A stretch of 64,000 nucleotides of DNA, taken from positions 186,001 through 250,000 of the forward strand of contig NZ_JACJSA010000004.1 of assembly GCF_014697545.1 (NCBI RefSeq), in the 5' to 3' direction. Shown piece after piece: positions 1-64,000 of the stretch; the first letter of the stretch is position 1; the number at the start of each line of letters is the position of its first letter. Under the pieces are notes generated by a model. The model was not told the origin of the DNA and made no database searches. It was given only the letters and a program-made list of their open reading frames with translations. The translations under genes and the position numbers were made by a program. Source of the stretch: Oscillatoria sp. FACHB-1407. Its GTDB lineage: Bacteria; Cyanobacteriota; Cyanobacteriia; Elainellales; Elainellaceae.

Positions 1-272
1 ACCGGAGCCTGGTGTCGCTCCATCACAATAAAGCGCATACCGTTGTCCAGGGTGAATTCGGTAATCCGGTCAAGCACCCGGTCGATGTAGGGCTGAATGG
101 AACCAGAAGTCGGAGTGGCTGTGCGAGCAGAGGCGATCGCCGCAGGCATTGCCCACCACAGCATGACAGCTAACAAAAAGGTCGTAACAACACGATGCCA
201 GGTAATCGATCTGAAAACCTGAAGAACTTGCCAGAGCGAAGACGGTTTGGCAACGAATGAGCTTTGACGCAT
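1..272 (-). CDS. M16 family zinc peptidase, N-terminal fragment (runs off the window)
   Basis: Reading leftward from the ATG at 272, about 90 codons are open to the window edge. The product begins with a basic stretch (MRQSSFVAKPSS), then a hydrophobic segment near residues 27-46 that looks like a signal peptide or membrane anchor. After that comes TEFTLDNGMRFIVMERHQAP, the typical opening of the M16 (insulinase/processing peptidase) fold, whose first beta strand reads LxNGxxxxxxxxxxxP. The catalytic HxxEH motif would lie beyond the left edge. The family consists of periplasmic or envelope metallopeptidases, often encoded as tandem pairs. Only the start is visible, so family membership rests on that short conserved stretch. 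Confidence 0.72.
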   Translation of the reverse strand, partial: MRQSSFVAKPSSLWQVLQVFRSITWHRVVTTFLLAVMLWWAMPAAIASARTATPTSGSIQPYIDRVLDRITEFTLDNGMRFIVMERHQAP

Positions 273-810
273 GGAGACAGGATTCGCTAAAAATAAACCG
301 CAAAGGATATCAGGTTCCAGGATAGCGTAGGCAGAGGAACCCGGTAATTTCTAGTTAATCCATAACACAGACCCTGGTTATATCTCCCTTAATTCACTCT
401 TAATTATGTTGCTGGGTATGTCCAGGCTCTTGTGCTTCATGCCGTTGGGGGAGACATCAGGAGGATTTAAGAATCCCCTATGTTATGAAGATGTTTCGAG
501 AGGAAATTGGCTAGCCTGATTACATGATATTTTTGTTCTCCACGCAGGATTCATACAAGAAATTTGGGGGAGGTGATGGTGTTTCAAATCAGTTGATAGT
601 CTCTGTCAGAATCCCCTGTATTCCTCTTGGGGCAAGGATGCTGACAGCCAGGGGTCAGTAGTAATAGATCGGAAACACTACCCGGAAGTAATGATAGTTT
701 TTCAAGAAAAGATTGATGGTTGAGATGGCACTCTTTTGAGGAAAACCCGTCATAACAAGTTGTAGACATAAATCGTAAATCGTATCATTCGTCACAAAAA
801 CTTCTACCGT
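273..810. other. Gene-free spacer between the peptidase and the TPR-like protein
   Basis: About 540 bp separate the two divergent genes, so both promoters should lie here. I see no tRNA, no strong hairpin and no convincing small gene. A 61-codon frame on the minus strand (584-769) has no recognisable family, no good ribosome binding site and unlikely composition. Confidence 0.5.
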
Positions 811-3120
811 ATGAAATCTAATCTGGCGAAGCAACTCTTAGGTTGCTTGGGAACCGTTCTCTACGTTGGTTCTCTCAGCCCTATGGTGTTGGCACTCGAT
901 TCCCGACAAACTATTGTGGCTCAAGCCTCGGTCGCTCAAGCCTCCGGTGCTCAGTGTAATCAACAACGTAATCAGGTGACAGAAACAGCGGCACGCGAAT
1001 GGTTGGAGCGCAGCCGCACCTATTCTCAAACGGGTAAACCTGAACAAGGAGCACAGGCTTTGATTCGAGCCTTGCAACTAACGCAACGATCGCCCGATAT
1101 GCGCTTTCGATCGGAAATGGTGCAATCGATCGCTGACGATTCCCCAACTGGGGTATTGCAGGTGTTAGTCGATCAATCGGTGGCACTGCAAAAATTGGAT
1201 GCTGGGCGATCGCCACTGCCATTGATGTTGCAGGTGACGCAAACCTTGCCTACGGCTTACAGTGCTATTAAGACGCAGGGGTTAACGGCAGTCGCAAAGC
1301 ACCATATCCGGTTAGGACAACACCAGCAGGCAACGGGGGTGCTGAGTCAAGCTGTGCAGTCGGCTCGGTTTCTGCAAGGGGCGGAGTTTCAAACCAAAGC
1401 ACTGACTGCGATCGCTCAACAATATGCTGAGCTAGGCGATCGCAACCAGACCCTCGCCTTGTTGGATCAGTCCTTCCAGTTTGCCCAACAGGTGCAGCAC
1501 CCCAACCCACTGCGGCGTGCCTGGATTTTGCAGCCGATCGCTGTGACCTACGCGAAAGCAGGGCAATTTGAGCGGGCAATTCAAATCGCTGAGATGATTT
1601 CTGATACAGATCAGGCGGCGTCTTACGCACGCAATGATACGCTTGCTGCCATTGTTGGTGCCTATGCCACATCTAACCAGATCGATGCTGCGTTGCAACT
1701 GGCTGAACGAATCACGCATCGGGAAATCAAAGCGATGACTCTAGCGCGATTTGCGGGAGTATTTGGGCGATTGGGAGCCGCAGAGCAATCTCAAAGTCTG
1801 TTGAATCGGGCGATCGCGACAGTTCAAGGTGAATCTAATCCAGGCTTTAGATCTAGAATCTTCGCAAATGTGACTCAGACCTATGCCAGGGCGTCAGGCT
1901 ATCCTACGGGTGCGTTACCTGTGGTGAATTTGATTACCGACCCTCTGACTAAAGCTCAAGCCCTGATCGATTTGGCAGCGTTAGAAACTGATTCTAGCCG
2001 AGCCATCTCCCTGGTTAACCAGGGGTTAGAAGTTGCGAGACAAGTTGACAACTGGTCAGTGCAAACGGGTTTAATCAACCAACTGATTGAGGCTCACATC
2101 TCGGTTAAACGATATGCGATCGCTCTGCAAATTGTGCAGTCTTTGCCGGCTGATGGTCCCTTTGCGGACAGATACTCCATTTTGGAACGTATTGCGGCTC
2201 AAGCGTCTGCCAATGGAGAACTTGACATTGCCCTGCAAGCCATTGATGCCATGCCTGCCAACTGGGATGACCCCCGCAATCAAGGACTCCGGGACGTCGC
2301 TGTTGGGTATGCCAAAAACCGACAGTTTGATCGGGCAATGCAATTGTTTCAGCGCATCACCAACAATGGGAGTTATCCCTATCAAGTGAGAACGCTGGCA
2401 GCACTTGCAGACCAGGCCGCTACGCAGGGCGATCGCAACCGCGCCAATGGGTTGTTAGCGCAGGCACTTCAAATTGCCAATCGCCTCACGGGCAACCAAA
2501 AATCGGATGGATTGACAACACTCGCCATTCACTATGCTCGGTTGGGGCAGGCAGATCGAGCCGCTCAGTTGCGATCGCAAGCCTTACAGATTGCCAGTCA
2601 GAGAGATGTGGTTGATAGTGTTAATCAGTTGCGGCAAATGGTGCGACAATACCTCAACGCTCAACAGTATGAGTATGCTGTTCAGGCAGCGATCGCGATT
2701 CGAGAAGAAGGAGAGCGATCGATCACGTTGAATGAAATCGCGGCTCAACTGATTGAAGCAGGGCAATTTGAAACGGCGGTTCGGGCAGCGAATGCGCTTT
2801 CGACTCCAGAGGACAAGACGCGATTTCTGGTGGAAGTCTCTCACCATTACGTTGCAGATGGCAATTTGCAACAAGCCTCTGCCATTCTTGCACAAGCCTT
2901 TGAAACGGCTAAGACCATTTCAGGGCAAGAGTCTCGCCAAATCGTAGTAAGAGAAGATCTGATTGTGGATGACCCCTTTGATCGGGCTAGCTTTTTAGAG
3001 GCGATCGCCCTTAAGTATGCCGATATTGGGCAATACGATCGAGCGATGCAGGTTGCTCAAACCCTGCGAACCCCAAACGTCCGCACTCCGCTCCTCCAGC
3101 GATTGGCTTGTTATCGTTAA
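811..3120 (+). CDS. Secreted TPR-like helical repeat protein
   Basis: This 769-residue protein has a signal peptide (basic start MKSNLAKQ, hydrophobic core to about residue 28). The rest is made of degenerate 34-40 residue helical repeats of tetratricopeptide type. Phrases such as YAKAGQFERAIQIAE, YAKNRQFDRAMQLFQ and YARLGQADRAAQLRS recur, with Gly/Ala at helix-packing positions. No catalytic motif is visible. Proteins of this kind act as periplasmic or cell-surface protein-binding scaffolds; the partner is unknown. It is transcribed alone and ends just before a strong hairpin terminator. The family call is secure at the level of repeat fold, not function. Confidence 0.8.
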   Translation: MKSNLAKQLLGCLGTVLYVGSLSPMVLALDSRQTIVAQASVAQASGAQCNQQRNQVTETAAREWLERSRTYSQTGKPEQGAQALIRALQLTQRSPDMRFRSEMVQSIADDSPTGVLQVLVDQSVALQKLDAGRSPLPLMLQVTQTLPTAYSAIKTQGLTAVAKHHIRLGQHQQATGVLSQAVQSARFLQGAEFQTKALTAIAQQYAELGDRNQTLALLDQSFQFAQQVQHPNPLRRAWILQPIAVTYAKAGQFERAIQIAEMISDTDQAASYARNDTLAAIVGAYATSNQIDAALQLAERITHREIKAMTLARFAGVFGRLGAAEQSQSLLNRAIATVQGESNPGFRSRIFANVTQTYARASGYPTGALPVVNLITDPLTKAQALIDLAALETDSSRAISLVNQGLEVARQVDNWSVQTGLINQLIEAHISVKRYAIALQIVQSLPADGPFADRYSILERIAAQASANGELDIALQAIDAMPANWDDPRNQGLRDVAVGYAKNRQFDRAMQLFQRITNNGSYPYQVRTLAALADQAATQGDRNRANGLLAQALQIANRLTGNQKSDGLTTLAIHYARLGQADRAAQLRSQALQIASQRDVVDSVNQLRQMVRQYLNAQQYEYAVQAAIAIREEGERSITLNEIAAQLIEAGQFETAVRAANALSTPEDKTRFLVEVSHHYVADGNLQQASAILAQAFETAKTISGQESRQIVVREDLIVDDPFDRASFLEAIALKYADIGQYDRAMQVAQTLRTPNVRTPLLQRLACYR

Positions 3121-3132
3121 CCCCCTGCAAAT

Positions 3133-3157
3133 CCCCAGAATCTAAGAGATTCTGGGG
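3133..3157 (+). terminator. Hairpin terminator after the TPR-like gene
   Basis: An 11-bp perfect stem (CCCCAGAATCT with AGATTCTGGGG) closes a 3-nt loop, starting 12 bp after the stop codon. A short T-containing stretch follows. It also lies downstream of the convergent GST gene, so it may serve both. Confidence 0.75.
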
Positions 3158-3248
3158 AGCTTTCTGACTCACCTCTGCCCCATCAAATGTGGCTACAGCC
3201 ATACTGCTACAAATCGCACTCCACCGCTTGCGGCACCGCCCCTGTGCC

Positions 3249-3974
3249 TTACACAGGTTGCAGTTGTTGAATCCGTTGGCGGCGACGACGTTGCCAAACT
3301 TTGGGAATTACCTTCATATGGCGAGTAAAACTGTTCCATTCTTCTGGGCTGAGTTGAATGGCTTGCCAGGATGGACGTGCCAACAACCGCTCAGACCAGG
3401 CGTGTAGCTTTGGATACGGAGTGAGGGAGATTCCCAAGTGGGGCAGTATGGGGACGAGTGTCCCGGCGACGATTTCTGCCAGAGTGAGATGCTCTCCGGC
3501 AATAAAGGGATGATCCGCTGCATCGCTCAACATTGATTCCAGAAAGTTGAGTGTATTGGCAATGCGAAATTGAGCGTATTGAACATCAGGGGTATCGGCG
3601 TTATGAATCAACAACCCAACGACCCCAGGCAACAGTTCATTCAAGGTGACAAATTGCACCATGCGTACATTAGCGAGACTTTCTGGATCGTGGGGTAACA
3701 GCGATCGCGTCGGATATTTTGCTTCTAGATAATCCAAAATCGCTTGTGACTCAATCACCCGAAACCCATTATCGATTAAGACCGGAATGTGTCCAAATGG
3801 GTTTAGAGCCAGAAACTCAGCTTCAAACTGTTCCCCTCCCAAATTCACAGGCACCAGTTCAAAGGGGAGGTGCTTTTCTAGAAGGGCTAACCAGATGGGA
3901 CGGGCATAGAGCGAAGGACGAGCGTAGTAGAGTTTGATTGATGTAGAGTCTGGCTGTTGAAGCGTCTTATCCAT
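3249..3974 (-). CDS. Glutathione S-transferase family protein
   Basis: This 241-residue protein has the two-domain GST layout. The N-terminal thioredoxin-like domain (residues about 14-90) includes KLYYARPSLYARPIWLALLE, the cis-proline segment GHIPVLID, and IESQAILDYLEAKYP, whose ES pair binds the gamma-glutamyl part of glutathione. The C-terminal all-helical domain (about 100-220) contains the conserved LTLAEIVAGTLVP segment. GSTs conjugate or reduce electrophiles and peroxides with glutathione in the cytosol. The C-terminus is unusually basic (RRRRQR). It is divergent from dps, which would fit an oxidative-stress role for the pair. The shared spacer has operator-like repeats. Confidence 0.88.
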   Translation of the reverse strand: MDKTLQQPDSTSIKLYYARPSLYARPIWLALLEKHLPFELVPVNLGGEQFEAEFLALNPFGHIPVLIDNGFRVIESQAILDYLEAKYPTRSLLPHDPESLANVRMVQFVTLNELLPGVVGLLIHNADTPDVQYAQFRIANTLNFLESMLSDAADHPFIAGEHLTLAEIVAGTLVPILPHLGISLTPYPKLHAWSERLLARPSWQAIQLSPEEWNSFTRHMKVIPKVWQRRRRQRIQQLQPV

Positions 3975-4010
3975 GAAAGATTTCTCCGGTTAAAGCACGA
4001 CCATTGGTGC

Positions 4011-4101
4011 TGATTATTTTTAGCACGAACGTTCGTATTTTGTCTAGGGCGATCGCCCAGTGAGTAGACTTCGCAAGATGTTGTTATTTTTAGCAAGAAC
4101 G
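4011..4101. promoter_or_regulatory. Operator-like palindrome and duplicated box between the GST gene and dps
   Basis: A perfect 12-bp palindrome, ACGAACGTTCGT, lies at 4025-4036. It sits in a longer box, TTATTTTTAGCACGAACG (4013-4030 region), that recurs 70 bp away as TTATTTTTAGCAAGAACG (4083-4100 region). Paired boxes seven helical turns apart, one with dyad symmetry, in a divergent promoter region suggest a dimeric repressor or activator site. The regulator cannot be named from sequence. Confidence 0.5.
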
Positions 4102-4319
4102 GGTGAGCATAAATTAGCGGAAAGGTTTAGAGTAAGCGCATTCTACGAAATTCCGTAAGATCATCCTATGATGGCTGCCGACACCTCACTCATGGTTGAA
4201 CTGGTTCAAGATTGGAGCAAACGATCGAGAACTTGACTCTTGAGGACTTTTGCAGAAGTGCGCCCCACAATTGGTGAATCTGAAACCGACTTCTCATCGA
4301 CTCGTAAGCAGGAGACTGT

Positions 4320-4805
4320 ATGACCACAACCCTGGAAGCGCAAACCGCGAATTGTGCTGTAATCAAAGCTCTCAACCGTCAGCAAGCCAACACTTTAGTC
4401 ACCTATCTGAATTACAAAAAGTATCACTGGATGACCTACGGTCCTCTGTTTCGCGATCTGCATTTGTTGTTTGAAGAACAGGGCAATGACGTGTTTGCCA
4501 TGCTGGATGAATTGGCTGAGCGATCGCTGATGCTAGACGGTCAGCCTGTTGCGGATCCGGCAGATTATCTGCCCCTGGCAACGGTCAAAGCGTCGGTTGG
4601 CAAACTGTCGTTGTCAGAAATGATTCAAGAGGCGATCGCGACTCATGAACAGGTCATTCAAGAAATGCACACCGACGCCGATCTGGCAGCGCAAGCAGGT
4701 GACATTGGAACGGCTGATCTCTATACCCGCTTTGTCCAAACGCATCAGAAACATCGCTGGTTTTTGAAAGAACTGCTGCGTAAGAGTGACGGGTTGGTGT
4801 CATAG
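4320..4805 (+). CDS. dps: Dps family ferritin-like DNA-protection protein
   Basis: This 161-residue protein matches Dps in length and core. The intersubunit ferroxidase ligands are present: His36, His48, Asp63 and Glu67 line up with H31, H43, D58 and E62 of Listeria Dps with a constant offset of five. The surrounding text YKKYHWMTYGPLFRDLH and LDELAERSLMLDG is characteristic. Dps forms a hollow dodecamer that oxidises and stores ferrous iron using peroxide, limiting hydroxyl radical damage. No long basic DNA-binding tail is seen. It is divergent from the GST gene and followed 68 bp later by a small LuxR-type regulator. Confidence 0.93.
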   Translation: MTTTLEAQTANCAVIKALNRQQANTLVTYLNYKKYHWMTYGPLFRDLHLLFEEQGNDVFAMLDELAERSLMLDGQPVADPADYLPLATVKASVGKLSLSEMIQEAIATHEQVIQEMHTDADLAAQAGDIGTADLYTRFVQTHQKHRWFLKELLRKSDGLVS

Positions 4806-4873
4806 CCATTAGTCCAACTCGAAGCACATTTAACCTAGACAGCGATCATGGCATTCTTAGCCAACTGTTCGTC

Positions 4874-5101
4874 ATGAAAACCGCATTAACTCAGCATAAA
4901 CAAATCAAACTCTCAGCACGAGAACTAGAAGTTCTCAAGTTAATTGTTGAGGGTTACACCAATCCTAAAATTGCAGCCGAGCTTTATATTAGTCTGAACA
5001 CTGCCAAGACTCATGTTCGGAGTTTGATGAACAAGTTGGGAGCCAGTCATCGGATTGAAGTGGTGATCAATGCCATCCGACATGGAATTGTCGAGATATA
5101 A
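4874..5101 (+). CDS. Stand-alone LuxR/GerE-type HTH regulator
   Basis: The 75-residue product is almost entirely a GerE helix-turn-helix: LSARELEVLKLIVEGYTNPKI, then AAELYISLNTAKTHVRSLMNKL. No receiver or ligand-binding domain is attached. Cyanobacteria have such single-domain regulators; PedR of Synechocystis, which responds to photosynthetic electron transport, is one. I cannot say this is the orthologue. It follows dps on the same strand, so the two may be cotranscribed, and it may regulate dps or the GST gene. Confidence 0.85.
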   Translation: MKTALTQHKQIKLSARELEVLKLIVEGYTNPKIAAELYISLNTAKTHVRSLMNKLGASHRIEVVINAIRHGIVEI

Positions 5102-5370
5102 AACTTGGCGATTTTAGGAGCTTGCAGGGGGCTGTCGTGGCACCTTACTGCTTGGCGTTGATGGAGAGTGTCCTCTCTCAAGGTGGCGATCGAAAACTAG
5201 CCCCATCACAATTTGGTAGGGGTGGGTTTTTATGATTCTCAAAAATTAACCGCCGCTATACGGGTGTTTCGTGAAACACCTCTCCGAAATTTATAGAAGC
5301 AACACCTAAAATCCACCGCTATAGCGATCGCCAAAACCATTAGGACATTGAATTTGAGTCCTGCTGAGAG

Positions 5371-5390
5371 AGACGCGATTAATCGCGTCT
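5371..5390. repeat. Palindrome of the GACGCGATTAATCGCGTC family
   Basis: This is a perfect 20-bp palindrome. The same core recurs at 19171-19184 inside a terminator and in tandem at 47468-47556. A GATCGC variant occurs at 33986-34009. Confidence 0.8.
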
Positions 5391-5445
5391 GTCCTGTTGA
5401 GTGCCTTGTCTTAACTGAGGTGACTACAGCTATACAGTGGGGTTT

Positions 5446-5641
5446 TATAGCCGTAGCCACAGGTGATGGGGTGGAGGCGAGTCGGAAAGATCCCTCAGAA
5501 TCAGGGCTTGACCCATTGCCTTTGTCCTAGAGAGATTTCTGAGAAAGAATGTACCAGTCGGTTTCTGGTAGGGGCATTTCACGAAACGCCCTTACAGGTA
5601 TTTTGTTTCCTAGAAATCTCCTAAGCTTTCTGACCAAAGCT
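5446..5641 (+). repeat. Repeat family B, copy 1 (interrupted)
   Basis: The sequence begins TATAGCCGTAGCC, continues through GGTGGAGGCGAGTCGGAAAG and CCCATTGCCTTTGTCCTA, and resumes after an insertion with AAGCTTTCTGACCAAAGC. Uninterrupted copies lie at 36295-36398 and 59232-59338, about 105 bp each. The ends look weakly inverted (TATAGC...GCTATA). Confidence 0.75.
5530..5621. mobile_element. 92-bp MITE-like insertion nested in repeat B, with TA duplication
   Basis: Compared with the two intact repeat B copies, 92 bp are inserted here at a TA (5528-5529 and 5622-5623). The ends are imperfect inverted repeats: GAGAGATTTCTGAGAAA on the left and GGAGATTTCTAGGAAA on the complement of the right. 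The centre has a GGGCATTTC/GAAACGCCC hairpin. Terminal inverted repeats plus TA duplication are what IS630/Tc1-mariner transposases generate, so this is probably a non-autonomous element moved in trans. Confidence 0.72.
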
Positions 5642-5760
5642 ATATTTCGGGAGCTTTAACATAAAACCACCTCTCCTGGCTCATCTAGTTGGGTGATACC
5701 AATGGATGAGGTAGACGGTAAAGAGAAATTCGTTTAATGGCAATGGTTGACCCCTCACAC

Positions 5761-5806
5761 CCCAAGTCCCCTTGTCTGCGGTATCTCCGTTATTGGGGGA
5801 CTTGGG
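5761..5806. repeat. Strong inverted repeat upstream of the RTX gene
   Basis: An 11-bp perfect stem (CCCAAGTCCCC with GGGGACTTGGG) spans a 24-nt loop and ends about 95 bp before the next start codon. It could be a terminator, a 5' leader hairpin or a repeat. A related CCCC/GGGG-stem sequence occurs at 36640-36650. Confidence 0.5.
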
Positions 5807-5900
5807 TCATCGAAGTGACTCACGTTCATTCAAAGCAGGGTGAATGCTGGTAAGACGCTCTTTAACTCGGCTCTCGATTTCCCAAAGATAGGTTTTTGAC

Positions 5901-6725
5901 ATGACAAATACACTCCTCGTAGCTGGTCAACGGAACGCGACGACTTCTACCCAACCCGGTTTATCCATTAACGATGTCACCGTCAGCGAAGGCAATACAG
6001 GCACCAAAAATCTCGTGTTTACGGTGAGTCTGAGTGCTGCGAGTGCTACACCAGTCAGCGTGATTTACACCACCACGAGTGAAGGCTTTGCCACAATCAG
6101 TAACGTTGCCAGACCTGGCGACGACTATCTTACCGCCTCTGGAATTCTCAACTTTGCTGCTGGAGAGACTCTCAAAACGATTACAGTGCAGATTAAGGGA
6201 GATGCGGTACTCGAAATTGATGATGTTTTCATGGTGCGTCTGAGCAATCCTGTGAATGCGGCGATCGCTGATGCTGAGGGCTTCGGCACGATTGTCAACG
6301 ATGACCAATCTCAAACCCCCAATCAACCAACTCCAGGCGATGATGACTTGACGGGTACATCTGCAAATGATGTTCTGGCAGGTGGGGATGGCAACGATCG
6401 CCTCAACGGAGGAGATGGTCGCGATCGCCTGTTGGGGGGCAACGGCAATGATGTACTCAGAGGTGAAGCCGGGAGTGATGTATTGCTGGGAGGTCGTGGC
6501 AGAGATACTTTTGTGCTGGAGCGTGGCACAGGGCGAGATATTCTGCGAGATTTTCGCGATCGCCAGGATAAGTTGGGGCTGTTGCCGGGTATGACCTTTG
6601 CCGATTTAGAAATTAACCAACGGGGTAACCGCACGTTGATCAGCCTGGATAACGATCTGCTAGCGGTTCTAGTGGGGGTGAGAGCTAACCAAATCACTGG
6701 AGCTGACTTTGTTTCGCTGAGTTAA
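5901..6725 (+). CDS. Calx-beta and RTX calcium-binding repeat protein, probably exported
   Basis: The 274-residue protein has a Calx-beta domain at about residues 20-135 ([20 protein letters not shown] ... [20 protein letters not shown] ... FGTIVNDD). After a proline-rich linker come RTX nonapeptides at about 145-205 ([20 protein letters not shown], consensus GGxGxDxLx). The C-terminal region resembles the end of type I secretion substrates, which lack an N-terminal signal peptide; none is seen here. The repeats fold into a calcium-loaded beta roll outside the cell. No type I transporter gene lies in the window. It is a single-gene unit followed by a MITE-like repeat. Confidence 0.88.
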
Positions 6726-6794
6726 TTCAACTCTTTTGGCGCAGCTTCATCATGTAATTGGTGTGACAAAGGCTCAATGTTTCCCAGCGTTGGG

Positions 6795-6971
6795 TAATTT
6801 AACGTCAGTTCGGTTTAAGAGCCTGGTGAATGAATTTGCGGCTACTAGAGCGAAGTCCACCGACGCGGACTCCGGAAAATGCAGGATTTGACGAACCGAC
6901 GCAGGTCGGCTTTGCTCCTGTAGCGGCGGGTTTAACCGCCGAAATCCCTGTCCCGAATTCACGTTAATTTA
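6795..6971 (+). repeat. MITE-like repeat A, full copy 1 (177 bp)
   Basis: Imperfect terminal inverted repeats bound the element: TAATTTAACGTCAGTTCGG on the left, TAAATTAACGTGAATTCGG as the complement of the right end. The interior holds several small stems, for example AGTCCxCCGACGCGGACT and GGCGGGTTTAACCGCC. A second copy of exactly the same length lies inverted at 58887-59063 and aligns without gaps. No transposase is encoded. Confidence 0.82.
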
Positions 6972-7035
6972 GGGGCTGAAAGGACGTGGGTAGAGGGAGT
7001 AGCCTTATAGAGAGTGAAGGGGGAAGGCTAACTAA

Positions 7036-7329
7036 ATGCGGCTGCGTCAAGGGATACTGTTCCTGTTGCTTATCGTGCCAGGGATTTTCTGCTTTCTGTT
7101 TTGTATGGATTATGCCTTACGGGATTGGGTAGTCCTGCAAGAGGCGTACGCCAATTTTGCGCGAGTTGCCGATACGTCTGGTGATGTAGGTACTCTGTTT
7201 GTCGCGGAGGCAAGACAAAACATTCACCGCATCAATTTGTTTGCTGATGTGGTGTGGGCATTATTGGGTGCGATCGTCGCAGCCATTGGAATTCATGGAA
7301 TGTGTGTCATTACCCCCCGGCAGAGGTAA
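7036..7329 (+). CDS. Small two-helix membrane protein, unknown function
   Basis: The 97-residue product has a hydrophobic segment at residues 6-24 (GILFLLLIVPGIFCFLF) and a second at about 71-90 (VVWALLGAIVAAIGIHGMCV), with a polar 45-residue loop between. A purine-rich GGGGGAAGG lies about 9 nt before the ATG, a good ribosome binding site. I do not recognise the family. The gene converges with hisIE, leaving 12 bp between stop codons. Confidence 0.6.
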   Translation: MRLRQGILFLLLIVPGIFCFLFCMDYALRDWVVLQEAYANFARVADTSGDVGTLFVAEARQNIHRINLFADVVWALLGAIVAAIGIHGMCVITPRQR

Positions 7330-7341
7330 CGAGCCACTGCC

Positions 7342-7992
7342 TTACTTCCGGCGTTCTTGCAATTTGCGGTAGACATCGCGGATATCAACGTTGTGATGTG
7401 CCAGGGCAACGAGGGTGTGATAAAACAGGTCGGCAACTTCTCCCGCGATCGCCTCTGGGTCATCGTCTTTACAAGCCATCACGACTTCGGCAGCTTCTTC
7501 GCCAATCTTTTTCAGAATTTTGTTGTCTCCTCCAGCCAGGAGTTTGCAGGTGTAGGAGTCGGGGGTGGGGTTGTCACGACGATCGCGAATCACAGCGGCG
7601 AGTTGCGACAGGGTATCAGCAGGGGGTGGGGCGATCGCATGATCGATCTGGTGAAAACAACTGCGTTCTCCAGTGTGGCAGGCGATGTCACCGATTTGTT
7701 CGACGCCGATGAGCAGCGCATCACTGTCACAGTCATACCGCAGCGATCGCACCTGTTGCAGATGCCCAGATGTGGCTCCTTTGTGCCACAGTTCACCACG
7801 CGATCGGCTCCAAAACCAGGTTTCTCCAGTATCCAGCGTCTTTTGCAAGGATTCACGATTCATCCACGCCATCATCAACACCGTGCCATCTAGATAGTCC
7901 TGCACGATCGCGGGCACCAAACCCTGTTCGTTGTAGGCAATTTCATTAACGGGGATGGCGGGATTGGTCAAGACAGATGGATTGGCTGACAT
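7342..7992 (-). CDS. hisIE: Bifunctional phosphoribosyl-AMP cyclohydrolase / phosphoribosyl-ATP pyrophosphatase
   Basis: HisIE carries out the second and third steps of histidine synthesis: removal of pyrophosphate from phosphoribosyl-ATP (HisE part) and opening of the adenine ring (HisI part). HisI occupies about residues 12-115, with the zinc/metal residues in [12 protein letters not shown] and CHTGERSCF. HisE follows from about 125, with [28 protein letters not shown] and LVALAHH. I start at the ATG at 7992 (216 residues, usual length). A longer open frame upstream would overlap the divergent surface-protein gene by over 160 bp and adds nothing conserved. Confidence 0.95.
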
Positions 7993-8134
7993 AGGTCGAA
8001 ATGGCTGAAACGTCCGGATTGTGAATAATGATTGCGAAGGTTGAGTTAGCGAGGACAGATAAATCGCTAGATCTAGCGTAATCCGAATCGGGGACACTGC
8101 CTCAATACGAGAGCCGTTTTGTGAGGAATGGGTT

Positions 8135-11100
8135 GTGAAAAAAGTGGCACGGTATGTCTCGGCAGGATTAGTGCTTACTCCCACGATGAGTGATGCTGCG
8201 ATCGCACAGGTCAACTCCCCAGGTTCAACAGAGTCTCCTGATACGGCGATCGCCACGCCACAGGCACGCATCACGGTCACCCCTGAGAACACAGCCATTC
8301 TGCGGCAACCCGCGATGCAAGTTTCTCAACCTGAACTGGTCGCCCAGATTCCGGTGCAAAAGCCAGAGACAGAAACCACAGGCACCGCAGCAGATTTGCG
8401 GATTTCTCCTCGTATCGGCATCGGGCACAACAGTTCGGGAGGGGGGTATGACGGCACAACTCGGTTTGAGGGGTTTTTGCCGTTGTTTCAAACCAGCGGT
8501 CGTGATATTGCCTTCTTAGAAGGACGGTTTTTGCTCGACAACGATGCCAATGTTGGGGGCAATCTGTTGTTAGGCTACCGCGCCTACAGTCCCAGCGCAC
8601 GACGCACTTTTGGCGGTTATATTGCCTACGATAACCGCGACACTGATGAGAATACGTTTAACCAACTGGGAGTTGGGTTTGAGAGCCTGGGGGATCTGTG
8701 GGATTTTCGGGTGAATGGTTACCTGCCTATTGGCGATCGCCAACAGGAGGTCGGTACTCGCCAGCTTTTGAATACGTTCTTTCAGGAGCGATCGCTGATC
8801 TTGCAGGAACGTAGCCTATTTGAAGCGGCAGTGGGCGGTGTGGATGTGGAAGCCGGGGCGAAATTGGCAGAACTCGGCAATGACGGTGATTTACGGGGCT
8901 ATGGCGGTCTGTATTGGTACGACGCACCCGGTAGCCCCAGCGGCGTGGGTTGGCGGTTGCGCTTAGAGGCTCGCCCAACGGACAGTTTGAACGTGGGCTT
9001 AGGCGTGCAAGGAGATGAGTTATTTGGCACGAATATTCTGTTTCGCGTTGGGTTAACATTTCCTGGTCGTCGTCCTCGCCGGGTGATTGCCCCTGAAAAT
9101 ACCGTTGTGGCGCGTTTAGGGGAAACGGTGGAACGCAACCCCGTGATCGTTGTGGATACGCAGGAAACCATCAGCGATACGGTGGCAACCAATCCAACTA
9201 CAGGAGAACCCTACGTCTTTCAGCATGTCAACTTAGGTAGAGCGGGAGGCAATGGCACCTTTGAGAATCCCTTTGGCACGATTCAGCCTGCATTAGATGC
9301 CACTCAATCCGATGGTAATGCGATCGTTTACGTGCGACCGGGCAGCAATCCCGGTAATCCTGGTTTTGTGATTCCCGATGAAGTGCAAGTGTTGTCTAAC
9401 GCTCCAGTGCAGCGGCTTAATACCCGTGAGTATGGCGTCGTGCGGTTGCCCCTTTCAGGCGCGGGAGTGCGTCCACGTATTACTGATAGTGTGGTGATGG
9501 GCAGCAATACCACCCTGTCAGGGTTTGACATTACAGGACGCACCGGAGCAGGTGTAATCGCCGATACGGTGAGCAATGCGGTCATTCGAGACAATCGCAT
9601 CACTAGTGCCGAAATTGCCGCCGTACAACTGGAAGACACGGGGGGCACGATTACCCTCGATCGCAACCGCATTGTAGGCAACACCGTTCCAGTGTTGTTG
9701 GGAACGAATATCAATCAGGTCAACGTCACCAACAGCACCCTGACCAGCACCAACTCCACCACTAATGGCATCACGCTCACTGACGTGACAGGAGCCGTCA
9801 ACATGACGGATAGTGCAATTCGCATTACGACCCCTAGCGATGCAGGGATTGCGATTCGCAATGCGACTGCCCCGGTGACGATCGCCGCTGAACCGGGGCA
9901 GATTACCAATGCTGGAGCCGCAGGCATCGTTTTAGAAAACAGCACTGGCGCGATCGCCATTTCTGGCTTCAACATTAGCAGCCTTGGAGGGGCGGGCATT
10001 CGCGCCAGTACGATTGCCAATGCCACTCTGGACAACAACACAATTACGACCTCTACAGATGCAGGCATCTTTTTAGAAAACACCACAGGCACTATTACCG
10101 TCACCGATAGCACTGTGACTGCCAACACCGTTCCGGCATTAGTGGGCAACACGATCGCCAATCTGCAAGTGAGGGATAGTCGCCTGAACAGCACCAACTC
10201 CGCCAGCGATGGGATCACCCTCAACGGAGTCAGCGGCACCGCAACAATCCAGGACAGTGCGATCGCAATTACAACTCCCGCAGCGAACGGCATTGCCCTG
10301 ACCAATGTCACTGGATCAGCGGCGATCGCTGCATCACCCGGTACGATTACCAATCCGGCAAATGCTGGAGTGTTGATTCAAACCAGTCCCGGTCGGGTCA
10401 GTGTTTCTAATCTGCAAATCACTGGAGCAGGCAGCGATGGCATTACAGGCGACACCATCGGAACGGTGACGTTGAATAACAATGCGATCGCCAACTCTAC
10501 TAACAATGGGGTTGCGCTGAGCAATATCACCGGATCTGCAACCGTGAACGGTAACACCATTACCACCACAGGGCAAAGCGGCATTACTATCACCAATGCC
10601 ACGAACACCAGCGTGAATGAAAATACGATTGAGGCAGCGATCGTTGATGGAATTGCGCTCAACAATGTCACTGGAACGGCAACCGTGAACAGTAATACCC
10701 TCACCAGCACTGGGCAAAACGGCATTCTACTGAACAACACAACGGGGCAAGTTAATCTGACCGCATCCGGCAACCAGATCTCGATCCCCGGTGCAAGCGG
10801 CATCAATGTAGACCTGTCGGGTGACGCAGGAGGGACGGCTACCATCACCAACAACTCCATCACCAACGCTGCTCAACAGGGAATTGCACTCAACGTCACC
10901 TCGAATGGGACAACTTTTCGTCCTCTGGTAGAATCCAACGTTGTTACAGGTAGCGGGGATGCCGGTGTGACACTGGCAGCCAATGGGACAACTCAAATTG
11001 CGGCGGGAGTCCGGCTCAACCAGTTCGATCGCAATAACTTGAGCGGCACTGCACCAGCAGGCGTCAACATTGTTAATAATGCTTCTCCTAATTTATGTGT

Positions 11101-11269
11101 GCAACTGCGCGACAACACCAGCAGCAACACGACTGAAGGCTTTAACTTGCAGCAAAACTTAGGTGATCCTCAAACATTTGACGCGGAGATTGGCGCAAAC
11201 AACGTCGGCACATTGACGACGAGTGGAACGGTTGTAAACTCGGTTGCTCAAGGAACTTGCGGATTTTAG
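8135..11269 (+). CDS. Outer-membrane beta-barrel with beta-helix passenger (inverse-autotransporter-like)
   Basis: This 1044-residue protein starts at a GTG with GAGGA 8 nt upstream. A signal peptide covers roughly residues 1-25 ([17 protein letters not shown]). Residues about 90-325 look like the intimin/invasin-type barrel: alternating aromatic/glycine strands such as [31 protein letters not shown] and [18 protein letters not shown]. From about 335 to 1030 there is a long right-handed beta-helix made of short repeats rich in Asn, Thr, Gly and Ile ([35 protein letters not shown]). Known inverse autotransporters usually export Ig-like domains, so a beta-helix passenger is a variation. Role may be adhesion or surface-polymer binding. 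The barrel assignment is inferred from pattern. Confidence 0.75.
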
Positions 11270-11458
11270 CCAGTAAGAACTATCAATTTAATAACATCTT
11301 AATAACATCGAGTTTTTCTTAATTAGAAAATTTAAGTGAAATATTGCTGTGGGAATTTTGGGAGTTGTTATAATTCACCGCATATTTTGGTTTGGTTGAT
11401 GAATTTGTGAGATGGGCGATCGCAAACTAACTCAGCCAACAGTCCAAGTGAGGAAGCT

Positions 11459-11989
11459 ATGACCGCAGATATTCCCAATGATTCTGAGCAGTTTGCTCGC
11501 TTTTCAATGACCCAATCTCTAGGGCGATTTAGCTTTCTCTGGCTGATTACCCTTGGGATCTATGGGTTACATTGGCATTACATGAATTGGCGAGCCTTCG
11601 GGTTCGGAAAGTTTAGTTCAGGGTTTTTTGCCCTCTTTAGTGGGTTTGCAATTTATGGGTTGGCTAGACGTATTTTTCAGTTAGCCACTGGGCAGGGAAT
11701 GACCGTTGGAGTTGATCCAGCCATCCTTTTGTTTGCTTGTGTGTTAGGAGGAATTCTGAGCAATCGAACCCCTGGATTTTGGTTTATTTTGGGGTTGCCG
11801 CTCATTCTGATTCCAACGCTATACCTTCAGCAGTTCCTTAATACCTATTGGTCAAAAGTAAAACCTGATCGTCCACAAAGACCCCTCTTTTCTGGAGGTT
11901 TTTTTGTCTGGACGATTGTAGGAGTTATTCTCTGGGGTTTAACGATTGTAGGAATTCTTATGGAGATGGGTCTGATTCAAGAAGGGTAA
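11459..11989 (+). CDS. Multi-pass membrane protein, unknown function
   Basis: The 176-residue product has an AGGA ribosome binding site close to the ATG. It has four hydrophobic segments at about residues 25-42, 55-70, 84-122 (possibly two) and 147-168. The motif LWLITLGIYGLHWHYMNWRAF resembles the opening of DUF4234-like small membrane proteins, which have LTLGIYxxYWxY, but the match is partial. It stands alone between the surface protein and cyanophycinase. Confidence 0.65.
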   Translation: MTADIPNDSEQFARFSMTQSLGRFSFLWLITLGIYGLHWHYMNWRAFGFGKFSSGFFALFSGFAIYGLARRIFQLATGQGMTVGVDPAILLFACVLGGILSNRTPGFWFILGLPLILIPTLYLQQFLNTYWSKVKPDRPQRPLFSGGFFVWTIVGVILWGLTIVGILMEMGLIQEG

Positions 11990-12099
11990 GAACTTCATGG
12001 AAAAGAAGCTGTTGCCCTGGCGAGGGTGCGACAGCTTGATCCATTTCAGTCACGTAATGATTTTTGCAGCAGTGGTTGCAGCGATCGCCACAGGTAAAG

Positions 12100-12918
12100 C
12101 TACACGGCTACCTGCACCAGAGGAGCACGTCTGGCTAAGTCAAACTTGTAACCATTGGGCAAAATGTGCAACTTGGCACCACAAATTGCCAGGTTCTCAT
12201 CCCGCAGCAAATCCTCAACGTTTGTGTGGGTAATGTTTGCCACGTCAATGACGGTTACCGCCCCACTACCAATCACCTCTAACTCCGCTCCATTGATGGC
12301 GATCGCTGTATCTTCGTCGATACCAAATCCCAAAATGGCGGGTTGCTGTGCCAGCGCGGAAATTAATCGTCCCAATCGCCCCCGTTGGGCAAAGTGTTGG
12401 TCAATCACAACCCCCGGCAAAAATCCCATCCCTGGACCCATCTTCACCACTTCCATGCGGGGATTGGTTTCTGACTCGCCTTCAACAATCATCACATCGG
12501 GCATCATGGCTGCCCCTGCACTGGTTCCAGCAATAACAATGCCCTGCTGAAACCGTTCGTGTAATTTGGCATCCAGTTCTGTGTCTTTGAGGCAGTCGGT
12601 AATGCGGGCTTGGTTGCCTCCTGTAAAGAATACGCCTGTTGCCTGCTCGATCTTAGCGATCGCCTCTGGATTGCTCGCATCATCGCGCCGTTCAGTGTCA
12701 ACTACTTTCACATTTTCGACGCCCAAGCGTTCAAACACACGAATGTAATCAGAGCCTACCTGTCCGGGTAAACCTGTCGCTACGGTCATGACAACAATCT
12801 GCGCTTGCAAGCCTCCCGCTCGGCGTACAAACTCACGTAAAACTTTGCATTCCCCTTCTCGGTCTTCTGCACCGCCAATAATCACTAACTGACCGTGAGA
12901 CTCGTCTAAAGCTACCAT
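12100..12918 (-). CDS. cphB: Cyanophycinase
   Basis: Cyanophycinase is a serine exopeptidase of family S51 that degrades the storage polymer cyanophycin to beta-Asp-Arg dipeptides in the cytosol. The nucleophile serine is Ser133 in GTSAGAAM, and the fold markers LVIIGGAEDR (residues 11-20) and GVFFTGGNQARI are present. I use the ATG at 12918, giving 272 residues, close to the usual 271; an upstream TTG would add 14 unconserved residues. It is divergent from cphA2, with one small gene between. Confidence 0.94.
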   Translation of the reverse strand: MVALDESHGQLVIIGGAEDREGECKVLREFVRRAGGLQAQIVVMTVATGLPGQVGSDYIRVFERLGVENVKVVDTERRDDASNPEAIAKIEQATGVFFTGGNQARITDCLKDTELDAKLHERFQQGIVIAGTSAGAAMMPDVMIVEGESETNPRMEVVKMGPGMGFLPGVVIDQHFAQRGRLGRLISALAQQPAILGFGIDEDTAIAINGAELEVIGSGAVTVIDVANITHTNVEDLLRDENLAICGAKLHILPNGYKFDLARRAPLVQVAV

Positions 12919-13024
12919 ATCAAGTTCTGTATTTAATGTTATTCCACTCAAACACAGCAACCCATAAGGCTTAAACGTCCGTTAGACAGATTTGGTAGGA
13001 ATATGAGAGAAGAAGCAGTGGAAG

Positions 13025-13057
13025 CGTAGGGAGTGGGGAATAGGGAATGGGGAGTGA
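13025..13057. repeat. STRR-type heptamer run (GGGRATR)
   Basis: A few tandem units of GGGAGTG, GGGAATA and GGGAATG occur here. The same units recur at 15429-15461 directly after cphA2 and inverted at 45301-45325. Short tandemly repeated repetitive heptamers are a known trait of filamentous cyanobacteria. Confidence 0.6.
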
Positions 13058-13093
13058 ACCTTCTTTGCTCTGACTCCCCCTGCCTGTTGATTA

Positions 13094-13312
13094 CTACAAA
13101 ACGGCTTCTTCTCTTAAGCGATTTAGCAAAATTAACGTTCTCAAGAGATTCTGAGCATATTCCAAACTCAAATGTCGGGGTTTTCCTTTGTAAACAATCT
13201 GGTATTCTCCATCGTATTCACCATCGCCATAACCGGATATTAATCGTTGATGAAATGCTTCTTCAGCTAGCTGTTGAACAGATTCTTTTAGAGCAGCTTG
13301 ATTCATATTCAT
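13094..13312 (-). CDS. Small conserved-looking hypothetical protein
   Basis: The product has 72 residues and is acidic with mixed charge. It includes ESVQQLAEEAFHQRLISGYGDG and LEYAQNLLRTLILLNRLREE, which look like two amphipathic helices around a Gly/Tyr-rich turn (GYGDGEYDGEYQIVYKGKPR). I do not recognise a named family. Its place between cphB and cphA2 could mean a link with cyanophycin, but it may be coincidental. Confidence 0.6.
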   Translation of the reverse strand: MNMNQAALKESVQQLAEEAFHQRLISGYGDGEYDGEYQIVYKGKPRHLSLEYAQNLLRTLILLNRLREEAVL

Positions 13313-13519
13313 AGGGCTGTCTCCTAATATGTTTTGTTTCTTATTAGGTTTGTTATAGAAAATATTGAGGCTGCATTTAAACTTTCAAAGGGTGTAATAC
13401 TAGCTACCAAAAATTCGCTCGTATGGGCAGGTTGAAGACATCTCAGCATCGCCCCTAGATAGAGGAAATGAGTGGGCGATCGCGCTAAACTCAACCCGAA
13501 CAGTTAGAGTAATCGGGTT

Positions 13520-15430
13520 ATGGTGCTAGAACAAAGCTCCAACACGTATAGCGTTAATGCCCGCAGAACAGATGCATTTGATGTATTTAATTGCGGCACC
13601 TACATCGGTCCAAATCCCTATCTTGATGCAGCCGCATTTGTATTTGACTTCGCCTTAACGGGGCATCGGGAGCCATTGCCACTGGAGGAATATGTGGCGG
13701 TGATTGGCGATCGCTATCCCCAGTTGCGTGACCAGACCTTTGACTCTTACGCTCATCTATTCGCTCAAACTGCCCTGGAACTGAGCAAGTTGGAGATGGA
13801 CTTGCACTTTCATCGCTGGAGCATGAAACCTCTTGAAGGCCGGCACAGAATTGCTGTGCAGGCGTTGCATGGGCGCACCAGTCGCGCCGTTGTGTATGGG
13901 GTCTGGGACTGGTTTGAGGCGATCACAAAAGATCAACCTTTTAATCTGAGTGACCAGATCGAGGTCATGCAAGGCATGTTTCGACAGTCGGTCTATGGTG
14001 GACCAACGGTTTATGCCTTACTGCGAACGGCTTACGAAAAAGGCATTCCGACCTTCTACCTGTGGGATGAAGGGCTAATGCAATACGGCTACGGCAAAAA
14101 ACAAGTCCGGGGGGTTGCGACGACCTTTGATGGAGATAGTCACCTCGACTCTGACTTCACCACCCGTAAAGATGATTGCAAAGCCTTTCTCAGTACGCTG
14201 GGGTTTCCGGTTCCGCGTGGGGAAATTGTCATCTCAGCCGATGAGGCAATCTCAGCAGCACGGCGAGTTGGCTATCCCGTTGCGGTGAAGCCCGTCGTGG
14301 GGCACAAGGGACATGGGGTGACCACCGACATTCAGGATGTCGATGGGATTGAAATCGCGTTTGATCACGCTGTGGAGGCGATCGCCGAGAGTGACCCCAT
14401 TCGTGTCATTGTTGAGCAAAGTGTGAGAGGCTCCGATTATCGCTTGCTGTGTGTCAACGGTCGTTTTGTTGCCGCTACAGAACGTCGTCCTGCCTTCATC
14501 GTGGGGGATGGGGAATCAACAATTGAAGAGTTGATTAACCAAGAAAACCGTCAAATTGCCCGCACTGATACCCCTACCTCTCCGTTGGGCAAAATCAAAA
14601 TTGATGACGCCATGGAGAACTACCTCGATGAACAGGGGTTGTCGTTGGATAGTGTGATAGAGCGCGATCGCACCATTTATCTCCGCAGGGTGGCAAACCT
14701 ATCGGCAGGTGGATTGAGCATCGACGCAACGGCGACCGTCCACCCCGACAACATTATCCTGGCACAGGATATTGCCCAGCACTTCCGCCTGACCTGTCTG
14801 GGAATCGACGTCATCGCTCGTGATCTGTCGCGTTCCTGGCGAGACGGCAACTTTGGTATTCTCGAAATCAACGCTGCTCCGGGAGTTTACATGCATTTGA
14901 AACCCTCGGTAGGCGATAGCATTGACGTCACTTCTGCGATTCTTGGTACGTTCTTTGAATCGGGCGCAGCGGCTCGCATTCCTATCATCACGTTTAACCG
15001 CGTTTCTATCTCAGAACTTCAAGAAACCATCGACCACATTCTGTTTCAACATCCCACCTGGACGATTGGAGCAGTCTGTCGAGATGGCGTCTTCGTTAAC
15101 CGGGCGGAAAAAGTGTTGCATCCGGACTACAACACAAATGTGCAAAACCTAGTCCGCAATCCAAAGCTCGATCTGCTAATTGTGGAATACGCCGAAAGCA
15201 TCCTGGAACGGGAAGGCATGTTCTATTACGGCAGTGACATTGTGGTGCTCAACAATCCCACTGAAATGGAGTTGACGCTCACTCGCGATGTCTTTGATCA
15301 CTCTACGATTGTCGTCAAAGAGGGTGACACGGTTTCCATCCGTCGTCAGGGCTTAATGGAGCAATACCGCTTAGGTGGCTCAGAACCCTTTCAACGGGTA
15401 TATCTCAAAGAGCTTGCCACGATTTTGTAG
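13520..15430 (+). CDS. cphA2: CphA2-type truncated cyanophycin synthetase
   Basis: The 636-residue protein has the CphA N-terminal domain (to about 160), then an ATP-grasp domain (about 205-490) with VGYPVAVKPVVGHKGHGVTT, RGSDYRLLCVNGRFVAATER and FGILEINAAPGVYMHL. The remaining 150 residues correspond to the Mur-ligase-like half of CphA1 but lack its P-loop: where CphA1 has a VTGTNGKTTT-type motif, this protein reads IITFNRVSISELQ. CphA2 enzymes (about 630 residues) join beta-Asp-Arg dipeptides into cyanophycin instead of starting from free amino acids, which would recycle the product of CphB next door. No CphA1 gene is in the window. Identification rests on length, domain loss and motif context. 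Confidence 0.87.
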   Translation: MVLEQSSNTYSVNARRTDAFDVFNCGTYIGPNPYLDAAAFVFDFALTGHREPLPLEEYVAVIGDRYPQLRDQTFDSYAHLFAQTALELSKLEMDLHFHRWSMKPLEGRHRIAVQALHGRTSRAVVYGVWDWFEAITKDQPFNLSDQIEVMQGMFRQSVYGGPTVYALLRTAYEKGIPTFYLWDEGLMQYGYGKKQVRGVATTFDGDSHLDSDFTTRKDDCKAFLSTLGFPVPRGEIVISADEAISAARRVGYPVAVKPVVGHKGHGVTTDIQDVDGIEIAFDHAVEAIAESDPIRVIVEQSVRGSDYRLLCVNGRFVAATERRPAFIVGDGESTIEELINQENRQIARTDTPTSPLGKIKIDDAMENYLDEQGLSLDSVIERDRTIYLRRVANLSAGGLSIDATATVHPDNIILAQDIAQHFRLTCLGIDVIARDLSRSWRDGNFGILEINAAPGVYMHLKPSVGDSIDVTSAILGTFFESGAAARIPIITFNRVSISELQETIDHILFQHPTWTIGAVCRDGVFVNRAEKVLHPDYNTNVQNLVRNPKLDLLIVEYAESILEREGMFYYGSDIVVLNNPTEMELTLTRDVFDHSTIVVKEGDTVSIRRQGLMEQYRLGGSEPFQRVYLKELATIL

Positions 15431-15525
15431 GGAATGGGGAATGGGGAATAGGGAGTGGGGGGTTGCGATCGGGGTATGTCCAGAATTTTGTGTAAAACCT
15501 ATCCTATCTTCGCTCTACCCCACCC

Positions 15526-15634
15526 GCGACTAAAGTGCGGGCTCATGGGGTGAAGTCTGCTAAAGCAGACTGGCAGTAGTTTTCAGTCCGCTTTAGTGGA
15601 CTTTGAAAGGTAGCCCGCCACTGACGTGCGGGCG
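15526..15634. repeat. Cluster of stem-loops with a TAAAG/CTTTA core
   Basis: Consecutive hairpins are visible: AGTCTGC-TAAA-GCAGACT (15554-15571), AGTCC-GCTTTAGT-GGACT (15585-15602) and GCCCGC-N9-GCGGGC (15613-15633). The phrase GACTAAAGT occurs at 15528 and again near 15693. They may stop cphA2 transcription or form a repeat family. Confidence 0.6.
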
Positions 15635-15718
15635 GATGGGAACGGTAACAGACATACTCTAATTGACGTACCCTTTGTTCTGCTCCCACCCACGACTAAA
15701 GTAGACTTTGAACTGACC

Positions 15719-15858
15719 TTTATCCTTCATCCTTTATCCTTCATCCTTTATCCTTTATCCTTTATCCTTCATCCTTCATCCTTTATCCTTCATCCTTCAT
15801 CCTTTATCCTTCATCCTTTATCCTTCATCCTTCATCCTTCATCCTTCATCCTTTATCC
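15719..15858. repeat. STRR array: 20 tandem heptamers TTYATCC
   Basis: Exactly 20 head-to-tail units of TTTATCC or TTCATCC fill 140 bp without interruption. On the other strand the unit is GGATRAA. The two variants alternate irregularly. The array is flanked on the right by a CT-rich tract. The number of units is likely to vary between strains through slippage. Confidence 0.95.
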
Positions 15859-15903
15859 TTTCCCTCTTCTTTCTTCTTTTTTCTCTCTTCCTTCTTCCCT
15901 CTT

Positions 15904-16506
15904 CTACTTCCCCTCCCCTAACCAGTCTCGCCACGCTGACCAATTCTCGACCAGCAAGGCTAATTCAGAGTAACCATCGGCTAAGGGATGGGCACCGTCA
16001 TTTTGCGCCACCTCCCGCAGCCAAACTTGAGAGCTATACAACGGGCTAAACACATCTAAAAACGGCACCCCCAGTTGAGCGCAGACCTCTGCCAACTTTT
16101 CGGTGAGGTAAGCCGATCGCCAGTTTTGCTCTCGATCGGCGATCGGCACTGGGCTGACCATCAACACCGGAAACATCTGCCGTGCTTGGTCAAGGATTGT
16201 ATGGGCGTTGCGGGCTGACACGTCTGATTCAACACGAGGTTTGCCCTCCTCCAGGGTGGTGTCGTTTACCCCAAAGGAGAAAATGACTCTGCCCTGGTTG
16301 GGGTCGGGCAGGCGACAGGCGACTTCGGATTGCCACCGTCGATGAATGTCGGTTGTGGTTTCTCGCCGTACCCCCAGATTGTAGTAGGTGATGTCATGTC
16401 CACGTTGGCGGGCTGATAGGCAGATACGTCCTGTCCAGCCCAGGTAAGTAGGATCTCCTGTGCCATTTACAAACGAGTCACCGACAAAACAAATCCGAAG
16501 TTCCAT
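15904..16506 (-). CDS. SGNH/GDSL-type hydrolase
   Basis: The 200-residue protein has the SGNH blocks: FVGDSFVNG with nucleophile Ser11, a Gly in block II (NLGVRRETT), FSFGVNDTT carrying the Asn of block III, and block V NDGAHPLADGY with Asp170 and His173. The family cleaves ester or acyl bonds in lipids and polysaccharides. No signal peptide is seen, so it is probably cytosolic. It lies 9 bp downstream of the aldo/keto reductase gene on the same strand and is likely cotranscribed. Substrate is unknown. Confidence 0.88.
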   Translation of the reverse strand: MELRICFVGDSFVNGTGDPTYLGWTGRICLSARQRGHDITYYNLGVRRETTTDIHRRWQSEVACRLPDPNQGRVIFSFGVNDTTLEEGKPRVESDVSARNAHTILDQARQMFPVLMVSPVPIADREQNWRSAYLTEKLAEVCAQLGVPFLDVFSPLYSSQVWLREVAQNDGAHPLADGYSELALLVENWSAWRDWLGEGK

Positions 16507-16515
16507 GAGGGTTGC

Positions 16516-17697
16516 CTATTGCTGTGAGATCCGCTTGACTTCTTGACCGCTCAACAGGTGATGAGCATCAGCTAATAACCCTGGAATTTTGTCGGCATGA
16601 GGGCTGCGGGTGAGGCACGATCGCAGATCGAGTTGAGTAATCCGATCGGCTTTGTTTCCTGGAAACCAGTGGCTCGCATTGCCTAGCATGTTGTAACGAG
16701 TTTTAGCGTAGTCAATCATGTCATAGGCGATCGCCAGGTTTCGTAACCACAGAATCGCCCGAATATTTACCTTGCCAGGGGTGTCTTCCAGTTTGGGCAA
16801 ACCCACCTGCCAGGTCTTAAACCATTCCTCACCCAGACAATGGATCGCCTCTTGTTCCAGTCGCTGCAAAATGGGCGGCAAGATTTCATCGGCGCGGTCG
16901 AGGTAGTCCAATACTTTCAGGTGCTCGTCAAAATCACTGGGACGGGCTGCCCCAATGCTCAGGGTATGCACCTGGGAATGGCTCAAGCAAAACAAGTCGT
17001 TGAACACAATTGGACTCAGGGGAGAACACAAATTCACCAACTTCTGGGGTGGCTTATAGAGCATTCCGCCTTTGTCGGATGGGCTAATAATAAATACCCC
17101 CATATCGTGAGCCTGAGCCGCAGCGATCGCCTGCCAGTTGATCTGGTTGATGTAATACCAGTGCAAGTTGACGTAATCGAATTGATTAGTGGCGATCGCC
17201 TGCAAAATCACATCTGTGGGGGCGTGCGTCGAGAAGCCGATGAATCGGACTTTGCCCTGTGCCTGAAATCGTTGGGCAACCTCCAGACATCCCCCCGGAC
17301 GCAGGCTATATTCCAGCAACTCAGGGGTATTGATGCCATGTAGCCCCAGCAGATCAACGTAGTCCAGGCGGAGGTTCCTTAATGACTGGTCAAGCGTACG
17401 TTGAAATTCCTTTGCATCGGCAACTGGAGACACCTTAGTTTGCACAATCAACTGCTCACGAGGCATTTTGGGCAAAATCTGCCCCAATTGCACCTCAGAG
17501 GTGCCATAACCACGCGCTGTTTCGATGTGGTTAATGCCAAGCTCAACGGCTCGACGAATCGTTGCTTCCAGGTTGTTTTGGCTACTTTGAGGAATTTGCC
17601 ACCCCGGTACATCCTTCCAACTATGTTGATATCGCATCCCTCCACAAGAGAGAACGGGCATTGACAGTCCTGTTCGTCCAAATCGTCGATACTGCAT
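16516..17697 (-). CDS. Aldo/keto reductase with degenerate C-terminal extension
   Basis: The 393-residue protein has the AKR (beta/alpha)8 core: MQYRRFGRTGLSMPVLSCGG at the start, then ELGINHIETARGYGTSEVQLG, where the catalytic Tyr is present but the usual Asp is Glu. The catalytic Lys lies in IVQTKVSP and the His in DLLGLHGI. Length and C-terminus resemble COG1453 reductases, which end in a ferredoxin-like Cys cluster. Here the tail (YNMLGNASHWFPGNKA ... LRSCLTRSPHADKIPGLL) keeps the frame of that domain but has only one cysteine in the segment, so the cluster is probably lost. It may reduce a carbonyl or quinone with NADPH; substrate is unknown. Confidence 0.85.
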   Translation of the reverse strand: MQYRRFGRTGLSMPVLSCGGMRYQHSWKDVPGWQIPQSSQNNLEATIRRAVELGINHIETARGYGTSEVQLGQILPKMPREQLIVQTKVSPVADAKEFQRTLDQSLRNLRLDYVDLLGLHGINTPELLEYSLRPGGCLEVAQRFQAQGKVRFIGFSTHAPTDVILQAIATNQFDYVNLHWYYINQINWQAIAAAQAHDMGVFIISPSDKGGMLYKPPQKLVNLCSPLSPIVFNDLFCLSHSQVHTLSIGAARPSDFDEHLKVLDYLDRADEILPPILQRLEQEAIHCLGEEWFKTWQVGLPKLEDTPGKVNIRAILWLRNLAIAYDMIDYAKTRYNMLGNASHWFPGNKADRITQLDLRSCLTRSPHADKIPGLLADAHHLLSGQEVKRISQQ

Positions 17698-18079
17698 AAA
17701 ACATTACAAAGCGGCGATAGAAATCAGTTCTTTCACGAATGCCCCAGAGTGGACAAAACTCGCAATAATAAGGTTAGTTAACTTTTCCCTTAGACAGCAA
17801 GTCTCGTCACGTAGCTTCTTCCTTAGTAGCCGCAGAATGATGCATACGCAACCATTATCTGATGCCGGGAGAAATACGGATGTGCTGGCTTTGGCATTTT
17901 AGTTACAGCGTTAACGGGTGAATTCGAGAGAATAGACTGGGCTGAGCGATTACTACGCTCTAACAGTAAAGCCAATCCCATTACAGTCCTCTTCAGATTG
18001 GCATTTTCTCTCATCGCTGGATAAACCATTCAGGGAAATTACCCGTCTTTTGATTCACTCTTATGACCTGAGATTGCGT
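17698..18079. other. Divergent promoter spacer
   Basis: This 380-bp stretch separates the aldo/keto reductase gene from the DUF2325 gene. It should contain both promoters. I see no RNA gene or strong repeat in it. Confidence 0.45.
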
Positions 18080-19120
18080 ATGGACTTTACTGATTTAGAT
18101 GATATAGAGACTTCGGTTAAGGATTTGTTGTCCTTAGCAAAAGTCGAATTAGAAGAAAAACGGTTACAACAGCAACGAGATGAACAGATTCAACAAAAGA
18201 TAACGGAGATTAAACAACGGTTGGAGCCGCTGCTACATGAAGTTGAACAAATGTTAGGCGCACTCACCACTGAAGATTTTGTAGAAAGTATTACTCGTCG
18301 TAAGTTAGAAGAAAAAGCAGCCGATCTGCGACAACGCCTGGCAGATGCGCCCTTGTTGGCGGCTCAACAAATCGATCGCCAATTGATTTTGAATGAAGAA
18401 CGATTATTAGACGAACGGTTGCTGGAGCAAGCAAATCGCTGGCGACGGGGGTTAAAACAAGATCTGCTCGATATGATTGCGGAGCAAAGCGACTTTTTTA
18501 GTGCGACGGATGCGGCGATCGCCATTCGGGGCTATATGAACGACCTCAAGGCGATCGGTTCTCTAGAAGAAGTAGTTGAGGCATTAATCAACCAGATCAA
18601 CGCTAATAGCGAAGAGGGGCCTGTGGCTCGTCTGCGCGGTACCCACGAGCAAACCCTGATCTTCATCTACAACAAGGCTCTGGAAAACCGGGCGCGGGTT
18701 GAACGCAGCCACGAAGTTCAACCTAAAGTACGCCACCGCACCTCCGAAAAACGCCCCAATCCCTACACCAACTTAGAGGGTAAAGTGGTGATTTTTGGTG
18801 GGCACGATCGCCTCGAAACGGCGATTCGCAATCGGTTGCGTGACTCGAATGTGACGCTGGTCTGGTGTACGGCTCAATCGGGACCCCAAATTGCCGAACA
18901 AGCCGAAAGCCATATTTCCAGTGCTGACCTGATTTTGATTGTCACGGGGTATACCAGCCACAAATTGACTGACAAAGCCATGCAAGCCGCTCAACGCTGT
19001 GGCAAAAGCCCAGAGATGATCAACACGACGGGTGTGATTCGAGTGTTAGAGGCGATCGAGTATGGGTTGAAAACGAAGCTGTTAGCTCGCCATTTGGGAA
19101 GTTATTCAAAACCTGCTTAG
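18080..19120 (+). CDS. Coiled-coil protein with C-terminal DUF2325 domain
   Basis: The first 230 residues are largely charged helix (DLLSLAKVELEEKRLQQQRD, ITEIKQRLEPLLHEVEQML) and likely form a coiled coil. Residues from about 247 form a DUF2325 domain: GKVVIFGGHDRLETAIRNRL, then SSADLILIVTGYTSHKLTDK and AAQRCGKSPEMINTTGV. That fold resembles a small Rossmann-like domain with conserved GGH and Cys residues; its activity is not established. I start at the ATG at 18080, giving 346 residues. A TTG 30 bp upstream is in frame but less likely. It converges with rpiA through a shared terminator. Confidence 0.75.
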   Translation: MDFTDLDDIETSVKDLLSLAKVELEEKRLQQQRDEQIQQKITEIKQRLEPLLHEVEQMLGALTTEDFVESITRRKLEEKAADLRQRLADAPLLAAQQIDRQLILNEERLLDERLLEQANRWRRGLKQDLLDMIAEQSDFFSATDAAIAIRGYMNDLKAIGSLEEVVEALINQINANSEEGPVARLRGTHEQTLIFIYNKALENRARVERSHEVQPKVRHRTSEKRPNPYTNLEGKVVIFGGHDRLETAIRNRLRDSNVTLVWCTAQSGPQIAEQAESHISSADLILIVTGYTSHKLTDKAMQAAQRCGKSPEMINTTGVIRVLEAIEYGLKTKLLARHLGSYSKPA

Positions 19121-19159
19121 CAATACAGGTTTTGCGTTTTGTGGAGATATGATAAGCCG

Positions 19160-19194
19160 TTTTGTGGGGACGCGATTAATCGCGCCCCACAAAA
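19160..19194. terminator. Bidirectional terminator between the DUF2325 gene and rpiA
   Basis: A 10-bp stem TTTTGTGGGG/CCCCACAAAA encloses the palindrome CGCGATTAATCGCG. The A and T runs at the two ends provide a U tract in either direction. The core belongs to the palindrome family also seen at 5371 and 47468. Confidence 0.8.
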
Positions 19195-19208
19195 CTCTTT
19201 CTGCAACC

Positions 19209-19919
19209 CTAAAACTCTCTGACGCTTGCCTGTCCGTCTTTTACTTCACCGACTAAAATCACATCAGCAACACCGACAAACAGCCCATTTTCTAACACAC
19301 CAGGGATGTTGTTGAGGGTCTTTTCCAATTCGCCTGGGTTGTCGATCTGGTCAAACTTGACATCGACTACCAGGTTTCCCTGATCGGTAACCACGGGACC
19401 CGCCTTCTTCACGCCCATCCGCAGTTCGGGTTTGCCACCAAGTTTGGCGATCGCCCGCATTACAGGGGCTACAGCCATGGGCAACACCTCCACTGGCAAC
19501 AAAAAGGTCGAACCGAGTTTGTCTACCAGTTTTGAGCTATCTACTACCACAATGAACTGATCTGCCAGGGAATCTACAATTTTTTCCTGAGTGTGTGCCG
19601 CACCGCCGCCTTTGATCAGGTTCTTGTTTGGGTCAACTTCATCGGCTCCATCAATGGCAATATCGATGTGATCTACTTCATCCAGACCCACCAGAGGAAT
19701 GCCGTATTGCCGTGCTAACACGATCGCCTGAAATGACGTAGGAATCCCTTTGATGTCTTGAATTTCGCCTGACTGGAGCCGCTCACCCAAATATTGAATG
19801 GCAAATGCAGTCGTTGATCCGGTGCCTAACCCGACGATGGAACCCGATTGCACCCGCTCCGCCGCAGCTTTGCCGACCTGCTGCTTCATTAATTTGACTG
19901 GATCAACTCCTGCCGTCAT
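19209..19919 (-). CDS. rpiA: Ribose-5-phosphate isomerase A
   Basis: RpiA interconverts ribose 5-phosphate and ribulose 5-phosphate in the Calvin cycle and the pentose phosphate pathway. The 236-residue length is typical. Diagnostic motifs are [15 protein letters not shown] (phosphate loop), [29 protein letters not shown] split over the active site ([11 protein letters not shown] and [10 protein letters not shown]), and the C-terminal [13 protein letters not shown]. The catalytic acid and lysine fall in these segments. It is transcribed alone. Confidence 0.96.
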
Positions 19920-20206
19920 TGTGATACCTCTACCATAGATTTACAATCGCGATCTAGCATGACGTAAAGTTGACCCAATGCATAGTCTGTGAAGGCTATA
20001 CAAATTCCTTTGAATTGTCCTAACAATAGTGGCTACGGCTCTAGCTTTAAAAATTAGGTTTCATCCCAAATGTCGAAACGGCTTGACAAAGATTAATATT
20101 GCTAAAGCTGTTATGCAGAATTCTGATAGATGCATAAGGATTGACTGGGTAAACTCTAGGTTTGTAGCTTTTTCGCTCTGTCTCAGGTTATCGAGCAGCC
20201 TACCTC

Positions 20207-22981
20207 ATGTTGCGATCGCATCGCCCCCCCTCTGACCCCTTCAAAACGCATTGGATCAGCCTGACCCCCAGACTGATCAGTGGGGGGGTTATCGTCATTA
20301 GCGGTCTGGTCTTAATCGGTTGGTTTTGGAATATCGATACGCTAAAAAGTGTGTTGCCCACTTGGGTCACCATGAAAGCCAATACAGCGATCGCTTTTCT
20401 CAGTGCAGGGGTCGCTTTGGGGGTAGTCCAGCATCAGATACGGCAACCCACATCTACCCAATTGCGGGCGATCGCTCAGGGATGCGCCGGAGCGACGCTC
20501 ATGATTGGTCTGCTGACGGTGAGTCAATACCTGTTTCACATTAATTTGGGCATCGATCAACTTTTAGTGGTTGAGCCTGCTACTGCCGTTGGCACGTCTC
20601 ATCCAGGGCGCATGGCACCCCTGACTGCCGTTAGTTTTATCCTCATAGGGTTGGCATTGCTGTTTTCTAGTCAACGCCTGCAAAATTTTGTTCAACCGAT
20701 TCAAGCGATCGTTTTTACGGTTGGCATTATTGCCTTTCAAGCCCTAGTTGGGTATGCCTACAAAATCGAGGCTCTCTACGGCATTAGTTATTACACGCAA
20801 ATGGCAGTGCATACGGCACTGACTTTTTTGCTGCTGTGTGTTGGCATTTTGTACCTCTATCCCAATCATGGGTTAGTCCGTATTCTGACGAGTTCTACAC
20901 TGGCGGGTTTTCTGGGACGACGGTTATTTTTCTCGGCGATGGCGATTCCCTTAGCCGTCGGTTGGTTGGTCGTTCAGGGACAGCAGATGGGCTTTTACAC
21001 GGCTAAATTAGGCATTTCTCTGTTGGTTATGCTCAGTGTGGTGACCCTCGCACTTCTGGTCTGGTGGAGTATTACATCGTTGGAACGAATTGACGCTGAG
21101 CGGCTCGGTACGGTGCAGGCGTTGCAAGATAGCGAAGCGTCTCGGCGTGAGTTGGCTCAGGTGCAGGAGGCATTGCGCCGCAGTGAAGCCGTTTTTCGCA
21201 GCTATTTTGAATTGTCTCTGGTGGGCATTGCGGTTATCTCCCCTGAAAAAGGCTGGATCGAGGTCAATGCTGAGCTATGTCGCCTGCTTGGCTATTCTGA
21301 GGTGGAGTTATGTCAGATGACCTGGGTCGAGTTGACTCACCCTGATGATTTACAGGCAGACCTTGATTGTTTTAATCAGGTCATCGCTGGTGAGATAGAG
21401 GGGTATGCGCTCGACAAACGCTTCATCCGCAAGGATGGCACTGTCATTCATGCCAGTATGTCCACTCGATGTAGTCGTCGCCCTGATGGCTCTGTCGATT
21501 ACTTTGTCGCCCTGGTGCAGGATGTGAGTGAACGGGTGCGCAATGAAGCAGAGCGGCGGAAAGCAGAGGCTGAACGGGTCAAACTCATTCAGGAACAAGC
21601 GGCTCGTGCTGAGGCTGAAGCGGCAAATCGGATGAAAGATGAATTTTTGGCGGTGCTGTCTCATGAGTTGCGGACGCCGCTAAATGCTGTTTTGGGCTGG
21701 ACACGCCTGTTGCGATCGCGCCAGTTTAGCCCTGAAACAACGCTTGAGGCATTGGAAACCATTGAGCGCAACGCAGAAGTGCAGGCACAACTCATTGATG
21801 ACATTCTCGATGTCTCACGCATTATTCAAGGGCAACTCACGCTCAACCTGTGTCTGGTGGATGTGGGGGCTGTAGTCGAAGCGGCTATTAATTCGGTGCG
21901 GCTAGTCGCTGATGCAAAAGCGATCGCCATTCATTTCAGTCTGGTTCGTGACTCCCAGGCTGACCCTGCCAATACTCGTTCGCTTGTAGTGTCAGGCGAT
22001 CCAAAACGCTTACAGCAGATCTTCTGGAACTTGTTATCGAATGCCATTAAGTTTACCGATAACGGCGGACGGGTTGAGGTGAGCTTGGAAGAGGTAGGAC
22101 ATGGGGCGTCAGGCTTAGGAGATGGGAGATGTGAGGGAGAGAATAGGGAAGAAGCAAATCAGTTTCAACCCACAGCTCACCTTCAGCCTCCAACCCTCGA
22201 CTCCCACGCTTTCGCTCAAATCACCATTACCGATACGGGCAAAGGCATTCATCCTGATTTTTTGCCTCACGTATTCGATCGCTTTCGGCAGGCAGACAGC
22301 TCCACGACCCGCACCCATGGCGGTTTGGGCTTAGGGTTGGCGATCGTACACCATCTGGTTGAGTTGCATCAGGGCACGATCTCGGTTGATAGCCCCGGTG
22401 AGGGACAGGGAGCCACGTTTACGGTCAGATTACCGCTGATGGATAGACCGCAATCGGAGCGCGATGGCCTCCCAGAAGACATGGCTTCCTATCGACCTTT
22501 TGAATCTGGCTATGCACTCCCGATGAATGAGCCGCACTGGGTGTCTCCAACTCCTGTTACTTCGCTGGCAACACCATCCCCTGAAGCTCAAACGCAGCTT
22601 CAAGGGCTGCATGTTCTTGTGGTTGATGATGATGCGGAAACACGCAAATTTCTCAAACTGGTTCTAACCCAGGCAGGGGCAATTGTGACGGTGGTATCGT
22701 CTGCGGTGAGTGCGTTAGATCTACTGGACAAGGTAGAAGCAGATATTTTAGTCAGTGATATCGGGATGCCCTCGGTGGATGGATATGAGCTAATCAACAC
22801 GGTGCGACAACGGTCTGCCAAAGAGGGGGGTACGATTGGGGCGATCGCCCTAACCTCGTATGCCAGAGAGGAAGACAGGCAAAGGGCATTACAGGCTGGG
22901 TTTCAGGTACACTTGACGAAACCTGTTGAGCCTGAAATTTTGGTACAAGCGATTGCAACCCTTGCTTCTTCGACACGCTAG
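20207..22981 (+). CDS. Membrane hybrid sensor kinase (7-8 TM, PAS, HisKA, HATPase, REC)
   Basis: The 924-residue protein begins with an integral-membrane sensor module of seven or eight hydrophobic segments (about 20-290), followed by a short coiled coil. A PAS domain covers about 325-450 (FRSYFELSLVGIAVISPEKG). HisKA has the phosphoacceptor in AVLSHELRTPLNAVLGWTRL. The HATPase domain has FWNLLSNAIKFTDNGGRVEV, DTGKGI and GGLGLGLAIV. A C-terminal receiver (about 800-920) has VDDDAETRKF, the Asp in DILVSDIGMP and the Lys in VHLTKPVEP. About 35 residues of low-complexity sequence (HGASGLGDGRCEGENREEAN and following) are inserted between the N box and G1 box. Signal and partner are unknown; no response regulator gene is adjacent. 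Confidence 0.9.
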   Translation: MLRSHRPPSDPFKTHWISLTPRLISGGVIVISGLVLIGWFWNIDTLKSVLPTWVTMKANTAIAFLSAGVALGVVQHQIRQPTSTQLRAIAQGCAGATLMIGLLTVSQYLFHINLGIDQLLVVEPATAVGTSHPGRMAPLTAVSFILIGLALLFSSQRLQNFVQPIQAIVFTVGIIAFQALVGYAYKIEALYGISYYTQMAVHTALTFLLLCVGILYLYPNHGLVRILTSSTLAGFLGRRLFFSAMAIPLAVGWLVVQGQQMGFYTAKLGISLLVMLSVVTLALLVWWSITSLERIDAERLGTVQALQDSEASRRELAQVQEALRRSEAVFRSYFELSLVGIAVISPEKGWIEVNAELCRLLGYSEVELCQMTWVELTHPDDLQADLDCFNQVIAGEIEGYALDKRFIRKDGTVIHASMSTRCSRRPDGSVDYFVALVQDVSERVRNEAERRKAEAERVKLIQEQAARAEAEAANRMKDEFLAVLSHELRTPLNAVLGWTRLLRSRQFSPETTLEALETIERNAEVQAQLIDDILDVSRIIQGQLTLNLCLVDVGAVVEAAINSVRLVADAKAIAIHFSLVRDSQADPANTRSLVVSGDPKRLQQIFWNLLSNAIKFTDNGGRVEVSLEEVGHGASGLGDGRCEGENREEANQFQPTAHLQPPTLDSHAFAQITITDTGKGIHPDFLPHVFDRFRQADSSTTRTHGGLGLGLAIVHHLVELHQGTISVDSPGEGQGATFTVRLPLMDRPQSERDGLPEDMASYRPFESGYALPMNEPHWVSPTPVTSLATPSPEAQTQLQGLHVLVVDDDAETRKFLKLVLTQAGAIVTVVSSAVSALDLLDKVEADILVSDIGMPSVDGYELINTVRQRSAKEGGTIGAIALTSYAREEDRQRALQAGFQVHLTKPVEPEILVQAIATLASSTR

Positions 22982-23578
22982 AAATTCGATCTTTTTATTC
23001 TGCGCTGCTTAGTGCAGTGTCACACCTTATTTTTAGGATTGTTGATGTGAGCGTCTCGCTCACGGCGCGAGCAAGATGCTCGCACTACCTTAACTTTTAA
23101 CTGTGACGCAGCCCTAGATTGTTTTTCCGTTTTTGGCAAGCGCATAGAAAAATCTTCGTATTTCCTTTAAAAAAGCAGAATAAACTCGGTGGTTCTCATA
23201 AAGACTCCGTAGACTCACTAGCAACTCTGATTAAAAATATTGTAAAAAATACAACAGATTTGCATAAAGACTATAAAGTCTAACGATATCTGGCAAGTTA
23301 AAACGCTGAAACATAAGGGGTAACGGTGTTACTTTGCATGTTTTACAGCAATGGACTGCCGTTGTTGGGTGAATGGGCGGTGCATCTTTGCAAGATTCTC
23401 ATCTTCATCAGTGAGAATACCGATGAAAGCACATTGAGGGACAATTGTCGCCTCAAGGTTTGGTACGTTTGACCGGGCTGTAATCGTCATCCAAATCAAC
23501 CATTCTTCTGTGGGAGCACTGACTTCAGTGACTAAATCTACCTGTATCAAAACCGTTTCTTTGAAAGGCTCGTGGACG
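22982..23578. other. Spacer with two adjacent hairpins
   Basis: About 600 bp lie between the hybrid kinase and the PEP-CTERM gene. At 23047-23063 there is GTGAGCG-TCT-CGCTCAC and at 23067-23083 GCGAGCA-AGA-TGCTCGC, a twin stem-loop suitable for terminating the kinase transcript. The rest is AT-rich. A minus-strand frame at 23329-23550 has protein-like composition but runs antisense into the next gene and has no recognised family. Confidence 0.55.
23047..23083. repeat. Twin perfect hairpins
   Basis: Two 7-bp perfect stems, GTGAGCG/CGCTCAC and GCGAGCA/TGCTCGC, each with a 3-nt loop (TCT and AGA), are separated by 3 bp. They follow the hybrid kinase gene by 65 bp. Confidence 0.75.
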
Positions 23579-24532
23579 ATGTGGGCAAGAGCGATCGCCC
23601 TTGCTGTTGCCCCCTTGGCTGTGATCAGCGTTGGTGTAAAACCGTCCTTTGCCCAAGGGGTTGAACCCGTTGTTGACGTGCCAGCGACGGCATCGGAGTC
23701 GCCAGAATCCGCCACGACTTTATTCTCGATTCCAACAGGCTTCTCTGAGCCTCAACCTGTTTCCCTCAGCATTCTTAACCCGTCGTTTGAAGATGATGTG
23801 TTGGGTGGCGATGGTTCTGTTGATTACGTCACGGGTTGGCAAATTCTCAGCAGTTCTCTCTGGAGTGTTGGCACCTATAGACCGGGTTCAGGGTTATATG
23901 TGGCTCATGTTCCAGATGGGGTAAACGTTGCTTATGCTAACAGTGGCTCTCTGTTTCAACGGCTAACCGATTCCTTAGCTGCCAACACGCAGTACACTCT
24001 CGGTGTTGATGTGGGGTCGCGTCCTCCCTATGGCTTCCCTGGCTATCAAATTGATTTACTGGCAGGTGAAACTGTCATCGCCTCAGTGAGTTCCCCTGTG
24101 CCAGAGTTTGGCAAGTTTATCTCGACAGAATTGGTCTACACTGCGAGTGAAAGTGACCCACTGTTAGGTCAACCGCTGGCGATTCGCCTGTCTTCTGGAG
24201 GGATTCAGGTCAACTTTGACAATGTTCGCTTGACGGCTTTGTCTTTAGCTCCTGCTATTGAAACCGCGGCAACTGAAATAATGACAGAGCAGGCGATCGC
24301 TCCCGAAGATGCTCCCTCTGTCGAAAGCGTTGATTCGCTCCCTGCGGAATTCACCGTTGAAGCTGAGCCTGTAGAGTTGGAGTGGGTCTTTGCCACACGA
24401 ATGTTACCAGCTACAGCAGGTGATGATGAGGAGGATAGCCCTCAATCTGTTCCTGAGCCAACCTCGGTGATTGGTTTGCTGTTGGGTGCGGCGGCTCTGA
24501 TTCGTCTCAAGCGACAGCCATCTAAGTCGTAG
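23579..24532 (+). CDS. PEP-CTERM sorted exoprotein
   Basis: The product (317 residues from the ATG at 23579) has a signal peptide (MWARAIALAVAPLAVISVG ... SFAQG). The central domain is beta-rich with NPSFEDDVLGGDGSVDYVTG and YQIDLLAGETVIASVSS, reminiscent of the carbohydrate-binding-like fold with an NPSFE opening common in PEP-CTERM proteins. An acidic linker follows. The C-terminus SVPEPTSVIGLLLGAAALIR then RLKRQPSKS is a textbook PEP-CTERM tag: VPEP, transmembrane helix, basic end. An exosortase would cleave it for surface or matrix delivery; none is in the window. A GTG 69 bp upstream is a possible longer start. Confidence 0.85.
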   Translation: MWARAIALAVAPLAVISVGVKPSFAQGVEPVVDVPATASESPESATTLFSIPTGFSEPQPVSLSILNPSFEDDVLGGDGSVDYVTGWQILSSSLWSVGTYRPGSGLYVAHVPDGVNVAYANSGSLFQRLTDSLAANTQYTLGVDVGSRPPYGFPGYQIDLLAGETVIASVSSPVPEFGKFISTELVYTASESDPLLGQPLAIRLSSGGIQVNFDNVRLTALSLAPAIETAATEIMTEQAIAPEDAPSVESVDSLPAEFTVEAEPVELEWVFATRMLPATAGDDEEDSPQSVPEPTSVIGLLLGAAALIRLKRQPSKS

Positions 24533-24542
24533 GGATAACGGC

Positions 24543-25442
24543 TTAGCTCACTTTAGCGATCGCCACGTACCACATATTGTTTGGCAATGTCCGCCTGTGC
24601 AGGAATCGCTCCTCCAGGTCGTCTTGCTGCAAGATCTTAACCTGCTGGAATCCCTTTTCCTCCAGCCATGCCTTCATCTCATCCCCATCCATGCCAAACA
24701 AGTATGGCTCTCCAATTTCGGTCAGACGGTCAATGCTGGCAGCTATACCGGGAATTTGATCATTCTTGTAGGTCATCAATGGGGAACAGGCATCAAAAAC
24801 GAGTACGGAATCAGGCGTCATTTGCGATCGCACCGTGTCTAACACCTGAGAAACGCTCTCCTGGGGCAAATAATAGCTAACCCCCTGCCAGACGTAAGCT
24901 GTTGCCAGTGTTGGGTCAAACCCATGATGAGTCAGACGGTTGAGATCATCCTGATTAAAGTCGAGCGGAACGAGGGTTAATCCATTAGGGATATGACCCA
25001 GTTGATTGGTCAGGTACACTTGCTTGTCGTGAATCGTTTGTGGCAAGTCCACCTCAAAGGTGGCAACTCTGCTCTCTTGCACAATCGGCAGTCGAAGGAA
25101 TCGAGTATCGTACCCCGATCCAAGCAGCAATAGTTGTTGGCAGCCTGACGTAATTGCGTCGGTAATGACTTCATCGCCTACCTTCTCTCTGAGAACGATA
25201 TACCAGTAGGCGATCTGTTGAAATCTCTGCACCTCGTCGGTGGGTTCTAAGCCAAGACCCAAGAAATCTTCCTGCAAAGATTGAGCGACGGATTTATCAA
25301 AGAACCAACTGAGATAAGGATCTTCCAGAATGGGATCGGGTTGAAATTGATGAGCAAATTTCAACAAAGCCGTGCCTTTGTTCGTTGACTTACCTAAATC
25401 AATACCCATGAACTTACCGTGTACTCCATCCTCTGTGTACAT
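24543..25442 (-). CDS. SAM-dependent methyltransferase, leucine carboxyl methyltransferase (LCM) family
   Basis: The 299-residue protein has the LCM-family layout: an N-terminal helical part with FAHQFQPDPILEDPYLSWFF, then the SAM motif QLLLLGSGYDTRFLRLP (GxGxDTR), then FEVDLPQTIHDK with the acidic ribose-binding residue, and TAYVWQGVSYYLPQESV downstream. COG3315 members methylate carboxyl groups of small molecules or polyketides; the substrate here is unknown. It converges on the PEP-CTERM gene with 10 bp between ends. Confidence 0.85.
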   Translation of the reverse strand: MYTEDGVHGKFMGIDLGKSTNKGTALLKFAHQFQPDPILEDPYLSWFFDKSVAQSLQEDFLGLGLEPTDEVQRFQQIAYWYIVLREKVGDEVITDAITSGCQQLLLLGSGYDTRFLRLPIVQESRVATFEVDLPQTIHDKQVYLTNQLGHIPNGLTLVPLDFNQDDLNRLTHHGFDPTLATAYVWQGVSYYLPQESVSQVLDTVRSQMTPDSVLVFDACSPLMTYKNDQIPGIAASIDRLTEIGEPYLFGMDGDEMKAWLEEKGFQQVKILQQDDLEERFLHRRTLPNNMWYVAIAKVS

Positions 25443-25460
25443 AGCAACTGAGGGGTTGCT

Positions 25461-25489
25461 TAGGACGGGGTGCAGGGATTCACCCCTAA
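25461..25489 (+). repeat. Repeat family C, copy 1 (hairpin TAGGACGGG...)
   Basis: TAGGACGGGGTGCAGGGATT then CACCCCTAA. Copies recur at 26480-26509 and, inverted, at 60334-60366. The consensus has a stem formed by CAGGGGT and ACCCCTG. This copy lies between two same-strand genes. Confidence 0.65.
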
Positions 25490-25531
25490 TCCACGTGCAA
25501 GTGACTTGGTTATAACCGCAAAACTCACCCC

Positions 25532-26233
25532 TTACAGGACGGGTGTTCGCTGACTATTCACAGCCGCTTCTCGGATAACCTTTAAGACTTCTTCGGGATG
25601 AGAAATCATAGAAACGTGACTTGCGTCTAAAGCGATCGCAGTTGCACCAATTCGTTTTGCTGAATCGCGTTGTAAGTCGGGTGGAATGGTCTGGTCAACG
25701 TTAGAGATGATGTACCAACTCGGTTTACGTTTCCACGCTGGGGTATCTACGGTTGCTTGCAACAGTGATGTAGATGGTGCAGTTTGAGTTGCATAAATGA
25801 GTGCCGCTTGTTCTGCTGAAAGATCGTTCGCAAACGCCTTCTGCACGCCTTCTTGAGCAAGCCAAATGAACCCATCTTGCACTTGAAAGTATTGTGATGC
25901 AGGAGCCGCTTCGTACTGGCTCAAAATGTCTACTACTGTTTCACCCGTATTCGGGGCAAGGGCAGCAATATAAACTAATCCGGCAACCTGTTCGTCATTT
26001 CCAGCTTCAGTAATGACAAACCCGCCCCACGAATGACCAACTAAAATACATGGACCTTCAAGACGAGCTAAAACACGTTTTGTTGCAGCAACATCATCCG
26101 CTAATGACGTCAATGGGTTTTGAACGGCAATAACGTTATAGCCTTCTTGCAATAATGCTGGAATGATCTCACCGTAACTTGATCCATCTGCCCAAAAACC
26201 ATGAACCAACACAATATTTTGAATTTTGCTCAT
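25532..26233 (-). CDS. Alpha/beta hydrolase
   Basis: The 233-residue protein opens with the oxyanion-hole motif IVLVHGFWADGSSY, has the nucleophile elbow GHSWGG (Ser near residue 68), the acid in ISNVDQTIPPDLQ and the catalytic His in DASHVSMISHPEEV. It resembles small esterases of the salicylate-esterase/hydroxynitrile-lyase type, without a lid or signal peptide. Substrate is unknown. It lies about 90 bp upstream of the LCM-type methyltransferase on the same strand, with a repeat C hairpin between. Confidence 0.87.
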   Translation of the reverse strand: MSKIQNIVLVHGFWADGSSYGEIIPALLQEGYNVIAVQNPLTSLADDVAATKRVLARLEGPCILVGHSWGGFVITEAGNDEQVAGLVYIAALAPNTGETVVDILSQYEAAPASQYFQVQDGFIWLAQEGVQKAFANDLSAEQAALIYATQTAPSTSLLQATVDTPAWKRKPSWYIISNVDQTIPPDLQRDSAKRIGATAIALDASHVSMISHPEEVLKVIREAAVNSQRTPVL

Positions 26234-26479
26234 CGTGATTCTGCCTTGTCACTAACCTGTTTGTGTTACATCTCATGGTGTAGAGAACGGTCAATTGGTT
26301 GAATACACGAGGTTGAAAGGGATTTTTTTGGACTGTTTTCAGTCAATAGCCAGAAACTTACTGTCTATCTTCACAAAAAGTGTAGACCGCAAGAAATCTT
26401 TTGTATGTTATGGCGATTTAGATATATTGCAAAAAAATTTTCGTATCTCTTCAAGATTGATCGCAGTATTAACAAAAAC

Positions 26480-26509
26480 TAGGACGGGGTGCAGGGGTGG
26501 AACCCCTGG
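26480..26509 (+). repeat. Repeat family C, copy 2
   Basis: TAGGACGGGGTGCAGGGGTG then GAACCCCTGG. The stem CAGGGGT/ACCCCTG starts 2 bp after the stop codon of the GAF-ATPase gene (which ends at 26511 on the minus strand), so the repeat probably forms the 3' end of that operon's transcript. Confidence 0.7.
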
Positions 26510-26510
26510 C

Positions 26511-29500
26511 TTATCCCTTACCAACACCGATGCTATAGCGTAAGGTTTCCTCTTGACGTTTGACGGCGGCTAACAGTTCGGCATTTTGCAGAATGACTCC
26601 CGCCTGGTTGTTAAAGATCTGCATGTATTTCTGGTCGCTGTGATCAAAGCTGGCGCGAAACCACAGGGGGATATCTTGATCATCAGTGGGTTCGTCCATC
26701 ACTTCGGGCGATCGCCGCTTATTAATCAACTGTGTGACACCAATCAGTTCGCCATCCGGGTTAAACACAGGCATACACAACAGGCTATAGGTGCGATAGC
26801 CACTGCGTTGATCGGTTTTGCGAGCCGTTTCAGAGTCGGGATGTTCGTACAAATCAAAGGGGATATTGATTGGCTTTTGCGTTTCTGCTACTTTGCCTGC
26901 GTAACCTTCTCCAATTTTGAGACGAATTTCTTTCTCGCCCCCCTCATCAAAGGGAATCTTTGTCCACAACTCATTCGTGTAGGGATCGCGCAACCAGAGT
27001 GTGCTGCGATCGGCATTCATTAACTCTTTTGCGGCTTGCATCACCCGCCGCAAGATTTCATCCGGTTCTAAGCTGCTCTGGCTCACGGATCGTGTCGCTG
27101 CCATCAGTGCGGCGGCAACCCGTTGTCCTCTGGCGGTTTTGTGATAGGAGCAGAAGCTTTCAAGAATCATGCGGATGAGCGGTGCATTAGCGACAAATTG
27201 CTGTTCGTCAGCAGCGGTAAAACCTTGTGGATCAACGCGATCGCCTAAGGGCAGTGCAGAGTCATGGGTGCGTTGGAGTTTATTGAGCAGTTGCACGACT
27301 GCGATCAGATCGCCTCGTTCGTTTAACAGTGGCATCGCCAGCATGGTGTAAGTGCGATAGTGGTTGCGCTGATCCTGTTCCTTGGCAGTCTTAGAGCGGG
27401 GGTCATCGTAGAAGTCGAAGGGGATGTTGATAATCTGTTTTGTTTCTGCCACCTCTCCAACGATGCCTTTATTGGCAGGAATGCGAATTTCAAGGGGGCG
27501 ATCGCTGTTTTCAGACTCCGCCACAATCGACCAAAACTCCTCCCGTTCTTCGTCCAGTAAAAAAATCGTGGTGCGATCGGCGCAAAGCGATTTGCCAATT
27601 TTTAGCGTGATCGATCGCAATGTAGTGTCCAGAATGTCATCAAAGCCCTGGTTATCCATCACCTGGCTCAACATACTCAAGGTTTGCAACACTACGCTTT
27701 GAGGCTGATTCTCGGCTTGTCGCTTCATCTCAGCAAACTGGCGAGCATTTTGCAGGGCAACCCCCACCTGAGCATTAAAAATCTGCATGTATTTTTGGCT
27801 GCTGGCATCAAAGCTCGCCTTGAAGCACTCAGGGGCTTCAGGCCATGTTGCCGGGTCATATTCGGGAAACTCTCCCTGGCGGCGTTTGTTTACTAACTGA
27901 GTCACGCCCAGTAGCACTCCATCTGGGCTCCAGACGGGCATGCACAGCAAACTACAGGTGCGATATCCTGTTTTTTGATCGGTTTGGCGAGCCGTTTCCG
28001 AATCAGGATGATCGTAAAGATCGAAGGGAATATTCAAAGTTTCCTTAGACTGGGCAACCATGCCCGCAAAGCCCTGTCCAACATTAATGCGGATTTCTTG
28101 CATCAAGCCATTCTCAAAGCGAACTTTTGTCCACAATTGGTTATTGTCGTGATCCAATAGCCAGAGGCTACTGCGGTCGGCATTCATCAATTTTTTGGCA
28201 GCTTCCATTACCCGCCGGATGATCTCATCGGAATCCAGACTACTCTGCGAGACCGATCGCGTTGCTTCAGTGAGTGCCTCTGACGCTTGCAGGCGTTGGG
28301 TCAGACGATAGCAATCCTGACAACGAGCCAGAATGCGCGAAATGGCAGGAGCATACTCTTCCAACTGGGTTTGGTCGGCATCGGTAAATCCTTGAGGATT
28401 GATGCGCTCTCGCATGGATGCATTGGGATTGTTCGATCGCTTCAATTTGTTAAATAGCTGAATGAACGCCACTAAATTGTGCTGCTCACTCGATAGCGGC
28501 ACCACCAGTTCGCTATACACTCGGTAACGATTGGTCGCAGATGAGGTTTCTTCTGCCTCTATCCGTTCATCCCGGAAGTTGAATGGTGAATTGACCAAAT
28601 TTCTAAAGTTGGTTAACTGTCCGCCGCTGCCCTTGTTTGTAATGACTTGGATTTCTGGTGAACTGCCTGACTCGTGACGTGCAATCACTGACCAGATGTT
28701 GTTCTTCTCCTCATCGATAAAAAAGATGGTGGTGCGATCGACACTCAGCAATTCGCCCAGACGCAATGTGATAGAACCGAGAATCTGATACAAAATATCG
28801 GCAAAGTCTTTGCCCTCCATCACATTTAACATCGAGAGCAATTTTTGCTCCTGGGTTGCCACCACTTGCATGAAATCTGCCTTTAGATCAATCAGGGTTT
28901 TTTGCACCCAATTGTTGTTGAATACGGAAGCATAGATGCGGTTTGCGATTTGCAATTTGCCAGCACGTTTGACGACTAATCCCGATAACCGTAATTCAAT
29001 CTGTTCAGGGGCATCAGAGGCTTCTACTTCTCCCCTTCGCCAAATATTTTGATACAGATCGAGTAAAGCTCGGCTCCGCTGACCAATGCGTAACAGGCGA
29101 TCGCGAATTGTTTTCAAATGTGGCGGCTCATCTGTGGCTTCCCAATTGTCGATCAGGCGCGATCGCACCAGTCCTTCGATCCACTCGGCTTCATGTCCTG
29201 TGGGAATCATCGATTCTGAAGTGTAAATCAGTTGGCAGATCTTCTGAGTGAGAAAAGGTTGTCCTTCTGTCCACGCTAAGATGGCTTCTAAAACCGCTTG
29301 GGGATTATTCGTTTTAGACTGTAAGCCGATCGCCAATGGTTGTACTTCTGAGAGTTGAAATCCGTATAATTCGATTGCTCGACCAATATTAAATGGAGTG
29401 CAATTTTTGTTTTGAATCAAATCGGATGGAGTGGATACACCCAGCAGGGCAAACGTTAATTGTTCGTATTCGTTACACGCTCGAATAAAAGCAAAAAAGT

Positions 29501-29954
29501 CATCAGTGCGAAAGTTTAAACTCAACATGCTGTCAATTTCATCAATGAAAATGACAATAGGCTTATGTACGGATGCCAATAACACTTCTTCGATAAATTC
29601 GCTCAAACGTTGTACGGGCGGTAAAAAATCGCGATCGCGCAACCACGATTGCAGATCAATGGGCAAATGAAAGCTCTTCACTAAACGTCGCATCAATCCC
29701 GCATACCACTGATCGGGAGTGATATCCTGACTGCCAATCTTGGTCAGGTCGATGGCTGCTCCAGCTACCCCTTCGGCTTGTAAACGGTGCATGGTTCGCA
29801 CCCGCAAACTGGTTTTGCCCATTTGCCGCGAGTTCAACACATAGCAAAACTCACCCGCCTTTAAGCCTTCATACAGTTCACGGTCTGCCTGTCGCACCAC
29901 ATAACTGGGTGCATCTAAGGGTAAGTGTCCACCAACTTTATAGGTATACGTCAT
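26511..29954 (-). CDS. AAA-like ATPase with four GAF domains
   Basis: The 1147-residue protein starts [20 protein letters not shown], typical of the AAA_35-type STAND-like ATPases of cyanobacteria. Walker A is NSRQMGKTS (41-49) and Walker [10 protein letters not shown] (about 134-142); the ATPase plus winged-helix region runs to about 330. Four GAF domains follow at about 385-545 (A), 570-745 (B), 770-930 (C) and 950-1130 (D). B and D are near duplicates ([16 protein letters not shown] against [16 protein letters not shown]), and A resembles C, so a GAF pair was duplicated. GAF C contains NK...FTAADE, a full NKFDE motif as in cyclic-nucleotide-binding GAFs; A has FTDADQ. No catalytic output domain is present. 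It lies 17 bp after the TIR-ATPase gene and is probably cotranscribed. I chose the ATG at 29954 over a TTG at 29969. Confidence 0.88.
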
Positions 29955-29971
29955 GGGGTTAAGACTCAAAA

Positions 29972-31936
29972 CTAGACCTCAGAATGACCGAAGCGATCGC
30001 CAAAATAATGTTGATAAAGCTGAAAGCGAGGCGTAACTTCATTGCCCTGCAATTGCACCAGTCCTAAACTGTGCAGCTTAAACGCCAAAATTGATGCCAG
30101 TTCAACGGATTGGTGGCTCGTTACCACCCGTTGAAAGGCGATCGCCAGTTCTGGGTGGTGTTGCAAGTTCCACAAATGCCGCCGCAGGTGATCGCCATAA
30201 ATCCCTGCTTCTGTAGGAGCCGTTTCAATTAATTGGGGTAAGGTCAACTGCCCCTGGGCGATGTGATAGAGTGCCAACCGCACGAGATACGGATGCCCAC
30301 CAACAATTTGCATCAACTGGGCAACCTGGTCTGAGTGCCAATTCAAGCCGTGCCGCCGCGCCAGATCGCTGACTTGCTCTGGACTAAACTCTGATAACTC
30401 AATCGGCAAACCCACATTAAAGGGGGACTGATTCACATCAAGTGGAATGTAAACCTCGGTGGAATGCACTACAATCAAGCGCAATTTTTCCCACAATCCG
30501 CTGTCGCTGTCGCCATATCCCGCCTCCTCATACCAGGCGCGTAACAAACCAAAAAAGTCATCCGCAATTTTGGGATATTGAAATACCCGATCGACTTCAT
30601 CCAATGCCAACACCATCGGCTGATCAATTTCAGATAACAAACAGTCTTCAAAATAGGCTGTGCAGTTGTCCTTGCTGCCATAGGTGTCTGACCAATATTG
30701 GTCAACGGCATGGGGGAGATGCAACCTGCGGGCGACACGAGTACATACCCATTGCAACAGTTGGTCTAAGCTTTCAAACACCGCTCTATCGGCGTGTTGA
30801 AAACTAAGGGGGACTGTGCGATAGCCTTGCTCACGCGCTTGATGCAAAATTCGCGACATCAGGGAAGTTTTGCCCATTTGTCGCGGAGCTTTAATGCGAA
30901 TTAATGTCCCTGGCTGCACGATCTCACGATAACATCGTGCTTCGTAGGGCGATCGCTCCACATAAAACTGAGAATCTAATCGTACCTGTCCCTGCGGTAG
31001 TTCCGGGTCAGCGATGGGGCAAGGCGTTGGCAAGGTGGGAGAGGGACTGGGAACCGCCAGAGGATGGATGTGAAACACTGGAGATTGGGTGGTTAGGGAC
31101 AACTCCTGACGGTCAATTAGCCCCGTGAGAGAACTGCTTTGCAGGGTTGCATTGCCATTCGCCCCATCCCCGTTAATCACATCTACGATCGCTTGAATGA
31201 CCGCTGTACTGTCCATCGGGGATTGCCAAACCCACTGATGCACATAGCGCAAATAATTTTGTAGGTCATGGTTGAGCGGCATTTCCGGCGGACAGTTGAC
31301 CTGAATCGGCAGGATGATCGGGTGATAGCGATGGCTTTTGCTTTGCAACTCCTTGACTCGTCGCAACTCTTCCAACACCATCTCGCTCACTGCTGCCTGA
31401 GGAGACAACAACAAGATAAAAAAATCACACCGTGCCAGACAGGCATCAATGTGGGTTAACCAGTCCCGATCCGACTGACCATATGTAGTTGGAATGATCC
31501 CTGTATCCACCATAAGAATGTGGTGTCCTGCGGTGGCGATCGCCTCACACAAATCGGTTGCTAAACAGCGATCGGGTTCCTGGCTACGATGGCTGACAAA
31601 GATCTGTTTGACAGCCTGCTCTGACATTTTTTCAACTCTTGTTGCCTCCTGTGAAAGGACAGCAACTGAGGAATGCGTTTGTCGTTGAAATGTTCTTTCT
31701 AATGCCCCACGAAATTGTTTTTTAGTGACCTTTTCTCCTAATACTGTTGATAATTTTTGCCACAATTTGTAGCCCACATATTTTTCGACGTACTCCGGGT
31801 TGTTGGGGTAAATCTCTTCATAGGTTTGCCCCTGCCACGACCCCATAAAAACATCTCTTTCTAAATTGCTGAGGTGTTTTCCGGTCTGGTCATAAATCAA
31901 ACCATCCACAAATTCCAATGCTGTTTTAGCATCCAT
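29972..31936 (-). CDS. HTH-TIR-AAA-like ATPase protein, putative conflict or signalling effector
   Basis: The 654-residue protein has three parts. Residues 1-82 ([20 protein letters not shown] ... [15 protein letters not shown]) resemble the N-terminal HTH found on vWA-MoxR-associated and AAA-like proteins of cyanobacteria. Residues about 110-235 form a TIR domain: [17 protein letters not shown], then [17 protein letters not shown] and [10 protein letters not shown], where Glu190 occupies the place of the catalytic glutamate of TIR NAD hydrolases. After a proline-rich linker (290-315), a STAND-like ATPase begins near 320 with Walker [10 protein letters not shown] (350-358) and Walker [11 protein letters not shown] (441-450). 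TIR domains in bacteria often cleave NAD or make signal nucleotides on infection; activity here is inferred. It heads a two-gene operon. Confidence 0.87.
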
Positions 31937-32642
31937 ACGATTTCAGGAACGATCAGAATCAAACAATACACAAACTGGCACTCAATCTCAAAAACTCAAA
32001 CACAGTGAGTGAGAGCATGGGCGATCGCAATTTTCTAAAAAAATCAGCTCACACTTTCCGAAAACACAGACTCCGCTGTTGAATGGAACTCTATCCAAGT
32101 TCACTCAACTCAACACACTACTGGGGTAATTGTGACTTCAATTCTAAGGCATTCCACGGAGACTCCTTTGATCTAGATCACATATATGAATGAGTAGAAT
32201 CATCCTGCTTATTAAGCTAAATAACACATACCCAAACGACTTACTACCAAAAAAACTCACTTCAATAACACTCACCTCAATCGTTGGCCATCAAGATTGA
32301 GGACAAAATACATTGAGTTTTTATGAGGTTATATGAGGTTTAAAAAACCAACGGTCAATTATTAATAACCCTTGTCTAAGGGTGCATGATTAACGTTGTC
32401 ACATCCATACGGGAGTCTACAGAAAATCTTTAATACCAACTGAAAATTCGTAGGGGTGTTTCAGAAATACTTTTAGAGAAGTGATATGTGAACTCAACCG
32501 TAAAACAAATTGATCAAGATCACAGGTTCACTTTCAGGAAGTATGAACTTTTCTGGTTGTTGTTGCTTGTTGTTTTAGGGATAGTGAGAAGCAACCAAGG
32601 AGAAACAACAAAGCGACCAAAGCACCCAGAGGAGTATGTGAT
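31937..32642. other. Long AT-rich divergent regulatory region
   Basis: Some 700 bp separate the TIR-ATPase operon from the HD-phosphohydrolase gene. The stretch is AT-rich compared with its surroundings, has a short direct repeat (TATGAGGTTATATGAGGTTT near 32320-32341) and no credible gene. It should contain both promoters. Confidence 0.5.
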
Positions 32643-33497
32643 ATGTTTAACCCCACAGAAGTCATGATCGATCAATGCGTCAAACGGTTGACCAGTGGCT
32701 ATCATCAAGCCTTTGGTAATCGCGACACAGAGTATGCTGATTTAATCGGTTGGGTTGCCCATCTCACTCTAGAGGCGATCGCCCACAGTGACGCTCCCTA
32801 CCACGACATCGAACACACGATTTTGGTGACCCTGGTTGGACAAGACATTTTGCGTGGTAAGCAGTGCCTGGATGGATATGTATCACCCAAAGATTGGGCA
32901 CATTACATCATCTCGTTGTTGTGTCACGACATCGGTTATGTCAAGGGAGTTTGTCAGCCCGACCAGATGACCCAACGCCTCTTTGCAAGTGGAAGAGGTG
33001 ACAACTTGGTGCAACTCGCCGCCGGAGCCACCGATGCCAGTCTGACTCCCTATCACGTTGATCGCGGACAACAATTTGTCGCTGAAAAGTTCTCCAATCA
33101 TCCGTTGATTGAGGTTGCTCTGATTCAAGACAACATCGAGTTAACCCGTTTTCCGGCACCGGATCGGGACCTCTATCGCGACACCTATCACTATCCCGGT
33201 TTGACGAGAGCCGCTGATTTAATCGGGCAGTTGAGTGACCCCCGCTATCTACAAAAGCTGCCAACGCTGTTTTATGAGTTTGCAGAAACAGGCACTAACC
33301 AGCAGTTGGGTTATCATCATCCTGATGATCTGCGGGCTAGTTATCCCAACTTCTACCGCAAAGTTGTTTATCCCTATGTGCAAACGGCATTGACCTATCT
33401 CGAAGCCACTCAACAGGGACGGCAGATTGTGGCAAACCTCTATGCCAATGTTTTGTCGGCTGAGCAAAATTACGCGGGCTTAAGTCTTGCTGCCTGA
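32643..33497 (+). CDS. HD-domain metal-dependent phosphohydrolase
   Basis: The 284-residue protein follows an AGGAG ribosome binding site. The HD signature is split as YHDIEHTILV (His54, Asp55, His58) and LLCHDIGYVKG (His95, Asp96). The Y-H-D-x-x-H-x-x-x-V spacing is like the YHNxxHxxxV motif of class I cyclic nucleotide phosphodiesterases, so it could hydrolyse a phosphodiester or phosphomonoester of a nucleotide; other HD substrates are equally possible. Similar stand-alone proteins are common in cyanobacteria as hypothetical metalloproteins. It is divergent from the TIR-ATPase operon. Confidence 0.8.
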   Translation: MFNPTEVMIDQCVKRLTSGYHQAFGNRDTEYADLIGWVAHLTLEAIAHSDAPYHDIEHTILVTLVGQDILRGKQCLDGYVSPKDWAHYIISLLCHDIGYVKGVCQPDQMTQRLFASGRGDNLVQLAAGATDASLTPYHVDRGQQFVAEKFSNHPLIEVALIQDNIELTRFPAPDRDLYRDTYHYPGLTRAADLIGQLSDPRYLQKLPTLFYEFAETGTNQQLGYHHPDDLRASYPNFYRKVVYPYVQTALTYLEATQQGRQIVANLYANVLSAEQNYAGLSLAA

Positions 33498-33746
33498 TCT
33501 CTCAGCATGGGTCATACCCCTTGCCCCGGATCTTGTATCGCCTGCTATGATGGTGTACGTACTAGCACGGACGAAGGCATTTTTTTGAACACCTCAGACA
33601 ATTGCTGTGCTATCTCACTTACAGCCTTTCTATTCAGTTTGGAAATGATTTAAATCACGATAGATAGTGATTTGGCTCAGTATCAGATGTGACTCGTTTG
33701 AGCCATACTATATCTGCACAAGCACTATCTACCGTCTTTGGGGTGT

Positions 33747-33950
33747 ATGCAATCGCAAGTGAATTTACCGGATGCCTCAATTGAACAACTGGTTGAGCAG
33801 ATCTTTGCGACCCGTCGAATTACTCGTGTTGATCAAGAGCGGTTTATGTCGGCTCTGCTATCTAAAAAAGCGTTAAATGATGCCGAACAGGTTCAGATCA
33901 ATCGAGTGTTTGATGCTCTTCGTAGCGGTTTAATTAGGGTAGTAGAGTAA
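33747..33950 (+). CDS. Small conserved-looking protein, unknown function
   Basis: The 67-residue product reads MQSQVNLPDASIEQLVEQIF and continues with ATRRITRVDQERFMSALLSK, three or four short helices with no membrane segment. The pattern suggests a compact helical bundle, perhaps DNA- or protein-binding. I start at the ATG at 33747; a TTG 9 bp upstream is in frame. A strong palindromic terminator follows. Confidence 0.7.
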   Translation: MQSQVNLPDASIEQLVEQIFATRRITRVDQERFMSALLSKKALNDAEQVQINRVFDALRSGLIRVVE

Positions 33951-33985
33951 CCAACGCTCAATGGGAATGAAATCCTACAAAAATG

Positions 33986-34009
33986 AAAGAGACGCGATCG
34001 CGTCTCTTT
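33986..34009. terminator. Palindromic bidirectional terminator
   Basis: A perfect 24-bp palindrome, AAAGAGACGCGA/TCGCGTCTCTTT, with a T run on its right side and A-rich sequence on its left. It lies between convergent genes (ends 33950 and 34061) and contains a HIP1-like core. Confidence 0.82.
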
Positions 34010-34060
34010 TCTATTTCAAAGGAGTTTTAGACCGAGTTGTTAGCTAACGCAAGCAACAGA

Positions 34061-34465
34061 CTAACGGCTAGACCGAATCGGCCCGTTGTAATCGACTGTC
34101 ACGCGCCAGTTATCCCGAAAGACGGTGACGACGCTCTCAACTGAAGGAGTTGCGGTGGGTCGTCCGCCTACAAAGGTGAATGTCCAACTGCCGTCACCAT
34201 TATCAACATAGGGTGAGTTTGCAGCAGGACCATGCATCGATGACTCCGCCCGATAGCGGCTCAAACCACCGTTGGCACGCTCGGCGGCTTGTCTAGCTAA
34301 GTTTTTAGCCCGACCTAAATCAGCATCAACGGACACTGGAATGGTGTTAATTTGCTGAGTCCGAGTTGAGGAAGAACCACTGGTTGAAGTTTGGGCGTGG
34401 GTCTGAATGGTGCCTACAGTCAGAGCAGTAAGAGCGATCGCGGTTGCAATAGCAATCTTCTTCAT
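34061..34465 (-). CDS. Small secreted protein, unknown function
   Basis: The 134-residue protein has a clear signal peptide ([20 protein letters not shown], cleavage near HAQ). The mature part is Ser/Thr-rich at first, then has [20 protein letters not shown] and a beta-rich end, [11 protein letters not shown] and [13 protein letters not shown]. It is probably periplasmic. I do not recognise a named family. Confidence 0.75.
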
Positions 34466-34660
34466 AGGTTGTCTGTGATAGAAGTGTGACGATTGATATC
34501 CGAAAGCAACGTTGTATCAGGAGGTCCCACTTTCAAAGGGAGAGCTTTTAAAACGTTGCAACACTTCACCGCTTGACGGCATCACAGCTCAAAATGTGCC
34601 CACTGATGCAAAACAGCTAAAACCAGGGGGTCTGAAATCGTTCCTGTACCGTGGTTATCC

Positions 34661-35191
34661 CTACTGAAGAATTCTGACGCCCACGACAGAAGTGTTAAAC
34701 CGATAAGTGAGTCCCTCGATCTCTAGAGGAGTGCCAATCTTAATCTTGTTATTTCCCAGCACTGGACCACTATCGACAATCTGAGCATTGCCACCCAGGG
34801 TAATCACCATATCAACGGTGTAATCTAACTCAGGGCGTGGGTCAGGAATCGCTCTCAGAGAACCGTCAGGTTGAGGAGCCGCAACAGTACGGGGCAATTC
34901 TTTTACAGTTTTGATGTCAACCTGCCCATAGGGCTGATTGCGAATAATAATGTTGGTCTTACCAGCATCGCGAATCTCGCTAACGAATTCAGCAGGGTTG
35001 GCAACCGTCAATCCTCGAACCATAACATCGACTTCGACGGGTTTTGTCTCGACCCCTAACTGAGCAACAGATCCGGAGCTTCCTGGAAAGAGAAAAATAC
35101 CTGCTGCGACCAGGAGCATGATGATGGCAGCTCCAACGTCGAGAATGCTAATTTTGCCAAATAACCGACCTTGAGAATCTAAAATAGCCAT
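34661..35191 (-). CDS. DUF4330 family membrane-anchored protein
   Basis: The product (176 residues from the ATG at 35191) begins MAILDSQGRLFGKISILDVG and has a single membrane helix at about 17-36 (GAAIIMLLVAAGIFLF). The rest faces outward or to the periplasm and is beta-rich (VEVDVMVRGLTVANP, LDYTVDMVITLGGNAQIV). This matches DUF4330, a cyanobacterial family without assigned activity. A TTG 42 bp upstream would give a longer but unconserved start. Confidence 0.85.
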   Translation of the reverse strand: MAILDSQGRLFGKISILDVGAAIIMLLVAAGIFLFPGSSGSVAQLGVETKPVEVDVMVRGLTVANPAEFVSEIRDAGKTNIIIRNQPYGQVDIKTVKELPRTVAAPQPDGSLRAIPDPRPELDYTVDMVITLGGNAQIVDSGPVLGNNKIKIGTPLEIEGLTYRFNTSVVGVRILQ

Positions 35192-35436
35192 GACGATAAC
35201 GTCACCCCAGTGAGACACTTTAGCACGCAGCACCAGTTATACTTATTGCAAAAATAAAAATATACTGATGCGCTAGACCTTGCTAGCCTATCATGACTAG
35301 TGGTTCGTCAATTGTCTTTATTGAGCTGAGGCAACATCAAGCACATCAGTTACGTCATGTATTGAGTTAGTGCTTTGCACTGAGATTAAGTTTTTCTCTT
35401 GTTAGATTACTCACGATTTTCTCCTCATACCGGGTT

Positions 35437-36291
35437 ATGTCTAATCTGTTGTCTCAACTCTACCGTCAGATCCGCCGCCGCTGGATCTACGGCTTTATGT
35501 CGCTGATTGTGGCGTTGGGGGTTGTTACTGCCACGCCTCAATCTTCTCAAGCCATTCCCTGGCTCGATCTCATTATTCGGGGGGTTCAGGTCATCCAGCT
35601 TTCTAACCTGTCTGATAGGCAAGAGGTTGCGTTGGGGGGTCAAATTAATCAACAGCTTGTCAGCCGAGAATTTAGACTATACAACAACCGTGCTGTCACG
35701 GACTATGTCAATAATATTGGTCAACGATTGGTGCCCCATAGCGATCGCCCCAATATCCCCTACGTGTTTCAAGTTGTGGATGACAACCAGGTCAACGCTT
35801 TCGCGACGATGGGCGGTTATGTCTATGTCACTACGGGCTTAATGAGAACCGCCGACAACGAAGCCCAACTTGCCAGTGTGATTGGGCATGAAATTGGTCA
35901 CATTGCGGGTCGCCATGCTGTCGAGCAAATGCGACAAACGGCGATCGCTCAAGGAGTCGTAACTGCTGCTGGTCTAGATCGCAGCACAGCCGTCAACATC
36001 GGCGTTGAGTTAGCTTTGCGTCGCCCCAACAGTCGCCAGGACGAGCTTGAGGCAGATACAACAGGGTTATCCACCCTGACTCGCGCAGGTTATGCCCCCA
36101 GTGCGATGGTGGCGTTTATGCAAAAGTTGATGGGACAGTCAGCGATTCCCTCATTCCTCAGCACCCACCCTGCAACCCGCGATCGCATTCGTGCTTTGGA
36201 ACGTCAGATTGATCCAGCAACTGCTAACAATGGCATTGGTTTGGATAACACTGCTTATCGCAATCAGATTCAGCCCGTTGTCAGACGCTAA
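35437..36291 (+). CDS. M48 family metallopeptidase
   Basis: The 284-residue protein has a signal peptide or anchor (IYGFMSLIVALGVVTA, cleavage after SSQA). The zinc motif HEIGH lies at about residue 150 (VIGHEIGHIAGRHAVEQM), and the third ligand Glu in DELEADTTGLSTLTRAGYAP. STHPATRDRI near the end is typical of BepA/LoiP-like periplasmic M48 peptidases that process or clear outer-membrane proteins. No TPR domain is attached, so it is shorter than BepA. Confidence 0.9.
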   Translation: MSNLLSQLYRQIRRRWIYGFMSLIVALGVVTATPQSSQAIPWLDLIIRGVQVIQLSNLSDRQEVALGGQINQQLVSREFRLYNNRAVTDYVNNIGQRLVPHSDRPNIPYVFQVVDDNQVNAFATMGGYVYVTTGLMRTADNEAQLASVIGHEIGHIAGRHAVEQMRQTAIAQGVVTAAGLDRSTAVNIGVELALRRPNSRQDELEADTTGLSTLTRAGYAPSAMVAFMQKLMGQSAIPSFLSTHPATRDRIRALERQIDPATANNGIGLDNTAYRNQIQPVVRR

Positions 36292-36294
36292 ATC

Positions 36295-36398
36295 CTATAG
36301 CTGTAGCCTATACGGGATGAGGTGGAGGCGAGTCAGGGAGCCTCCCAGAATCAGGGTTTGAGCATTGCCTTTGCCCTAAGCTTTTTGACCAAAGCCAG
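36295..36398 (+). repeat. Repeat family B, copy 2 (intact)
   Basis: This copy starts 4 bp after the M48 stop codon with TATAGCTGTAGCC and runs through GAGGTGGAGGCGAGTC and CCTAAGCTTTTTGACCAAAG. It shows the uninterrupted CCTAAGC junction that is split in the copy at 5446. Confidence 0.75.
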
Positions 36399-36410
36399 GG
36401 CTTACGCAGT

Positions 36411-36500
36411 TAACGTCAGTTCGGTTTAAGAGCCTGGCGAATGAATTCGCGGCTACCAAAGCGAAGTCCGCCGACGCGGACTGCCGGAAATCAAAGGTTT
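36411..36500 (+). repeat. MITE-like repeat A, partial copy
   Basis: The left half of repeat A is present (TAACGTCAGTTCGGTTTAAG ... GCCGACGCGGACTGCCGG), then it ends in AAATCAAAGGTT. The copy at 51530 ends in almost the same way, suggesting a shorter subfamily. Confidence 0.7.
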
Positions 36501-36544
36501 ACTCAACTTTAAGGCTACGTGTAAACACAATTCTTCATAGCCCC

Positions 36545-36727
36545 CTACATTCCCCAAAATTGGTAGGGTGGTTTCATGTAAACAAAGAAAAGTGAATTGG
36601 AGTTTAATTCCCTTAATCTGTCCCCAAATCCCCTAGCTCTGGGGGACTTCAGACCAATTTCCTAAGGGGGGTGAAGCAAAAATTCTTCACTTGTATGAAA
36701 CCATCCTGCTACATTCCCCAAAATTGG
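36545..36727. repeat. Inverted-repeat element flanked by 19-bp direct repeats
   Basis: The direct repeat CTACATTCCCCAAAATTGG occurs at 36545-36563 and 36709-36727. Between them the ends are inverted: GTAGGGTGGTTTCATGTAAA at the left (36563-36582) and GTAGCAGGATGGTTTCATAC as the complement of the right (36712-36693). The interior has a GTCCCC/GGGGAC stem. Confidence 0.6.
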
Positions 36728-36893
36728 GGTCTTTGAGCCTTCGTTAAGGGTCTTGACCCAACCAGAAACCCCCGTACTTGGAACCGATGCGAAGCGTGTC
36801 TGTGGGTGAACCAAAAACACCTTCTACTAGAGGGTTTGGGGGGACTCCCTAATGCCTGGTTTTCACACGCTTGAAACAACCATGCACCCAGAT

Positions 36894-37658
36894 CTACTGC
36901 GTATGCATCAACTGGCGACGACGACCCACCACTAAATGCGGATCAATTTGGATCACGGCTTCTGCCAGAGGCATTGTCCGCAATACATTCTCAAAAACAT
37001 TCACCTGATAAACTCGTTGGTTCGTGATGTCTAGCCCAGTGAGCCATCCACTTTTGGGGTGGTAGGCACCTGTGTCAATATCCAGCCAGCCCTGTCCTTG
37101 GGCGATCGCTCCTGGAATGACGTCGGGCAACGTAAAAGTAATAGTATGCCCGGTGATGATCAGCTTATCGGGGAAGTAGGGTTTTGTCATGCTGTGAAAT
37201 TCTTCCCGAATCCAGCAGTATTCCTGTGGGGTTTGTTCTTCAATCGGCAAGCCGGGGTGAACACCTGCATGAGCCAGCCAAATATCCCCCAAATCAAGGT
37301 GGGTTGGCAGAGTCCGAAACCACTTGATGTCATCTACGAGTTGATCCGGGTCGCCGTAGCTAGAAACGGTTGTTTGTCCACCGCTATACAACCAGGCTTG
37401 CAACGCCGGATGCAGCACTTTGCCTTCGGGCAGGGCATCTAACAACAATTGTTCGTGGTTTCCTAAAAGACAGGGATAGCCCTGTTGACGGACAAAGCTG
37501 ACCACCTGGGAACTTTTGGGGCCTCGATCAATCAAATCACCTAAGAAATAAACCTGGTCGGCAGAGGTGGGGGCGATCGCATCAAGCAACTGCATCAATC
37601 CGTCATAATGACCATGCACATCACCGACAAAAATGCGACGACTACTCATCCCAACCAT
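36894..37658 (-). CDS. Metallophosphoesterase (PPP-type Ser/Thr phosphatase or Ap4A hydrolase-like)
   Basis: The 254-residue protein has the calcineurin-like motifs GDVHG (near residue 12), GDLIDRGP and GNHEQ, plus the metal-binding His in LAHAGVHP and GHTITF. The family dephosphorylates proteins or cleaves dinucleoside polyphosphates with two metal ions; motifs alone do not separate the two. It has no signal peptide. Starting at either of the two nearby ATGs (37658 or 37649) makes little difference. Confidence 0.88.
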   Translation of the reverse strand: MVGMSSRRIFVGDVHGHYDGLMQLLDAIAPTSADQVYFLGDLIDRGPKSSQVVSFVRQQGYPCLLGNHEQLLLDALPEGKVLHPALQAWLYSGGQTTVSSYGDPDQLVDDIKWFRTLPTHLDLGDIWLAHAGVHPGLPIEEQTPQEYCWIREEFHSMTKPYFPDKLIITGHTITFTLPDVIPGAIAQGQGWLDIDTGAYHPKSGWLTGLDITNQRVYQVNVFENVLRTMPLAEAVIQIDPHLVVGRRRQLMHTQ

Positions 37659-37891
37659 TTGAACCTCTTACCGACGTTCCTAACGTTACAGCCAACAGGA
37701 ATATTACAGCATACCCTATCCGGGGGATTACTGACCGTAATACTGAGCTAAAACCTTCATTCCATTATGCCCAATCTCATTGGGGAAGATTACGAAGAAT
37801 CCAGTGAAGATCACAAAGAGACTGTTAGGAATTACCCATTGAAACTGTGAAGTGTATCGGCTGAAACTGTGAAGTTTATTGCCTTCAGAGG

Positions 37892-38602
37892 TTATTGGCT
37901 TAAGGCTCGCAGAAACTCTTGCAACCCGGCTAAAAAACCTTTGCGTGGGGCAGGGCGAGCCGCTTCTGTATCGGTTCCTTGAAAGAGAATGCGCTCCAGG
38001 GTTTCCCCAATCGGTTTTTGTGGCTCTTCGGCAATCAGTTCATAGCCATTCTCGGTCTCCCGCCAAACCTGCCACGGAGAGGGGTAGCAGCGAAACAAGG
38101 CTGCCCCCTCCAAAGGGCGAATGTAATAACACGACTCAAAGGTGTTCAGCAGTCGTTCCCGTAATTGCCGTGCAGCATAGCCAATGCCAATGATGGCGAT
38201 GTCTTCTAGACGAGGGTTTAACAACACGACCGGACGCTGCTGTGCCTCTTCACACAACTGCTCAACCTGAGTCACCTCAACAGAAGACGGCTCAACAAAC
38301 AAAAAAACTTCTTCTTCGGGCTGAATCACCGCCTTCAACTCACCTATGCCACGGATGGCATAGGGCTTTTCACCCCAATCACGCCGTGCGAGTGCTGCCG
38401 AACCCGGATCGGGAAAGAACACCCGAAACCTATCACCCAGGTCTTCAAAAGCAGGAATAAACTGTTCGGCGACAGGCATGATCTTTAACTCTGGAAAGAC
38501 CAGTTCGACCTGGAGGCGGGTTAACCCGTCAGCGATCGCTGCTTTGGTTGCTTCTCTTGCCTGAGCGATCGCGTCATCTAAGTTTTGAGGAAGTTGAGTC
38601 AT
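37892..38602 (-). CDS. DUF1995 family protein
   Basis: From the ATG at 38602 the product is 236 residues, MTQLPQNLDDAIAQAREATK. It contains LQVELVFPELKIMPVAEQF, FFPDPGSAALARRDWG and RPVVLLNPRLEDIAIIGIGY, a pattern found in DUF1995 proteins of cyanobacteria and chloroplasts. Plant members (for example LPA3) assist photosystem II assembly, but the cyanobacterial role is not established. A longer open frame upstream has no conserved content. Confidence 0.85.
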   Translation of the reverse strand: MTQLPQNLDDAIAQAREATKAAIADGLTRLQVELVFPELKIMPVAEQFIPAFEDLGDRFRVFFPDPGSAALARRDWGEKPYAIRGIGELKAVIQPEEEVFLFVEPSSVEVTQVEQLCEEAQQRPVVLLNPRLEDIAIIGIGYAARQLRERLLNTFESCYYIRPLEGAALFRCYPSPWQVWRETENGYELIAEEPQKPIGETLERILFQGTDTEAARPAPRKGFLAGLQEFLRALSQ

Positions 38603-38701
38603 AACAGTGTGGCGGTAGCCGTCGGTGATCAATGGGTAATCGGTGGGCGTGTGGATAAGGTGATGGGTCAATCGGTCGGCGGGTGAATGGGAGACACGCC
38701 T

Positions 38702-39226
38702 TTACTTTTCGCGTGGTTGGGTTGGGTCAACGTAACCCTGAAGGTTTTCAGGATTTAGCTCTTTAAGAATGCGGCTTGCCTGATTGGTCACGTTAGGAGC
38801 ACCTTTCACCACCACCAGATATTTTCCCTGCTTTAAGCGATTGCGATAGGGCAATGCATCGCCACTGCCAAACGCAATCCCGCTACCGCCTCCAATAAAG
38901 AGACTGCCCATACCTCCGGCGATCGCCCCAAAAACGCCTCCGATCAAATGGTTGCCCAGCACACCCGCCCAGGGAAACAGCTCAATTTGGGTCAGTTCAT
39001 TAAAGACATACCCTGCAATAAATCCAAATGGCACTAACCAATAGGACATCAATTGGGCTTGTTTACGGGCTTGTTGACTGGGGTCGATGAAACCGAATTC
39101 ATCTGCGGTCTGATACCCTTTGCCCAAAATGCTGATCTTATCCAACGGCAAGCCCGCCTTTTCGAGGGCAGTATAGGCTGCCTCGGCTTGAATCCGATCT
39201 GGCAAAACAGCAATCACATAGTTCAT
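38702..39226 (-). CDS. Glycine-zipper membrane protein, conserved in cyanobacteria
   Basis: The product (174 residues from the ATG at 39226) begins MNYVIAVLPDRIQAEAAYTA, resembling the small ferredoxin-like opening of stress proteins of the YflT/GsiB type. Two hydrophobic stretches follow, SYWLVPFGFIAGYVF and the glycine-rich LIGGVFGAIAGGMGSLFIGG. The end (YLVVVKGAPNVTNQASRIL) repeats the alpha/beta style of the start. Function is unknown. It lies 99 bp upstream of the DUF1995 gene on the same strand. Confidence 0.75.
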   Translation of the reverse strand: MNYVIAVLPDRIQAEAAYTALEKAGLPLDKISILGKGYQTADEFGFIDPSQQARKQAQLMSYWLVPFGFIAGYVFNELTQIELFPWAGVLGNHLIGGVFGAIAGGMGSLFIGGGSGIAFGSGDALPYRNRLKQGKYLVVVKGAPNVTNQASRILKELNPENLQGYVDPTQPREK

Positions 39227-39316
39227 AGCTGAATTAGCGGTAGAACCCAAACGAAACATTACTATTTCATTATCAGATCGGGTGGAGCATTCAGGTCATG
39301 ATCTTGAGCAAAGCTC

Positions 39317-40015
39317 CTATTCCAGTTTCACCACATCCCGTAGACCCATCCAGTTGTGTTGGCGTACCCCCCAAGACACAATGACGATCAGGAGAAGGAA
39401 CGCGACCAACAAACCAATACCGATGGGAACGCCAAACTTGAAGGTTGACCCCATGTAGGTCAAAAAGAAAGTTCCAGGGATTGTTCCCAAAATCGTGGCA
39501 CTGGCATAAATCGGCAGGGACAGACCACTGATGCCCGCCCCATAACTCATCAAGTCAAACGGCAACACCGGGAAGAGGTGGCTAATAAACATCACCCATC
39601 CCAGATAGATCTCGCCGCGATGGGTTGAGAGATAGATGATTTTTCCGGTGAGTGCCTGGACGGTCGATCGCCCCAAGGTACGTCCTATAAAATAGGCGAG
39701 CAAACTGCCCGCCGAAATGCCAATGATGGCATAGATTGCTGCTGGGACAGCCCCCCAAACGGCACCTGCGGTCATAGTCAGGGGTGTGCCTGGAATCGGA
39801 CTCACGACTACCGCCAACGCAGAAACCCCAATAAAAATCAAAACCCCAACCCAACCCATTGACTGGATGAGTTGTACGAACCGAGTTGGTTCAAAATCGC
39901 CGATCTTGAAATGGGTCAACAACCACCAACCAAGACCCAAACATGCCAAAAGAACAAGCAGAGCAATGAGATTTTGAAGACTCAAGATAGCCTTTAACCG
40001 CTTTGATTTACGCAT
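39317..40015 (-). CDS. TVP38/TMEM64 (DedA-like) membrane protein
   Basis: The 232-residue protein has about six hydrophobic segments. The family core is VVSPIPGTPLTMTAGAVWG, then IGISAGSLLAYFIGRTLGRS, HLFPVLPFDLMSYGAGIS and GTIPGTFFLTYMG. The conserved polar residues in the re-entrant loops (P-G-T-P, F-R-T/GR-x-LG) are present. TVP38/DedA proteins are lipid scramblase or transporter candidates in the plasma membrane. Specific substrate is unknown. Confidence 0.88.
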   Translation of the reverse strand: MRKSKRLKAILSLQNLIALLVLLACLGLGWWLLTHFKIGDFEPTRFVQLIQSMGWVGVLIFIGVSALAVVVSPIPGTPLTMTAGAVWGAVPAAIYAIIGISAGSLLAYFIGRTLGRSTVQALTGKIIYLSTHRGEIYLGWVMFISHLFPVLPFDLMSYGAGISGLSLPIYASATILGTIPGTFFLTYMGSTFKFGVPIGIGLLVAFLLLIVIVSWGVRQHNWMGLRDVVKLE

Positions 40016-40201
40016 AGAGGATTTGTCTTAGTCGGTTGGAGATGGCAATATAATGTGTTGTTCGTCTTGCTCCCGGTTGATCGCCAGGAGTCCAGTTTGA
40101 AAGAATAACTGCTGCTTTACACGGATCAGAGCAAAACCTCTGAGGCGTTTCCAGGTGAAGCCTGAGAAACGAGGAGTCAGGGGTCAGACGGTTTCCCTCA
40201 A

Positions 40202-40825
40202 TCACCGAGAAAAAATAGTTAATACAACTGAACCTAATAGATGGTGATGCCCTAAACAGGTTAATCCTGCATCTTGCCCAAGGGTTGCTCGATGAGCGGG
40301 ACTATACAGGCAAATGCCACCCGGAGAAATAGGCAGTTGTTGAGATGCTACCCAAGGGGGCGCGATTGGGTCAACCCAGTAAAAGGATGCCCGCGATCGC
40401 AACACTCTTGCCACTTCCGCTAACACGCTTTGAGGGTTAGGGTAATGCAAGAAACTCAGCGTACTAAAAACTCCATCAAGCTGCTCAGTTGCAAACGGCA
40501 GTCCCTCCGCATTCCCTTGAATATATAGGAGACGGGGATGATGCCGATTTTGCCGACGTGCCTGACGGAGCATCTGAGCCGAAAAATCTAGCCCAATACC
40601 TCTCATTGTAGGAAAAGCATTTGCCAGACGGTTCAGTAATTGCCCTGTTCCACAGCCCATATCGAGAACGGTTGCCCGTTCTGGAAGGGCAACAAATTCC
40701 AGTAGCCGCAGGTGAATAGCCTGATAAGCTACGGATGGCAAAAGCCAGTCATAGGTTAGTGCCCACTGGTCAAAAAGCTGTTGCTTTGAACCAAAGATCA
40801 GGTCTGCGAGTTGATGAAAAACCAT
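40202..40825 (-). CDS. Class I SAM-dependent methyltransferase
   Basis: The 207-residue protein has motif I ATVLDMGCGTGQLLNRLA, then IGLDFSAQMLRQARRQ (acidic residue for the ribose), GNAEGLPFATEQLDGVFST (motif II) and LAEVARVLRSRASFYWVDP (post-II). It belongs to the Methyltransf_11/UbiE-like group. Substrate is unknown and the C-terminus is short. It is monocistronic as far as spacing shows. Confidence 0.85.
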   Translation of the reverse strand: MVFHQLADLIFGSKQQLFDQWALTYDWLLPSVAYQAIHLRLLEFVALPERATVLDMGCGTGQLLNRLANAFPTMRGIGLDFSAQMLRQARRQNRHHPRLLYIQGNAEGLPFATEQLDGVFSTLSFLHYPNPQSVLAEVARVLRSRASFYWVDPIAPPWVASQQLPISPGGICLYSPAHRATLGQDAGLTCLGHHHLLGSVVLTIFSR

Positions 40826-40875
40826 ATTGGACAGAGAGAAACGCTCTGCCCATCAATTTTTAACTTTTTTGAAGT

Positions 40876-41586
40876 TTATTGGTACGACCTATCAGGTGAA
40901 TTTGAGTTAAATAGCCCAAGCAGTGGACCGAGGATGGCACCAAAGACAAACCCTCCTGCGTGCGCCCAGTAAGCGACTCCACCGCTCTCCATGCCGACGT
41001 TGGTTGCCGGTCCCAGGCTGACGATTCCGTAAAACGCCTGTTGCACAAACCAAAAGCCCAGGAAGAAAATTGCCGGAATGCGAAAGGTGGTTAGCAAAAT
41101 CCCCAATGGAATTAGAGTTAAAATTCGGGCTTGCGGGAAACGAAGGATGTAAGCCCCCATGACTCCGGCGATCGCCCCACTGGCTCCCAAGGATGGAATG
41201 TCAGACCCGGAGGAGAAAAACCACTGTGCCAGAGCCGCTAAAGCCCCACATGCTAGATAAAAGATCAGATATTTGACGTGACCGAGACGATCTTCGACGT
41301 TGTTACCAAAGATCCAGAGAAACAGCATGTTACCCGCAACATGGAGAAACCCAGCATGGAGAAACTGAGATGAAAAGAGGGTCGTCCATTCTAACGGGTT
41401 GCCTCTCCCCTCAAAACTTGCCGTTAATTCTCGCGGCACAACTGCCCACACGCGAAAAAACTGTTCGAGCTCCCCAGGCTGTTGCAGCATCAATTCATAT
41501 ATAAAAACGATGACATTAATAGCAATTAATGCGTACGTAACATAGGGGGTAATCGTCGTAGGATTGTCATCTCTTAGAGGAACCAC
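40876..41586 (-). CDS. Rhomboid-family intramembrane serine protease
   Basis: Rhomboids cut transmembrane substrates within the membrane using a Ser-His dyad. The Ser lies in SLGASGAIAGVMGAY (GxSG) and the His in AYWAHAGGFVFGAILG; FLHAGFLHVAGNMLFLWIFG supplies the HxxxN of helix 2. Six to seven hydrophobic segments are visible. The best start is GTG at 41586 (GGAG 8 nt upstream; product MVPLRDDNPTTITPYVTY, 236 residues). A TTG at 41667 would add 27 residues ahead of the conserved VPLRDDNP. Confidence 0.9.
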   Translation of the reverse strand: MVPLRDDNPTTITPYVTYALIAINVIVFIYELMLQQPGELEQFFRVWAVVPRELTASFEGRGNPLEWTTLFSSQFLHAGFLHVAGNMLFLWIFGNNVEDRLGHVKYLIFYLACGALAALAQWFFSSGSDIPSLGASGAIAGVMGAYILRFPQARILTLIPLGILLTTFRIPAIFFLGFWFVQQAFYGIVSLGPATNVGMESGGVAYWAHAGGFVFGAILGPLLGLFNSNSPDRSYQ

Positions 41587-41682
41587 AGACGCTTCTCCTG
41601 AGTGGTCTACATTCGTAGAATATCGCACCTCTAAAGTAGGAGTTTCACCCTTACGGACGGTTCTCAATAAGATACTTAAATC

Positions 41683-41751
41683 AAGAGAGGCAGCCTATCT
41701 AAAGCACAACCTGGGTTAGCCCCATCACGCTTCAGATAAATTGCCTCTCTT
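41683..41751. other. Long imperfect stem-loop between petE and the rhomboid gene
   Basis: AAGAGAGGCA (41683-41692) pairs with TGCCTCTCTT (41742-41751), and the inner AGATA/TATCT and GCTT/AAGC segments extend the stem to about 20 pairs. The loop region contains a smaller GGGTTAGCCCC stem. A second hairpin, GACTACT/AGTAGTC, lies at 41761-41795. On the minus strand both follow petE, so they may be its terminator or a processed 3' UTR; a small structured RNA is an alternative. Confidence 0.5.
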
Positions 41752-41871
41752 AAATAGGTTGACTACTGAGAAGGAGGTTAGCCAACAAAGTAGTCAGTGC
41801 TGAAGAGTATCAAAGTACAATCCCCACAGTGGCGGAGTTAAAGAACCTCGGACTGGGGCGATCGCCTCTGA

Positions 41872-42291
41872 TTAACCTTCAACGGTGATTTTGCCAACCA
41901 TACCTGCACCCCGGTGAGGAGCACAGAAATAGCTGTAAGTTCCAGTGGGCATGTCTGCGGAGAAGGTCACCTCAAACGACTCACCGGGGGAGAACATCAA
42001 CTGTTCGTGGGAAATCTTAGATGCCAATTCTTTGCTGGCAGTTGGGATTTGTTTGTCATCAAAGACAATGTTATGGGGGGGGAGTTTGTTGTTGACCCAT
42101 TTAACGGTGTCACCAACATGAACGGTTACGTTGGAGGGTTCAAACGCCAACATACCGCTGTCAGCACCCATCTTGACTGTAAAAGTCTCAGCCGCCGCAG
42201 GTGAAACTGCCACCATTAAGCTGCCAATGACCAACACCATCGTCAACAGGGCGAGACTTAAACTCCGTGAAACTCTAGCAATCAATTTCAT
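41872..42291 (-). CDS. petE: Plastocyanin precursor
   Basis: Plastocyanin carries electrons in the thylakoid lumen from cytochrome b6f to photosystem I (or to cytochrome oxidase). The 139-residue precursor has a signal peptide ending in SPAAA and a mature part of 105 residues starting ETFTVKMG. The four copper ligands are His73 (PPHN), Cys123, His126 and Met131 ([11 protein letters not shown]). The gene is third after psbV and psbV2, with 129 bp before it, enough for its own copper-responsive promoter. Confidence 0.96.
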
Positions 42292-42420
42292 GGTTACCTC
42301 GGAAGGTTTAAGTTGAATTCGTCATTCAAGTAGAATTCTAGCCTGAATGGCTAAACTTCTAAACTTTCAATCACCTGCAAAATTTGACAATTGCCTAAAA
42401 AGCAGGGTGTTTAGAACGGC

Positions 42421-42915
42421 TCAAAACTCCATTCCACCCCAACCCGGTGCTTTTTGAGCGGCTCTTAAAATAAAAGCCGCAAGATGCTCAACCTGAGCTT
42501 GAGACATCCAGCTTTCAGGAATGTCGCGACAGGAAAAGGATTCCTCAGTGCCATCGTAGGTCATGGGTTGTCGCATGAAAGCCACCAGGGGAGCGATCGC
42601 ATCCCGAGGAGGAGTTGCATGACGCAGTGCCTCCAGCGACAGGGGCACCGTTGGGTCAGGCAACGTTGCACCCCCAGCATGGCAATTTTTGCAATTTGCC
42701 TCAAACAAGCGTTTGCCCTCCGACAAATCTGCCGCTGAAAACAAGCCAGTCTTGCTCTCATCCAACGAAAGTTCGACTGGCTCACTTGCGTCCAAATATC
42801 GGAGCACATAGCTATCTAAAGAAACTGCCTGAGCAGGCGAGGCAAGAGCCAGCACGCTCAGGCATACAACAAAACAAATCTGTAGAAAGCACCGAAATGC
42901 AATGGGAAACCGCAT
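42421..42915 (-). CDS. psbV2: Cytochrome c-550-like protein PsbV2
   Basis: The 164-residue precursor has a signal peptide (to AQA, residue 30) and a PsbV-like fold with haem motif CKNCH (75-79) and ATPPRDAIAPLVAFMRQPMTYDG, nearly the same as in PsbV. The sixth haem ligand of PsbV, a His, is replaced by Cys129 (ESFSCRDIP). That His/Cys ligation is known from PsbV2 of Thermosynechococcus, a lumenal cytochrome of uncertain role able to stand in partly for PsbV. The gene lies 42 bp after psbV, so cotranscription is likely. Confidence 0.92.
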   Translation of the reverse strand: MRFPIAFRCFLQICFVVCLSVLALASPAQAVSLDSYVLRYLDASEPVELSLDESKTGLFSAADLSEGKRLFEANCKNCHAGGATLPDPTVPLSLEALRHATPPRDAIAPLVAFMRQPMTYDGTEESFSCRDIPESWMSQAQVEHLAAFILRAAQKAPGWGGMEF

Positions 42916-42957
42916 GGGTCACAAGGGGTTAGTCAAATAGACAGTCAGGAGTCGATC

Positions 42958-43449
42958 TTAGTAGTAGATCTTGCCACCGCCCCATTTTTCACCCACAACT
43001 TTAGGTTGCAGCAGGATATGTCCTGCAATGTCCCGCAGGTTGTCTTCAGTGAGGTTTCTCATCTTGGGGAAGATGTCTGTACTTTGGGTGCTGGGGTGCA
43101 ATTCAGCGATCGGCTCTAGCCCGTCGTAGGTGGTGGGGTCATGCATATAGTCCACCAGGCTAGCGATGCTGTCACGGGGAGGAGTTGCACCTGCCAAAGC
43201 TTCTGGATCAAGCCCGACGTTAGGATCGGTTTTTGTGATCCCACCTACGTGACATTGACCACAAGCATAGTTAAACAGGCGTTTTCCTTCTGACACCTGT
43301 TTCAAGCTTAAAACAACGGTATCCCCCGACTCGTTTAGCTTGACTGTCCGAGTAGCTTCGTCAAGCTCCGCTGCTGCCGCAGTTCCTACAAACATCTGAA
43401 GAACAAAGATGATGGTGACTACAGCGAGCCAAATAGATTTCTTAAGCAC
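42958..43449 (-). CDS. psbV: Photosystem II cytochrome c-550
   Basis: PsbV is an extrinsic lumenal subunit that stabilises the oxygen-evolving manganese cluster of photosystem II. The 163-residue precursor has a 26-residue signal peptide and a 137-residue mature protein. Haem is bound by CGQCH (63-67); the axial ligands are His67 and His118, which are mature His41 and His92, exactly the canonical positions. The C-terminus GGGKIYY is typical. It heads the psbV-psbV2-petE cluster. Confidence 0.97.
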   Translation of the reverse strand: MLKKSIWLAVVTIIFVLQMFVGTAAAAELDEATRTVKLNESGDTVVLSLKQVSEGKRLFNYACGQCHVGGITKTDPNVGLDPEALAGATPPRDSIASLVDYMHDPTTYDGLEPIAELHPSTQSTDIFPKMRNLTEDNLRDIAGHILLQPKVVGEKWGGGKIYY

Positions 43450-44210
43450 AAATGGTTCTCCTTAAAATACGTACCTCAGTCATCAGGATTTCAACACAGC
43501 AAGCTCAATCTTCTTTAGCTTCGGCATACCAGCCTATTGCTTCTGCCACTTGTTGCCTTCGAGACAACCCGATGAACTAGCAAACATCTGGTACAGACCG
43601 AATTGGCATCATGATGTCAAAGCCTTCACTCTAGATGAATCAGGCCAGTTTTTAATGAGACAAGCCTCTAGCAGAACTAGAATTTTGTCTTTGAACAATA
43701 ATTTGAGTCATAATTGCCTTGACATCTTGAATATCGAGAAAGCCCGCAGTTTTGCAGATCATCGGAAACCCCTATAGAAAAGGATTGTTTTCCGGATTTT
43801 AGGAGACAATCCTAGTACATAAATGATCCGCAGATCTACAGAACCTAAAGTGGCTAGTCGTTGATAAGGCAGAATTGAACTGTTCTAATTCAATATCATG
43901 CCACTGAACGGGTTCATTCCCAAGGCAGTTTTAATGCAAATCCCATTGGCTTCTACTCTTGCCAGGAAGATGTCGGATTGACACAATATTGAGTAATCCC
44001 CTGTTCTGGAACGAACCGTAAAGGAGGCAATAGATTCGGGGTGATTGTGGGAATACTGCTTTATAAAGTAGAAACGGGTCAAGGTGCTGTTTAGTTATGG
44101 TTCCAGCCCGATCGCCGCTCATCCGATGCGCTGGGTCGTCAGTGTAGCAATGGAGACGCAGGTCGCATCTGCCATCTCGTCCAAGATAACCAGGGGTTAG
44201 GTAAAGAGTT
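43450..44210. other. Gene-free spacer upstream of psbV
   Basis: About 760 bp separate psbV from the divergent CheY-like gene. No tRNA, strong hairpin or credible small gene is visible; a 75-codon frame at 43550-43777 has no ribosome binding site or family signature. Both promoters should be here. Confidence 0.5.
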
Positions 44211-44582
44211 ATGAGTACGGTTTTGATTGTGGATGACAGCCAGACGTTGAGGCAAATGCTCTCAGACTTGCTGCAAAAGAATGGAATTAAGGTCGTTGAG
44301 GCAACAAACGGAATTGAGGCGAAGGAGCAAATTCGGGCGAGTGTGCCTGATCTCGTAATTACTGACCTGATCATGCCCCAGATGAACGGCTATGAGCTTT
44401 GCCGATGGATTAAGAATGAGCCAACCACTCAAAATCTACCTGTTCTGATCTGCTCAACCAAGAGTGAGGAGTTCGATCGCTATTGGGGGATGAAGCAAGG
44501 GGCAGACGCTTACATTACTAAACCCTTTCATCCGCCTGAGTTGATCAAAACCGTAAAGCAACTCCTGCGAGATGCGCATTGA
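44211..44582 (+). CDS. Single-domain response regulator (CheY/PilH-like)
   Basis: The 123-residue protein is a bare receiver domain: acidic pocket VDDSQ, phosphoacceptor Asp in LVITDLIMPQMNGYELC, Ser/Thr in LICSTKS and Lys in YITKPFHP. The text SQTLRQMLSDLLQ resembles regulators of the PilG/PilH type that work with type IV pilus chemotaxis systems. No kinase or chemoreceptor gene is adjacent, so its partner is unknown. GTAAAGAG upstream of the ATG gives only a moderate ribosome binding site. Confidence 0.9.
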   Translation: MSTVLIVDDSQTLRQMLSDLLQKNGIKVVEATNGIEAKEQIRASVPDLVITDLIMPQMNGYELCRWIKNEPTTQNLPVLICSTKSEEFDRYWGMKQGADAYITKPFHPPELIKTVKQLLRDAH

Positions 44583-44766
44583 GCCATAACGATGACCCCA
44601 GAAATAGTTAACAATTTTAGGGATGAGATAAAAACCTCTAATCAAATTGCTTTTATTGATAGTGAAAGCTGTGTAACGGTGTAAGTAATCTGGAAGTATG
44701 TAAGCCGAATTTGAGTAAGATGAGTGCAGCGATCGCTGACTTAAAACTCTATAAGCCATTAACCTC

Positions 44767-45198
44767 GTGACTTATCGCAATCCGATTCCTACGGTTGACA
44801 TCATCATCGAGATGATGGATCGCCCTTATCGCCCCATAGTCTTGATCGAACGGTTGAACGCTCCGCTAGGTTGGGCGATTCCTGGAGGGTTTGTGGATTA
44901 CGGTGAATCGGTCGAAACTGCCGCTGTACGGGAAGCAGAAGAAGAAACGGGATTACACGTTAAGTTGATCGAACAGTTCCAGGTGTATTCTGATCCGGAG
45001 CGTGATCCCCGACAACACACCATTAGCATTGTGTTTCTGGCAACAGCGAAGGGACAACCCAAAGCCCAGGACGATGCCAAGGATGTCAAGATTTTTGAGC
45101 TGTGGCAGATTCCCAATAACCTATGTTTTGACCACGATCGCATTTTGCGGGATTACCGATATTATCGGGATCATGGTTTAAGACCCCGATTGGCGTGA
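44767..45198 (+). CDS. NUDIX hydrolase
   Basis: The 143-residue protein (GTG start) contains a complete Nudix box, [20 protein letters not shown] then ETGL, matching GX5EX7REUXEEXGU. The family hydrolyses nucleoside diphosphate derivatives such as ADP-ribose or oxidised nucleotides with magnesium. The segment [20 protein letters not shown] resembles ADP-ribose pyrophosphatase-like members in cyanobacteria, but the substrate cannot be fixed. It stands alone. Confidence 0.87.
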
Positions 45199-45300
45199 GG
45201 ACACTTGGTCGTCGGTATTGATGTGATGGGCACTTTGGGTCTGGCGATTTTTGCCCTGGCGGCTGAAGTCACGGCTATCAAACAAAGTCCGCCAACTTAG

Positions 45301-45325
45301 CCCATTCCCCATTCCCTACTCCCCC
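45301..45325. repeat. STRR-type heptamer run (inverted GGGAATG units)
   Basis: CCCATTCCCCATTCCCTACT then CCCCC is the reverse complement of the GGGAATG/GGGAGTA units at 13025 and 15429. It lies between the NUDIX gene and ridA. Confidence 0.6.
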
Positions 45326-45376
45326 TTATCTAGAGACTGGTAGGATTGAGTAGCGAAAAAGTTACGGTCGGAAGTT

Positions 45377-45769
45377 ATGCGAAAGATTATTCAAACGGAT
45401 CAAGCTCCCGCACCTGTGGGTCCCTATAACCAGGCGATCGCCACAACGGGGCAGTTGCTCTTTGTCTCTGGGCAGATTCCTCTTGATCCCCAAACGGGGG
45501 CGATCGTCGGCGAAGGGGATGTGGTGAAGCAGACCGAACAGGCGATCGCTAATCTGACTGCCATTTTGACTGCCGCCGGAGCGACGTTGAGTGATGTGGT
45601 GAAAACGACGGTATTTTTGGCGGACATGAACGACTTTGCCGCGATGAATGCAGTCTATGCTCGTGCTTTTGATGAAGCGACTGCGCCTGCGCGTGCCTGT
45701 GTGGAGGTGTCTCGGTTGCCCAAGGATGTGCGGGTTGAGATTGAGTGTATTGCTGTAATTGGCAGTTGA
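45377..45769 (+). CDS. ridA: RidA family enamine/imine deaminase
   Basis: RidA hydrolyses reactive 2-aminoacrylate and related enamines released by PLP enzymes. The 130-residue length is typical. Signature segments are [27 protein letters not shown] and the C-terminal [20 protein letters not shown], including the conserved Arg that contacts the carboxylate (PARAC) and the VEIEC end. It follows a heptamer-repeat spacer and has no obvious partner. Confidence 0.95.
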
Positions 45770-45878
45770 GGTGGGAAGATCTCCCGTTTTGAGGTTCGGT
45801 TCCACCCACTTCTCTTCCCTTAAGGGCTTGTTAGAGTAATCAATAAGTTAACAAACCCTCTGAGTGAGGTTCCCCATC

Positions 45879-46211
45879 GTGAACAACACCAACCAACTTT
45901 CAGAACTCTTTGGAAGCAATGCTGAATCTGGCAACCTGTTTTTGCAATATGTGCAATCCATGAGTCCAGAGACGATCGCTCAATTGTCGAAGCCAGGTTC
46001 TCCAGAGGTCTTCCAGGTGATGGAGCGGAATATTATCGGGTTGTTGGGCGGTTTACCCTCCGAGCAATTTGACGTGACGATCACCACTAGCCGCGAGAGC
46101 TTAGGACGGTTGCTGGCTTCTGCAATGATGAGCGGTTACTTCCTCCGCAATGCTGAGCAACGCATGGCATTTGAGAAGACCTTGCTGGCTCATTCCTCCG
46201 ACGCTGAGTAA
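45879..46211 (+). CDS. DUF760 family protein
   Basis: The product (110 residues from the GTG at 45879, preceded by GAGG) reads LFLQYVQSMSPETIAQLSKP, then SPEVFQVMERNIIGLLGGLP and SRESLGRLLASAMMSGYFLR. This pattern fits DUF760, a small family shared by cyanobacteria and plastids with no settled function. A GTG 15 bp upstream is in frame but places the ribosome binding site inside the gene. Confidence 0.85.
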   Translation: MNNTNQLSELFGSNAESGNLFLQYVQSMSPETIAQLSKPGSPEVFQVMERNIIGLLGGLPSEQFDVTITTSRESLGRLLASAMMSGYFLRNAEQRMAFEKTLLAHSSDAE

Positions 46212-46231
46212 TACGTAACTCTGGGAGCAGT

Positions 46232-46251
46232 GGGCGTTTTGCAAAACGCCC
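46232..46251. terminator. Perfect 20-bp palindrome (GGGCGTTTTG/CAAAACGCCC)
   Basis: The palindrome follows the DUF760 stop codon by 20 bp and precedes mutY by 28 bp. It belongs to the same type as the GGTGTTTC/GAAACACC hairpin at 5263 and the hairpin inside the 92-bp insertion at 5572. No long T run follows, so termination may be partial. Confidence 0.6.
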
Positions 46252-46279
46252 CTACGAGAACCCAATCCTTGATTAAGCG

Positions 46280-47449
46280 GTGTCTTTGACCAAACTACCT
46301 TCAAATCAACAAGACTTAGGCTCGGCAGATCAAAAGCAAGATCTGTCGAGCTTTGTTATGGGTCAGGTGCAGCAATTGGCGATCGCCCCTTTACAGCAGG
46401 CATTGTTGCGTTGGTATGGCGAACAGGGGCGGGATCTGCCCTGGCGACGAACTCGTAATCCTTATCATATTTGGATTTCCGAGATTATGTTGCAGCAAAC
46501 CCAGGTCAAGACGGTGATCCCCTATTACGAACGGTGGTTGGCCCAGTTTCCCACGGTGGAAGATCTGGCGATCGCCCCTCAACAGCAAGTGCTCAAAGTG
46601 TGGCAAGGGTTGGGTTATTACGCTCGTGCCCGGAATTTGCACCGGGCGGCTCACGTGATTGTGCAGGAGCATGGAGGGCAGTTTCCATCGGAGTTTGAGA
46701 TAGTTTTGGCATTACCTGGAATTGGACGAACGACGGCTGGAGGTATCTTAAGTGCTGCCTTTGACTTGCCTACACCGATTTTAGATGGCAATGTGAAGAG
46801 GGTATTGGCAAGGCTGATTGCGTTGCCCGTTCCACCGAACCGTGCCCTTGAGTTGCTCTGGCAAGTCTCAACGGCTGTGCTCGATGTCCAGCATCCACGA
46901 GACTTTAACCAAGCCTTGATGGATCTGGGGGCGACGATTTGTACCCCCAAGAACCCGGCTTGTTTGCTGTGTCCGTGGCGAGAATGTTGTCAGGCTTATC
47001 AATTAAACATGCAAAACGAATTACCAACCTCTGAAACCCGCGCCCCTCTGCCCCGTAAGTTTATTGGTGTGGCGGTGATTTGGGATGACCAGGACAATAT
47101 TTTGATCGATCGTCGTCGGCAAGAGGGCTTGCTGGGGGGCTTGTGGGAGTTTCCAGGAGGCAAAGTCGAACCGGGAGAAACGATTGAGGAGTGCATCAAA
47201 CGCGAAATTCAAGAGGAATTGGGGATCGATATCGAAGTGGGCGATCGCCTCATGACCGTAAACCACACCTATTCTCACTTTCATGTCACCTTAAATGTGC
47301 ATCACTGTCGCCATCTCAGCGGCGAACCGCAACCGATCGAATGTGATGAGGTGAAATGGGTCACGCTCGATGAATTGCATGAATATCCCTTTCCAAAGGC
47401 AAATGTGCAGATTATTGATGCGTTGCTGAGCTATCGGGATGGGAAGTAG
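46280..47449 (+). CDS. mutY: A/G-specific adenine glycosylase
   Basis: MutY removes adenine mispaired with 8-oxoguanine, limiting G:C to T:A mutation. The 389-residue protein (GTG start) has the catalytic Glu in YHIWISEIMLQQTQVKT, the helix-hairpin-helix LPGIGRTTAGGI, catalytic Asp in PILDGNVKRVLARL, and the [4Fe-4S] cysteines CTPKNPACLLCPWRECC (C-x6-C-x2-C-x5-C). The C-terminal NUDIX-like domain (about 250-385), which recognises 8-oxoG, has FPGGKVEPGETIEECIKREI. A 30-residue N-terminal extension is poorly conserved. Confidence 0.95.
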   Translation: MSLTKLPSNQQDLGSADQKQDLSSFVMGQVQQLAIAPLQQALLRWYGEQGRDLPWRRTRNPYHIWISEIMLQQTQVKTVIPYYERWLAQFPTVEDLAIAPQQQVLKVWQGLGYYARARNLHRAAHVIVQEHGGQFPSEFEIVLALPGIGRTTAGGILSAAFDLPTPILDGNVKRVLARLIALPVPPNRALELLWQVSTAVLDVQHPRDFNQALMDLGATICTPKNPACLLCPWRECCQAYQLNMQNELPTSETRAPLPRKFIGVAVIWDDQDNILIDRRRQEGLLGGLWEFPGGKVEPGETIEECIKREIQEELGIDIEVGDRLMTVNHTYSHFHVTLNVHHCRHLSGEPQPIECDEVKWVTLDELHEYPFPKANVQIIDALLSYRDGK

Positions 47450-47467
47450 AGGGGTAGATATCCAGGA

Positions 47468-47556
47468 GAGACGCGATTAATCAAGAAGAGACGCGATTAA
47501 TCAAGAAGAGACGCGATTAATCAAGAAGAGACGCGATTAATCGCGTCTCTTCTTGA
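47468..47556. terminator. Terminator palindrome with tandemly amplified 5' arm
   Basis: Three 20-bp tandem copies (GAGACGCGATTAATCAAGAA at 47468, 47488 and 47508) lead into a perfect 36-bp palindrome at 47521-47556. The single 3' arm can pair with any upstream copy, so several alternative hairpins are possible. It lies between the convergent mutY and ABC transporter genes and probably ends both. Confidence 0.8.
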
Positions 47557-47568
47557 TATCCCTACTCC

Positions 47569-49299
47569 CTATTGAAACTGTTGGGCATAAAACCGGGCAT
47601 AGCGATCGCCCCGTTCCAGTAACTCTGCGTGAGTGCCGGATTCTACAACCCGTCCTTTTTCTAAAACCAGGATGCGATCGGCACGACGAACGGTGGCGAG
47701 GCGATGGGCGATGATGAATACAGTACGATTTCGCATGATGCGCTCTAGAGCTTCCTGCACCAGTGCCTCGGATTCTGAGTCGAGGGCTGAGGTGGCTTCA
47801 TCGAGGATCAGAATGCGGGGATTGAGGAGAACCGCACGGGCGATCGCGATCCGTTGGCGTTGTCCCCCGGAGAGATTGACGCCCCGTTCCCCCACCCAGG
47901 TTTGGTAGCCATCGGGAAACTGGCTGATGAATTGGTGAGCATTGGCAACTTTAGCTGCTTCTTGGACGGCTTCCAGGTCGATCGTGGTTTGACCAAAGGC
48001 GATGTTTTGGGCGATCGTCCCCGAAAACAAAATGGTTTCTTGAGGCACGATGCCGATCTGTCGTCGCAAGCTTTGTAGTGAAACCGTGCGAATGTCCGTG
48101 CCATCGATGAGAACTTGTCCTGACTGCGGATCGTAAAAGCGAGGCAACAAATTCACTAATGTCGTTTTACCTGCCCCGGAAGCACCCACTAGCGCGATCG
48201 CCTCTCCGGGAAATGCCAGCAGGTTTAAGTCTTGCAGCACGGGTTGATTGGGTTGATAACCGAAGCTGACGTTATGGTATTCCACTTTGCCTGTAACTGA
48301 GGGAAGCGGCACTGCCTCAGTCGGATCTAAAACTCCCGGTTCAATCGCCAGTAATTCAAACACGCGATCGACCGATGCTTCCCCTTGTTTGAACTCGTTG
48401 TAATTGCTGGTGGTAATCGAGATGGGGTCAATCAGCAACGCGACTGCCGCAATGTAGCTGACAAATTCCGCTGCCGTCAGGTTGTTCTGGGCGATCTGCC
48501 ATCCCCCAAGCAGAAACAGCAGCAACACACTCATCGCTTCCAGGAAGCCGACCACCGGAAACTGAATTGCTTTGAGTCGTTCCGCTGCATATTTCGCCTG
48601 GCGATTGCGTTCTGCCTCACGACTAAAACGGGCAATCTCGTAATCCTCAGCGGCAAAGGCACGAATCAGGCGAATGCCACTAAACACCTCGGTCAGTAGG
48701 GCAGAGAGATCAGATACCCGACTTTGACTGCGACGCGAGTAAACCAGCAGTTGCTCACCAAATCTGCCGATCAGAACGCCCATGAGTGGAGCAATCACCA
48801 GCGTTGCCAGGGTCAGTTGCCAGTTGAGGTAGACCATATAGCCCAGCACAACGATCAACTGCAAAATGCAAGGCACAAACTGGTGAAAGACTTTGTTGAT
48901 GACTTCCCCCACGCGATCGACATCTTCCGTGAGGCGATAGCTCAAATCTCCCGTTTGAGACGTTTCAAAATAACTGAGGCTGAGCATTTGCAGATGAGCA
49001 TAGACTCGCTTTCGCAGATCCAGGGCGATCGCCAATGCCGCCTTTGCCATCAACGCATCCTGCCCAAACTGCACAGCCCCCCGCACCACAAACACCACTG
49101 CACTCAGTGCGGCTAACTGGGCGATCGCCACCACTTTTCCCTGTCCGATCAGGTTGGCTATTTCTCCCGCAAGCCATGCCAGCAGAGGCCAAAACACTGT
49201 GAATGCCAGAGTGCAGGTGAGAGCCTGGGCGATCGTGGCTCGGTGAGGATGCAGATAGGGGAGCAGTTGCCAGTAGCTAGAACGCCGTTTCAAACCCAA
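47569..49299 (-). CDS. ABC transporter, fused permease and ATPase (MsbA/lipid exporter-like)
   Basis: The 576-residue half-transporter has six hydrophobic segments in the first 310 residues and one nucleotide-binding domain: Walker A GASGAGKTT, Q-loop PQETILFSG, signature LSGGQRQRIAIARA, Walker B ILILDEATSALD and switch His in FIIAHRLATVRR. It works as a homo- or heterodimer exporting lipid, peptide or drug; the substrate is not predictable. The best start is unclear: TTG at 49299 is used here, since no ATG lies nearby upstream. Confidence 0.9.
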   Translation of the reverse strand: MGLKRRSSYWQLLPYLHPHRATIAQALTCTLAFTVFWPLLAWLAGEIANLIGQGKVVAIAQLAALSAVVFVVRGAVQFGQDALMAKAALAIALDLRKRVYAHLQMLSLSYFETSQTGDLSYRLTEDVDRVGEVINKVFHQFVPCILQLIVVLGYMVYLNWQLTLATLVIAPLMGVLIGRFGEQLLVYSRRSQSRVSDLSALLTEVFSGIRLIRAFAAEDYEIARFSREAERNRQAKYAAERLKAIQFPVVGFLEAMSVLLLFLLGGWQIAQNNLTAAEFVSYIAAVALLIDPISITTSNYNEFKQGEASVDRVFELLAIEPGVLDPTEAVPLPSVTGKVEYHNVSFGYQPNQPVLQDLNLLAFPGEAIALVGASGAGKTTLVNLLPRFYDPQSGQVLIDGTDIRTVSLQSLRRQIGIVPQETILFSGTIAQNIAFGQTTIDLEAVQEAAKVANAHQFISQFPDGYQTWVGERGVNLSGGQRQRIAIARAVLLNPRILILDEATSALDSESEALVQEALERIMRNRTVFIIAHRLATVRRADRILVLEKGRVVESGTHAELLERGDRYARFYAQQFQ

Positions 49300-49368
49300 A
49301 ATTCCAAAATCGTTGCTCTGTTAGGCTATCAGGAAACGGGAAGAGAGAAGTGAGAAGCGGTAAATTGC

Positions 49369-50040
49369 TCAGTACAGTGCGATCGCCCGCACTAACAAAC
49401 GAAATTCCCCTGGAGTGAAATGGGGATTTAGCCCTCCGTCGTATTCAAATTTGCTCAACATTAGTTGCATAGAGCGGATTTGGGCAGTGTTGAGGGGTGG
49501 AGCCGAGTTGACGGTTTTAGCGCGAAAGACTGGAATGAGTTGGGCGAAGGGAACCTGAATGGTGATCCACTCATTTGCAACCGTGTCGAAGGAGTGGGAG
49601 TAGGCGATGCTGTCCCAGGAGTTGGCATCGCGGATAAGAAACTTGTAGCGTTGCCCATCTCCCTTAATCTGCAACTCTAGCCCCGTCGCATTGGCTAGAT
49701 CCAAAGGGGGTTCAAAGTTGCGTGTCCGCACCGAGGCAAAGCCACCCGAATTAGCTGTCGAGACGTATCCGGTAAATAGTGCTCCTTCGGGATTGGGCTG
49801 CAAGGAACTAGCACTTACACCCCCCATAACCACATCATCCAACGCTCCCCAGGTTTCACCCATTGCCTCAGGCGATCGCTGAAAGTCAAACAGGACATTG
49901 CCGAGTGGTTGAGGAGGAGCAGGGGGGGTAGAACCAAACATGATTTTTTTGAGGCAGCTAATCAGGGGAATCGTCTCAAAGTAGGACAGGGTTTGTAGAA
50001 AACGACCCAAATCCCATTGAGTACCTGTAGGTTGAGACAT
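49369..50040 (-). CDS. CIA30 family protein
   Basis: The 223-residue protein carries a CIA30 domain from about residue 45: LFDFQRSPEAMGETWGALDD and VVMGGVSASSL, then GYVSTANSGGFASVRTRNF and LELQIKGDGQRYKFLIRD. The fold is a galactose-binding-like beta sandwich. In mitochondria CIA30 (NDUFAF1) helps assemble complex I; in cyanobacteria a role with NDH-1 or another complex is only suggested. No signal peptide is evident. It lies 70 bp upstream of the ABC transporter on the same strand. Confidence 0.87.
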   Translation of the reverse strand: MSQPTGTQWDLGRFLQTLSYFETIPLISCLKKIMFGSTPPAPPQPLGNVLFDFQRSPEAMGETWGALDDVVMGGVSASSLQPNPEGALFTGYVSTANSGGFASVRTRNFEPPLDLANATGLELQIKGDGQRYKFLIRDANSWDSIAYSHSFDTVANEWITIQVPFAQLIPVFRAKTVNSAPPLNTAQIRSMQLMLSKFEYDGGLNPHFTPGEFRLLVRAIALY

Positions 50041-50149
50041 ACGGCGGCGATCGCAATTGAATAAATAGATCGTTGAATAAATAAATCTCTCCTCAATCTT
50101 AATTGAAGAGAGACGTGCAAAGGACTTCTAAAAGTTGAAATGGCGATCG

Positions 50150-50290
50150 CTAAAAGCGGATCAATCCATAATACGAACTGGCAGCAATCAACAGAATCAC
50201 TGCAACCCCGATTCCAGTGTAAAGAACCAATTGTAGGGATGGATTTTTAGGGGATAGTTCACCTTCATGTTGTTTAGAAGTATCTCTCAT
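50150..50290 (-). CDS. Small single-helix membrane protein
   Basis: The product is 46 residues: a polar charged start (MRDTSKQHEGELSPKNP), then one transmembrane helix (LQLVLYTGIGVAVILLIAAS) and a short end SSYYGLIRF. GGAG lies 9 nt before the ATG at 50290, which decides this start over an ATG run 66 bp upstream. Photosynthetic complexes contain many one-helix subunits of this size; I cannot assign it to one. Confidence 0.65.
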   Translation of the reverse strand: MRDTSKQHEGELSPKNPSLQLVLYTGIGVAVILLIAASSYYGLIRF

Positions 50291-50659
50291 GGGTTTATCT
50301 CCAACACGATTAAAAGTTCTCTGATGGTTACGTATCTGTTTACGCATCATCATCACGCAGCCTGACTAAACCTTCATCTTGCTCTGGAATGATAGCCACT
50401 TCTGTGGAATGGTACGTTTGCACTAAAACATCTACTTGCGACAGACGACGTTCATCGGTGCAAATCTTATAACGGAAATGTAATGCCAATTTTGGATTTC
50501 AGATTTGCAATTTTGAGAGGATGTGTTGGTGAGGATGTCTTGCTAAAAGAAATAGTTAACCGCACCTTTCAAAACGATTGAAACTCGAAATGGGATTACT
50601 TCTTGCCAATGTGCAAGTTGCAAAGACAAGGTTTAGAGATGCAGAGGGAACGGAGAACC
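50291..50659. other. Divergent promoter spacer
   Basis: About 370 bp between the small membrane protein and the next plus-strand gene. No repeat, RNA or further gene is visible. Confidence 0.4.
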
Positions 50660-51061
50660 ATGGCGAACAAATCGCAAACAAAAGAATTACAAAAAAACTC
50701 AATGATGGCGCATTTGTTGGATGCACTGGAAGCCGGGCAAGACATTGGTCATTACGGCAGATTGGTGTTTGCGATGGTGGCACGCCATTTTATGAGTGAG
50801 CAGGAGTTGATTCGCTATCTCATGAAAGATCCAGAATGTAGCGAAGGAGATGCAAAATCACTCGTGCGCCAAGTGGAAGGCAAAGATTACAATCCACCCA
50901 AGCGAGAAAGGATTTTAGAGTGGCAACAACATCAAGAGTTTCCCATTTGTCCCGATTCGGAAGATCCTGACAGTTGCAATGTTTACAAGGATCTGACCTT
51001 CCCCGATGAAGTATACGAGCACATCAATAGTTATTACGAGCAAAAATCAACTGTGAGTTGA
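50660..51061 (+). CDS. Conserved cyanobacterial-type hypothetical protein
   Basis: From the ATG at 50660 (CGGAG just upstream) the product is 133 residues. It has a helical first half (MMAHLLDALEAGQDIGHYGR and LVFAMVARHFMSEQELIRYL) and a distinctive end, FPICPDSEDPDSCNVYKDLT then FPDEVYEHINSYYEQ, with two cysteines 9 residues apart. The first half resembles a small winged-helix or DnaD-like helical bundle, but this is only an impression. It precedes a ribbon-helix-helix-like gene by about 50 bp and may be cotranscribed with it. Confidence 0.7.
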   Translation: MANKSQTKELQKNSMMAHLLDALEAGQDIGHYGRLVFAMVARHFMSEQELIRYLMKDPECSEGDAKSLVRQVEGKDYNPPKRERILEWQQHQEFPICPDSEDPDSCNVYKDLTFPDEVYEHINSYYEQKSTVS

Positions 51062-51113
51062 CAGGTTTGGGGCGATCGCTGATAGGTTAACAGTAGCGAG
51101 TTTGGGTCTGACG

Positions 51114-51512
51114 ATGGCGATCGACGAAACGTCTGTGAGAATTCATCTGCCTCAACACCTGCTTGAACGGGTCAGAGCTTATCAAATGGAGCACAGTATC
51201 ACCAGTTTTTCGGCAGCCGTGATTCAAGTGTTAGAGCAGTTTTTTACGCCGTCGTCCGATGCCCCAACTTACGCCCCACTCGATCGCCTCGAAGCCTTAG
51301 AAAAGGAAGTTCAAAGCCTTTCCTATCAACTGGCGCAACTCAATCGGCAGATGATAGCTCAATCAATGCCACCGCAGTTGTGGAGTCAACCTCCCTCACC
51401 TGAATCTCTGAGAAATTCATACGGTATGGCTCAACCGCTTACCTATGAGGATATTGAGGATGAGCCAGATGAGATTTTATGGGATTTTATGCCTCCAGAA
51501 GGAAAACCATAG
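51114..51512 (+). CDS. Ribbon-helix-helix-like DNA-binding protein
   Basis: The product (132 residues from the ATG at 51114) opens with TSVRIHLPQHLLERVRAYQM and HSITSFSAAVIQVLEQFF, a beta strand and two helices like the CopG/Arc ribbon-helix-helix. A coiled-coil segment follows (LDRLEALEKEVQSLSYQLAQ) and an acidic tail. It may be a small transcriptional regulator or plasmid-type antitoxin; no toxin gene is adjacent. Confidence 0.65.
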   Translation: MAIDETSVRIHLPQHLLERVRAYQMEHSITSFSAAVIQVLEQFFTPSSDAPTYAPLDRLEALEKEVQSLSYQLAQLNRQMIAQSMPPQLWSQPPSPESLRNSYGMAQPLTYEDIEDEPDEILWDFMPPEGKP

Positions 51513-51529
51513 GATGAGAAGTAGGAGTT

Positions 51530-51609
51530 TGGTTTAAGAGCCCGGCGAATGAATTTGCGGCTACCAGAGCCAAGTCCGCCGACGTAGGCTACCGGAGATC
51601 AAAGGTTGA
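51530..51609 (+). repeat. MITE-like repeat A, partial copy
   Basis: The left half (GGTTTAAGAGCCCGGCGAAT ... AAGTCCGCCGACG) ends in CGGAGATCAAAGGTTGAG, as in the partial copy at 36411. It lies between convergent genes, 18 bp after the ribbon-helix-helix-like stop codon. Confidence 0.7.
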
Positions 51610-51631
51610 GAGACTGTTGGTCATTTACAAA

Positions 51632-53527
51632 TCACCGACTGTTCAAATCCTTGCGGACTGCGGATGTATCCCAGGCGAGATCAACTTCGCTAGCGAAGTC
51701 TTCTTCATCGGTTTGCAGGAGTTGTGCCAGATCTTGCGCTAACTGACGCGATCGCGCCACCAAAAAGGTTTCATCTCCTTCGGTCATAGCGATTTCGTGT
51801 AATGCCTCCTCGTCGTGATGTTTGAAGGTTTGAGCCGCACGATGGGCTCTGTAGGAGCGAACTCCCAGGAGTCTGAGTGCTTCGACTCCCATATTCAGTG
51901 CAGCGTCAAACGTCTCACGTTGAATCACATCAACCTCCCGGCGAATGAGTTCATAGGCATGGCGGCGATCGATCGCCCGTGCCAGGATTTTCAGATGGGG
52001 GTAATGCTTGTGAGCCAGATCAACGATTTCGAGAATGGTGTCTCGCTCATCAATCGCGATCACCAGTAACTTAGCCCGCTCTGCCCCTGCTGCGTGGAGC
52101 AAATCAAGCCGAGCGGCATCTCCATAAAATACCTTCCAGTCGAAGCGACGTAACAACTCAATTTGAGTGGGGTTGTGATCGAGAACCGTGATCGTGCAAC
52201 CGTTGGCGATTAACAAACGCCCAATAATTTGCCCGAACCGCCCAAATCCTGCGATGATCACCGGATTTTCGTTGTCGTCAATCTCGTCAGCGTCGCGATC
52301 GGGAGTCAGGTTAGCAAAGCGAGGTTGTACAAATCGCTCATTCACAATCATCAGCAACGGTGTCAGCATCATAGACAGGGCGACAACTGCCACCAGGGGG
52401 GCGGCGATCTCTGGTGTGAGAACTTTCGTCTGAGTCGCAAATGAGAAGAGAACAAAGGCAAATTCGCCACCCTGAGCGAGAGCAAATGCCAGCAGCAACC
52501 CCTGACTGAGTTGCAATCTAAAGAAACGCCCCAGGGCAAACAAAACGGCAAACTTGGCGATCGCCAACACCACAACCAACCCCAAGATCAGCAGGGGTTG
52601 TTGAAACAGCAAATTAAAGTTAATGCTGGCTCCCACCGAGATGAAGAACAAGCCCAACAGCAACCCCTTAAACGGATCGATGTCGCTTTCTAGTTCGTGG
52701 CGATACTCGTTATCTGCCAGCACCACCCCTGCGACAAACGTGCCCAATGCCGGAGACAGACCCACCTGTTGCATCGCCAGCGCAATTCCAATCACGAGCA
52801 ATAGAGCCGTTGCTGTGAAAATCTCACGCAATCGGGTAGCCGCAATAAACCGGAACACTGGACGCATGAGGAACCGTCCGCCGACAATGATGCCGCCGAC
52901 CACACCCATAACCAGCAACGCTTGCTGCCAGGGGGGCAGGGCAGGTGTAGATTCCTCAACGGCGACTAAAATCGCCTGATTTGTATGCTTAGCTGACTCC
53001 AGTGCCGACACTGCCAATAACGGCAAAAACGCCAGAATCGGAATAACCGCAATATCTTGAAATAGCAACACTGAGAAAGCCGATTGTCCGCCTTCAGTTT
53101 TGCTCAAGCCTTTTTCGTTGAGGGTTTGCAACACAATCGCCGTGGATGACATCGCCAAAATCATGCCGATCGCGATCGCCATCTGCCAGGGGACGCCAAA
53201 CAGCAACCCAAGAACCGCGAACACCAATGTCGTCACCACGACTTGTAAGCCACCCAACCCTAAAATGGGAACTCGCAATCGCCACAGTAGCTCTGGTTGC
53301 AATTCCAACCCGACCAAAAACAACATCATCACCACGCCAAACTCGGCGAAGTGCATTACATCCTCCCCCTCTTGCCCCACCAGGCGCAACCCAAAGGGAC
53401 CGATCAGCACCCCTGCAATTAAATACCCCAACACTGAACCCAACCCTAACCGCTTAGCGATCGGCACTGACAGAACAGCCGCTGTGAGATAAATAAATGC
53501 CTGAAAGAAAAAACCTTCGTTATACAT
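51632..53527 (-). CDS. CPA2-type cation:proton antiporter with RCK domain (KefB/KefC-like)
   Basis: The 631-residue protein has 11-13 hydrophobic segments in residues 1-385, with the family core LGLGSVLGYLIAGVLIGPFG and LALGTFVAGVVLADNEYRHE (the latter spelled SPALGTFVAGVVLADNEYR). An RCK N domain follows (VIIAGFGRFGQIIGRLLIAN, dinucleotide fold GxGxxG), ending in DAALNMGVEALRLLGV, typical of Kef. It exchanges K+ or Na+ for H+ across the membrane under nucleotide or glutathione control. Its gene overlaps the upstream flavodoxin-fold gene by 8 bp, matching the kefG-kefB arrangement. Confidence 0.92.
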   Translation of the reverse strand: MYNEGFFFQAFIYLTAAVLSVPIAKRLGLGSVLGYLIAGVLIGPFGLRLVGQEGEDVMHFAEFGVVMMLFLVGLELQPELLWRLRVPILGLGGLQVVVTTLVFAVLGLLFGVPWQMAIAIGMILAMSSTAIVLQTLNEKGLSKTEGGQSAFSVLLFQDIAVIPILAFLPLLAVSALESAKHTNQAILVAVEESTPALPPWQQALLVMGVVGGIIVGGRFLMRPVFRFIAATRLREIFTATALLLVIGIALAMQQVGLSPALGTFVAGVVLADNEYRHELESDIDPFKGLLLGLFFISVGASINFNLLFQQPLLILGLVVVLAIAKFAVLFALGRFFRLQLSQGLLLAFALAQGGEFAFVLFSFATQTKVLTPEIAAPLVAVVALSMMLTPLLMIVNERFVQPRFANLTPDRDADEIDDNENPVIIAGFGRFGQIIGRLLIANGCTITVLDHNPTQIELLRRFDWKVFYGDAARLDLLHAAGAERAKLLVIAIDERDTILEIVDLAHKHYPHLKILARAIDRRHAYELIRREVDVIQRETFDAALNMGVEALRLLGVRSYRAHRAAQTFKHHDEEALHEIAMTEGDETFLVARSRQLAQDLAQLLQTDEEDFASEVDLAWDTSAVRKDLNSR

Positions 53528-54155
53528 GGTGTGTCACATCTTGCGTTTGGATGACCTGATCAAGAGCTTCGTTAAAGTATTTGAAGTGGATAAGTTGCTC
53601 CCAGGTGATGGTGCGATCGCGCAAAGCGATAATCAGTCGCCTGTAGTCTTTAATGTGTTGCTCAATGTAAGCTTCATCGTTGAGTTTGTGTGTCCCATGA
53701 ATCACAAACGGCGGCAAATAATCCATACCGCAGAGTCGTGCTGTCTGCTCAAATGGAGCGAGCAACTCTCGAATTGAGAAGTAGTTGTGTCCTTCTCGTC
53801 GGTAAGCGTCCTGGCTGCCCCCAGTGGTGATGGCAGAGAGCACTTTTTTGCCGCGCAATGCCGTCCCATTATGACCATAGGCAAACCCATATTGCAGCAC
53901 TAGATCTTGCCACTCCTTGAGAATCGCAGGGCTGCTGTACCAATAAAAGGGATGCTGAAAAATAATAATGTCGTGAGCCAACAACAAATCTTGTTCTGCT
54001 TTCACATTGATGTGGAAGTTTGGGTAGTGCTCGTAGAGGTCATGAATGGTAATTGACTCTAATTTTGAAACCGCCCGAATGAGTCGTCGATTAATGCGTG
54101 ACTTTTCTAAAGCGGGATGAGCAAACAGGATTAGAACACGGTTCAGGTCACTCAT
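53520..54155 (-). CDS. KefG/KefF-like NAD(P)H oxidoreductase, ancillary subunit
   Basis: From the ATG at 54155 the product is 211 residues, MSDLNRVLILFAHPALEKSR. It has the flavodoxin-like fold with FMN-binding FQHPFYWYSSPAILKEWQD and AITTGGSQDAYRREGHNYFS. KefF and KefG proteins bind and activate Kef potassium efflux systems in gamma-proteobacteria. The 8-bp overlap with the antiporter gene argues for translational coupling and for that role here. A longer upstream start adds ten unconserved residues. Confidence 0.9.
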   Translation of the reverse strand: MSDLNRVLILFAHPALEKSRINRRLIRAVSKLESITIHDLYEHYPNFHINVKAEQDLLLAHDIIIFQHPFYWYSSPAILKEWQDLVLQYGFAYGHNGTALRGKKVLSAITTGGSQDAYRREGHNYFSIRELLAPFEQTARLCGMDYLPPFVIHGTHKLNDEAYIEQHIKDYRRLIIALRDRTITWEQLIHFKYFNEALDQVIQTQDVTHHV

Positions 54156-54432
54156 GAGGATTGTGCGGTGAAAGGCGGAAGGCAAAAAAGAAAGGGTAAA
54201 GGGCTATAGATAAAGGTAGATTCGAGTAGTTTGCAACTAAAGCCTCAAGGAGAAGAGTAGCATTCTACAGCAAATGTTCTGATGCTAATCTTGCTTTTAG
54301 TTGATGCTTGCCATCTAACGGATACCCAGGCAATATGAAGCTGCTCTGGAAAGAGGCTTAGCCCTTTGGTTTGCGCTGATTGATGTAGTGCAAACTCATG
54401 TAAAAACGGCAGTCCCTCTTTCCCTCTTCTCC

Positions 54433-55926
54433 CTACTGCCTCGCCATCAGCGGCAATGTCACACAGACTGTCGTTCCTACTCCTTCCTGGCTGGTCAGTG
54501 AAATGTGCCCTTGATGAGCTTCGACGCAGCGTTTGACGATCGCCAACCCTAACCCTGTGCCTTGAATCGAATGGGCATTCGATGCACGAAAGAATGAATT
54601 AAACAAACGAGATTGATCGGCTTCGGGCACTCCAATCCCCTGATCGTGAATTTGAAAGAGAGCGGTTTGCTCAACGGGATTCACGGTCAGACTCAGATGA
54701 ATCGTAGTTCCTGCGGGAGAGTATTTGATAGCGTTGGACAGGAGATTGGTCAGAATGTAGCGCAGCAATTTTTCATCCATTTGAGCGGCCCTGGTGTCCC
54801 CCTGGCTATCAAACACAAGTGTGTGCGAACTGCGCTCAACGATGCTAAATTCCTCAACCAAGCTGCGGCAAAACTGCCCCAAATCCAGTGGAGCCGGGTT
54901 ATAGGATAGGCGATTTGCTTCGGCTTGCCCTATGATCAGAACGTCTTCCATCAATTGATTCATCGAGCGAACCGATGACTTAATTCGCTGTACGTAGGAA
55001 TTTCGTCTTTCTATAGGCATGTCGCTGCTTTGTTCCAACAGTTCGGCTGCGGTGCGAATTACAGCGAGGGGATTGCGAAACTCGTGGGAAACGGTAGAGA
55101 CAAACTGAGATTTTAGTCGATTGAGTTCCTGTTCTTTTTGTAGTGCCTGGGTTAGCAACTCGCTCTGGCGGCGATCGCTCATATCCCAAAACACCACAAC
55201 AACCCCCGATACCTCACCCGAATGTCGTCGCAGAGGCGAGGCACTGTCACCAACAGGAATTCGTCTGCCACCTCTGGCAATCAAAGATGTAAAGTCGTCG
55301 AGATAGACAACTTGATGATTTTGCAGAACTTTTGAGACAGGGTTTTCAGCGGGAATGTCCGTGACCTCATTCACCAATTGCAGGATCTCGCTGACTTCTC
55401 TGCCCAGGGCTTCTTCTTGTTGCCATTCGGTTAACGTTTCAGCCGCAGGATTCATAAAGGTGACGCATCCTTGAGCGTCAGTCGCGATCACAGCATCACT
55501 CATCGATTGCAGCAGGGTTGCCAGTTGGTCGCGATTTTCTTGCAACTCCTGGTTGATGTGATGTTTAAACAGACCAATCTCAATCGCAACGCGCAAATCA
55601 TTGGCGGTAAATGGCTTGATGATGTAGCCAAAAGGTTGAGACATTTTTGCCCGTTGTAGGGTTTGGTCGTCGGCGTAAGCCGTTAAATAAATGATGGGAA
55701 TGTCGATCTGCTCGCGGATGCGTGTTGCTGTTGTGATGCCGTCGATGTCCCCTTTGAGAACAATGTCCATCAAGATCAGATCGGGAGAGGTTTCAATCGC
55801 TTTGGCGATCGCCACTGCTCCGGATGAAACAGTATCTGTAACGGTATATCCTAATTGTTTCAGTTGATTGGCAATGATCTTTGCCACAATCACTTCATCT
55901 TCAACGATCAGGATTTTGGGAGCCAC
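54433..55926 (-). CDS. Receiver-PAS-histidine kinase
   Basis: The 497-residue protein begins with a receiver domain (KILIVEDEVIVAKIIANQL, Asp in DLILMDIVLKGDIDG, Lys in GYIIKPFTANDL), followed by a PAS domain at about 140-255 (MSDAVIATDAQGCVTFMNPA). HisKA has VSTVSHEFRNPLAVIRTAAE, and the HATPase domain LTNLLSNAIKYSPAGTTIHL, DQGIGVP and GTGLGLAIV. No membrane segment is seen. It is encoded 3 bp downstream of a membrane sensor kinase whose phosphate it may accept through the receiver. Confidence 0.92.
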   Translation of the reverse strand: MAPKILIVEDEVIVAKIIANQLKQLGYTVTDTVSSGAVAIAKAIETSPDLILMDIVLKGDIDGITTATRIREQIDIPIIYLTAYADDQTLQRAKMSQPFGYIIKPFTANDLRVAIEIGLFKHHINQELQENRDQLATLLQSMSDAVIATDAQGCVTFMNPAAETLTEWQQEEALGREVSEILQLVNEVTDIPAENPVSKVLQNHQVVYLDDFTSLIARGGRRIPVGDSASPLRRHSGEVSGVVVVFWDMSDRRQSELLTQALQKEQELNRLKSQFVSTVSHEFRNPLAVIRTAAELLEQSSDMPIERRNSYVQRIKSSVRSMNQLMEDVLIIGQAEANRLSYNPAPLDLGQFCRSLVEEFSIVERSSHTLVFDSQGDTRAAQMDEKLLRYILTNLLSNAIKYSPAGTTIHLSLTVNPVEQTALFQIHDQGIGVPEADQSRLFNSFFRASNAHSIQGTGLGLAIVKRCVEAHQGHISLTSQEGVGTTVCVTLPLMARQ

Positions 55927-55929
55927 TAT

Positions 55930-58605
55930 TCAACCTCTGCTGTCACAGTACAGATTGGGAAATTGTACGGTGAATGTCATTCCTCCGTTGTGATCAACGA
56001 CAAGCTCACCATCTAATTGCTCAGTTGCCAGGGCATGGACTAACGACAGCCCCAGGGATTGAGTTTCCCGCCAATTAATAGGCTCTGGTAAACCGACTCC
56101 ATTATCCTGAACGGTTAAACTCAAGCATTCACCAACCTGACACAACTTAATATTAATCTCTCCAGAATAATCTTTTGGAAAGGCGTGTTTCAGAGCATTA
56201 GAGACTAATTCGTTGATGATCAGTCCACAGGGAATCGCCTGATCGAGGCTAAGAACGACAGATTCTACATTCACATTAAGGGCAACGGCACCCGGAGAGA
56301 TCTGATATGTGGTTAGAAGGCTAACTGCCAGACTATGAATGTAATCTGCTACATCAATTTGCCCCAGATCAACGGACGTATAAAGCTTTTTGTGAATCAG
56401 TGACATCGATTCAATACGGCTCTGGCTTTCTTGTAGGGCGTTGATAATATTCGGATCGGTTAAACCCTGTGCCTGGAGTTGTAGTAAGCCAGATACGATT
56501 TGTAGATTGTTCTTAACGCGGTGATGAATCTCTTTTAATAAAACTTCTTTTTCTGCTAATGCCGATCGCAGGTATGTTTCTACCTGTTGTCGCTCGGTTA
56601 ATTCTGTTTGGGCTTGCTCAAAGGCTTGCGCCTGTTGGATGGCGATCGCCAGTTGCACGGCAATTTGGTCTAGTAAATTCAGTTGTTCGGGGTGCCATTC
56701 TCGAAAAGTAGAGCACTGATGAGCCACCAGCAAGCCCCAGAGTGTGTTCTGAGTTTCTTCACTCATCAGCACAATGGGTACGACTAAATTTGCTTTGACA
56801 TCAAACTGCTCTAAAAGCTGGAGGTGGCAACTGGTTAACCCTGCCGTGTAGATGTTGTTGATTGCACGAGTTCGTCCGTACCGATAGGCATCTCCTGCCC
56901 CATCGTAAAAGCAAGTGTCTCTGATCTGAGCTCCCAGCGAAGTCCGCCATTTAGGTGTGACTGCCTCGGCTACGATTAGGCCGCTCATGTCTGGAGCAAA
57001 TTGATAAACGACAACGCGATCGCACTGGAGCCACTGTTTGATCTCAGATACGGTGGTGTTGAGAATCTCTTTGAGGTTAAGGGTTTGCCGAATCCGCTGG
57101 GCGATCGTGCTGGTCAGTTCGACCCGTTCTGCCTGGTGTCGCAGTGCTAGCTCTAACTGCTTTTGGGCTGTGATGTCTCGCCCCACTGATTGAATCTCCA
57201 GAAGATAACCCTGCTCATCAAAAATGCCTAAGTTGACCCATTGCGTCCAACCTATTTGACCATCAAAGCGGTAATCAGGATTGACGTTTTCAAAGGTGGG
57301 ACTTTTGGGGCTCAGGTTTGCAATTTTTTGATGAATCAGATCCAGATCACCAGGTGCTACAAAGCGGCTCCACTGCATTCCTACGACCTGCTCTAGAGGT
57401 TGCCCTAAGGCGCGACAAAGGGTTGTATTGGCAAAGGTGATGGTGGTGTCGGCTGTGGAGCGCAGGACAAAATCTGTTTGAGCCTCGACAATGCGACAAT
57501 AGCGTGTTTCACTCGCTTTCAGGGCTTGCTCGGCTAACTCGCGATCGGTGATGTCGCGGCAGTTGACCACAATTCCGGCGATCGCCTGATCGTTCAACAG
57601 GTTGCGTGTGACCGCCTCAAAGTGTCGCCAACGGCCGTTTTGATGGCGGACCCGGTATTTCACCATTGGTAAACTAACCCCAGGTTGTAATAGGGCGTCT
57701 TGAATGGTTTGAACAATGATGTCGGCATCCTCTGGATGAACGAAGTCCAGAGCATTTTTGCCCACAACATCGGCGTTGGTATACCCCAAAACGCTCTCTG
57801 ATGATGGGCTGGCGTAGCAAAAGTTGCCCATCTGATCCAGAATGGCGATGATGTCAGAGGCATTTTCGACTAGCCCCCGAAAACGTCTCTCGCTTGCCTG
57901 AATCGTGGCTTCTGACTGCTTGCGATCGGTGATGTCCAGGATAACGCCAATCATGCGCGTCGCTTCCCCGGAGGAGGTGTAGATACCATGCCCTTTGCCG
58001 ATTAGCCAGTGAATTGTGTTGTCAGGGTGGATGACCCGGTATTCAGTGACGTAGTTTTTCTGGGTTGTGAGGGCTTCGTTCAGCGTGACCTCAACGTGAG
58101 CCATATCATCGGGATGAACGCGATCGCGCCAGGTTTGATAGGTGGCTTCATGTTTCTCTGGATCTAATCCCAACAGGGTGAAGTGATTTTTGTTCCAGAC
58201 CACCTGATTGGTCTGCACATCCCAGTCCCAACTGCCGATCTGGGCAAAGTCAAACGCTAATCGAAGTTGCTCTTCCCTAAACTTTAAGGCAGCTTCTGTC
58301 TGCTTTAGCTCTGCCAGCATTGTTTGGAGACGGTTTGTAAAGCGTTGGTTTGCTTTAGTCTCCCGCTTGACCAACCAATAAAGCATAATCGCCGTTAAAA
58401 GCACGTAAACCCATCCTTTCAGCGTTTGCAGTTGGATGAATCCATCGTGCGATTGCTCCAGGAAAAAGGTTAACCAGCGGTCAGAGCAGAAAATCCATAA
58501 AAAGCCCACTACAAGGTAAATTCCAGTGATCTTGACAGGCGCAGAAATTTTGCGCTTGGGGCGATGAGACGAAGGCGAATTTTGAGGGGAATCACGGTTT
58601 AACAT
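55930..58605 (-). CDS. Membrane PAS/GAF sensor with HisKA_2 (HWE-related) kinase
   Basis: The 891-residue protein has two hydrophobic segments near residues 24-45 and 60-80, then a coiled coil. PAS domains cover about 110-230, 235-355 and 365-480, and a GAF domain lies at about 500-670 (LKEILNTTVSEIKQWLQCDR VVVYQFAP, phytochrome-like but with no evident chromophore Cys in the conserved place). The kinase is of the HisKA_2 type: phosphoacceptor in LLKEIHHRVKNNLQIVSGLL, and ATPase motifs PCGLIINELVSNALKHAFPK and DNGVGLPEP. The output partner is probably the receiver of the next gene, 3 bp away. Signal unknown. Confidence 0.9.
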   Translation of the reverse strand: MLNRDSPQNSPSSHRPKRKISAPVKITGIYLVVGFLWIFCSDRWLTFFLEQSHDGFIQLQTLKGWVYVLLTAIMLYWLVKRETKANQRFTNRLQTMLAELKQTEAALKFREEQLRLAFDFAQIGSWDWDVQTNQVVWNKNHFTLLGLDPEKHEATYQTWRDRVHPDDMAHVEVTLNEALTTQKNYVTEYRVIHPDNTIHWLIGKGHGIYTSSGEATRMIGVILDITDRKQSEATIQASERRFRGLVENASDIIAILDQMGNFCYASPSSESVLGYTNADVVGKNALDFVHPEDADIIVQTIQDALLQPGVSLPMVKYRVRHQNGRWRHFEAVTRNLLNDQAIAGIVVNCRDITDRELAEQALKASETRYCRIVEAQTDFVLRSTADTTITFANTTLCRALGQPLEQVVGMQWSRFVAPGDLDLIHQKIANLSPKSPTFENVNPDYRFDGQIGWTQWVNLGIFDEQGYLLEIQSVGRDITAQKQLELALRHQAERVELTSTIAQRIRQTLNLKEILNTTVSEIKQWLQCDRVVVYQFAPDMSGLIVAEAVTPKWRTSLGAQIRDTCFYDGAGDAYRYGRTRAINNIYTAGLTSCHLQLLEQFDVKANLVVPIVLMSEETQNTLWGLLVAHQCSTFREWHPEQLNLLDQIAVQLAIAIQQAQAFEQAQTELTERQQVETYLRSALAEKEVLLKEIHHRVKNNLQIVSGLLQLQAQGLTDPNIINALQESQSRIESMSLIHKKLYTSVDLGQIDVADYIHSLAVSLLTTYQISPGAVALNVNVESVVLSLDQAIPCGLIINELVSNALKHAFPKDYSGEINIKLCQVGECLSLTVQDNGVGLPEPINWRETQSLGLSLVHALATEQLDGELVVDHNGGMTFTVQFPNLYCDSRG

Positions 58606-58886
58606 ACTGGAGCGATCGCCATTGAGATTAGTGGAGCTATTGCCTTGAAGCCAGAATAGAGAGGTATGAGGTTACGTCCCCCGACTGAGAATGGCACCCC
58701 TGCCCTCGTTCCAACCCGGGTCATGATGGCTATATCCATTAAGTTTTAAACAACAAGACCGCTTGGCGAAAAAAACTTAAACCTAATTGACAAATCTATA
58801 TGTAATCTCTGCGAAGGCTCCACATTATCCAACCTGCCCTCCTTATAGAACGGAGCAGTTCCAGCGATCATCTCAGGATGATGGAC

Positions 58887-59063
58887 TAAATTAACGTGAA
58901 TTCGGGATAAGGATTTTGGCGGTTAAAACCGCAGCTATCGGAGCAAAACCGATTTGCGTCAGTTCGTCAACTCTTAGATCTTCCGGAGTCCGTGTCGGCG
59001 GACTTCGCTCTAGTAGCCGCGAATTCATTCGCCAGGCTCTTAAACCGAACTGACGTTAAATTA
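58887..59063 (-). repeat. MITE-like repeat A, full copy 2 (177 bp, inverted)
   Basis: The reverse complement matches copy 1 (6795-6971) end to end without gaps, differing at scattered positions. Terminal inverted repeats TAAATTAACGTGAATTCGG and TAATTTAACGTCAGTTCGG mark the ends. No transposase is encoded. Confidence 0.82.
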
Positions 59064-59231
59064 AGACGCCATTTTTGTGAGGGGGGTGTTAATACCAACC
59101 CTGTACAGCTAGGGCACATTCAGGAAACCTTGTTTGCCAGCTTCACTCAACCCTCATCTCCCAATCTCTTCTCTCACTTGGGAGAAGGGGAGGTTGGTGG
59201 GGTGTAGTCTGTAGCAACCATTTCTAGAACT

Positions 59232-59338
59232 GGTATAGCCGTAGCCAGATTCGATGGGGCGGAGGTGAGTCGGAAAGCTTCCCAAAATCCAGGGTTTGAG
59301 CCATTGCCTTTGCATTAAGCTTTCTGACCAAAGCCGTA
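59232..59338 (+). repeat. Repeat family B, copy 3 (intact)
   Basis: TATAGCCGTAGCCAGATTCG ... GGAGGTGAGTCGGAAAGCTT ... GCATTAAGCTTTCTGACCAA. It keeps the undisturbed junction (ATTAAGC) at the place where copy 1 carries the 92-bp insertion. Confidence 0.75.
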
Positions 59339-59478
59339 TTACAGCAAAATGGGATGGTTGCTTAACAACCACCCCTTCACCCCTTTCAAAACTTATTTTT
59401 TGCTGTACTAGTTGCTATGTTTGATATGGAGCTAGTGTCGTGAGCGTTTGGTGTATAAACGCTCCATTGACATAGAAT

Positions 59479-59558
59479 CTATCCGAAAACCCGTGGTGTA
59501 GTGTGGCATTGCCCACCTTACTTCCGTTTCAGAAACGATGTTCGAGGTTTTCGGATAG
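59479..59558. repeat. 80-bp element with 12-bp perfect terminal inverted repeats
   Basis: CTATCCGAAAAC (59479-59490) and GTTTTCGGATAG (59547-59558) are perfect inverted repeats bounding 56 bp. A CGTTTC/GAAACG stem lies inside. It sits 50 bp beyond the end of the glycine-zipper gene and could be a MITE remnant or terminator structure. Confidence 0.6.
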
Positions 59559-59608
59559 GTACACAAAGGGGAATTTACAAAGTAGCGTTTAGACGGCTAA
59601 CCATCAGA

Positions 59609-60127
59609 TTATTTACCATCATGGTCAGCATCACCTGGAATAGCTCGCTCAACTCGATCCCAGGCATCACGGGTAGCATGTTTTGCCTTATCCCATGCCA
59701 ACCGACCTTTGCCCCGTCGCTGTTCATAATCAGTTTGTAGATGAGGTTCTGCCTGGGTGTAAGTCATCCCTCGTTGAGAATACGTTGAGTAACCTTCGTA
59801 CCCTGTTCGATAAGCAGGGTCATAGTCATCATAGGTGTAGTTAGATTCCACATAGGGACGACTGGAATAATTGCTGCGCCAATAATCGTTTTCAACGGTA
59901 GGGTCGATCTTTTCAGCAACTCCTTTACCAGCCAATCCACCCGCAACTGCTCCGACAGCTGCACCTACAACCGCACCCACTGGACCACCAACAGCACCTC
60001 CAATGGCTGTACCGATCGCCCCTGCACCAGCGGCTCCAACACCTGTTCCTACAGGGTGTGCACCGGGTTGACCAGAAATGGGGTCTAAATTAGCATCATG
60101 ACCTTGCTTTTTATCATGGTCTGTCAT
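59609..60127 (-). CDS. Glycine-zipper protein, stress-associated type
   Basis: The 172-residue protein follows a strong ribosome binding site (AGGGAGG, 7 nt before ATG). A polar start (MTDHDKKQGHDANLDPISGQ) leads to a Gly/Ala-rich zipper at about 26-70 (GTGVGAAGAGAIGTAIGGAV), likely membrane-inserting or self-associating. The second half is Tyr/Asp/Arg-rich (YWRSNYSSRPYVESNYTYDD, RLAWDKAKHATRDAWDRVER). Related proteins occur in many bacteria near stress genes; no activity is established. Confidence 0.8.
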   Translation of the reverse strand: MTDHDKKQGHDANLDPISGQPGAHPVGTGVGAAGAGAIGTAIGGAVGGPVGAVVGAAVGAVAGGLAGKGVAEKIDPTVENDYWRSNYSSRPYVESNYTYDDYDPAYRTGYEGYSTYSQRGMTYTQAEPHLQTDYEQRRGKGRLAWDKAKHATRDAWDRVERAIPGDADHDGK

Positions 60128-60260
60128 GGATAAACCTCCCTATTAAAAAGAAATTTTTGACTTAAGCGGTACAGTTGTCACCGTTGCAGTCAGGACAAAG
60201 AGAATAGGGTACTCCTACTATCTCGGCTTAACTCTGGTGGCTACAGCTATAGCAACTGTT

Positions 60261-60320
60261 GAGACAATTGACTGTCGAGGCAATTGACTGTCGAGACAAT
60301 TGACTGTCGAGACAATTGAG
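60261..60320. repeat. 16-bp tandem repeat, about 3.75 units
   Basis: Units GAGACAATTGACTGTC at 60261, GAGGCAATTGACTGTC at 60277 and GAGACAATTGACTGTC at 60293 are followed by GAGACAATTGAG. Each contains the palindrome CAATTG. There are no spacers, so this is not CRISPR. Confidence 0.85.
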
Positions 60321-60333
60321 ATAAGGAGAGCTA

Positions 60334-60366
60334 TCAGGGGTTTCACTCCTGCAACCCGTCCTAACC
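60334..60366 (-). repeat. Repeat family C, copy 3 (inverted)
   Basis: On the minus strand it reads GGTTAGGACGGGTTGCAGGA then GTGAAACCCCTGAT, matching copies at 25461 and 26480. Confidence 0.65.
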
Positions 60367-60569
60367 AACCTTGCGATCGCTATGTAACGGCATGAGTCAA
60401 AATCACTGTTTTAGTGAAAGAATTATCTATAACGGTAATGACTGTCAGGGCTGTAAACGTCAGCTTTGCGATGGAGGTCGCCATCTGCAAAAAGGAGCAA
60501 ATTTTATTAAAATTTAAGGTTGTAACGGCTGACCCTGTAGGGATAAGTACTCCCTCTGAGGATTGTGGG

Positions 60570-60639
60570 TCAGGTCGGCTTTGTTCCTGTAGCTACGGTT
60601 TTAACCGCCAATATCCTTATCTCGAATTCACGTTATTTA
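60570..60639 (+). repeat. MITE-like repeat A, right-half copy
   Basis: CAGGTCGGCTTTGTTCCTGT ... TTTTAACCGCCAATATCC ... CGAATTCACGTTATTTA corresponds to the right 70 bp of repeat A; the left half is absent. Confidence 0.65.
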
Positions 60640-60840
60640 ATGCCCATTCCTTGTGAGATTTGTTGGGGAGTGATAGAAGAAGGATATACAGCTGTTTGTC
60701 TTATCGCTCTGTCATTATTATTGCTCTGTCATTGCGTCATTAGATGGGATTGATGTATGAGCTTTAGTCGTTAAGACAGAGGAAGGACAGTCACTCTATA
60801 TATAAAATAAAAGGAACTGACTTTAGCGATTAAATAGCTC

Positions 60841-62034
60841 ATGGCTGACCCTGGAGCGCATCCATCAAAGAATAGGCTCATGACCTGGTGGGATAGTTTG
60901 AATCCCTCCTCACGGTTGCTGGCGATCGCTCTAGCTGCCCCCCTGACCGTCTTAAATGCGTGGGCTCTTTCTAAAATCTTCGGATATTTTCAATCTCTAT
61001 TTATTATCCTGTTGACCTCCTCACTCCTGGCATTTTTGCTGAACTACCCAGTGAGATGGTTTGAAAAGCGAGGTCTAAAGCAAGGGCAAGCTGCTGTCCT
61101 GGTGTTTTTGGTGGCTATCTTGTTGGTGTCAGGGTTGGGAGTCACCCTACTGCCCCTGGTATTGACCCAGGCACAACAGTTAATTGCTCGCCTGCCGGAG
61201 TGGCTTGACTCTGGACGGCAGCAACTCTTGACCCTGGACGATCGAGTGAACGCGATCGGCTTGCCAATCAATCTAGACGGGTTAGCAGAGCAACTCAACG
61301 CCCAACTCATTCGTGAATTGCAACTAATCACACGGCAGGCACTCAATCTAACGTTGAGCTTGACTGTATTCACCGTTGTTAGAACGTTGGATGTGCTGTT
61401 GACTATTGTGCTCACGTTTTACCTGGTACAAAATAGCCCAATCATCTGGAGAAGCTTGATCCAGTGGTTGCCAACGCGATTACAAATTCCCTTTTCTCAA
61501 ACGCTGCAATCCAGCTTCCAAAACTACTTCTTTGGGCAGGTCATCTCAGCTACCTGTATGGGTTTGGGGTTGACATCGGTATTCCTGTTACTGAAAGTTC
61601 CTTTTGGACTGTTGTTTGGGTTGACGATCGGCTTTATGGCGTTGGTGCCGTTTGGTGGCTCAGTAGGGATTGCAACGGTCACGCTGTTGGTGGCATTGCA
61701 AAACTTTGGTTTGGCATTTCAGGTGTTAGCCGTTGCCCTGATCGTGCAGCAAATTGTCGAAAACTTTATCGCTCCCAGAGTTTTGGGTACGGTGACGGGC
61801 TTAAATCCGTTCTGGGTGTTTGTGTCTTTGCTGGCAGGTGCACGAGTGGGCGGGTTGCTAGGCATCGTTGTCGCCGTTCCCATTGCAGTGGTCATCAAGG
61901 AAATATTGATCGCGGTGCGATCGTCCCACCATGGGGATAGCAGTTCTCATCCTCCCTTGCCCCCTGCGATCGAAACCGTTGAAAAGGTGGATGAAAAACG
62001 GTTGCAAAGCTCTGGTGTTAGCGGTCAAGAGTAA
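60841..62034 (+). CDS. AI-2E family transporter
   Basis: The 397-residue protein has seven or eight hydrophobic segments, including SLFIILLTSSLLAFLLNYPV, LLVSGLGVTLLPLVL and FGLLFGLTIGFMALVPFGGS, then QQIVENFIAPRVLGTVTGLN and PFWVFVSLLAGARVGGLLGI. These blocks define PF01594. Members include TqsA, a putative autoinducer-2 exporter, and Na+/H+ antiporter-like proteins; most are uncharacterised, so no substrate is implied. The C-terminal 45 residues are polar and cytosolic. Confidence 0.92.
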   Translation: MADPGAHPSKNRLMTWWDSLNPSSRLLAIALAAPLTVLNAWALSKIFGYFQSLFIILLTSSLLAFLLNYPVRWFEKRGLKQGQAAVLVFLVAILLVSGLGVTLLPLVLTQAQQLIARLPEWLDSGRQQLLTLDDRVNAIGLPINLDGLAEQLNAQLIRELQLITRQALNLTLSLTVFTVVRTLDVLLTIVLTFYLVQNSPIIWRSLIQWLPTRLQIPFSQTLQSSFQNYFFGQVISATCMGLGLTSVFLLLKVPFGLLFGLTIGFMALVPFGGSVGIATVTLLVALQNFGLAFQVLAVALIVQQIVENFIAPRVLGTVTGLNPFWVFVSLLAGARVGGLLGIVVAVPIAVVIKEILIAVRSSHHGDSSSHPPLPPAIETVEKVDEKRLQSSGVSGQE

Positions 62035-62102
62035 GCTAATTTTCTAGTGTTGGGCTGATTGAGAAACTCCAACTCGATTCGAGGCGATTAACTGACAAGC
62101 TC

Positions 62103-62921
62103 ATGAGCCAATTCCCTCAATTTCTGCGCGATCGCTATGGCACCGATATTTCCCATCCTCATATTCGTGAAAACGATGTCGTGACTTGCCTGTTAGCCCA
62201 TCGTTCGATTCGTGCCTATCGTCCTGACCCACTCCCAGAGGGAACCCTGGAAACCCTGATTGCAGCGGCGCAATCGGCATCAAGTTCTTCCAATTTGCAG
62301 ACATGGAGCGTCGTTGCTGTAGAAGATCCAGACCGCAAAGCAACCCTATCAACCCTGGCAGGCAATCAACCTTACATTCGCCAGTGCCCGCTATTTCTAG
62401 CATGGCTGGTCGATCTGGCACGGTTGACCCAGATTGCGGAACAACGGGGCTTGCCTCATGCGGGGTTGGATTATCTGGAAATGTTTTTGATGGCAGCCAT
62501 TGATGCTGCTTTAGCCTCGCAAAACGCGGCGATCGCCGCTGAGTCCCTGGGGTTAGGCATTGTCTACATTGGAGGGCTACGAAACCGTCCAGAAGAAGTG
62601 GCATCTGTGCTGCAACTACCGCCCCATGTTTTCGGGGTGTTTGGGATGTGCGTAGGCTATCCTGACGAGGCTCAGTCGGTTGCAATCAAACCTCGTTTGC
62701 CCCAATCTGCTGTTCTGCATCGAGAGACGTATCAGGCAGCGCAGAACGAGGCGATCGCCCACTACAACACCATCATGCGAGACTTTTACGCAGCACAACA
62801 GATGAATGTAGCGGGAGATTGGGCAGAACATTCGGTTAAACGGGTGGCGGGAGCCGAAAGCCTGTCGGGACGCGATCGCCTGTGCGAGATTCTCAATCGG
62901 TTAGGGTTTCCGCTGCTTTGA
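62103..62921 (+). CDS. Nitroreductase family FMN oxidoreductase (NfsA-like)
   Basis: The 272-residue protein has the nitroreductase fold: HRSIRAYRPDPLPEGTLETL (FMN phosphate contacts), AAQSASSSSNLQTWSVVAVE, then IDAALASQNAAIAAESLGLG and YIGGLRNRPEEVASVLQLPP, and VFGMCVGYPDE. Length and the downstream lysine/arginine-rich part suit the NfsA/FRP group, which reduces nitro compounds, quinones or flavins with NADPH. It converges with a GDSL hydrolase gene, with 29 bp of 3' overlap. Confidence 0.9.
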   Translation: MSQFPQFLRDRYGTDISHPHIRENDVVTCLLAHRSIRAYRPDPLPEGTLETLIAAAQSASSSSNLQTWSVVAVEDPDRKATLSTLAGNQPYIRQCPLFLAWLVDLARLTQIAEQRGLPHAGLDYLEMFLMAAIDAALASQNAAIAAESLGLGIVYIGGLRNRPEEVASVLQLPPHVFGVFGMCVGYPDEAQSVAIKPRLPQSAVLHRETYQAAQNEAIAHYNTIMRDFYAAQQMNVAGDWAEHSVKRVAGAESLSGRDRLCEILNRLGFPLL

Positions 62922-63834
62922 GGGGTTGAGTTGTTAACTGGGCGATCGCTCCTACCAAATTAGCCTGACTTAGCTGAGCGAAGGCACTATCCGCGAGGAT
63001 CCGATGAGTAGCAGTTGTGGGATGAATCCCATCCCAAAACAAAAACTGGTCGGGTTGACTACAGGTTGCGAAATCGACCAGGCAGTTTTGAGTGACATTC
63101 TTGAAACCAAATCGTGCTGGATTGGCGATCGCCTCCTGATAAAGCGCATATACATCCAACTCAATCAATTGCAGTTCTGCGTTGGATTGTTGACCCAACA
63201 CTTTTAATAAGCGACGGAGACTGGAATTGTGAGTGCGAGCCGAGTTGGTCAGTGCTGCTGCTTTAGTCGTGTTGCGAGTTGCCGGAAGGTTGCCCAGATC
63301 AGGCAAGTTTGCCACCAAAATGTGTTTTGCCCCCTTCGACGTGAGGGACTGCAACACATTGGATAAATTGGCGATCGCCTGTTCGGGTTTGGTTAGGTCT
63401 TGTAAGTAATCATTCGCTCCTGCCCAAATAATGTATAAGGCAGAGGGGTTGAGTTGCGATTGAGTGGCGGTGAAACGTTGTACCTGAGAGACGACGGTGG
63501 GAACAGGCAATGGAGAACCACTGCTAACAATGGTGGCTCCACCCCAGGCGGAATTCGTAATTTTATGGGTGGGCAAGTTTAATTGTTGAGCCAGATATTC
63601 AACCCATACCAATCCATTGGAGTAACGTCCTTGAAAATAAGGTGGACTGGGAGGATAGAGTCGATTGGAGGTTTGAAAGACATTTCCAACATCAGAAAGA
63701 CTATCTCCAAAGACATAAATTTCATCAACGGAATGATGTTGAGGAGTGAGGGTGATGAGTGCAGTCATGAGTAATGTTAGGAGTGCAAGACTCACAAATA
63801 AAATTATTTTTTTAAGGTGCAATTTCAGCAGCAT
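62893..63834 (-). CDS. Secreted or membrane-anchored SGNH/GDSL hydrolase
   Basis: From the ATG at 63834 the product is 313 residues, with a hydrophobic signal or anchor at about 8-30 (KKIILFVSLALLTLLMTALI). SGNH blocks are VFGDSLSDVGN (Ser45), SAWGGAT (block II Gly), IIWAGANDYL (block III Asn) and WDGIHPTTATH (block V Asp and His). This is the plant-type/autotransporter-type GDSL lipase group (SGNH plasmatocyte-like), acting on esters outside the cell. An upstream extension of 48 codons has no conserved content. Its 3' end overlaps the nitroreductase gene. Confidence 0.9.
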   Translation of the reverse strand: MLLKLHLKKIILFVSLALLTLLMTALITLTPQHHSVDEIYVFGDSLSDVGNVFQTSNRLYPPSPPYFQGRYSNGLVWVEYLAQQLNLPTHKITNSAWGGATIVSSGSPLPVPTVVSQVQRFTATQSQLNPSALYIIWAGANDYLQDLTKPEQAIANLSNVLQSLTSKGAKHILVANLPDLGNLPATRNTTKAAALTNSARTHNSSLRRLLKVLGQQSNAELQLIELDVYALYQEAIANPARFGFKNVTQNCLVDFATCSQPDQFLFWDGIHPTTATHRILADSAFAQLSQANLVGAIAQLTTQPLKAAETLTD

Positions 63835-64000
63835 TAGAGAGAATAGCGCACTTCTATACTGTAACGATTCACACTCAAGATGACAGAAATTGAGATCCCC
63901 AGTCTCTCTTTGAAGTTGATCAGAAGCTTGTGTGATCGCATCATCACAAACTAGTGTTGCGAACACAAAGTTCTGCAATGTAGGGGGTTTGGGGACTTCG

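Follow-up and report, generated by a model that had tools for sequence, protein, structure and literature searches.

The locus considered here raises two questions: whether a cyanophycinase gene lying near a divergent cyanophycin synthetase gene forms a module for the recycling of beta-Asp-Arg dipeptides, and what the product of the small gene between them might contribute. The window (the whole stretch of DNA analyzed) comprises 64,000 nt of Oscillatoria sp. FACHB-1407 (contig NZ_JACJSA010000004.1, positions 186,001-250,000), and coordinates are window positions unless another region is named. As the original prediction had described, a cyanophycinase ORF (12100-12960(-)) and a 72-residue ORF (13094-13312(-)) run leftward and the synthetase gene (13520-15430(+)) runs rightward, in a divergent arrangement with a 207-bp intergenic region (13313-13519) separating the small gene from the synthetase gene. 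No plasmid match was found in a plasmid search.

Assignment of the synthetase to CphA2

Judged from its sequence, the 636-residue product of 13520-15430(+) is CphA2, cyanophycin synthetase 2. Residues 3-635 align to the solved 642-residue chain 8fxh with 959 bits, and the protein scores 734 bits to 7ta5 as against 262 bits to its best CphA1 match, 7lgm. We take 8fxh and 7ta5 to be CphA2 chains (the entry titles read RimK domain-containing protein and glutathione synthase); in comparison with these, the window protein appears alike in length and alignable over nearly its full extent, with no notable difference found. Inspection by motif scan shows that the ATP-grasp half is kept, with EINAAPG at residue 449, and that the Mur-like half is shortened. 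The same scan found neither the GxxGK[TS] P-loop nor the Cx19HxxEH primer motif of the CphA1 N-domain in the window protein, both of which are present in the CphA1 of the same genome. The available text of the CphA2 studies describes the absence of both features (PMC9262961, PMC9427784), as well as the loss of the Mlid together with the P-loop (PMC9427784). The CphA2-type layout with a P-loop-less Mur-like half, which had been proposed for this gene, is thus borne out by the motif scan and the match to 8fxh, and only the accompanying length estimate needs correction: the protein is 278 residues shorter than the CphA1 of its own genome (636 vs 914), rather than about 240.

The score of 363.5 bits to TIGR02068, far under the curated cut-off of 850 and hence outside the CphA1-type synthetases, could be taken to mean that the window protein is inactive or uses another substrate. 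However, the protein aligns over nearly its whole length with two solved CphA2 structures, keeps the EINAAPG motif and has no internal stop, which makes this highly improbable. Published CphA2 enzymes, in the portions of the literature available, join beta-Asp-Arg dipeptides (PMC10206079, PMC9262961), and by analogy with these relatives the window protein would be expected to catalyze the same reaction. Both the CphA2 assignment and the re-polymerization reading advanced earlier therefore agree with the sequence and with this literature.

Two cyanophycin systems in one genome

The earlier reading had further held that cphB and cphA2 occur here without cphA1. This does not apply to the genome, in which a cphB1-cphA1 pair is found on another contig (C2): cphB1 at 5807-6730 of locus L003, with cphA1 (7009-9753 of the same locus, 1257 bits to TIGR02068) directly downstream. 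Across 291 sampled genomes, a CphA1 match was observed in all 33 that carry CphA2. Because cphA1-cphB1 lies in the same genome and CphA1 in every CphA2 genome, the suggestion that recycling takes place instead of de novo synthesis is wrong; likewise, the contrast with cyanobacteria in which cphB pairs with cphA1 "instead" falls away, since the host carries both pairs. CphB2-type enzymes and CphA2 occurred together in 25 of the 291 genomes, with CphA2 alone in 8, CphB2 alone in 3 and neither in 255, these sets being compiled by hand from search tables. A search for isoaspartyl dipeptidases elsewhere in the host genome, which the original prediction had proposed alongside that for cphA1, yielded two IaaA-type isoaspartyl peptidase candidates and no match to IadA. 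The genome also contains nifH.

The cph1 and cph2 clusters of Anabaena were reportedly described by Picossi in 2004; in Anabaena PCC 7120 we take alr0573 to be cphA2, and a cphB1-cphA1 pair presumably lies elsewhere in that genome. As far as the available text of the sources goes, all0571 is cphB2 of Anabaena sp. PCC 7120 (PMC4915528) and asl0572 is a 75-aa hypothetical protein listed as Nostocales-specific (PMC2823733). In the window, cphB2 and then the small gene point leftward and are followed by a rightward cphA2, the same arrangement as in the Anabaena cph2 cluster, a likeness drawn from locus tags and length rather than from the sequence of asl0572, and the cphB2-cphA2 core is ordinary because of this match. 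There are two differences. Unlike the Anabaena cph2 system, the host genome has on contig C26 one more CphB2-type gene, an orphan with 76% identity. Further, the small protein is not specific to Nostocales, being present in the host genome and in loci of further groups, among them Coleofasciculus, Microcoleus and Leptolyngbya.

Taken together, we consider it probable that the locus represents a cph2 cluster in a cyanobacterium that bears nifH: a dipeptide re-polymerization module standing beside cphB1-cphA1, in which the small protein probably acts as an accessory to CphA2. In such a scheme, CphA1 would make cyanophycin from Asp and Arg, cyanophycinases, CphB2 of the cph2 locus included, would release beta-Asp-Arg dipeptides, and the single ATP-grasp site of CphA2 would join these back into cyanophycin. 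If CphA2 rejoins the dipeptides, their nitrogen could therefore be re-stored without IaaA first having to split them into Asp and Arg. The window CphA2 may use the product of the window CphB2 directly, and with the divergent layout the cutting side (cphB2 and perhaps the small gene) could be adjusted independently of the rejoining side (cphA2). A point against the scheme is that CphB2 and CphA2, if active together, would run a futile cycle unless they worked at different times or in different cells.

Regulation by NtcA was considered as well. GTAN8TAC is the NtcA consensus, and one perfect instance, one of 5 in the window, lies at 13394-13407 in the gap between the small gene and cphA2. This instance is unconserved in relatives, and a search of the 14-kb cphB1-cphA1 locus L003 gave no GTAN8TAC. 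NtcA control of the cph2 locus was dropped because the motif occurs in 10 of 68 small gene-cphA2 intergenic regions as against 8.3 expected under mononucleotide shuffling. Promoter-like sites in 12850-13560 are likewise at chance level (2 found vs 1.5 expected).

ArgD-contact residues of the cyanophycinases

The cyanophycinase ORF scores 337.5 bits to TIGR02069, above the cut-off of 126.6, and is closer to the solved cyanophycinase 7uqv (255 bits) than to 3en0 (166 bits). A TTG start would extend it to 12960; the ATG at 12918 is likelier because most homologue matches begin near there, giving a 272-aa CphB2 at 12100-12918(-). The serine nucleophile motif GTSAGAA, which lines up with its counterpart in 3en0, and DQHF..R.R..RL are both kept. 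The ArgD-contact motif SRxPxxIGxR, on the other hand, is replaced by TGLPGQVGSD. According to the available part of a recent study, the ArgD contacts S46-R47-E48-R55 are conserved almost without exception in the CphB of cyanobacteria (PMC12661447); the window CphB2 has T, G, L and D at these positions and so lacks the residues of an ArgD-bound CphB.

The loss of the contacts extends across the CphB2 sequences, in which catalytic residues are nevertheless retained. None of the four contacts is kept in 68 of 71 CphB2 rows (one of the 68 being gapped there), and a single one is kept in the other 3. By comparison, all four are present in 18 of 20 CphB1 rows and three in the other 2, counting D as E. 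Of 20 regions retrieved as CphB1, 19 were classed as such, while L170 had a slightly better score to CphB2; L170 and L188 were treated separately as weak rows. We infer that CphB2 would escape the ArgD stimulation that CphB1 is thought to receive. No earlier account of this loss was found in the open-licence literature.

The small protein and its tie to CphA2

The 72-aa protein (13094-13312(-)) was found in 25 of the 291 genomes, all 25 of which carry CphA2, and in 24 of them its gene lies divergently within 0.7 kb of cphA2. Its distribution, which had been put forward as a check, hence tracks that of cphA2. Among the named cphA2 loci from a genome contig scan (the best 80 of 170 relatives), the small gene is present in 67, cphB2 in 58 and the next neighbor cluster in 28, only the first two recurring in most.

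Such a neighborhood could be conserved through shared descent without functional coupling, with CphA2 taking dipeptides from any cyanophycinase, chiefly CphB1, which is present anyway. In keeping with this, many CphA2 genes have no small gene beside them, and many have no cphB2: the small gene and a CphB2-type enzyme are each absent from 8 of the 33 CphA2 genomes, so that neither is essential for CphA2, and in a Nodosilinea-type clade none of the 9 rows has the small gene and none of the 8 scorable rows has cphB2 adjacent. Run with --max and E up to 10, hmmsearch detected no diverged small gene in any of the 13 named loci lacking it, nor in any of the 8 regions around cphA2 of the genomes lacking it, two of which (L178 and L179) are only 3.3-3.5 kb long yet span cphA2 to cphB2. 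However, the lesser recurrence of other neighbors, the restriction of the small gene to CphA2 genomes, and its median dN/dS of 0.26 (from 334 of 780 pairs, 230 having been dropped for saturated dS and the rest for dS of 1.5 or more) speak against mere shared descent, which we regard as rather unlikely.

A different partner has also to be weighed, since the small protein might belong to CphB2, activating this cyanophycinase and perhaps standing in for the ArgD contact that was lost. The two genes share a strand, with no terminator-like site found in 12850-13560, the gap between them included; CphB2 lacks the ArgD patch; and in one genome (G056), the sole exception to the cphA2 adjacency, the small gene has cphB2 at a distance of about 0.4 kb and cphA2 at 7.7 kb. 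Against this, five genomes (G019, G022, G068, G225, G278) keep the small gene beside cphA2 without any CphB2-type gene, and three (G089, G099, G117) have CphB2 with neither CphA2 nor the small gene, which renders this assignment doubtful. Counting against the module reading itself, no significant tie between the small gene and CphB2 is seen among the CphA2 genomes (20/5/5/3, Fisher p 0.37, ignoring relatedness). A phylogeny-aware test has no power because the CphA2 tree, a quick one with SH-aLRT only and long branches, offers just 4 supported independent pairs for the small gene vs adjacent cphB2 (77 of 92 rows scored for both traits, the rest lying near sequence ends).

An association with CphA2 is favored, in which the small protein may be an accessory in the form of a subunit, a regulator or a granule-targeting factor. 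Its predicted fold is a helix, three strands and a helix (pLDDT 93.8), and its invariant residues include LISG and GKP.H. The window protein had no match in NCBIfam or Pfam and nothing usable in PHROGs (best E 0.11); over an alignment of 40 homologues (the window protein and 39 of 67 others, thinned by similarity), Pfam (best E 0.011) and PDB sequence profiles (best E 0.74) likewise gave nothing usable. With the predicted fold, Foldseek returned no match under E 0.001 (best 0.69), and VIA-align 2 gave 5b64_B as best (Z 6.0, rmsd 2.7, 72 aligned) and also 7u66_G (Z 5.2, rmsd 3.0, 61 aligned). The attempt to place the protein in a remote family was abandoned, as sequence and fold searches provided nothing usable.

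In the portions of the literature covered, CphA2 is described as a stand-alone enzyme, and no earlier account of its tie to the small protein was found in the open-licence literature. A more specific scheme can be offered tentatively: the small protein would be a partner dedicated to CphA2, either as an accessory subunit or as a switch, and with the ArgD-patch-less CphB2 it would make up a second cyanophycin circuit, one not coupled to arginine synthesis, that buffers nitrogen as beta-Asp-Arg, with CphB1-CphA1-ArgD handling net storage. The clean split in the ArgD patch between CphB1 and CphB2 qualifies the near-absolute conservation published for the CphB of cyanobacteria; from it one would predict that a single cell holds two cyanophycinases under different regulation. 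The small gene, bound to CphA2 in 25 of 25 genomes and adjacent in 24, is a concrete and cheap candidate for the control of dipeptide re-polymerization, and also for the means by which a futile cycle of cutting and rejoining may be avoided.

The synthetase and its gene cluster

The cyanophycin locus combines a cyanophycinase on the minus strand (ORF 12100-12960, with the ATG at 12918 as the likelier start), a 72-residue ORF on the same strand (13094-13312) and a 636-residue synthetase on the plus strand (13520-15430). The cyanophycinase scores far above the cut-off of TIGR02069 in NCBIfam (337.5 against 126.6 bits), and the synthetase scores far too low against the CphA1 model TIGR02068 (363.5 bits, cut-off 850). 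Among the solved structures searched, 8fxh (642 aa, 959 bits) and 7ta5 (629 aa, 734 bits), which we take to be CphA2 structures, align with the synthetase almost end to end, as against only 262 bits for the best CphA1 structure. Motif scans detected neither a P-loop nor the primer motif Cx19HxxEH in the synthetase, which retains the ATP-grasp-site motif EINAAPG; in the CphA1 of the same genome, both the P-loop and the primer motif are present, as is EVNAAPG. Published descriptions have CphA2 missing the N-domain motif (PMC9262961) and the P-loop and Mlid (PMC9427784). On the basis of the structure matches, the motif state and these published losses, the sequence-based assignment as CphA2 is sound, in line with the original prediction of a CphA2 layout whose Mur-like half lacks the P-loop.

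A 1044-aa ORF in the window (8135-11269, plus strand) matches Beta_helix and NosD and, below threshold, an inverse-autotransporter beta-domain. It may encode a large surface protein, and a minus-strand ORF (7342-8298) overlaps it at the 5' end.

Judging by the locus tags all0571 and asl0572, together with alr0573, which is presumably the Anabaena cphA2, the cluster appears to be the counterpart of the Anabaena PCC 7120 cph2 cluster (all0571 is cphB2 in PMC4915528). At its core, it belongs to an already known type of cluster.

Cyanophycin genes in the genome and the phylum

The source assembly (8.13 Mb, 66 contigs; the window is C4:186001-250000) has on contig C2 a complete cphB1, encoding 307 aa, and after it cphA1, encoding 914 aa. 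Hence, the predicted pairing of cphB with cphA2 without cphA1 is true of the locus but not of the genome. A second CphB2-type cyanophycinase, 76% identical to that of the window (C26:57043-57846; 1492-2346 in locus L006), is an orphan, with no synthetase, cphA2 or small gene within the 3.8 kb of L006. Additionally, a cyanophycinase-like 464-residue ORF (C2:323819-324640; L008 1405-2796) scores 111.8 bits with TIGR02069, under the cut-off of 126.6; given a start that looks, by eye, like a signal peptide, it is possibly a secreted cyanophycinase. The proposed check for an isoaspartyl dipeptidase found two Asparaginase_2 genes, IaaA-type candidates for the dipeptide-splitting step; IadA has no match in the genome. 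Both nifH and argD are present.

Across 291 sampled genomes of the phylum, a CphA2-type match occurs in 33, all of which also have a CphA1-type match. CphB2-type cyanophycinases (at least 54% identity to that of the window; next matches at most 44%) occur in 28. By counts that ignore relatedness, the two types occur together in 25 genomes, CphA2 without CphB2 in 8 and CphB2 without CphA2 in 3, and the other 255 lack both. One genome, G105, carries a tandem pair of CphA2-type genes (L184; C112:8060-9823 and 10043-11929), 49% and 56% identical to that of the window, and has neither a CphB2-type cyanophycinase nor the small gene.

The small gene beside cphA2

As the original prediction had proposed, the distribution of the small gene was compared with that of cphA2. 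Single-sequence and 40-row profile searches concordantly place it in 25 of the 291 genomes (weakest true profile match E 4e-23, next candidate E 0.003), and all 25 contain CphA2. It lies divergent from cphA2 and within 0.7 kb in 24, the exception being G056, where cphA2 is some 7.7 kb away and cphB2 is nearer, at about 0.4 kb. Further, in five genomes (G019, G022, G068, G225 and G278) that contain no CphB2-type gene it is found next to cphA2, and it is missing from all three genomes with CphB2 and no CphA2. In 67 of the 80 named loci for cphA2 (the best of 170), the small gene is present; gene clustering, restricted to longer ORFs and recovering the small gene in only 53, finds cphB2 in 58. 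Apart from these two and cphA2 itself, every cluster is confined to at most 28 loci.

The Nodosilinea-type loci (L041, L049, L054, L057, L071, L075, L084, L094 and L105) group together as one clade in the CphA2 tree, in which cphA2 is retained, the small gene is absent from 9/9 and an adjacent cphB2 from the 8/8 with enough flank. A gene that by eye resembles an alpha-amylase or branching enzyme is found repeatedly near cphB2 (e.g., L106 2367-4043) and is present in 28 of these best 80 of 170 loci; it may reflect neighbourhood history or a carbon-storage link.

The aligned small proteins (40 sequences, 47-63% identity to the window copy) share 15 invariant positions, and the median dN/dS of the gene is 0.26 (334 usable pairs). 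An AlphaFold2 model has a helix-strand-strand-strand-helix arrangement (mean pLDDT 93.8); sequence and fold searches with the small protein returned no convincing relatives. The openly licensed literature yielded only asl0572, a 75-aa hypothetical protein listed as Nostocales-specific in PMC2823733; the small protein is present both in the source genome and among named loci from other groups, which shows a distribution wider than that list.

CphB2 and a possible dipeptide circuit

Synechocystis CphB is reported to be bound and stimulated by ArgD, with predicted contacts at S46, R47, E48 and R55 that are termed almost absolutely conserved in CphB of 1000 cyanobacterial strains (PMC12661447). 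With two weak rows set apart, all four residues are present in 18 of 20 CphB1 rows and three in the other 2, as opposed to none in 68 of 71 CphB2 rows (one gapped there) and one in 3. The commonest CphB2 motif at this site is TELPREVGEN, and the window copy has TGLPGQVGSD; the catalytic motifs are retained in both types. From the loss of the contact residues alone, we infer that ArgD control has been lost in CphB2.

Several observations speak against coupling of the three genes. CphB2 and the small gene are each absent from 8 of the 33 CphA2 genomes, their association within these 33 is not significant (p 0.37), and a CphA2-tree test of the small gene against adjacent cphB2 lacked power. No conserved regulatory site was found in the small gene-cphA2 intergenic regions. 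The CphA2 reaction is known from relatives (PMC10206079). The best reading is that CphB2 would release beta-Asp-Arg dipeptides and CphA2 would re-join them, in a circuit running beside the usual CphA1-CphB1 system, and the small protein most likely serves CphA2. What merits a specialist's attention is the family of small proteins linked to CphA2, together with the loss of the ArgD patch that is specific to CphB2.

Follow-up and report, generated by a model that had tools for sequence, protein, structure and literature searches.

A doubled CyaB-type GAF pair in a cyanobacterial locus of paired NTPases, a TIR domain and a phosphodiesterase-like HD protein suggests a switch run by cAMP

The stretch of 64,000 nucleotides of Oscillatoria sp. 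FACHB-1407 that was analysed here (the window) carries a gene whose product joins an NTPase to four GAF domains. The question raised by this locus is whether such a protein senses a cyclic nucleotide, and what it would then control. The gene, called gene B below, encodes 1152 amino acids on the minus strand at positions 26511..29969, as delimited from the open reading frame listing, Pfam and the orthologs. Its reading frame can begin at a TTG at 29969, but an ATG at 29954, which had been proposed in the initial annotation, agrees better with the start of the orthologs and is likely the true start.

The N-terminal part of the protein (aa 14-351, 28917..29930, minus strand) is an AAA_35, STAND-like NTPase domain, recognised by Pfam, by its Walker motifs and by a fold search. 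The Walker A motif RQMGK(T/S)S and the Walker B motif DExD are kept in 50 of 50 orthologs, and the nearest folds are STAND and NB-ARC ATPases (2qen, Z 19.4; the plant NLR RPP1, 16.7; CED-4, 15.0). Because both Walker motifs are conserved, a cyclic-nucleotide-gated ATPase is plausible for gene B. A scan with GAF-a and GAF-b models placed four GAF domains after AAA_35, in the order a-b-a-b and all encoded on the minus strand: GAF A (GAF-a type, aa 390-549, 28323..28802; GAF models, ortholog alignment and pLDDT), GAF B (GAF-b type, aa 563-741, 27747..28283; GAF models and alignment), GAF C (GAF-a type, aa 777-937, 27159..27641; alignment) and GAF D (GAF-b type, aa 951-1129, 26583..27119; alignment and fold search). 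Gene B does not encode a CyaB adenylyl cyclase, as neither a PAS nor a class III cyclase domain was found after the GAFs. The loss of a cyclase that once followed GAF D was also considered and could be ruled out, since all full-length orthologs stop at the same place. Downstream of gene B and on the same strand, positions 24543-26233 hold an alpha/beta hydrolase gene and a gene of the leucine carboxyl methyltransferase family, and a hybrid sensor kinase with a membrane part, a PAS-like part, a histidine kinase and a receiver was recognised by eye at 20207-22981.

Among solved structures, the gene B GAFs are most closely related to the tandem GAF of Anabaena CyaB2 with bound cAMP (1ykd, E 7e-157), a similarity far beyond chance, and the predicted structure of GAF C-D matches this pair with a Z of 31.5 over 365 residues. 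Both sequence and fold therefore relate the array to GAF-a and GAF-b of CyaB2. From the near identity of B and D and the resemblance of A to C, the initial annotation had proposed the tandem duplication of a two-GAF unit. The motif strings that it quoted are all present in gene B, and B and D are indeed almost identical in stretches, but overall they share only 63% identity. This value is barely above the 61% between B and CyaB2 GAF-b (59% for D and CyaB2 GAF-b) and is insufficient as proof of a duplication within gene B. Likewise, C is nearer to CyaB2 GAF-a (64%) than to GAF A (42%), and A and CyaB2 GAF-a share 46%. A tree of 69 single GAFs, in which the GAF-a and GAF-b halves root each other, was more informative: A and C form a clade (support 100/100) that also holds a single GAF from another locus of the same genome (L033), B and D form a second clade (99.6/94), the CyaB GAFs are excluded from both, and each of the four GAF positions is monophyletic across 13 orthologs. 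These two clades support a single ancient tandem duplication, by which one GAF-a/GAF-b pair was doubled once. The separation from the CyaB1/CyaB2 lineage preceded this event, and the divergence of the orthologs followed it. A tree of concatenated GAFs agrees with this doubling when a distant cyclase is taken as root; in its unrooted form the placement of the cyclases was uncertain.

A small side group may have a separate history of the GAF array. At L068:2315-5281 and L069:970-3918 the same four-GAF array is found, but AAA_35 is reduced to its C-terminal half and lacks the P-loop, and no gene of the HD family treated below was found in their genomes (G022 and G020, respectively). L092 (G368:C49:189543-193001) is a second gene B paralog, 48% identical, in a genome that also has an ordinary gene B, and its GAF pairs cluster with those of L068 and L069. 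The L033 locus (1574-3685), on contig C41 of the genome of the window, encodes a TIR protein of 528 aa directly followed by a stand-alone GAF of 170 aa; this GAF clusters with GAFs A and C and not with CyaB, and the locus is a second TIR-GAF pairing in this genome.

In CyaB2 GAF-b, cAMP is contacted by R291 (at the adenine N1), T293, I308, D356 and N359 (PMC4411481). These positions were counted over 50 gene B sequences, using CyaB2 numbering. GAF B has the best-kept pocket, with R291 in 50/50, T293 in 47, I308 in 45 and D356 in 50. GAF D has R291 in 50/50, T293 in 44, I308 in 42 and D356 in 50, and GAF C has R291 in 49/50, T293 in 39 (Ser in another 10), Ile or Val at 308 in 48 and D356 in 48. 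The pocket of GAF A is eroded (R in 39, T in 39, I in 25 and D in 20), and R362 and T363 are kept there in 11/50 and 10/50 sequences only. By these counts the pocket residues are present in B, C and D and lost in A. GAF A is also the least conserved of the four, with a mean identity of the orthologs to the window protein of 47%, against 75% for B, 69% for C and 67% for D, and in the predicted model its lid (442-450 and 461-480) has a pLDDT under 50, in contrast to the confidently modelled equivalent regions of the other three domains.

An array of this kind could be free of ligand and act as a dimerisation or spacing scaffold for the NTPase, with sensing left to another part. The lost pocket of GAF A and the erosion of the NKFDE motif in A, B and D fit such a role, and non-binding GAFs are known as dimer interfaces in tandem-GAF phosphodiesterases. 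We nevertheless consider it improbable for the array as a whole, as B, C and D show almost no variation at the pocket residues, whereas GAF A drifts in the very same proteins, and the keeping of R291, D356, R362 and T363 is unexpected for a pure scaffold.

NKFDE is the usual marker of cyclic-nucleotide-binding GAFs. In the window it is complete in GAF C only (N896, K897, F917, D921, E922). GAF A ends with FTDADQ, GAF B has NK followed by FDASSQ, with D and E lost, and GAF D has NK followed by FDHSDQ, with E lost; the initial annotation had left out the motifs of these last two. The initial annotation had correctly read the intact motif of C and the final Glu to Gln change of A; as a guide to the competent domain, the motif turned out to be misleading. 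Across the 50 orthologs, N, K and F are kept in all four GAFs, the D of GAF B is replaced by S in 48/50, and the E is missing from the majority of A, B and D domains and from 15/50 C domains. In GAF A the pocket is gone, although N, K and F, and usually also D, are still there. Since the pocket is kept both in B, where D and E are lost, and in D, C does not appear to be the single competent domain, and B and D are further candidates for cyclic-nucleotide binding. GAF B, with the best pocket and a broken motif, is a real puzzle, because the NKFDE residues make no contact with the ligand and yet their mutation abolished or weakened binding in PDE2 and PDE5 (PMC11977230). Motif and pocket disagree in both directions, and care is therefore needed when GAF domains are annotated by NKFDE.

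Homology to 1ykd and conservation of the pocket make cyclic-nucleotide sensing by gene B well supported, in line with the type of GAF first proposed. Of the two common ligands, cAMP is more likely than cGMP, because Arg291 is kept; this residue is common to GAF-a and GAF-b of the cAMP-binding CyaB2 and to PDE10A GAF-b, and is replaced by Ile in the cGMP-binding PDE2A GAF-b. The locus could instead be the receptor for a different messenger, be it cGMP, a nucleotide of the cCMP/cUMP type or a TIR-derived signal. Isolated CyaB2 GAF-b binds both cAMP and cGMP (PMC4411481), position N359 is T or S in GAFs B and D, cGMP is present in cyanobacteria (PMC4284465) and the neighbouring TIR protein could make a nucleotide signal. 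The conserved Arg, together with the cAMP-bound CyaB2 pair being by far the nearest solved relative, makes this alternative unlikely.

What gene B would control is suggested by its neighbours. Gene A (29972..31936, minus strand, 654 aa; open reading frame listing and Pfam) lies directly upstream, with 2 nt between its end and the TTG of gene B, or 17 nt if the ATG is taken as the start. It encodes an N-terminal domain, a TIR domain (aa 112-227, 31256..31603, minus strand; Pfam TIR_2, E 5e-11) and a canonical AAA_35 domain (aa 314-646, 29999..30997, minus strand; Pfam, 508 bits) in which the Walker motifs are invariant in the alignment. Among the folded parts of gene A, the TIR shows the lowest conservation; Glu occupies the usual catalytic position (E190) in 22/29 sequences, and the neighbouring E189 is found in 28/29. 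The genome of the window holds about ten such two-gene AAA_35 pairs (L021-L030). The gene A proteins of these pairs carry a TIR, a LuxR-type HTH, a GGDEF or an N-terminus with no assigned domain, and the gene B proteins combine a divergent AAA_35 with WD40, TPR or FHA modules, two of them having no further recognised domain. Among these gene B proteins, that of the window is the one found with GAFs. The pairs, with their exchangeable modules, look like a combinatorial paired-NTPase family. One WD40-type gene B (L027) has no adjacent gene A.

The third gene of the locus is transcribed divergently (32643..33497, plus strand, 284 aa). It was assigned by NCBI family, predicted fold and alignment to NF045583, named Npun_R2479 family HD domain-containing metalloprotein, for which no paper was found in the literature searched. 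The predicted model (pLDDT 90.6) matches catalytic domains of class I phosphodiesterases over its whole length, with PDE10A (Z 17.3, 231 residues, 3.6 A), PDE6C, PDE5 and trypanosome PDEB1 among them; the PDB is rich in PDE10A entries, and the sheer number of hits is therefore of little weight, but class I phosphodiesterases also account for the other matches listed. H54, H58, H95, D96 and D192 are invariant in 27/27 members linked to gene B and in 28/28 unlinked ones. The HNxxH ... HD ... D metal and catalytic residues are thus present, their equivalence to the phosphodiesterase residues being drawn by motif. N55 is replaced by D in 8/27 linked members, including that of the window.

Direct sequence matches are weaker. 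The Pfam family PDEase_I was matched by 11/22 linked members, with a best E of 0.002, and no HD gene reached the Pfam cut-off among linked members or in the genome search. In 7/14 genomes searched the best PDEase_I match was the linked HD gene beside gene B, over the HNxxH part only. A profile of the HD family had no match among PDB sequences, so that the likeness to class I phosphodiesterases comes from the fold search only. The class I cyclic-nucleotide phosphodiesterase fold is a prediction, and one that would give a family which is widespread in cyanobacteria, and named only as an HD metalloprotein, an activity open to assay (cNMP phosphodiesterase). The protein could also be a metal-dependent hydrolase for another substrate, its place at the locus reflecting shared regulation and not cAMP turnover. 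These sub-threshold Pfam matches and the wide occurrence of the family without gene B (209/388 genomes) are consistent with this view, which we hold to be rather doubtful, as the top fold matches are class I phosphodiesterases and the linked copies form a group apart from the unlinked ones, which have a clade of their own.

The association of the three genes is well conserved. Gene B orthologs, mostly 56-75% identical, are carried by many of the filamentous cyanobacteria. The GTDB genomes yielded 45 loci, including some in Leptolyngbya, Microcoleus, Planktothrix and Phormidium, and a match at E 1e-200 was obtained in 27/388 genomes of the class. For 34 distinct loci the sequence extended 4.4 kb or more upstream of gene B; of these, 28 have the complete trio of HD gene, gene A and gene B, two have gene A only and four have neither partner adjacent; in two of the latter four genomes the HD gene and gene A lie side by side elsewhere. 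In the family of the window, two HD genes are present in each of the five carriers of gene B, and no non-carrier has more than one (Fisher exact, about 3e-6). A carrier from another family, G218, showed a single HD gene, in a draft genome where gene B is near a contig end. Class III cyclases (PF00211) are present in 27/27 carrier genomes, although such cyclases are common in these cyanobacteria and their presence discriminates little. A CyaB1-type cyclase was rejected as an obligate partner, as none was found at E 1e-200 in the f13 carriers, where, as in all carriers, some PF00211 cyclase is present.

One or more extra genes lie between A and B at L100, L104, L105, L112 and L131; one of them begins with MPSPFPGVDPYLE and is DUF4058-like by eye. 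The gene B copy of L067/L126 (G018) is broken by several stop codons or frameshifts and is probably a decaying gene.

The computation shows the domain content, the duplication, the conservation of the pocket and of the gene linkage, and the predicted phosphodiesterase fold. The conserved three-gene locus points to a cAMP-controlled NTPase switch more than to an isolated oddity. Most of the functional argument is carried by the TIR-NTPase partner and the phosphodiesterase-like gene, both of which were missing from the initial annotation. The model that we propose is that gene B is a cAMP-sensing STAND-type NTPase paired with the TIR output of gene A, while the HD protein lowers the cyclic nucleotide locally; we judge its chances to be about even. 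A CyaB-like GAF-a/GAF-b pair would have been doubled once before gene B spread among filamentous cyanobacteria, after which GAFs B, C and D would have kept their cAMP pockets and GAF A would have come to serve chiefly for spacing or dimerisation. With cAMP bound, the GAF stack would change, and the connecting helices would carry this change to AAA_35, altering its nucleotide state or its assembly. By contact between the two proteins this change could be passed to the partner NTPase of gene A, with the TIR as the likely output, and hydrolysis by the HD protein, acting as a local cyclic-nucleotide sink, would set the threshold. The regulated NTPase is N-terminal to the GAFs, unlike in CyaB, so the signal would have to travel in the opposite direction or act by way of oligomer assembly. 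The complete arrangement, a paired STAND/TIR switch under cAMP that has its own class I-type phosphodiesterase and spreads the GAF-plus-phosphodiesterase logic of animal PDE2/5/6 over separate bacterial genes, is put forward tentatively; it would belong to a family with about ten such NTPase pairs in a genome, with C-terminal modules that can be exchanged.

Several observations weigh against a cAMP switch. The D and E of NKFDE are lost from GAF B in nearly all orthologs, the CyaB2 GAFs act on a C-terminal domain, the PDEase_I matches are weak, the TIR Glu is not invariant, and in 4/34 loci gene B has no adjacent partner. A serious competitor, although it falls short of an even chance, is that A and B form a cAMP-tuned regulator of transcription or housekeeping (motility, nutrients) with no part in defence or cell death, the TIR serving for protein contact and not as an NADase. 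The imperfect conservation of its presumed catalytic Glu would agree with this, as would the PADLOC search, in which no defence model matched the locus and the component models for Pycsar, CBASS and Thoeris gave chance-level matches only. Other gene A proteins have a LuxR-type HTH or a GGDEF in place of the TIR, and cAMP governs motility and nutrient responses in cyanobacteria (PMC4284465). On the other side, four other gene A proteins of the window's genome also bear a TIR, and STAND NTPases with TIR domains are typical of conflict systems of multicellular bacteria, according to the consulted parts of PMC7159879 and PMC8195603.

Each part of the locus is of a known kind. As in Anabaena CyaB1/CyaB2, gene B has a GAF-a/GAF-b pair with cAMP-pocket residues, at about 60% identity, but it differs in having two pairs in a row, an N-terminal AAA_35 NTPase, no PAS or cyclase domain and an eroded NKFDE in GAFs A, B and D. 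Tandem GAFs of the cNMP type and a class I phosphodiesterase-like catalytic fold are shared with PDE2, PDE5, PDE6 and PDE10, whereas here the GAFs are fused to an NTPase and the phosphodiesterase-like domain is encoded by a separate, divergently transcribed gene. The likeness to plant paired NLRs, in which a sensor NLR works with a TIR-NLR executor, is one of operation: two NTPases, one with a TIR and one with a variable sensor. The gene B NTPase has an NB-ARC-like fold, as plant NLRs do; the comparison is an analogy and is not meant to imply a common origin of the pair. Bacterial STAND/TIR switches are mostly thought to answer invader molecules or special nucleotide signals. If our model is correct, the classical second messenger cAMP would be connected to such switches. 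An NTPase switch, a TIR and modular signalling domains are also features of STAND/TIR conflict systems such as VMAP and iSTAND, and GAF and cNMP-binding domains are mentioned among their nucleotide-binding parts, in the portions of PMC7159879 and PMC8195603 consulted. The AAA_35 gene pair with exchangeable modules, the CyaB-type GAF array and the phosphodiesterase-like gene set the locus apart from the systems in those portions, where the set of GAF-NTPase, TIR-NTPase and phosphodiesterase-like protein is not described. The term 'AAA-like domain-containing protein' was used by only one paper in the literature searched.

The divergent intergenic region (31937-32642, 706 bp) contains two copies of a 14-mer, TGTGATCTNGATCA, which is close to the cAMP-receptor-protein consensus bound by cyanobacterial CRP homologs (PMC4284465). 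A motif search placed the first at 32169..32182 on the minus strand (TGTGATCTAGATCA, resembling a cAMP-receptor-protein site) and the second at 32511..32524, also on the minus strand (TGTGATCTTGATCA). In 31 ortholog regions, 13 sites matching TGTGAN6TCACA with at most one mismatch were observed against 0.47 expected, with the regions not being independent, as five or six come from near-identical Planktothrix sequences and another two represent the same genome, read twice. The genome as a whole has many one-mismatch sites (225, compared with 167 in the control), and the CRP-like sites were therefore not taken to prove control by CRP. What may be considered notable, as a lead more than a result, is limited to the 14-mer in its exact form and the fact that it recurs at related loci: in the 8.13-Mb genome, exact copies occur at these two places alone.
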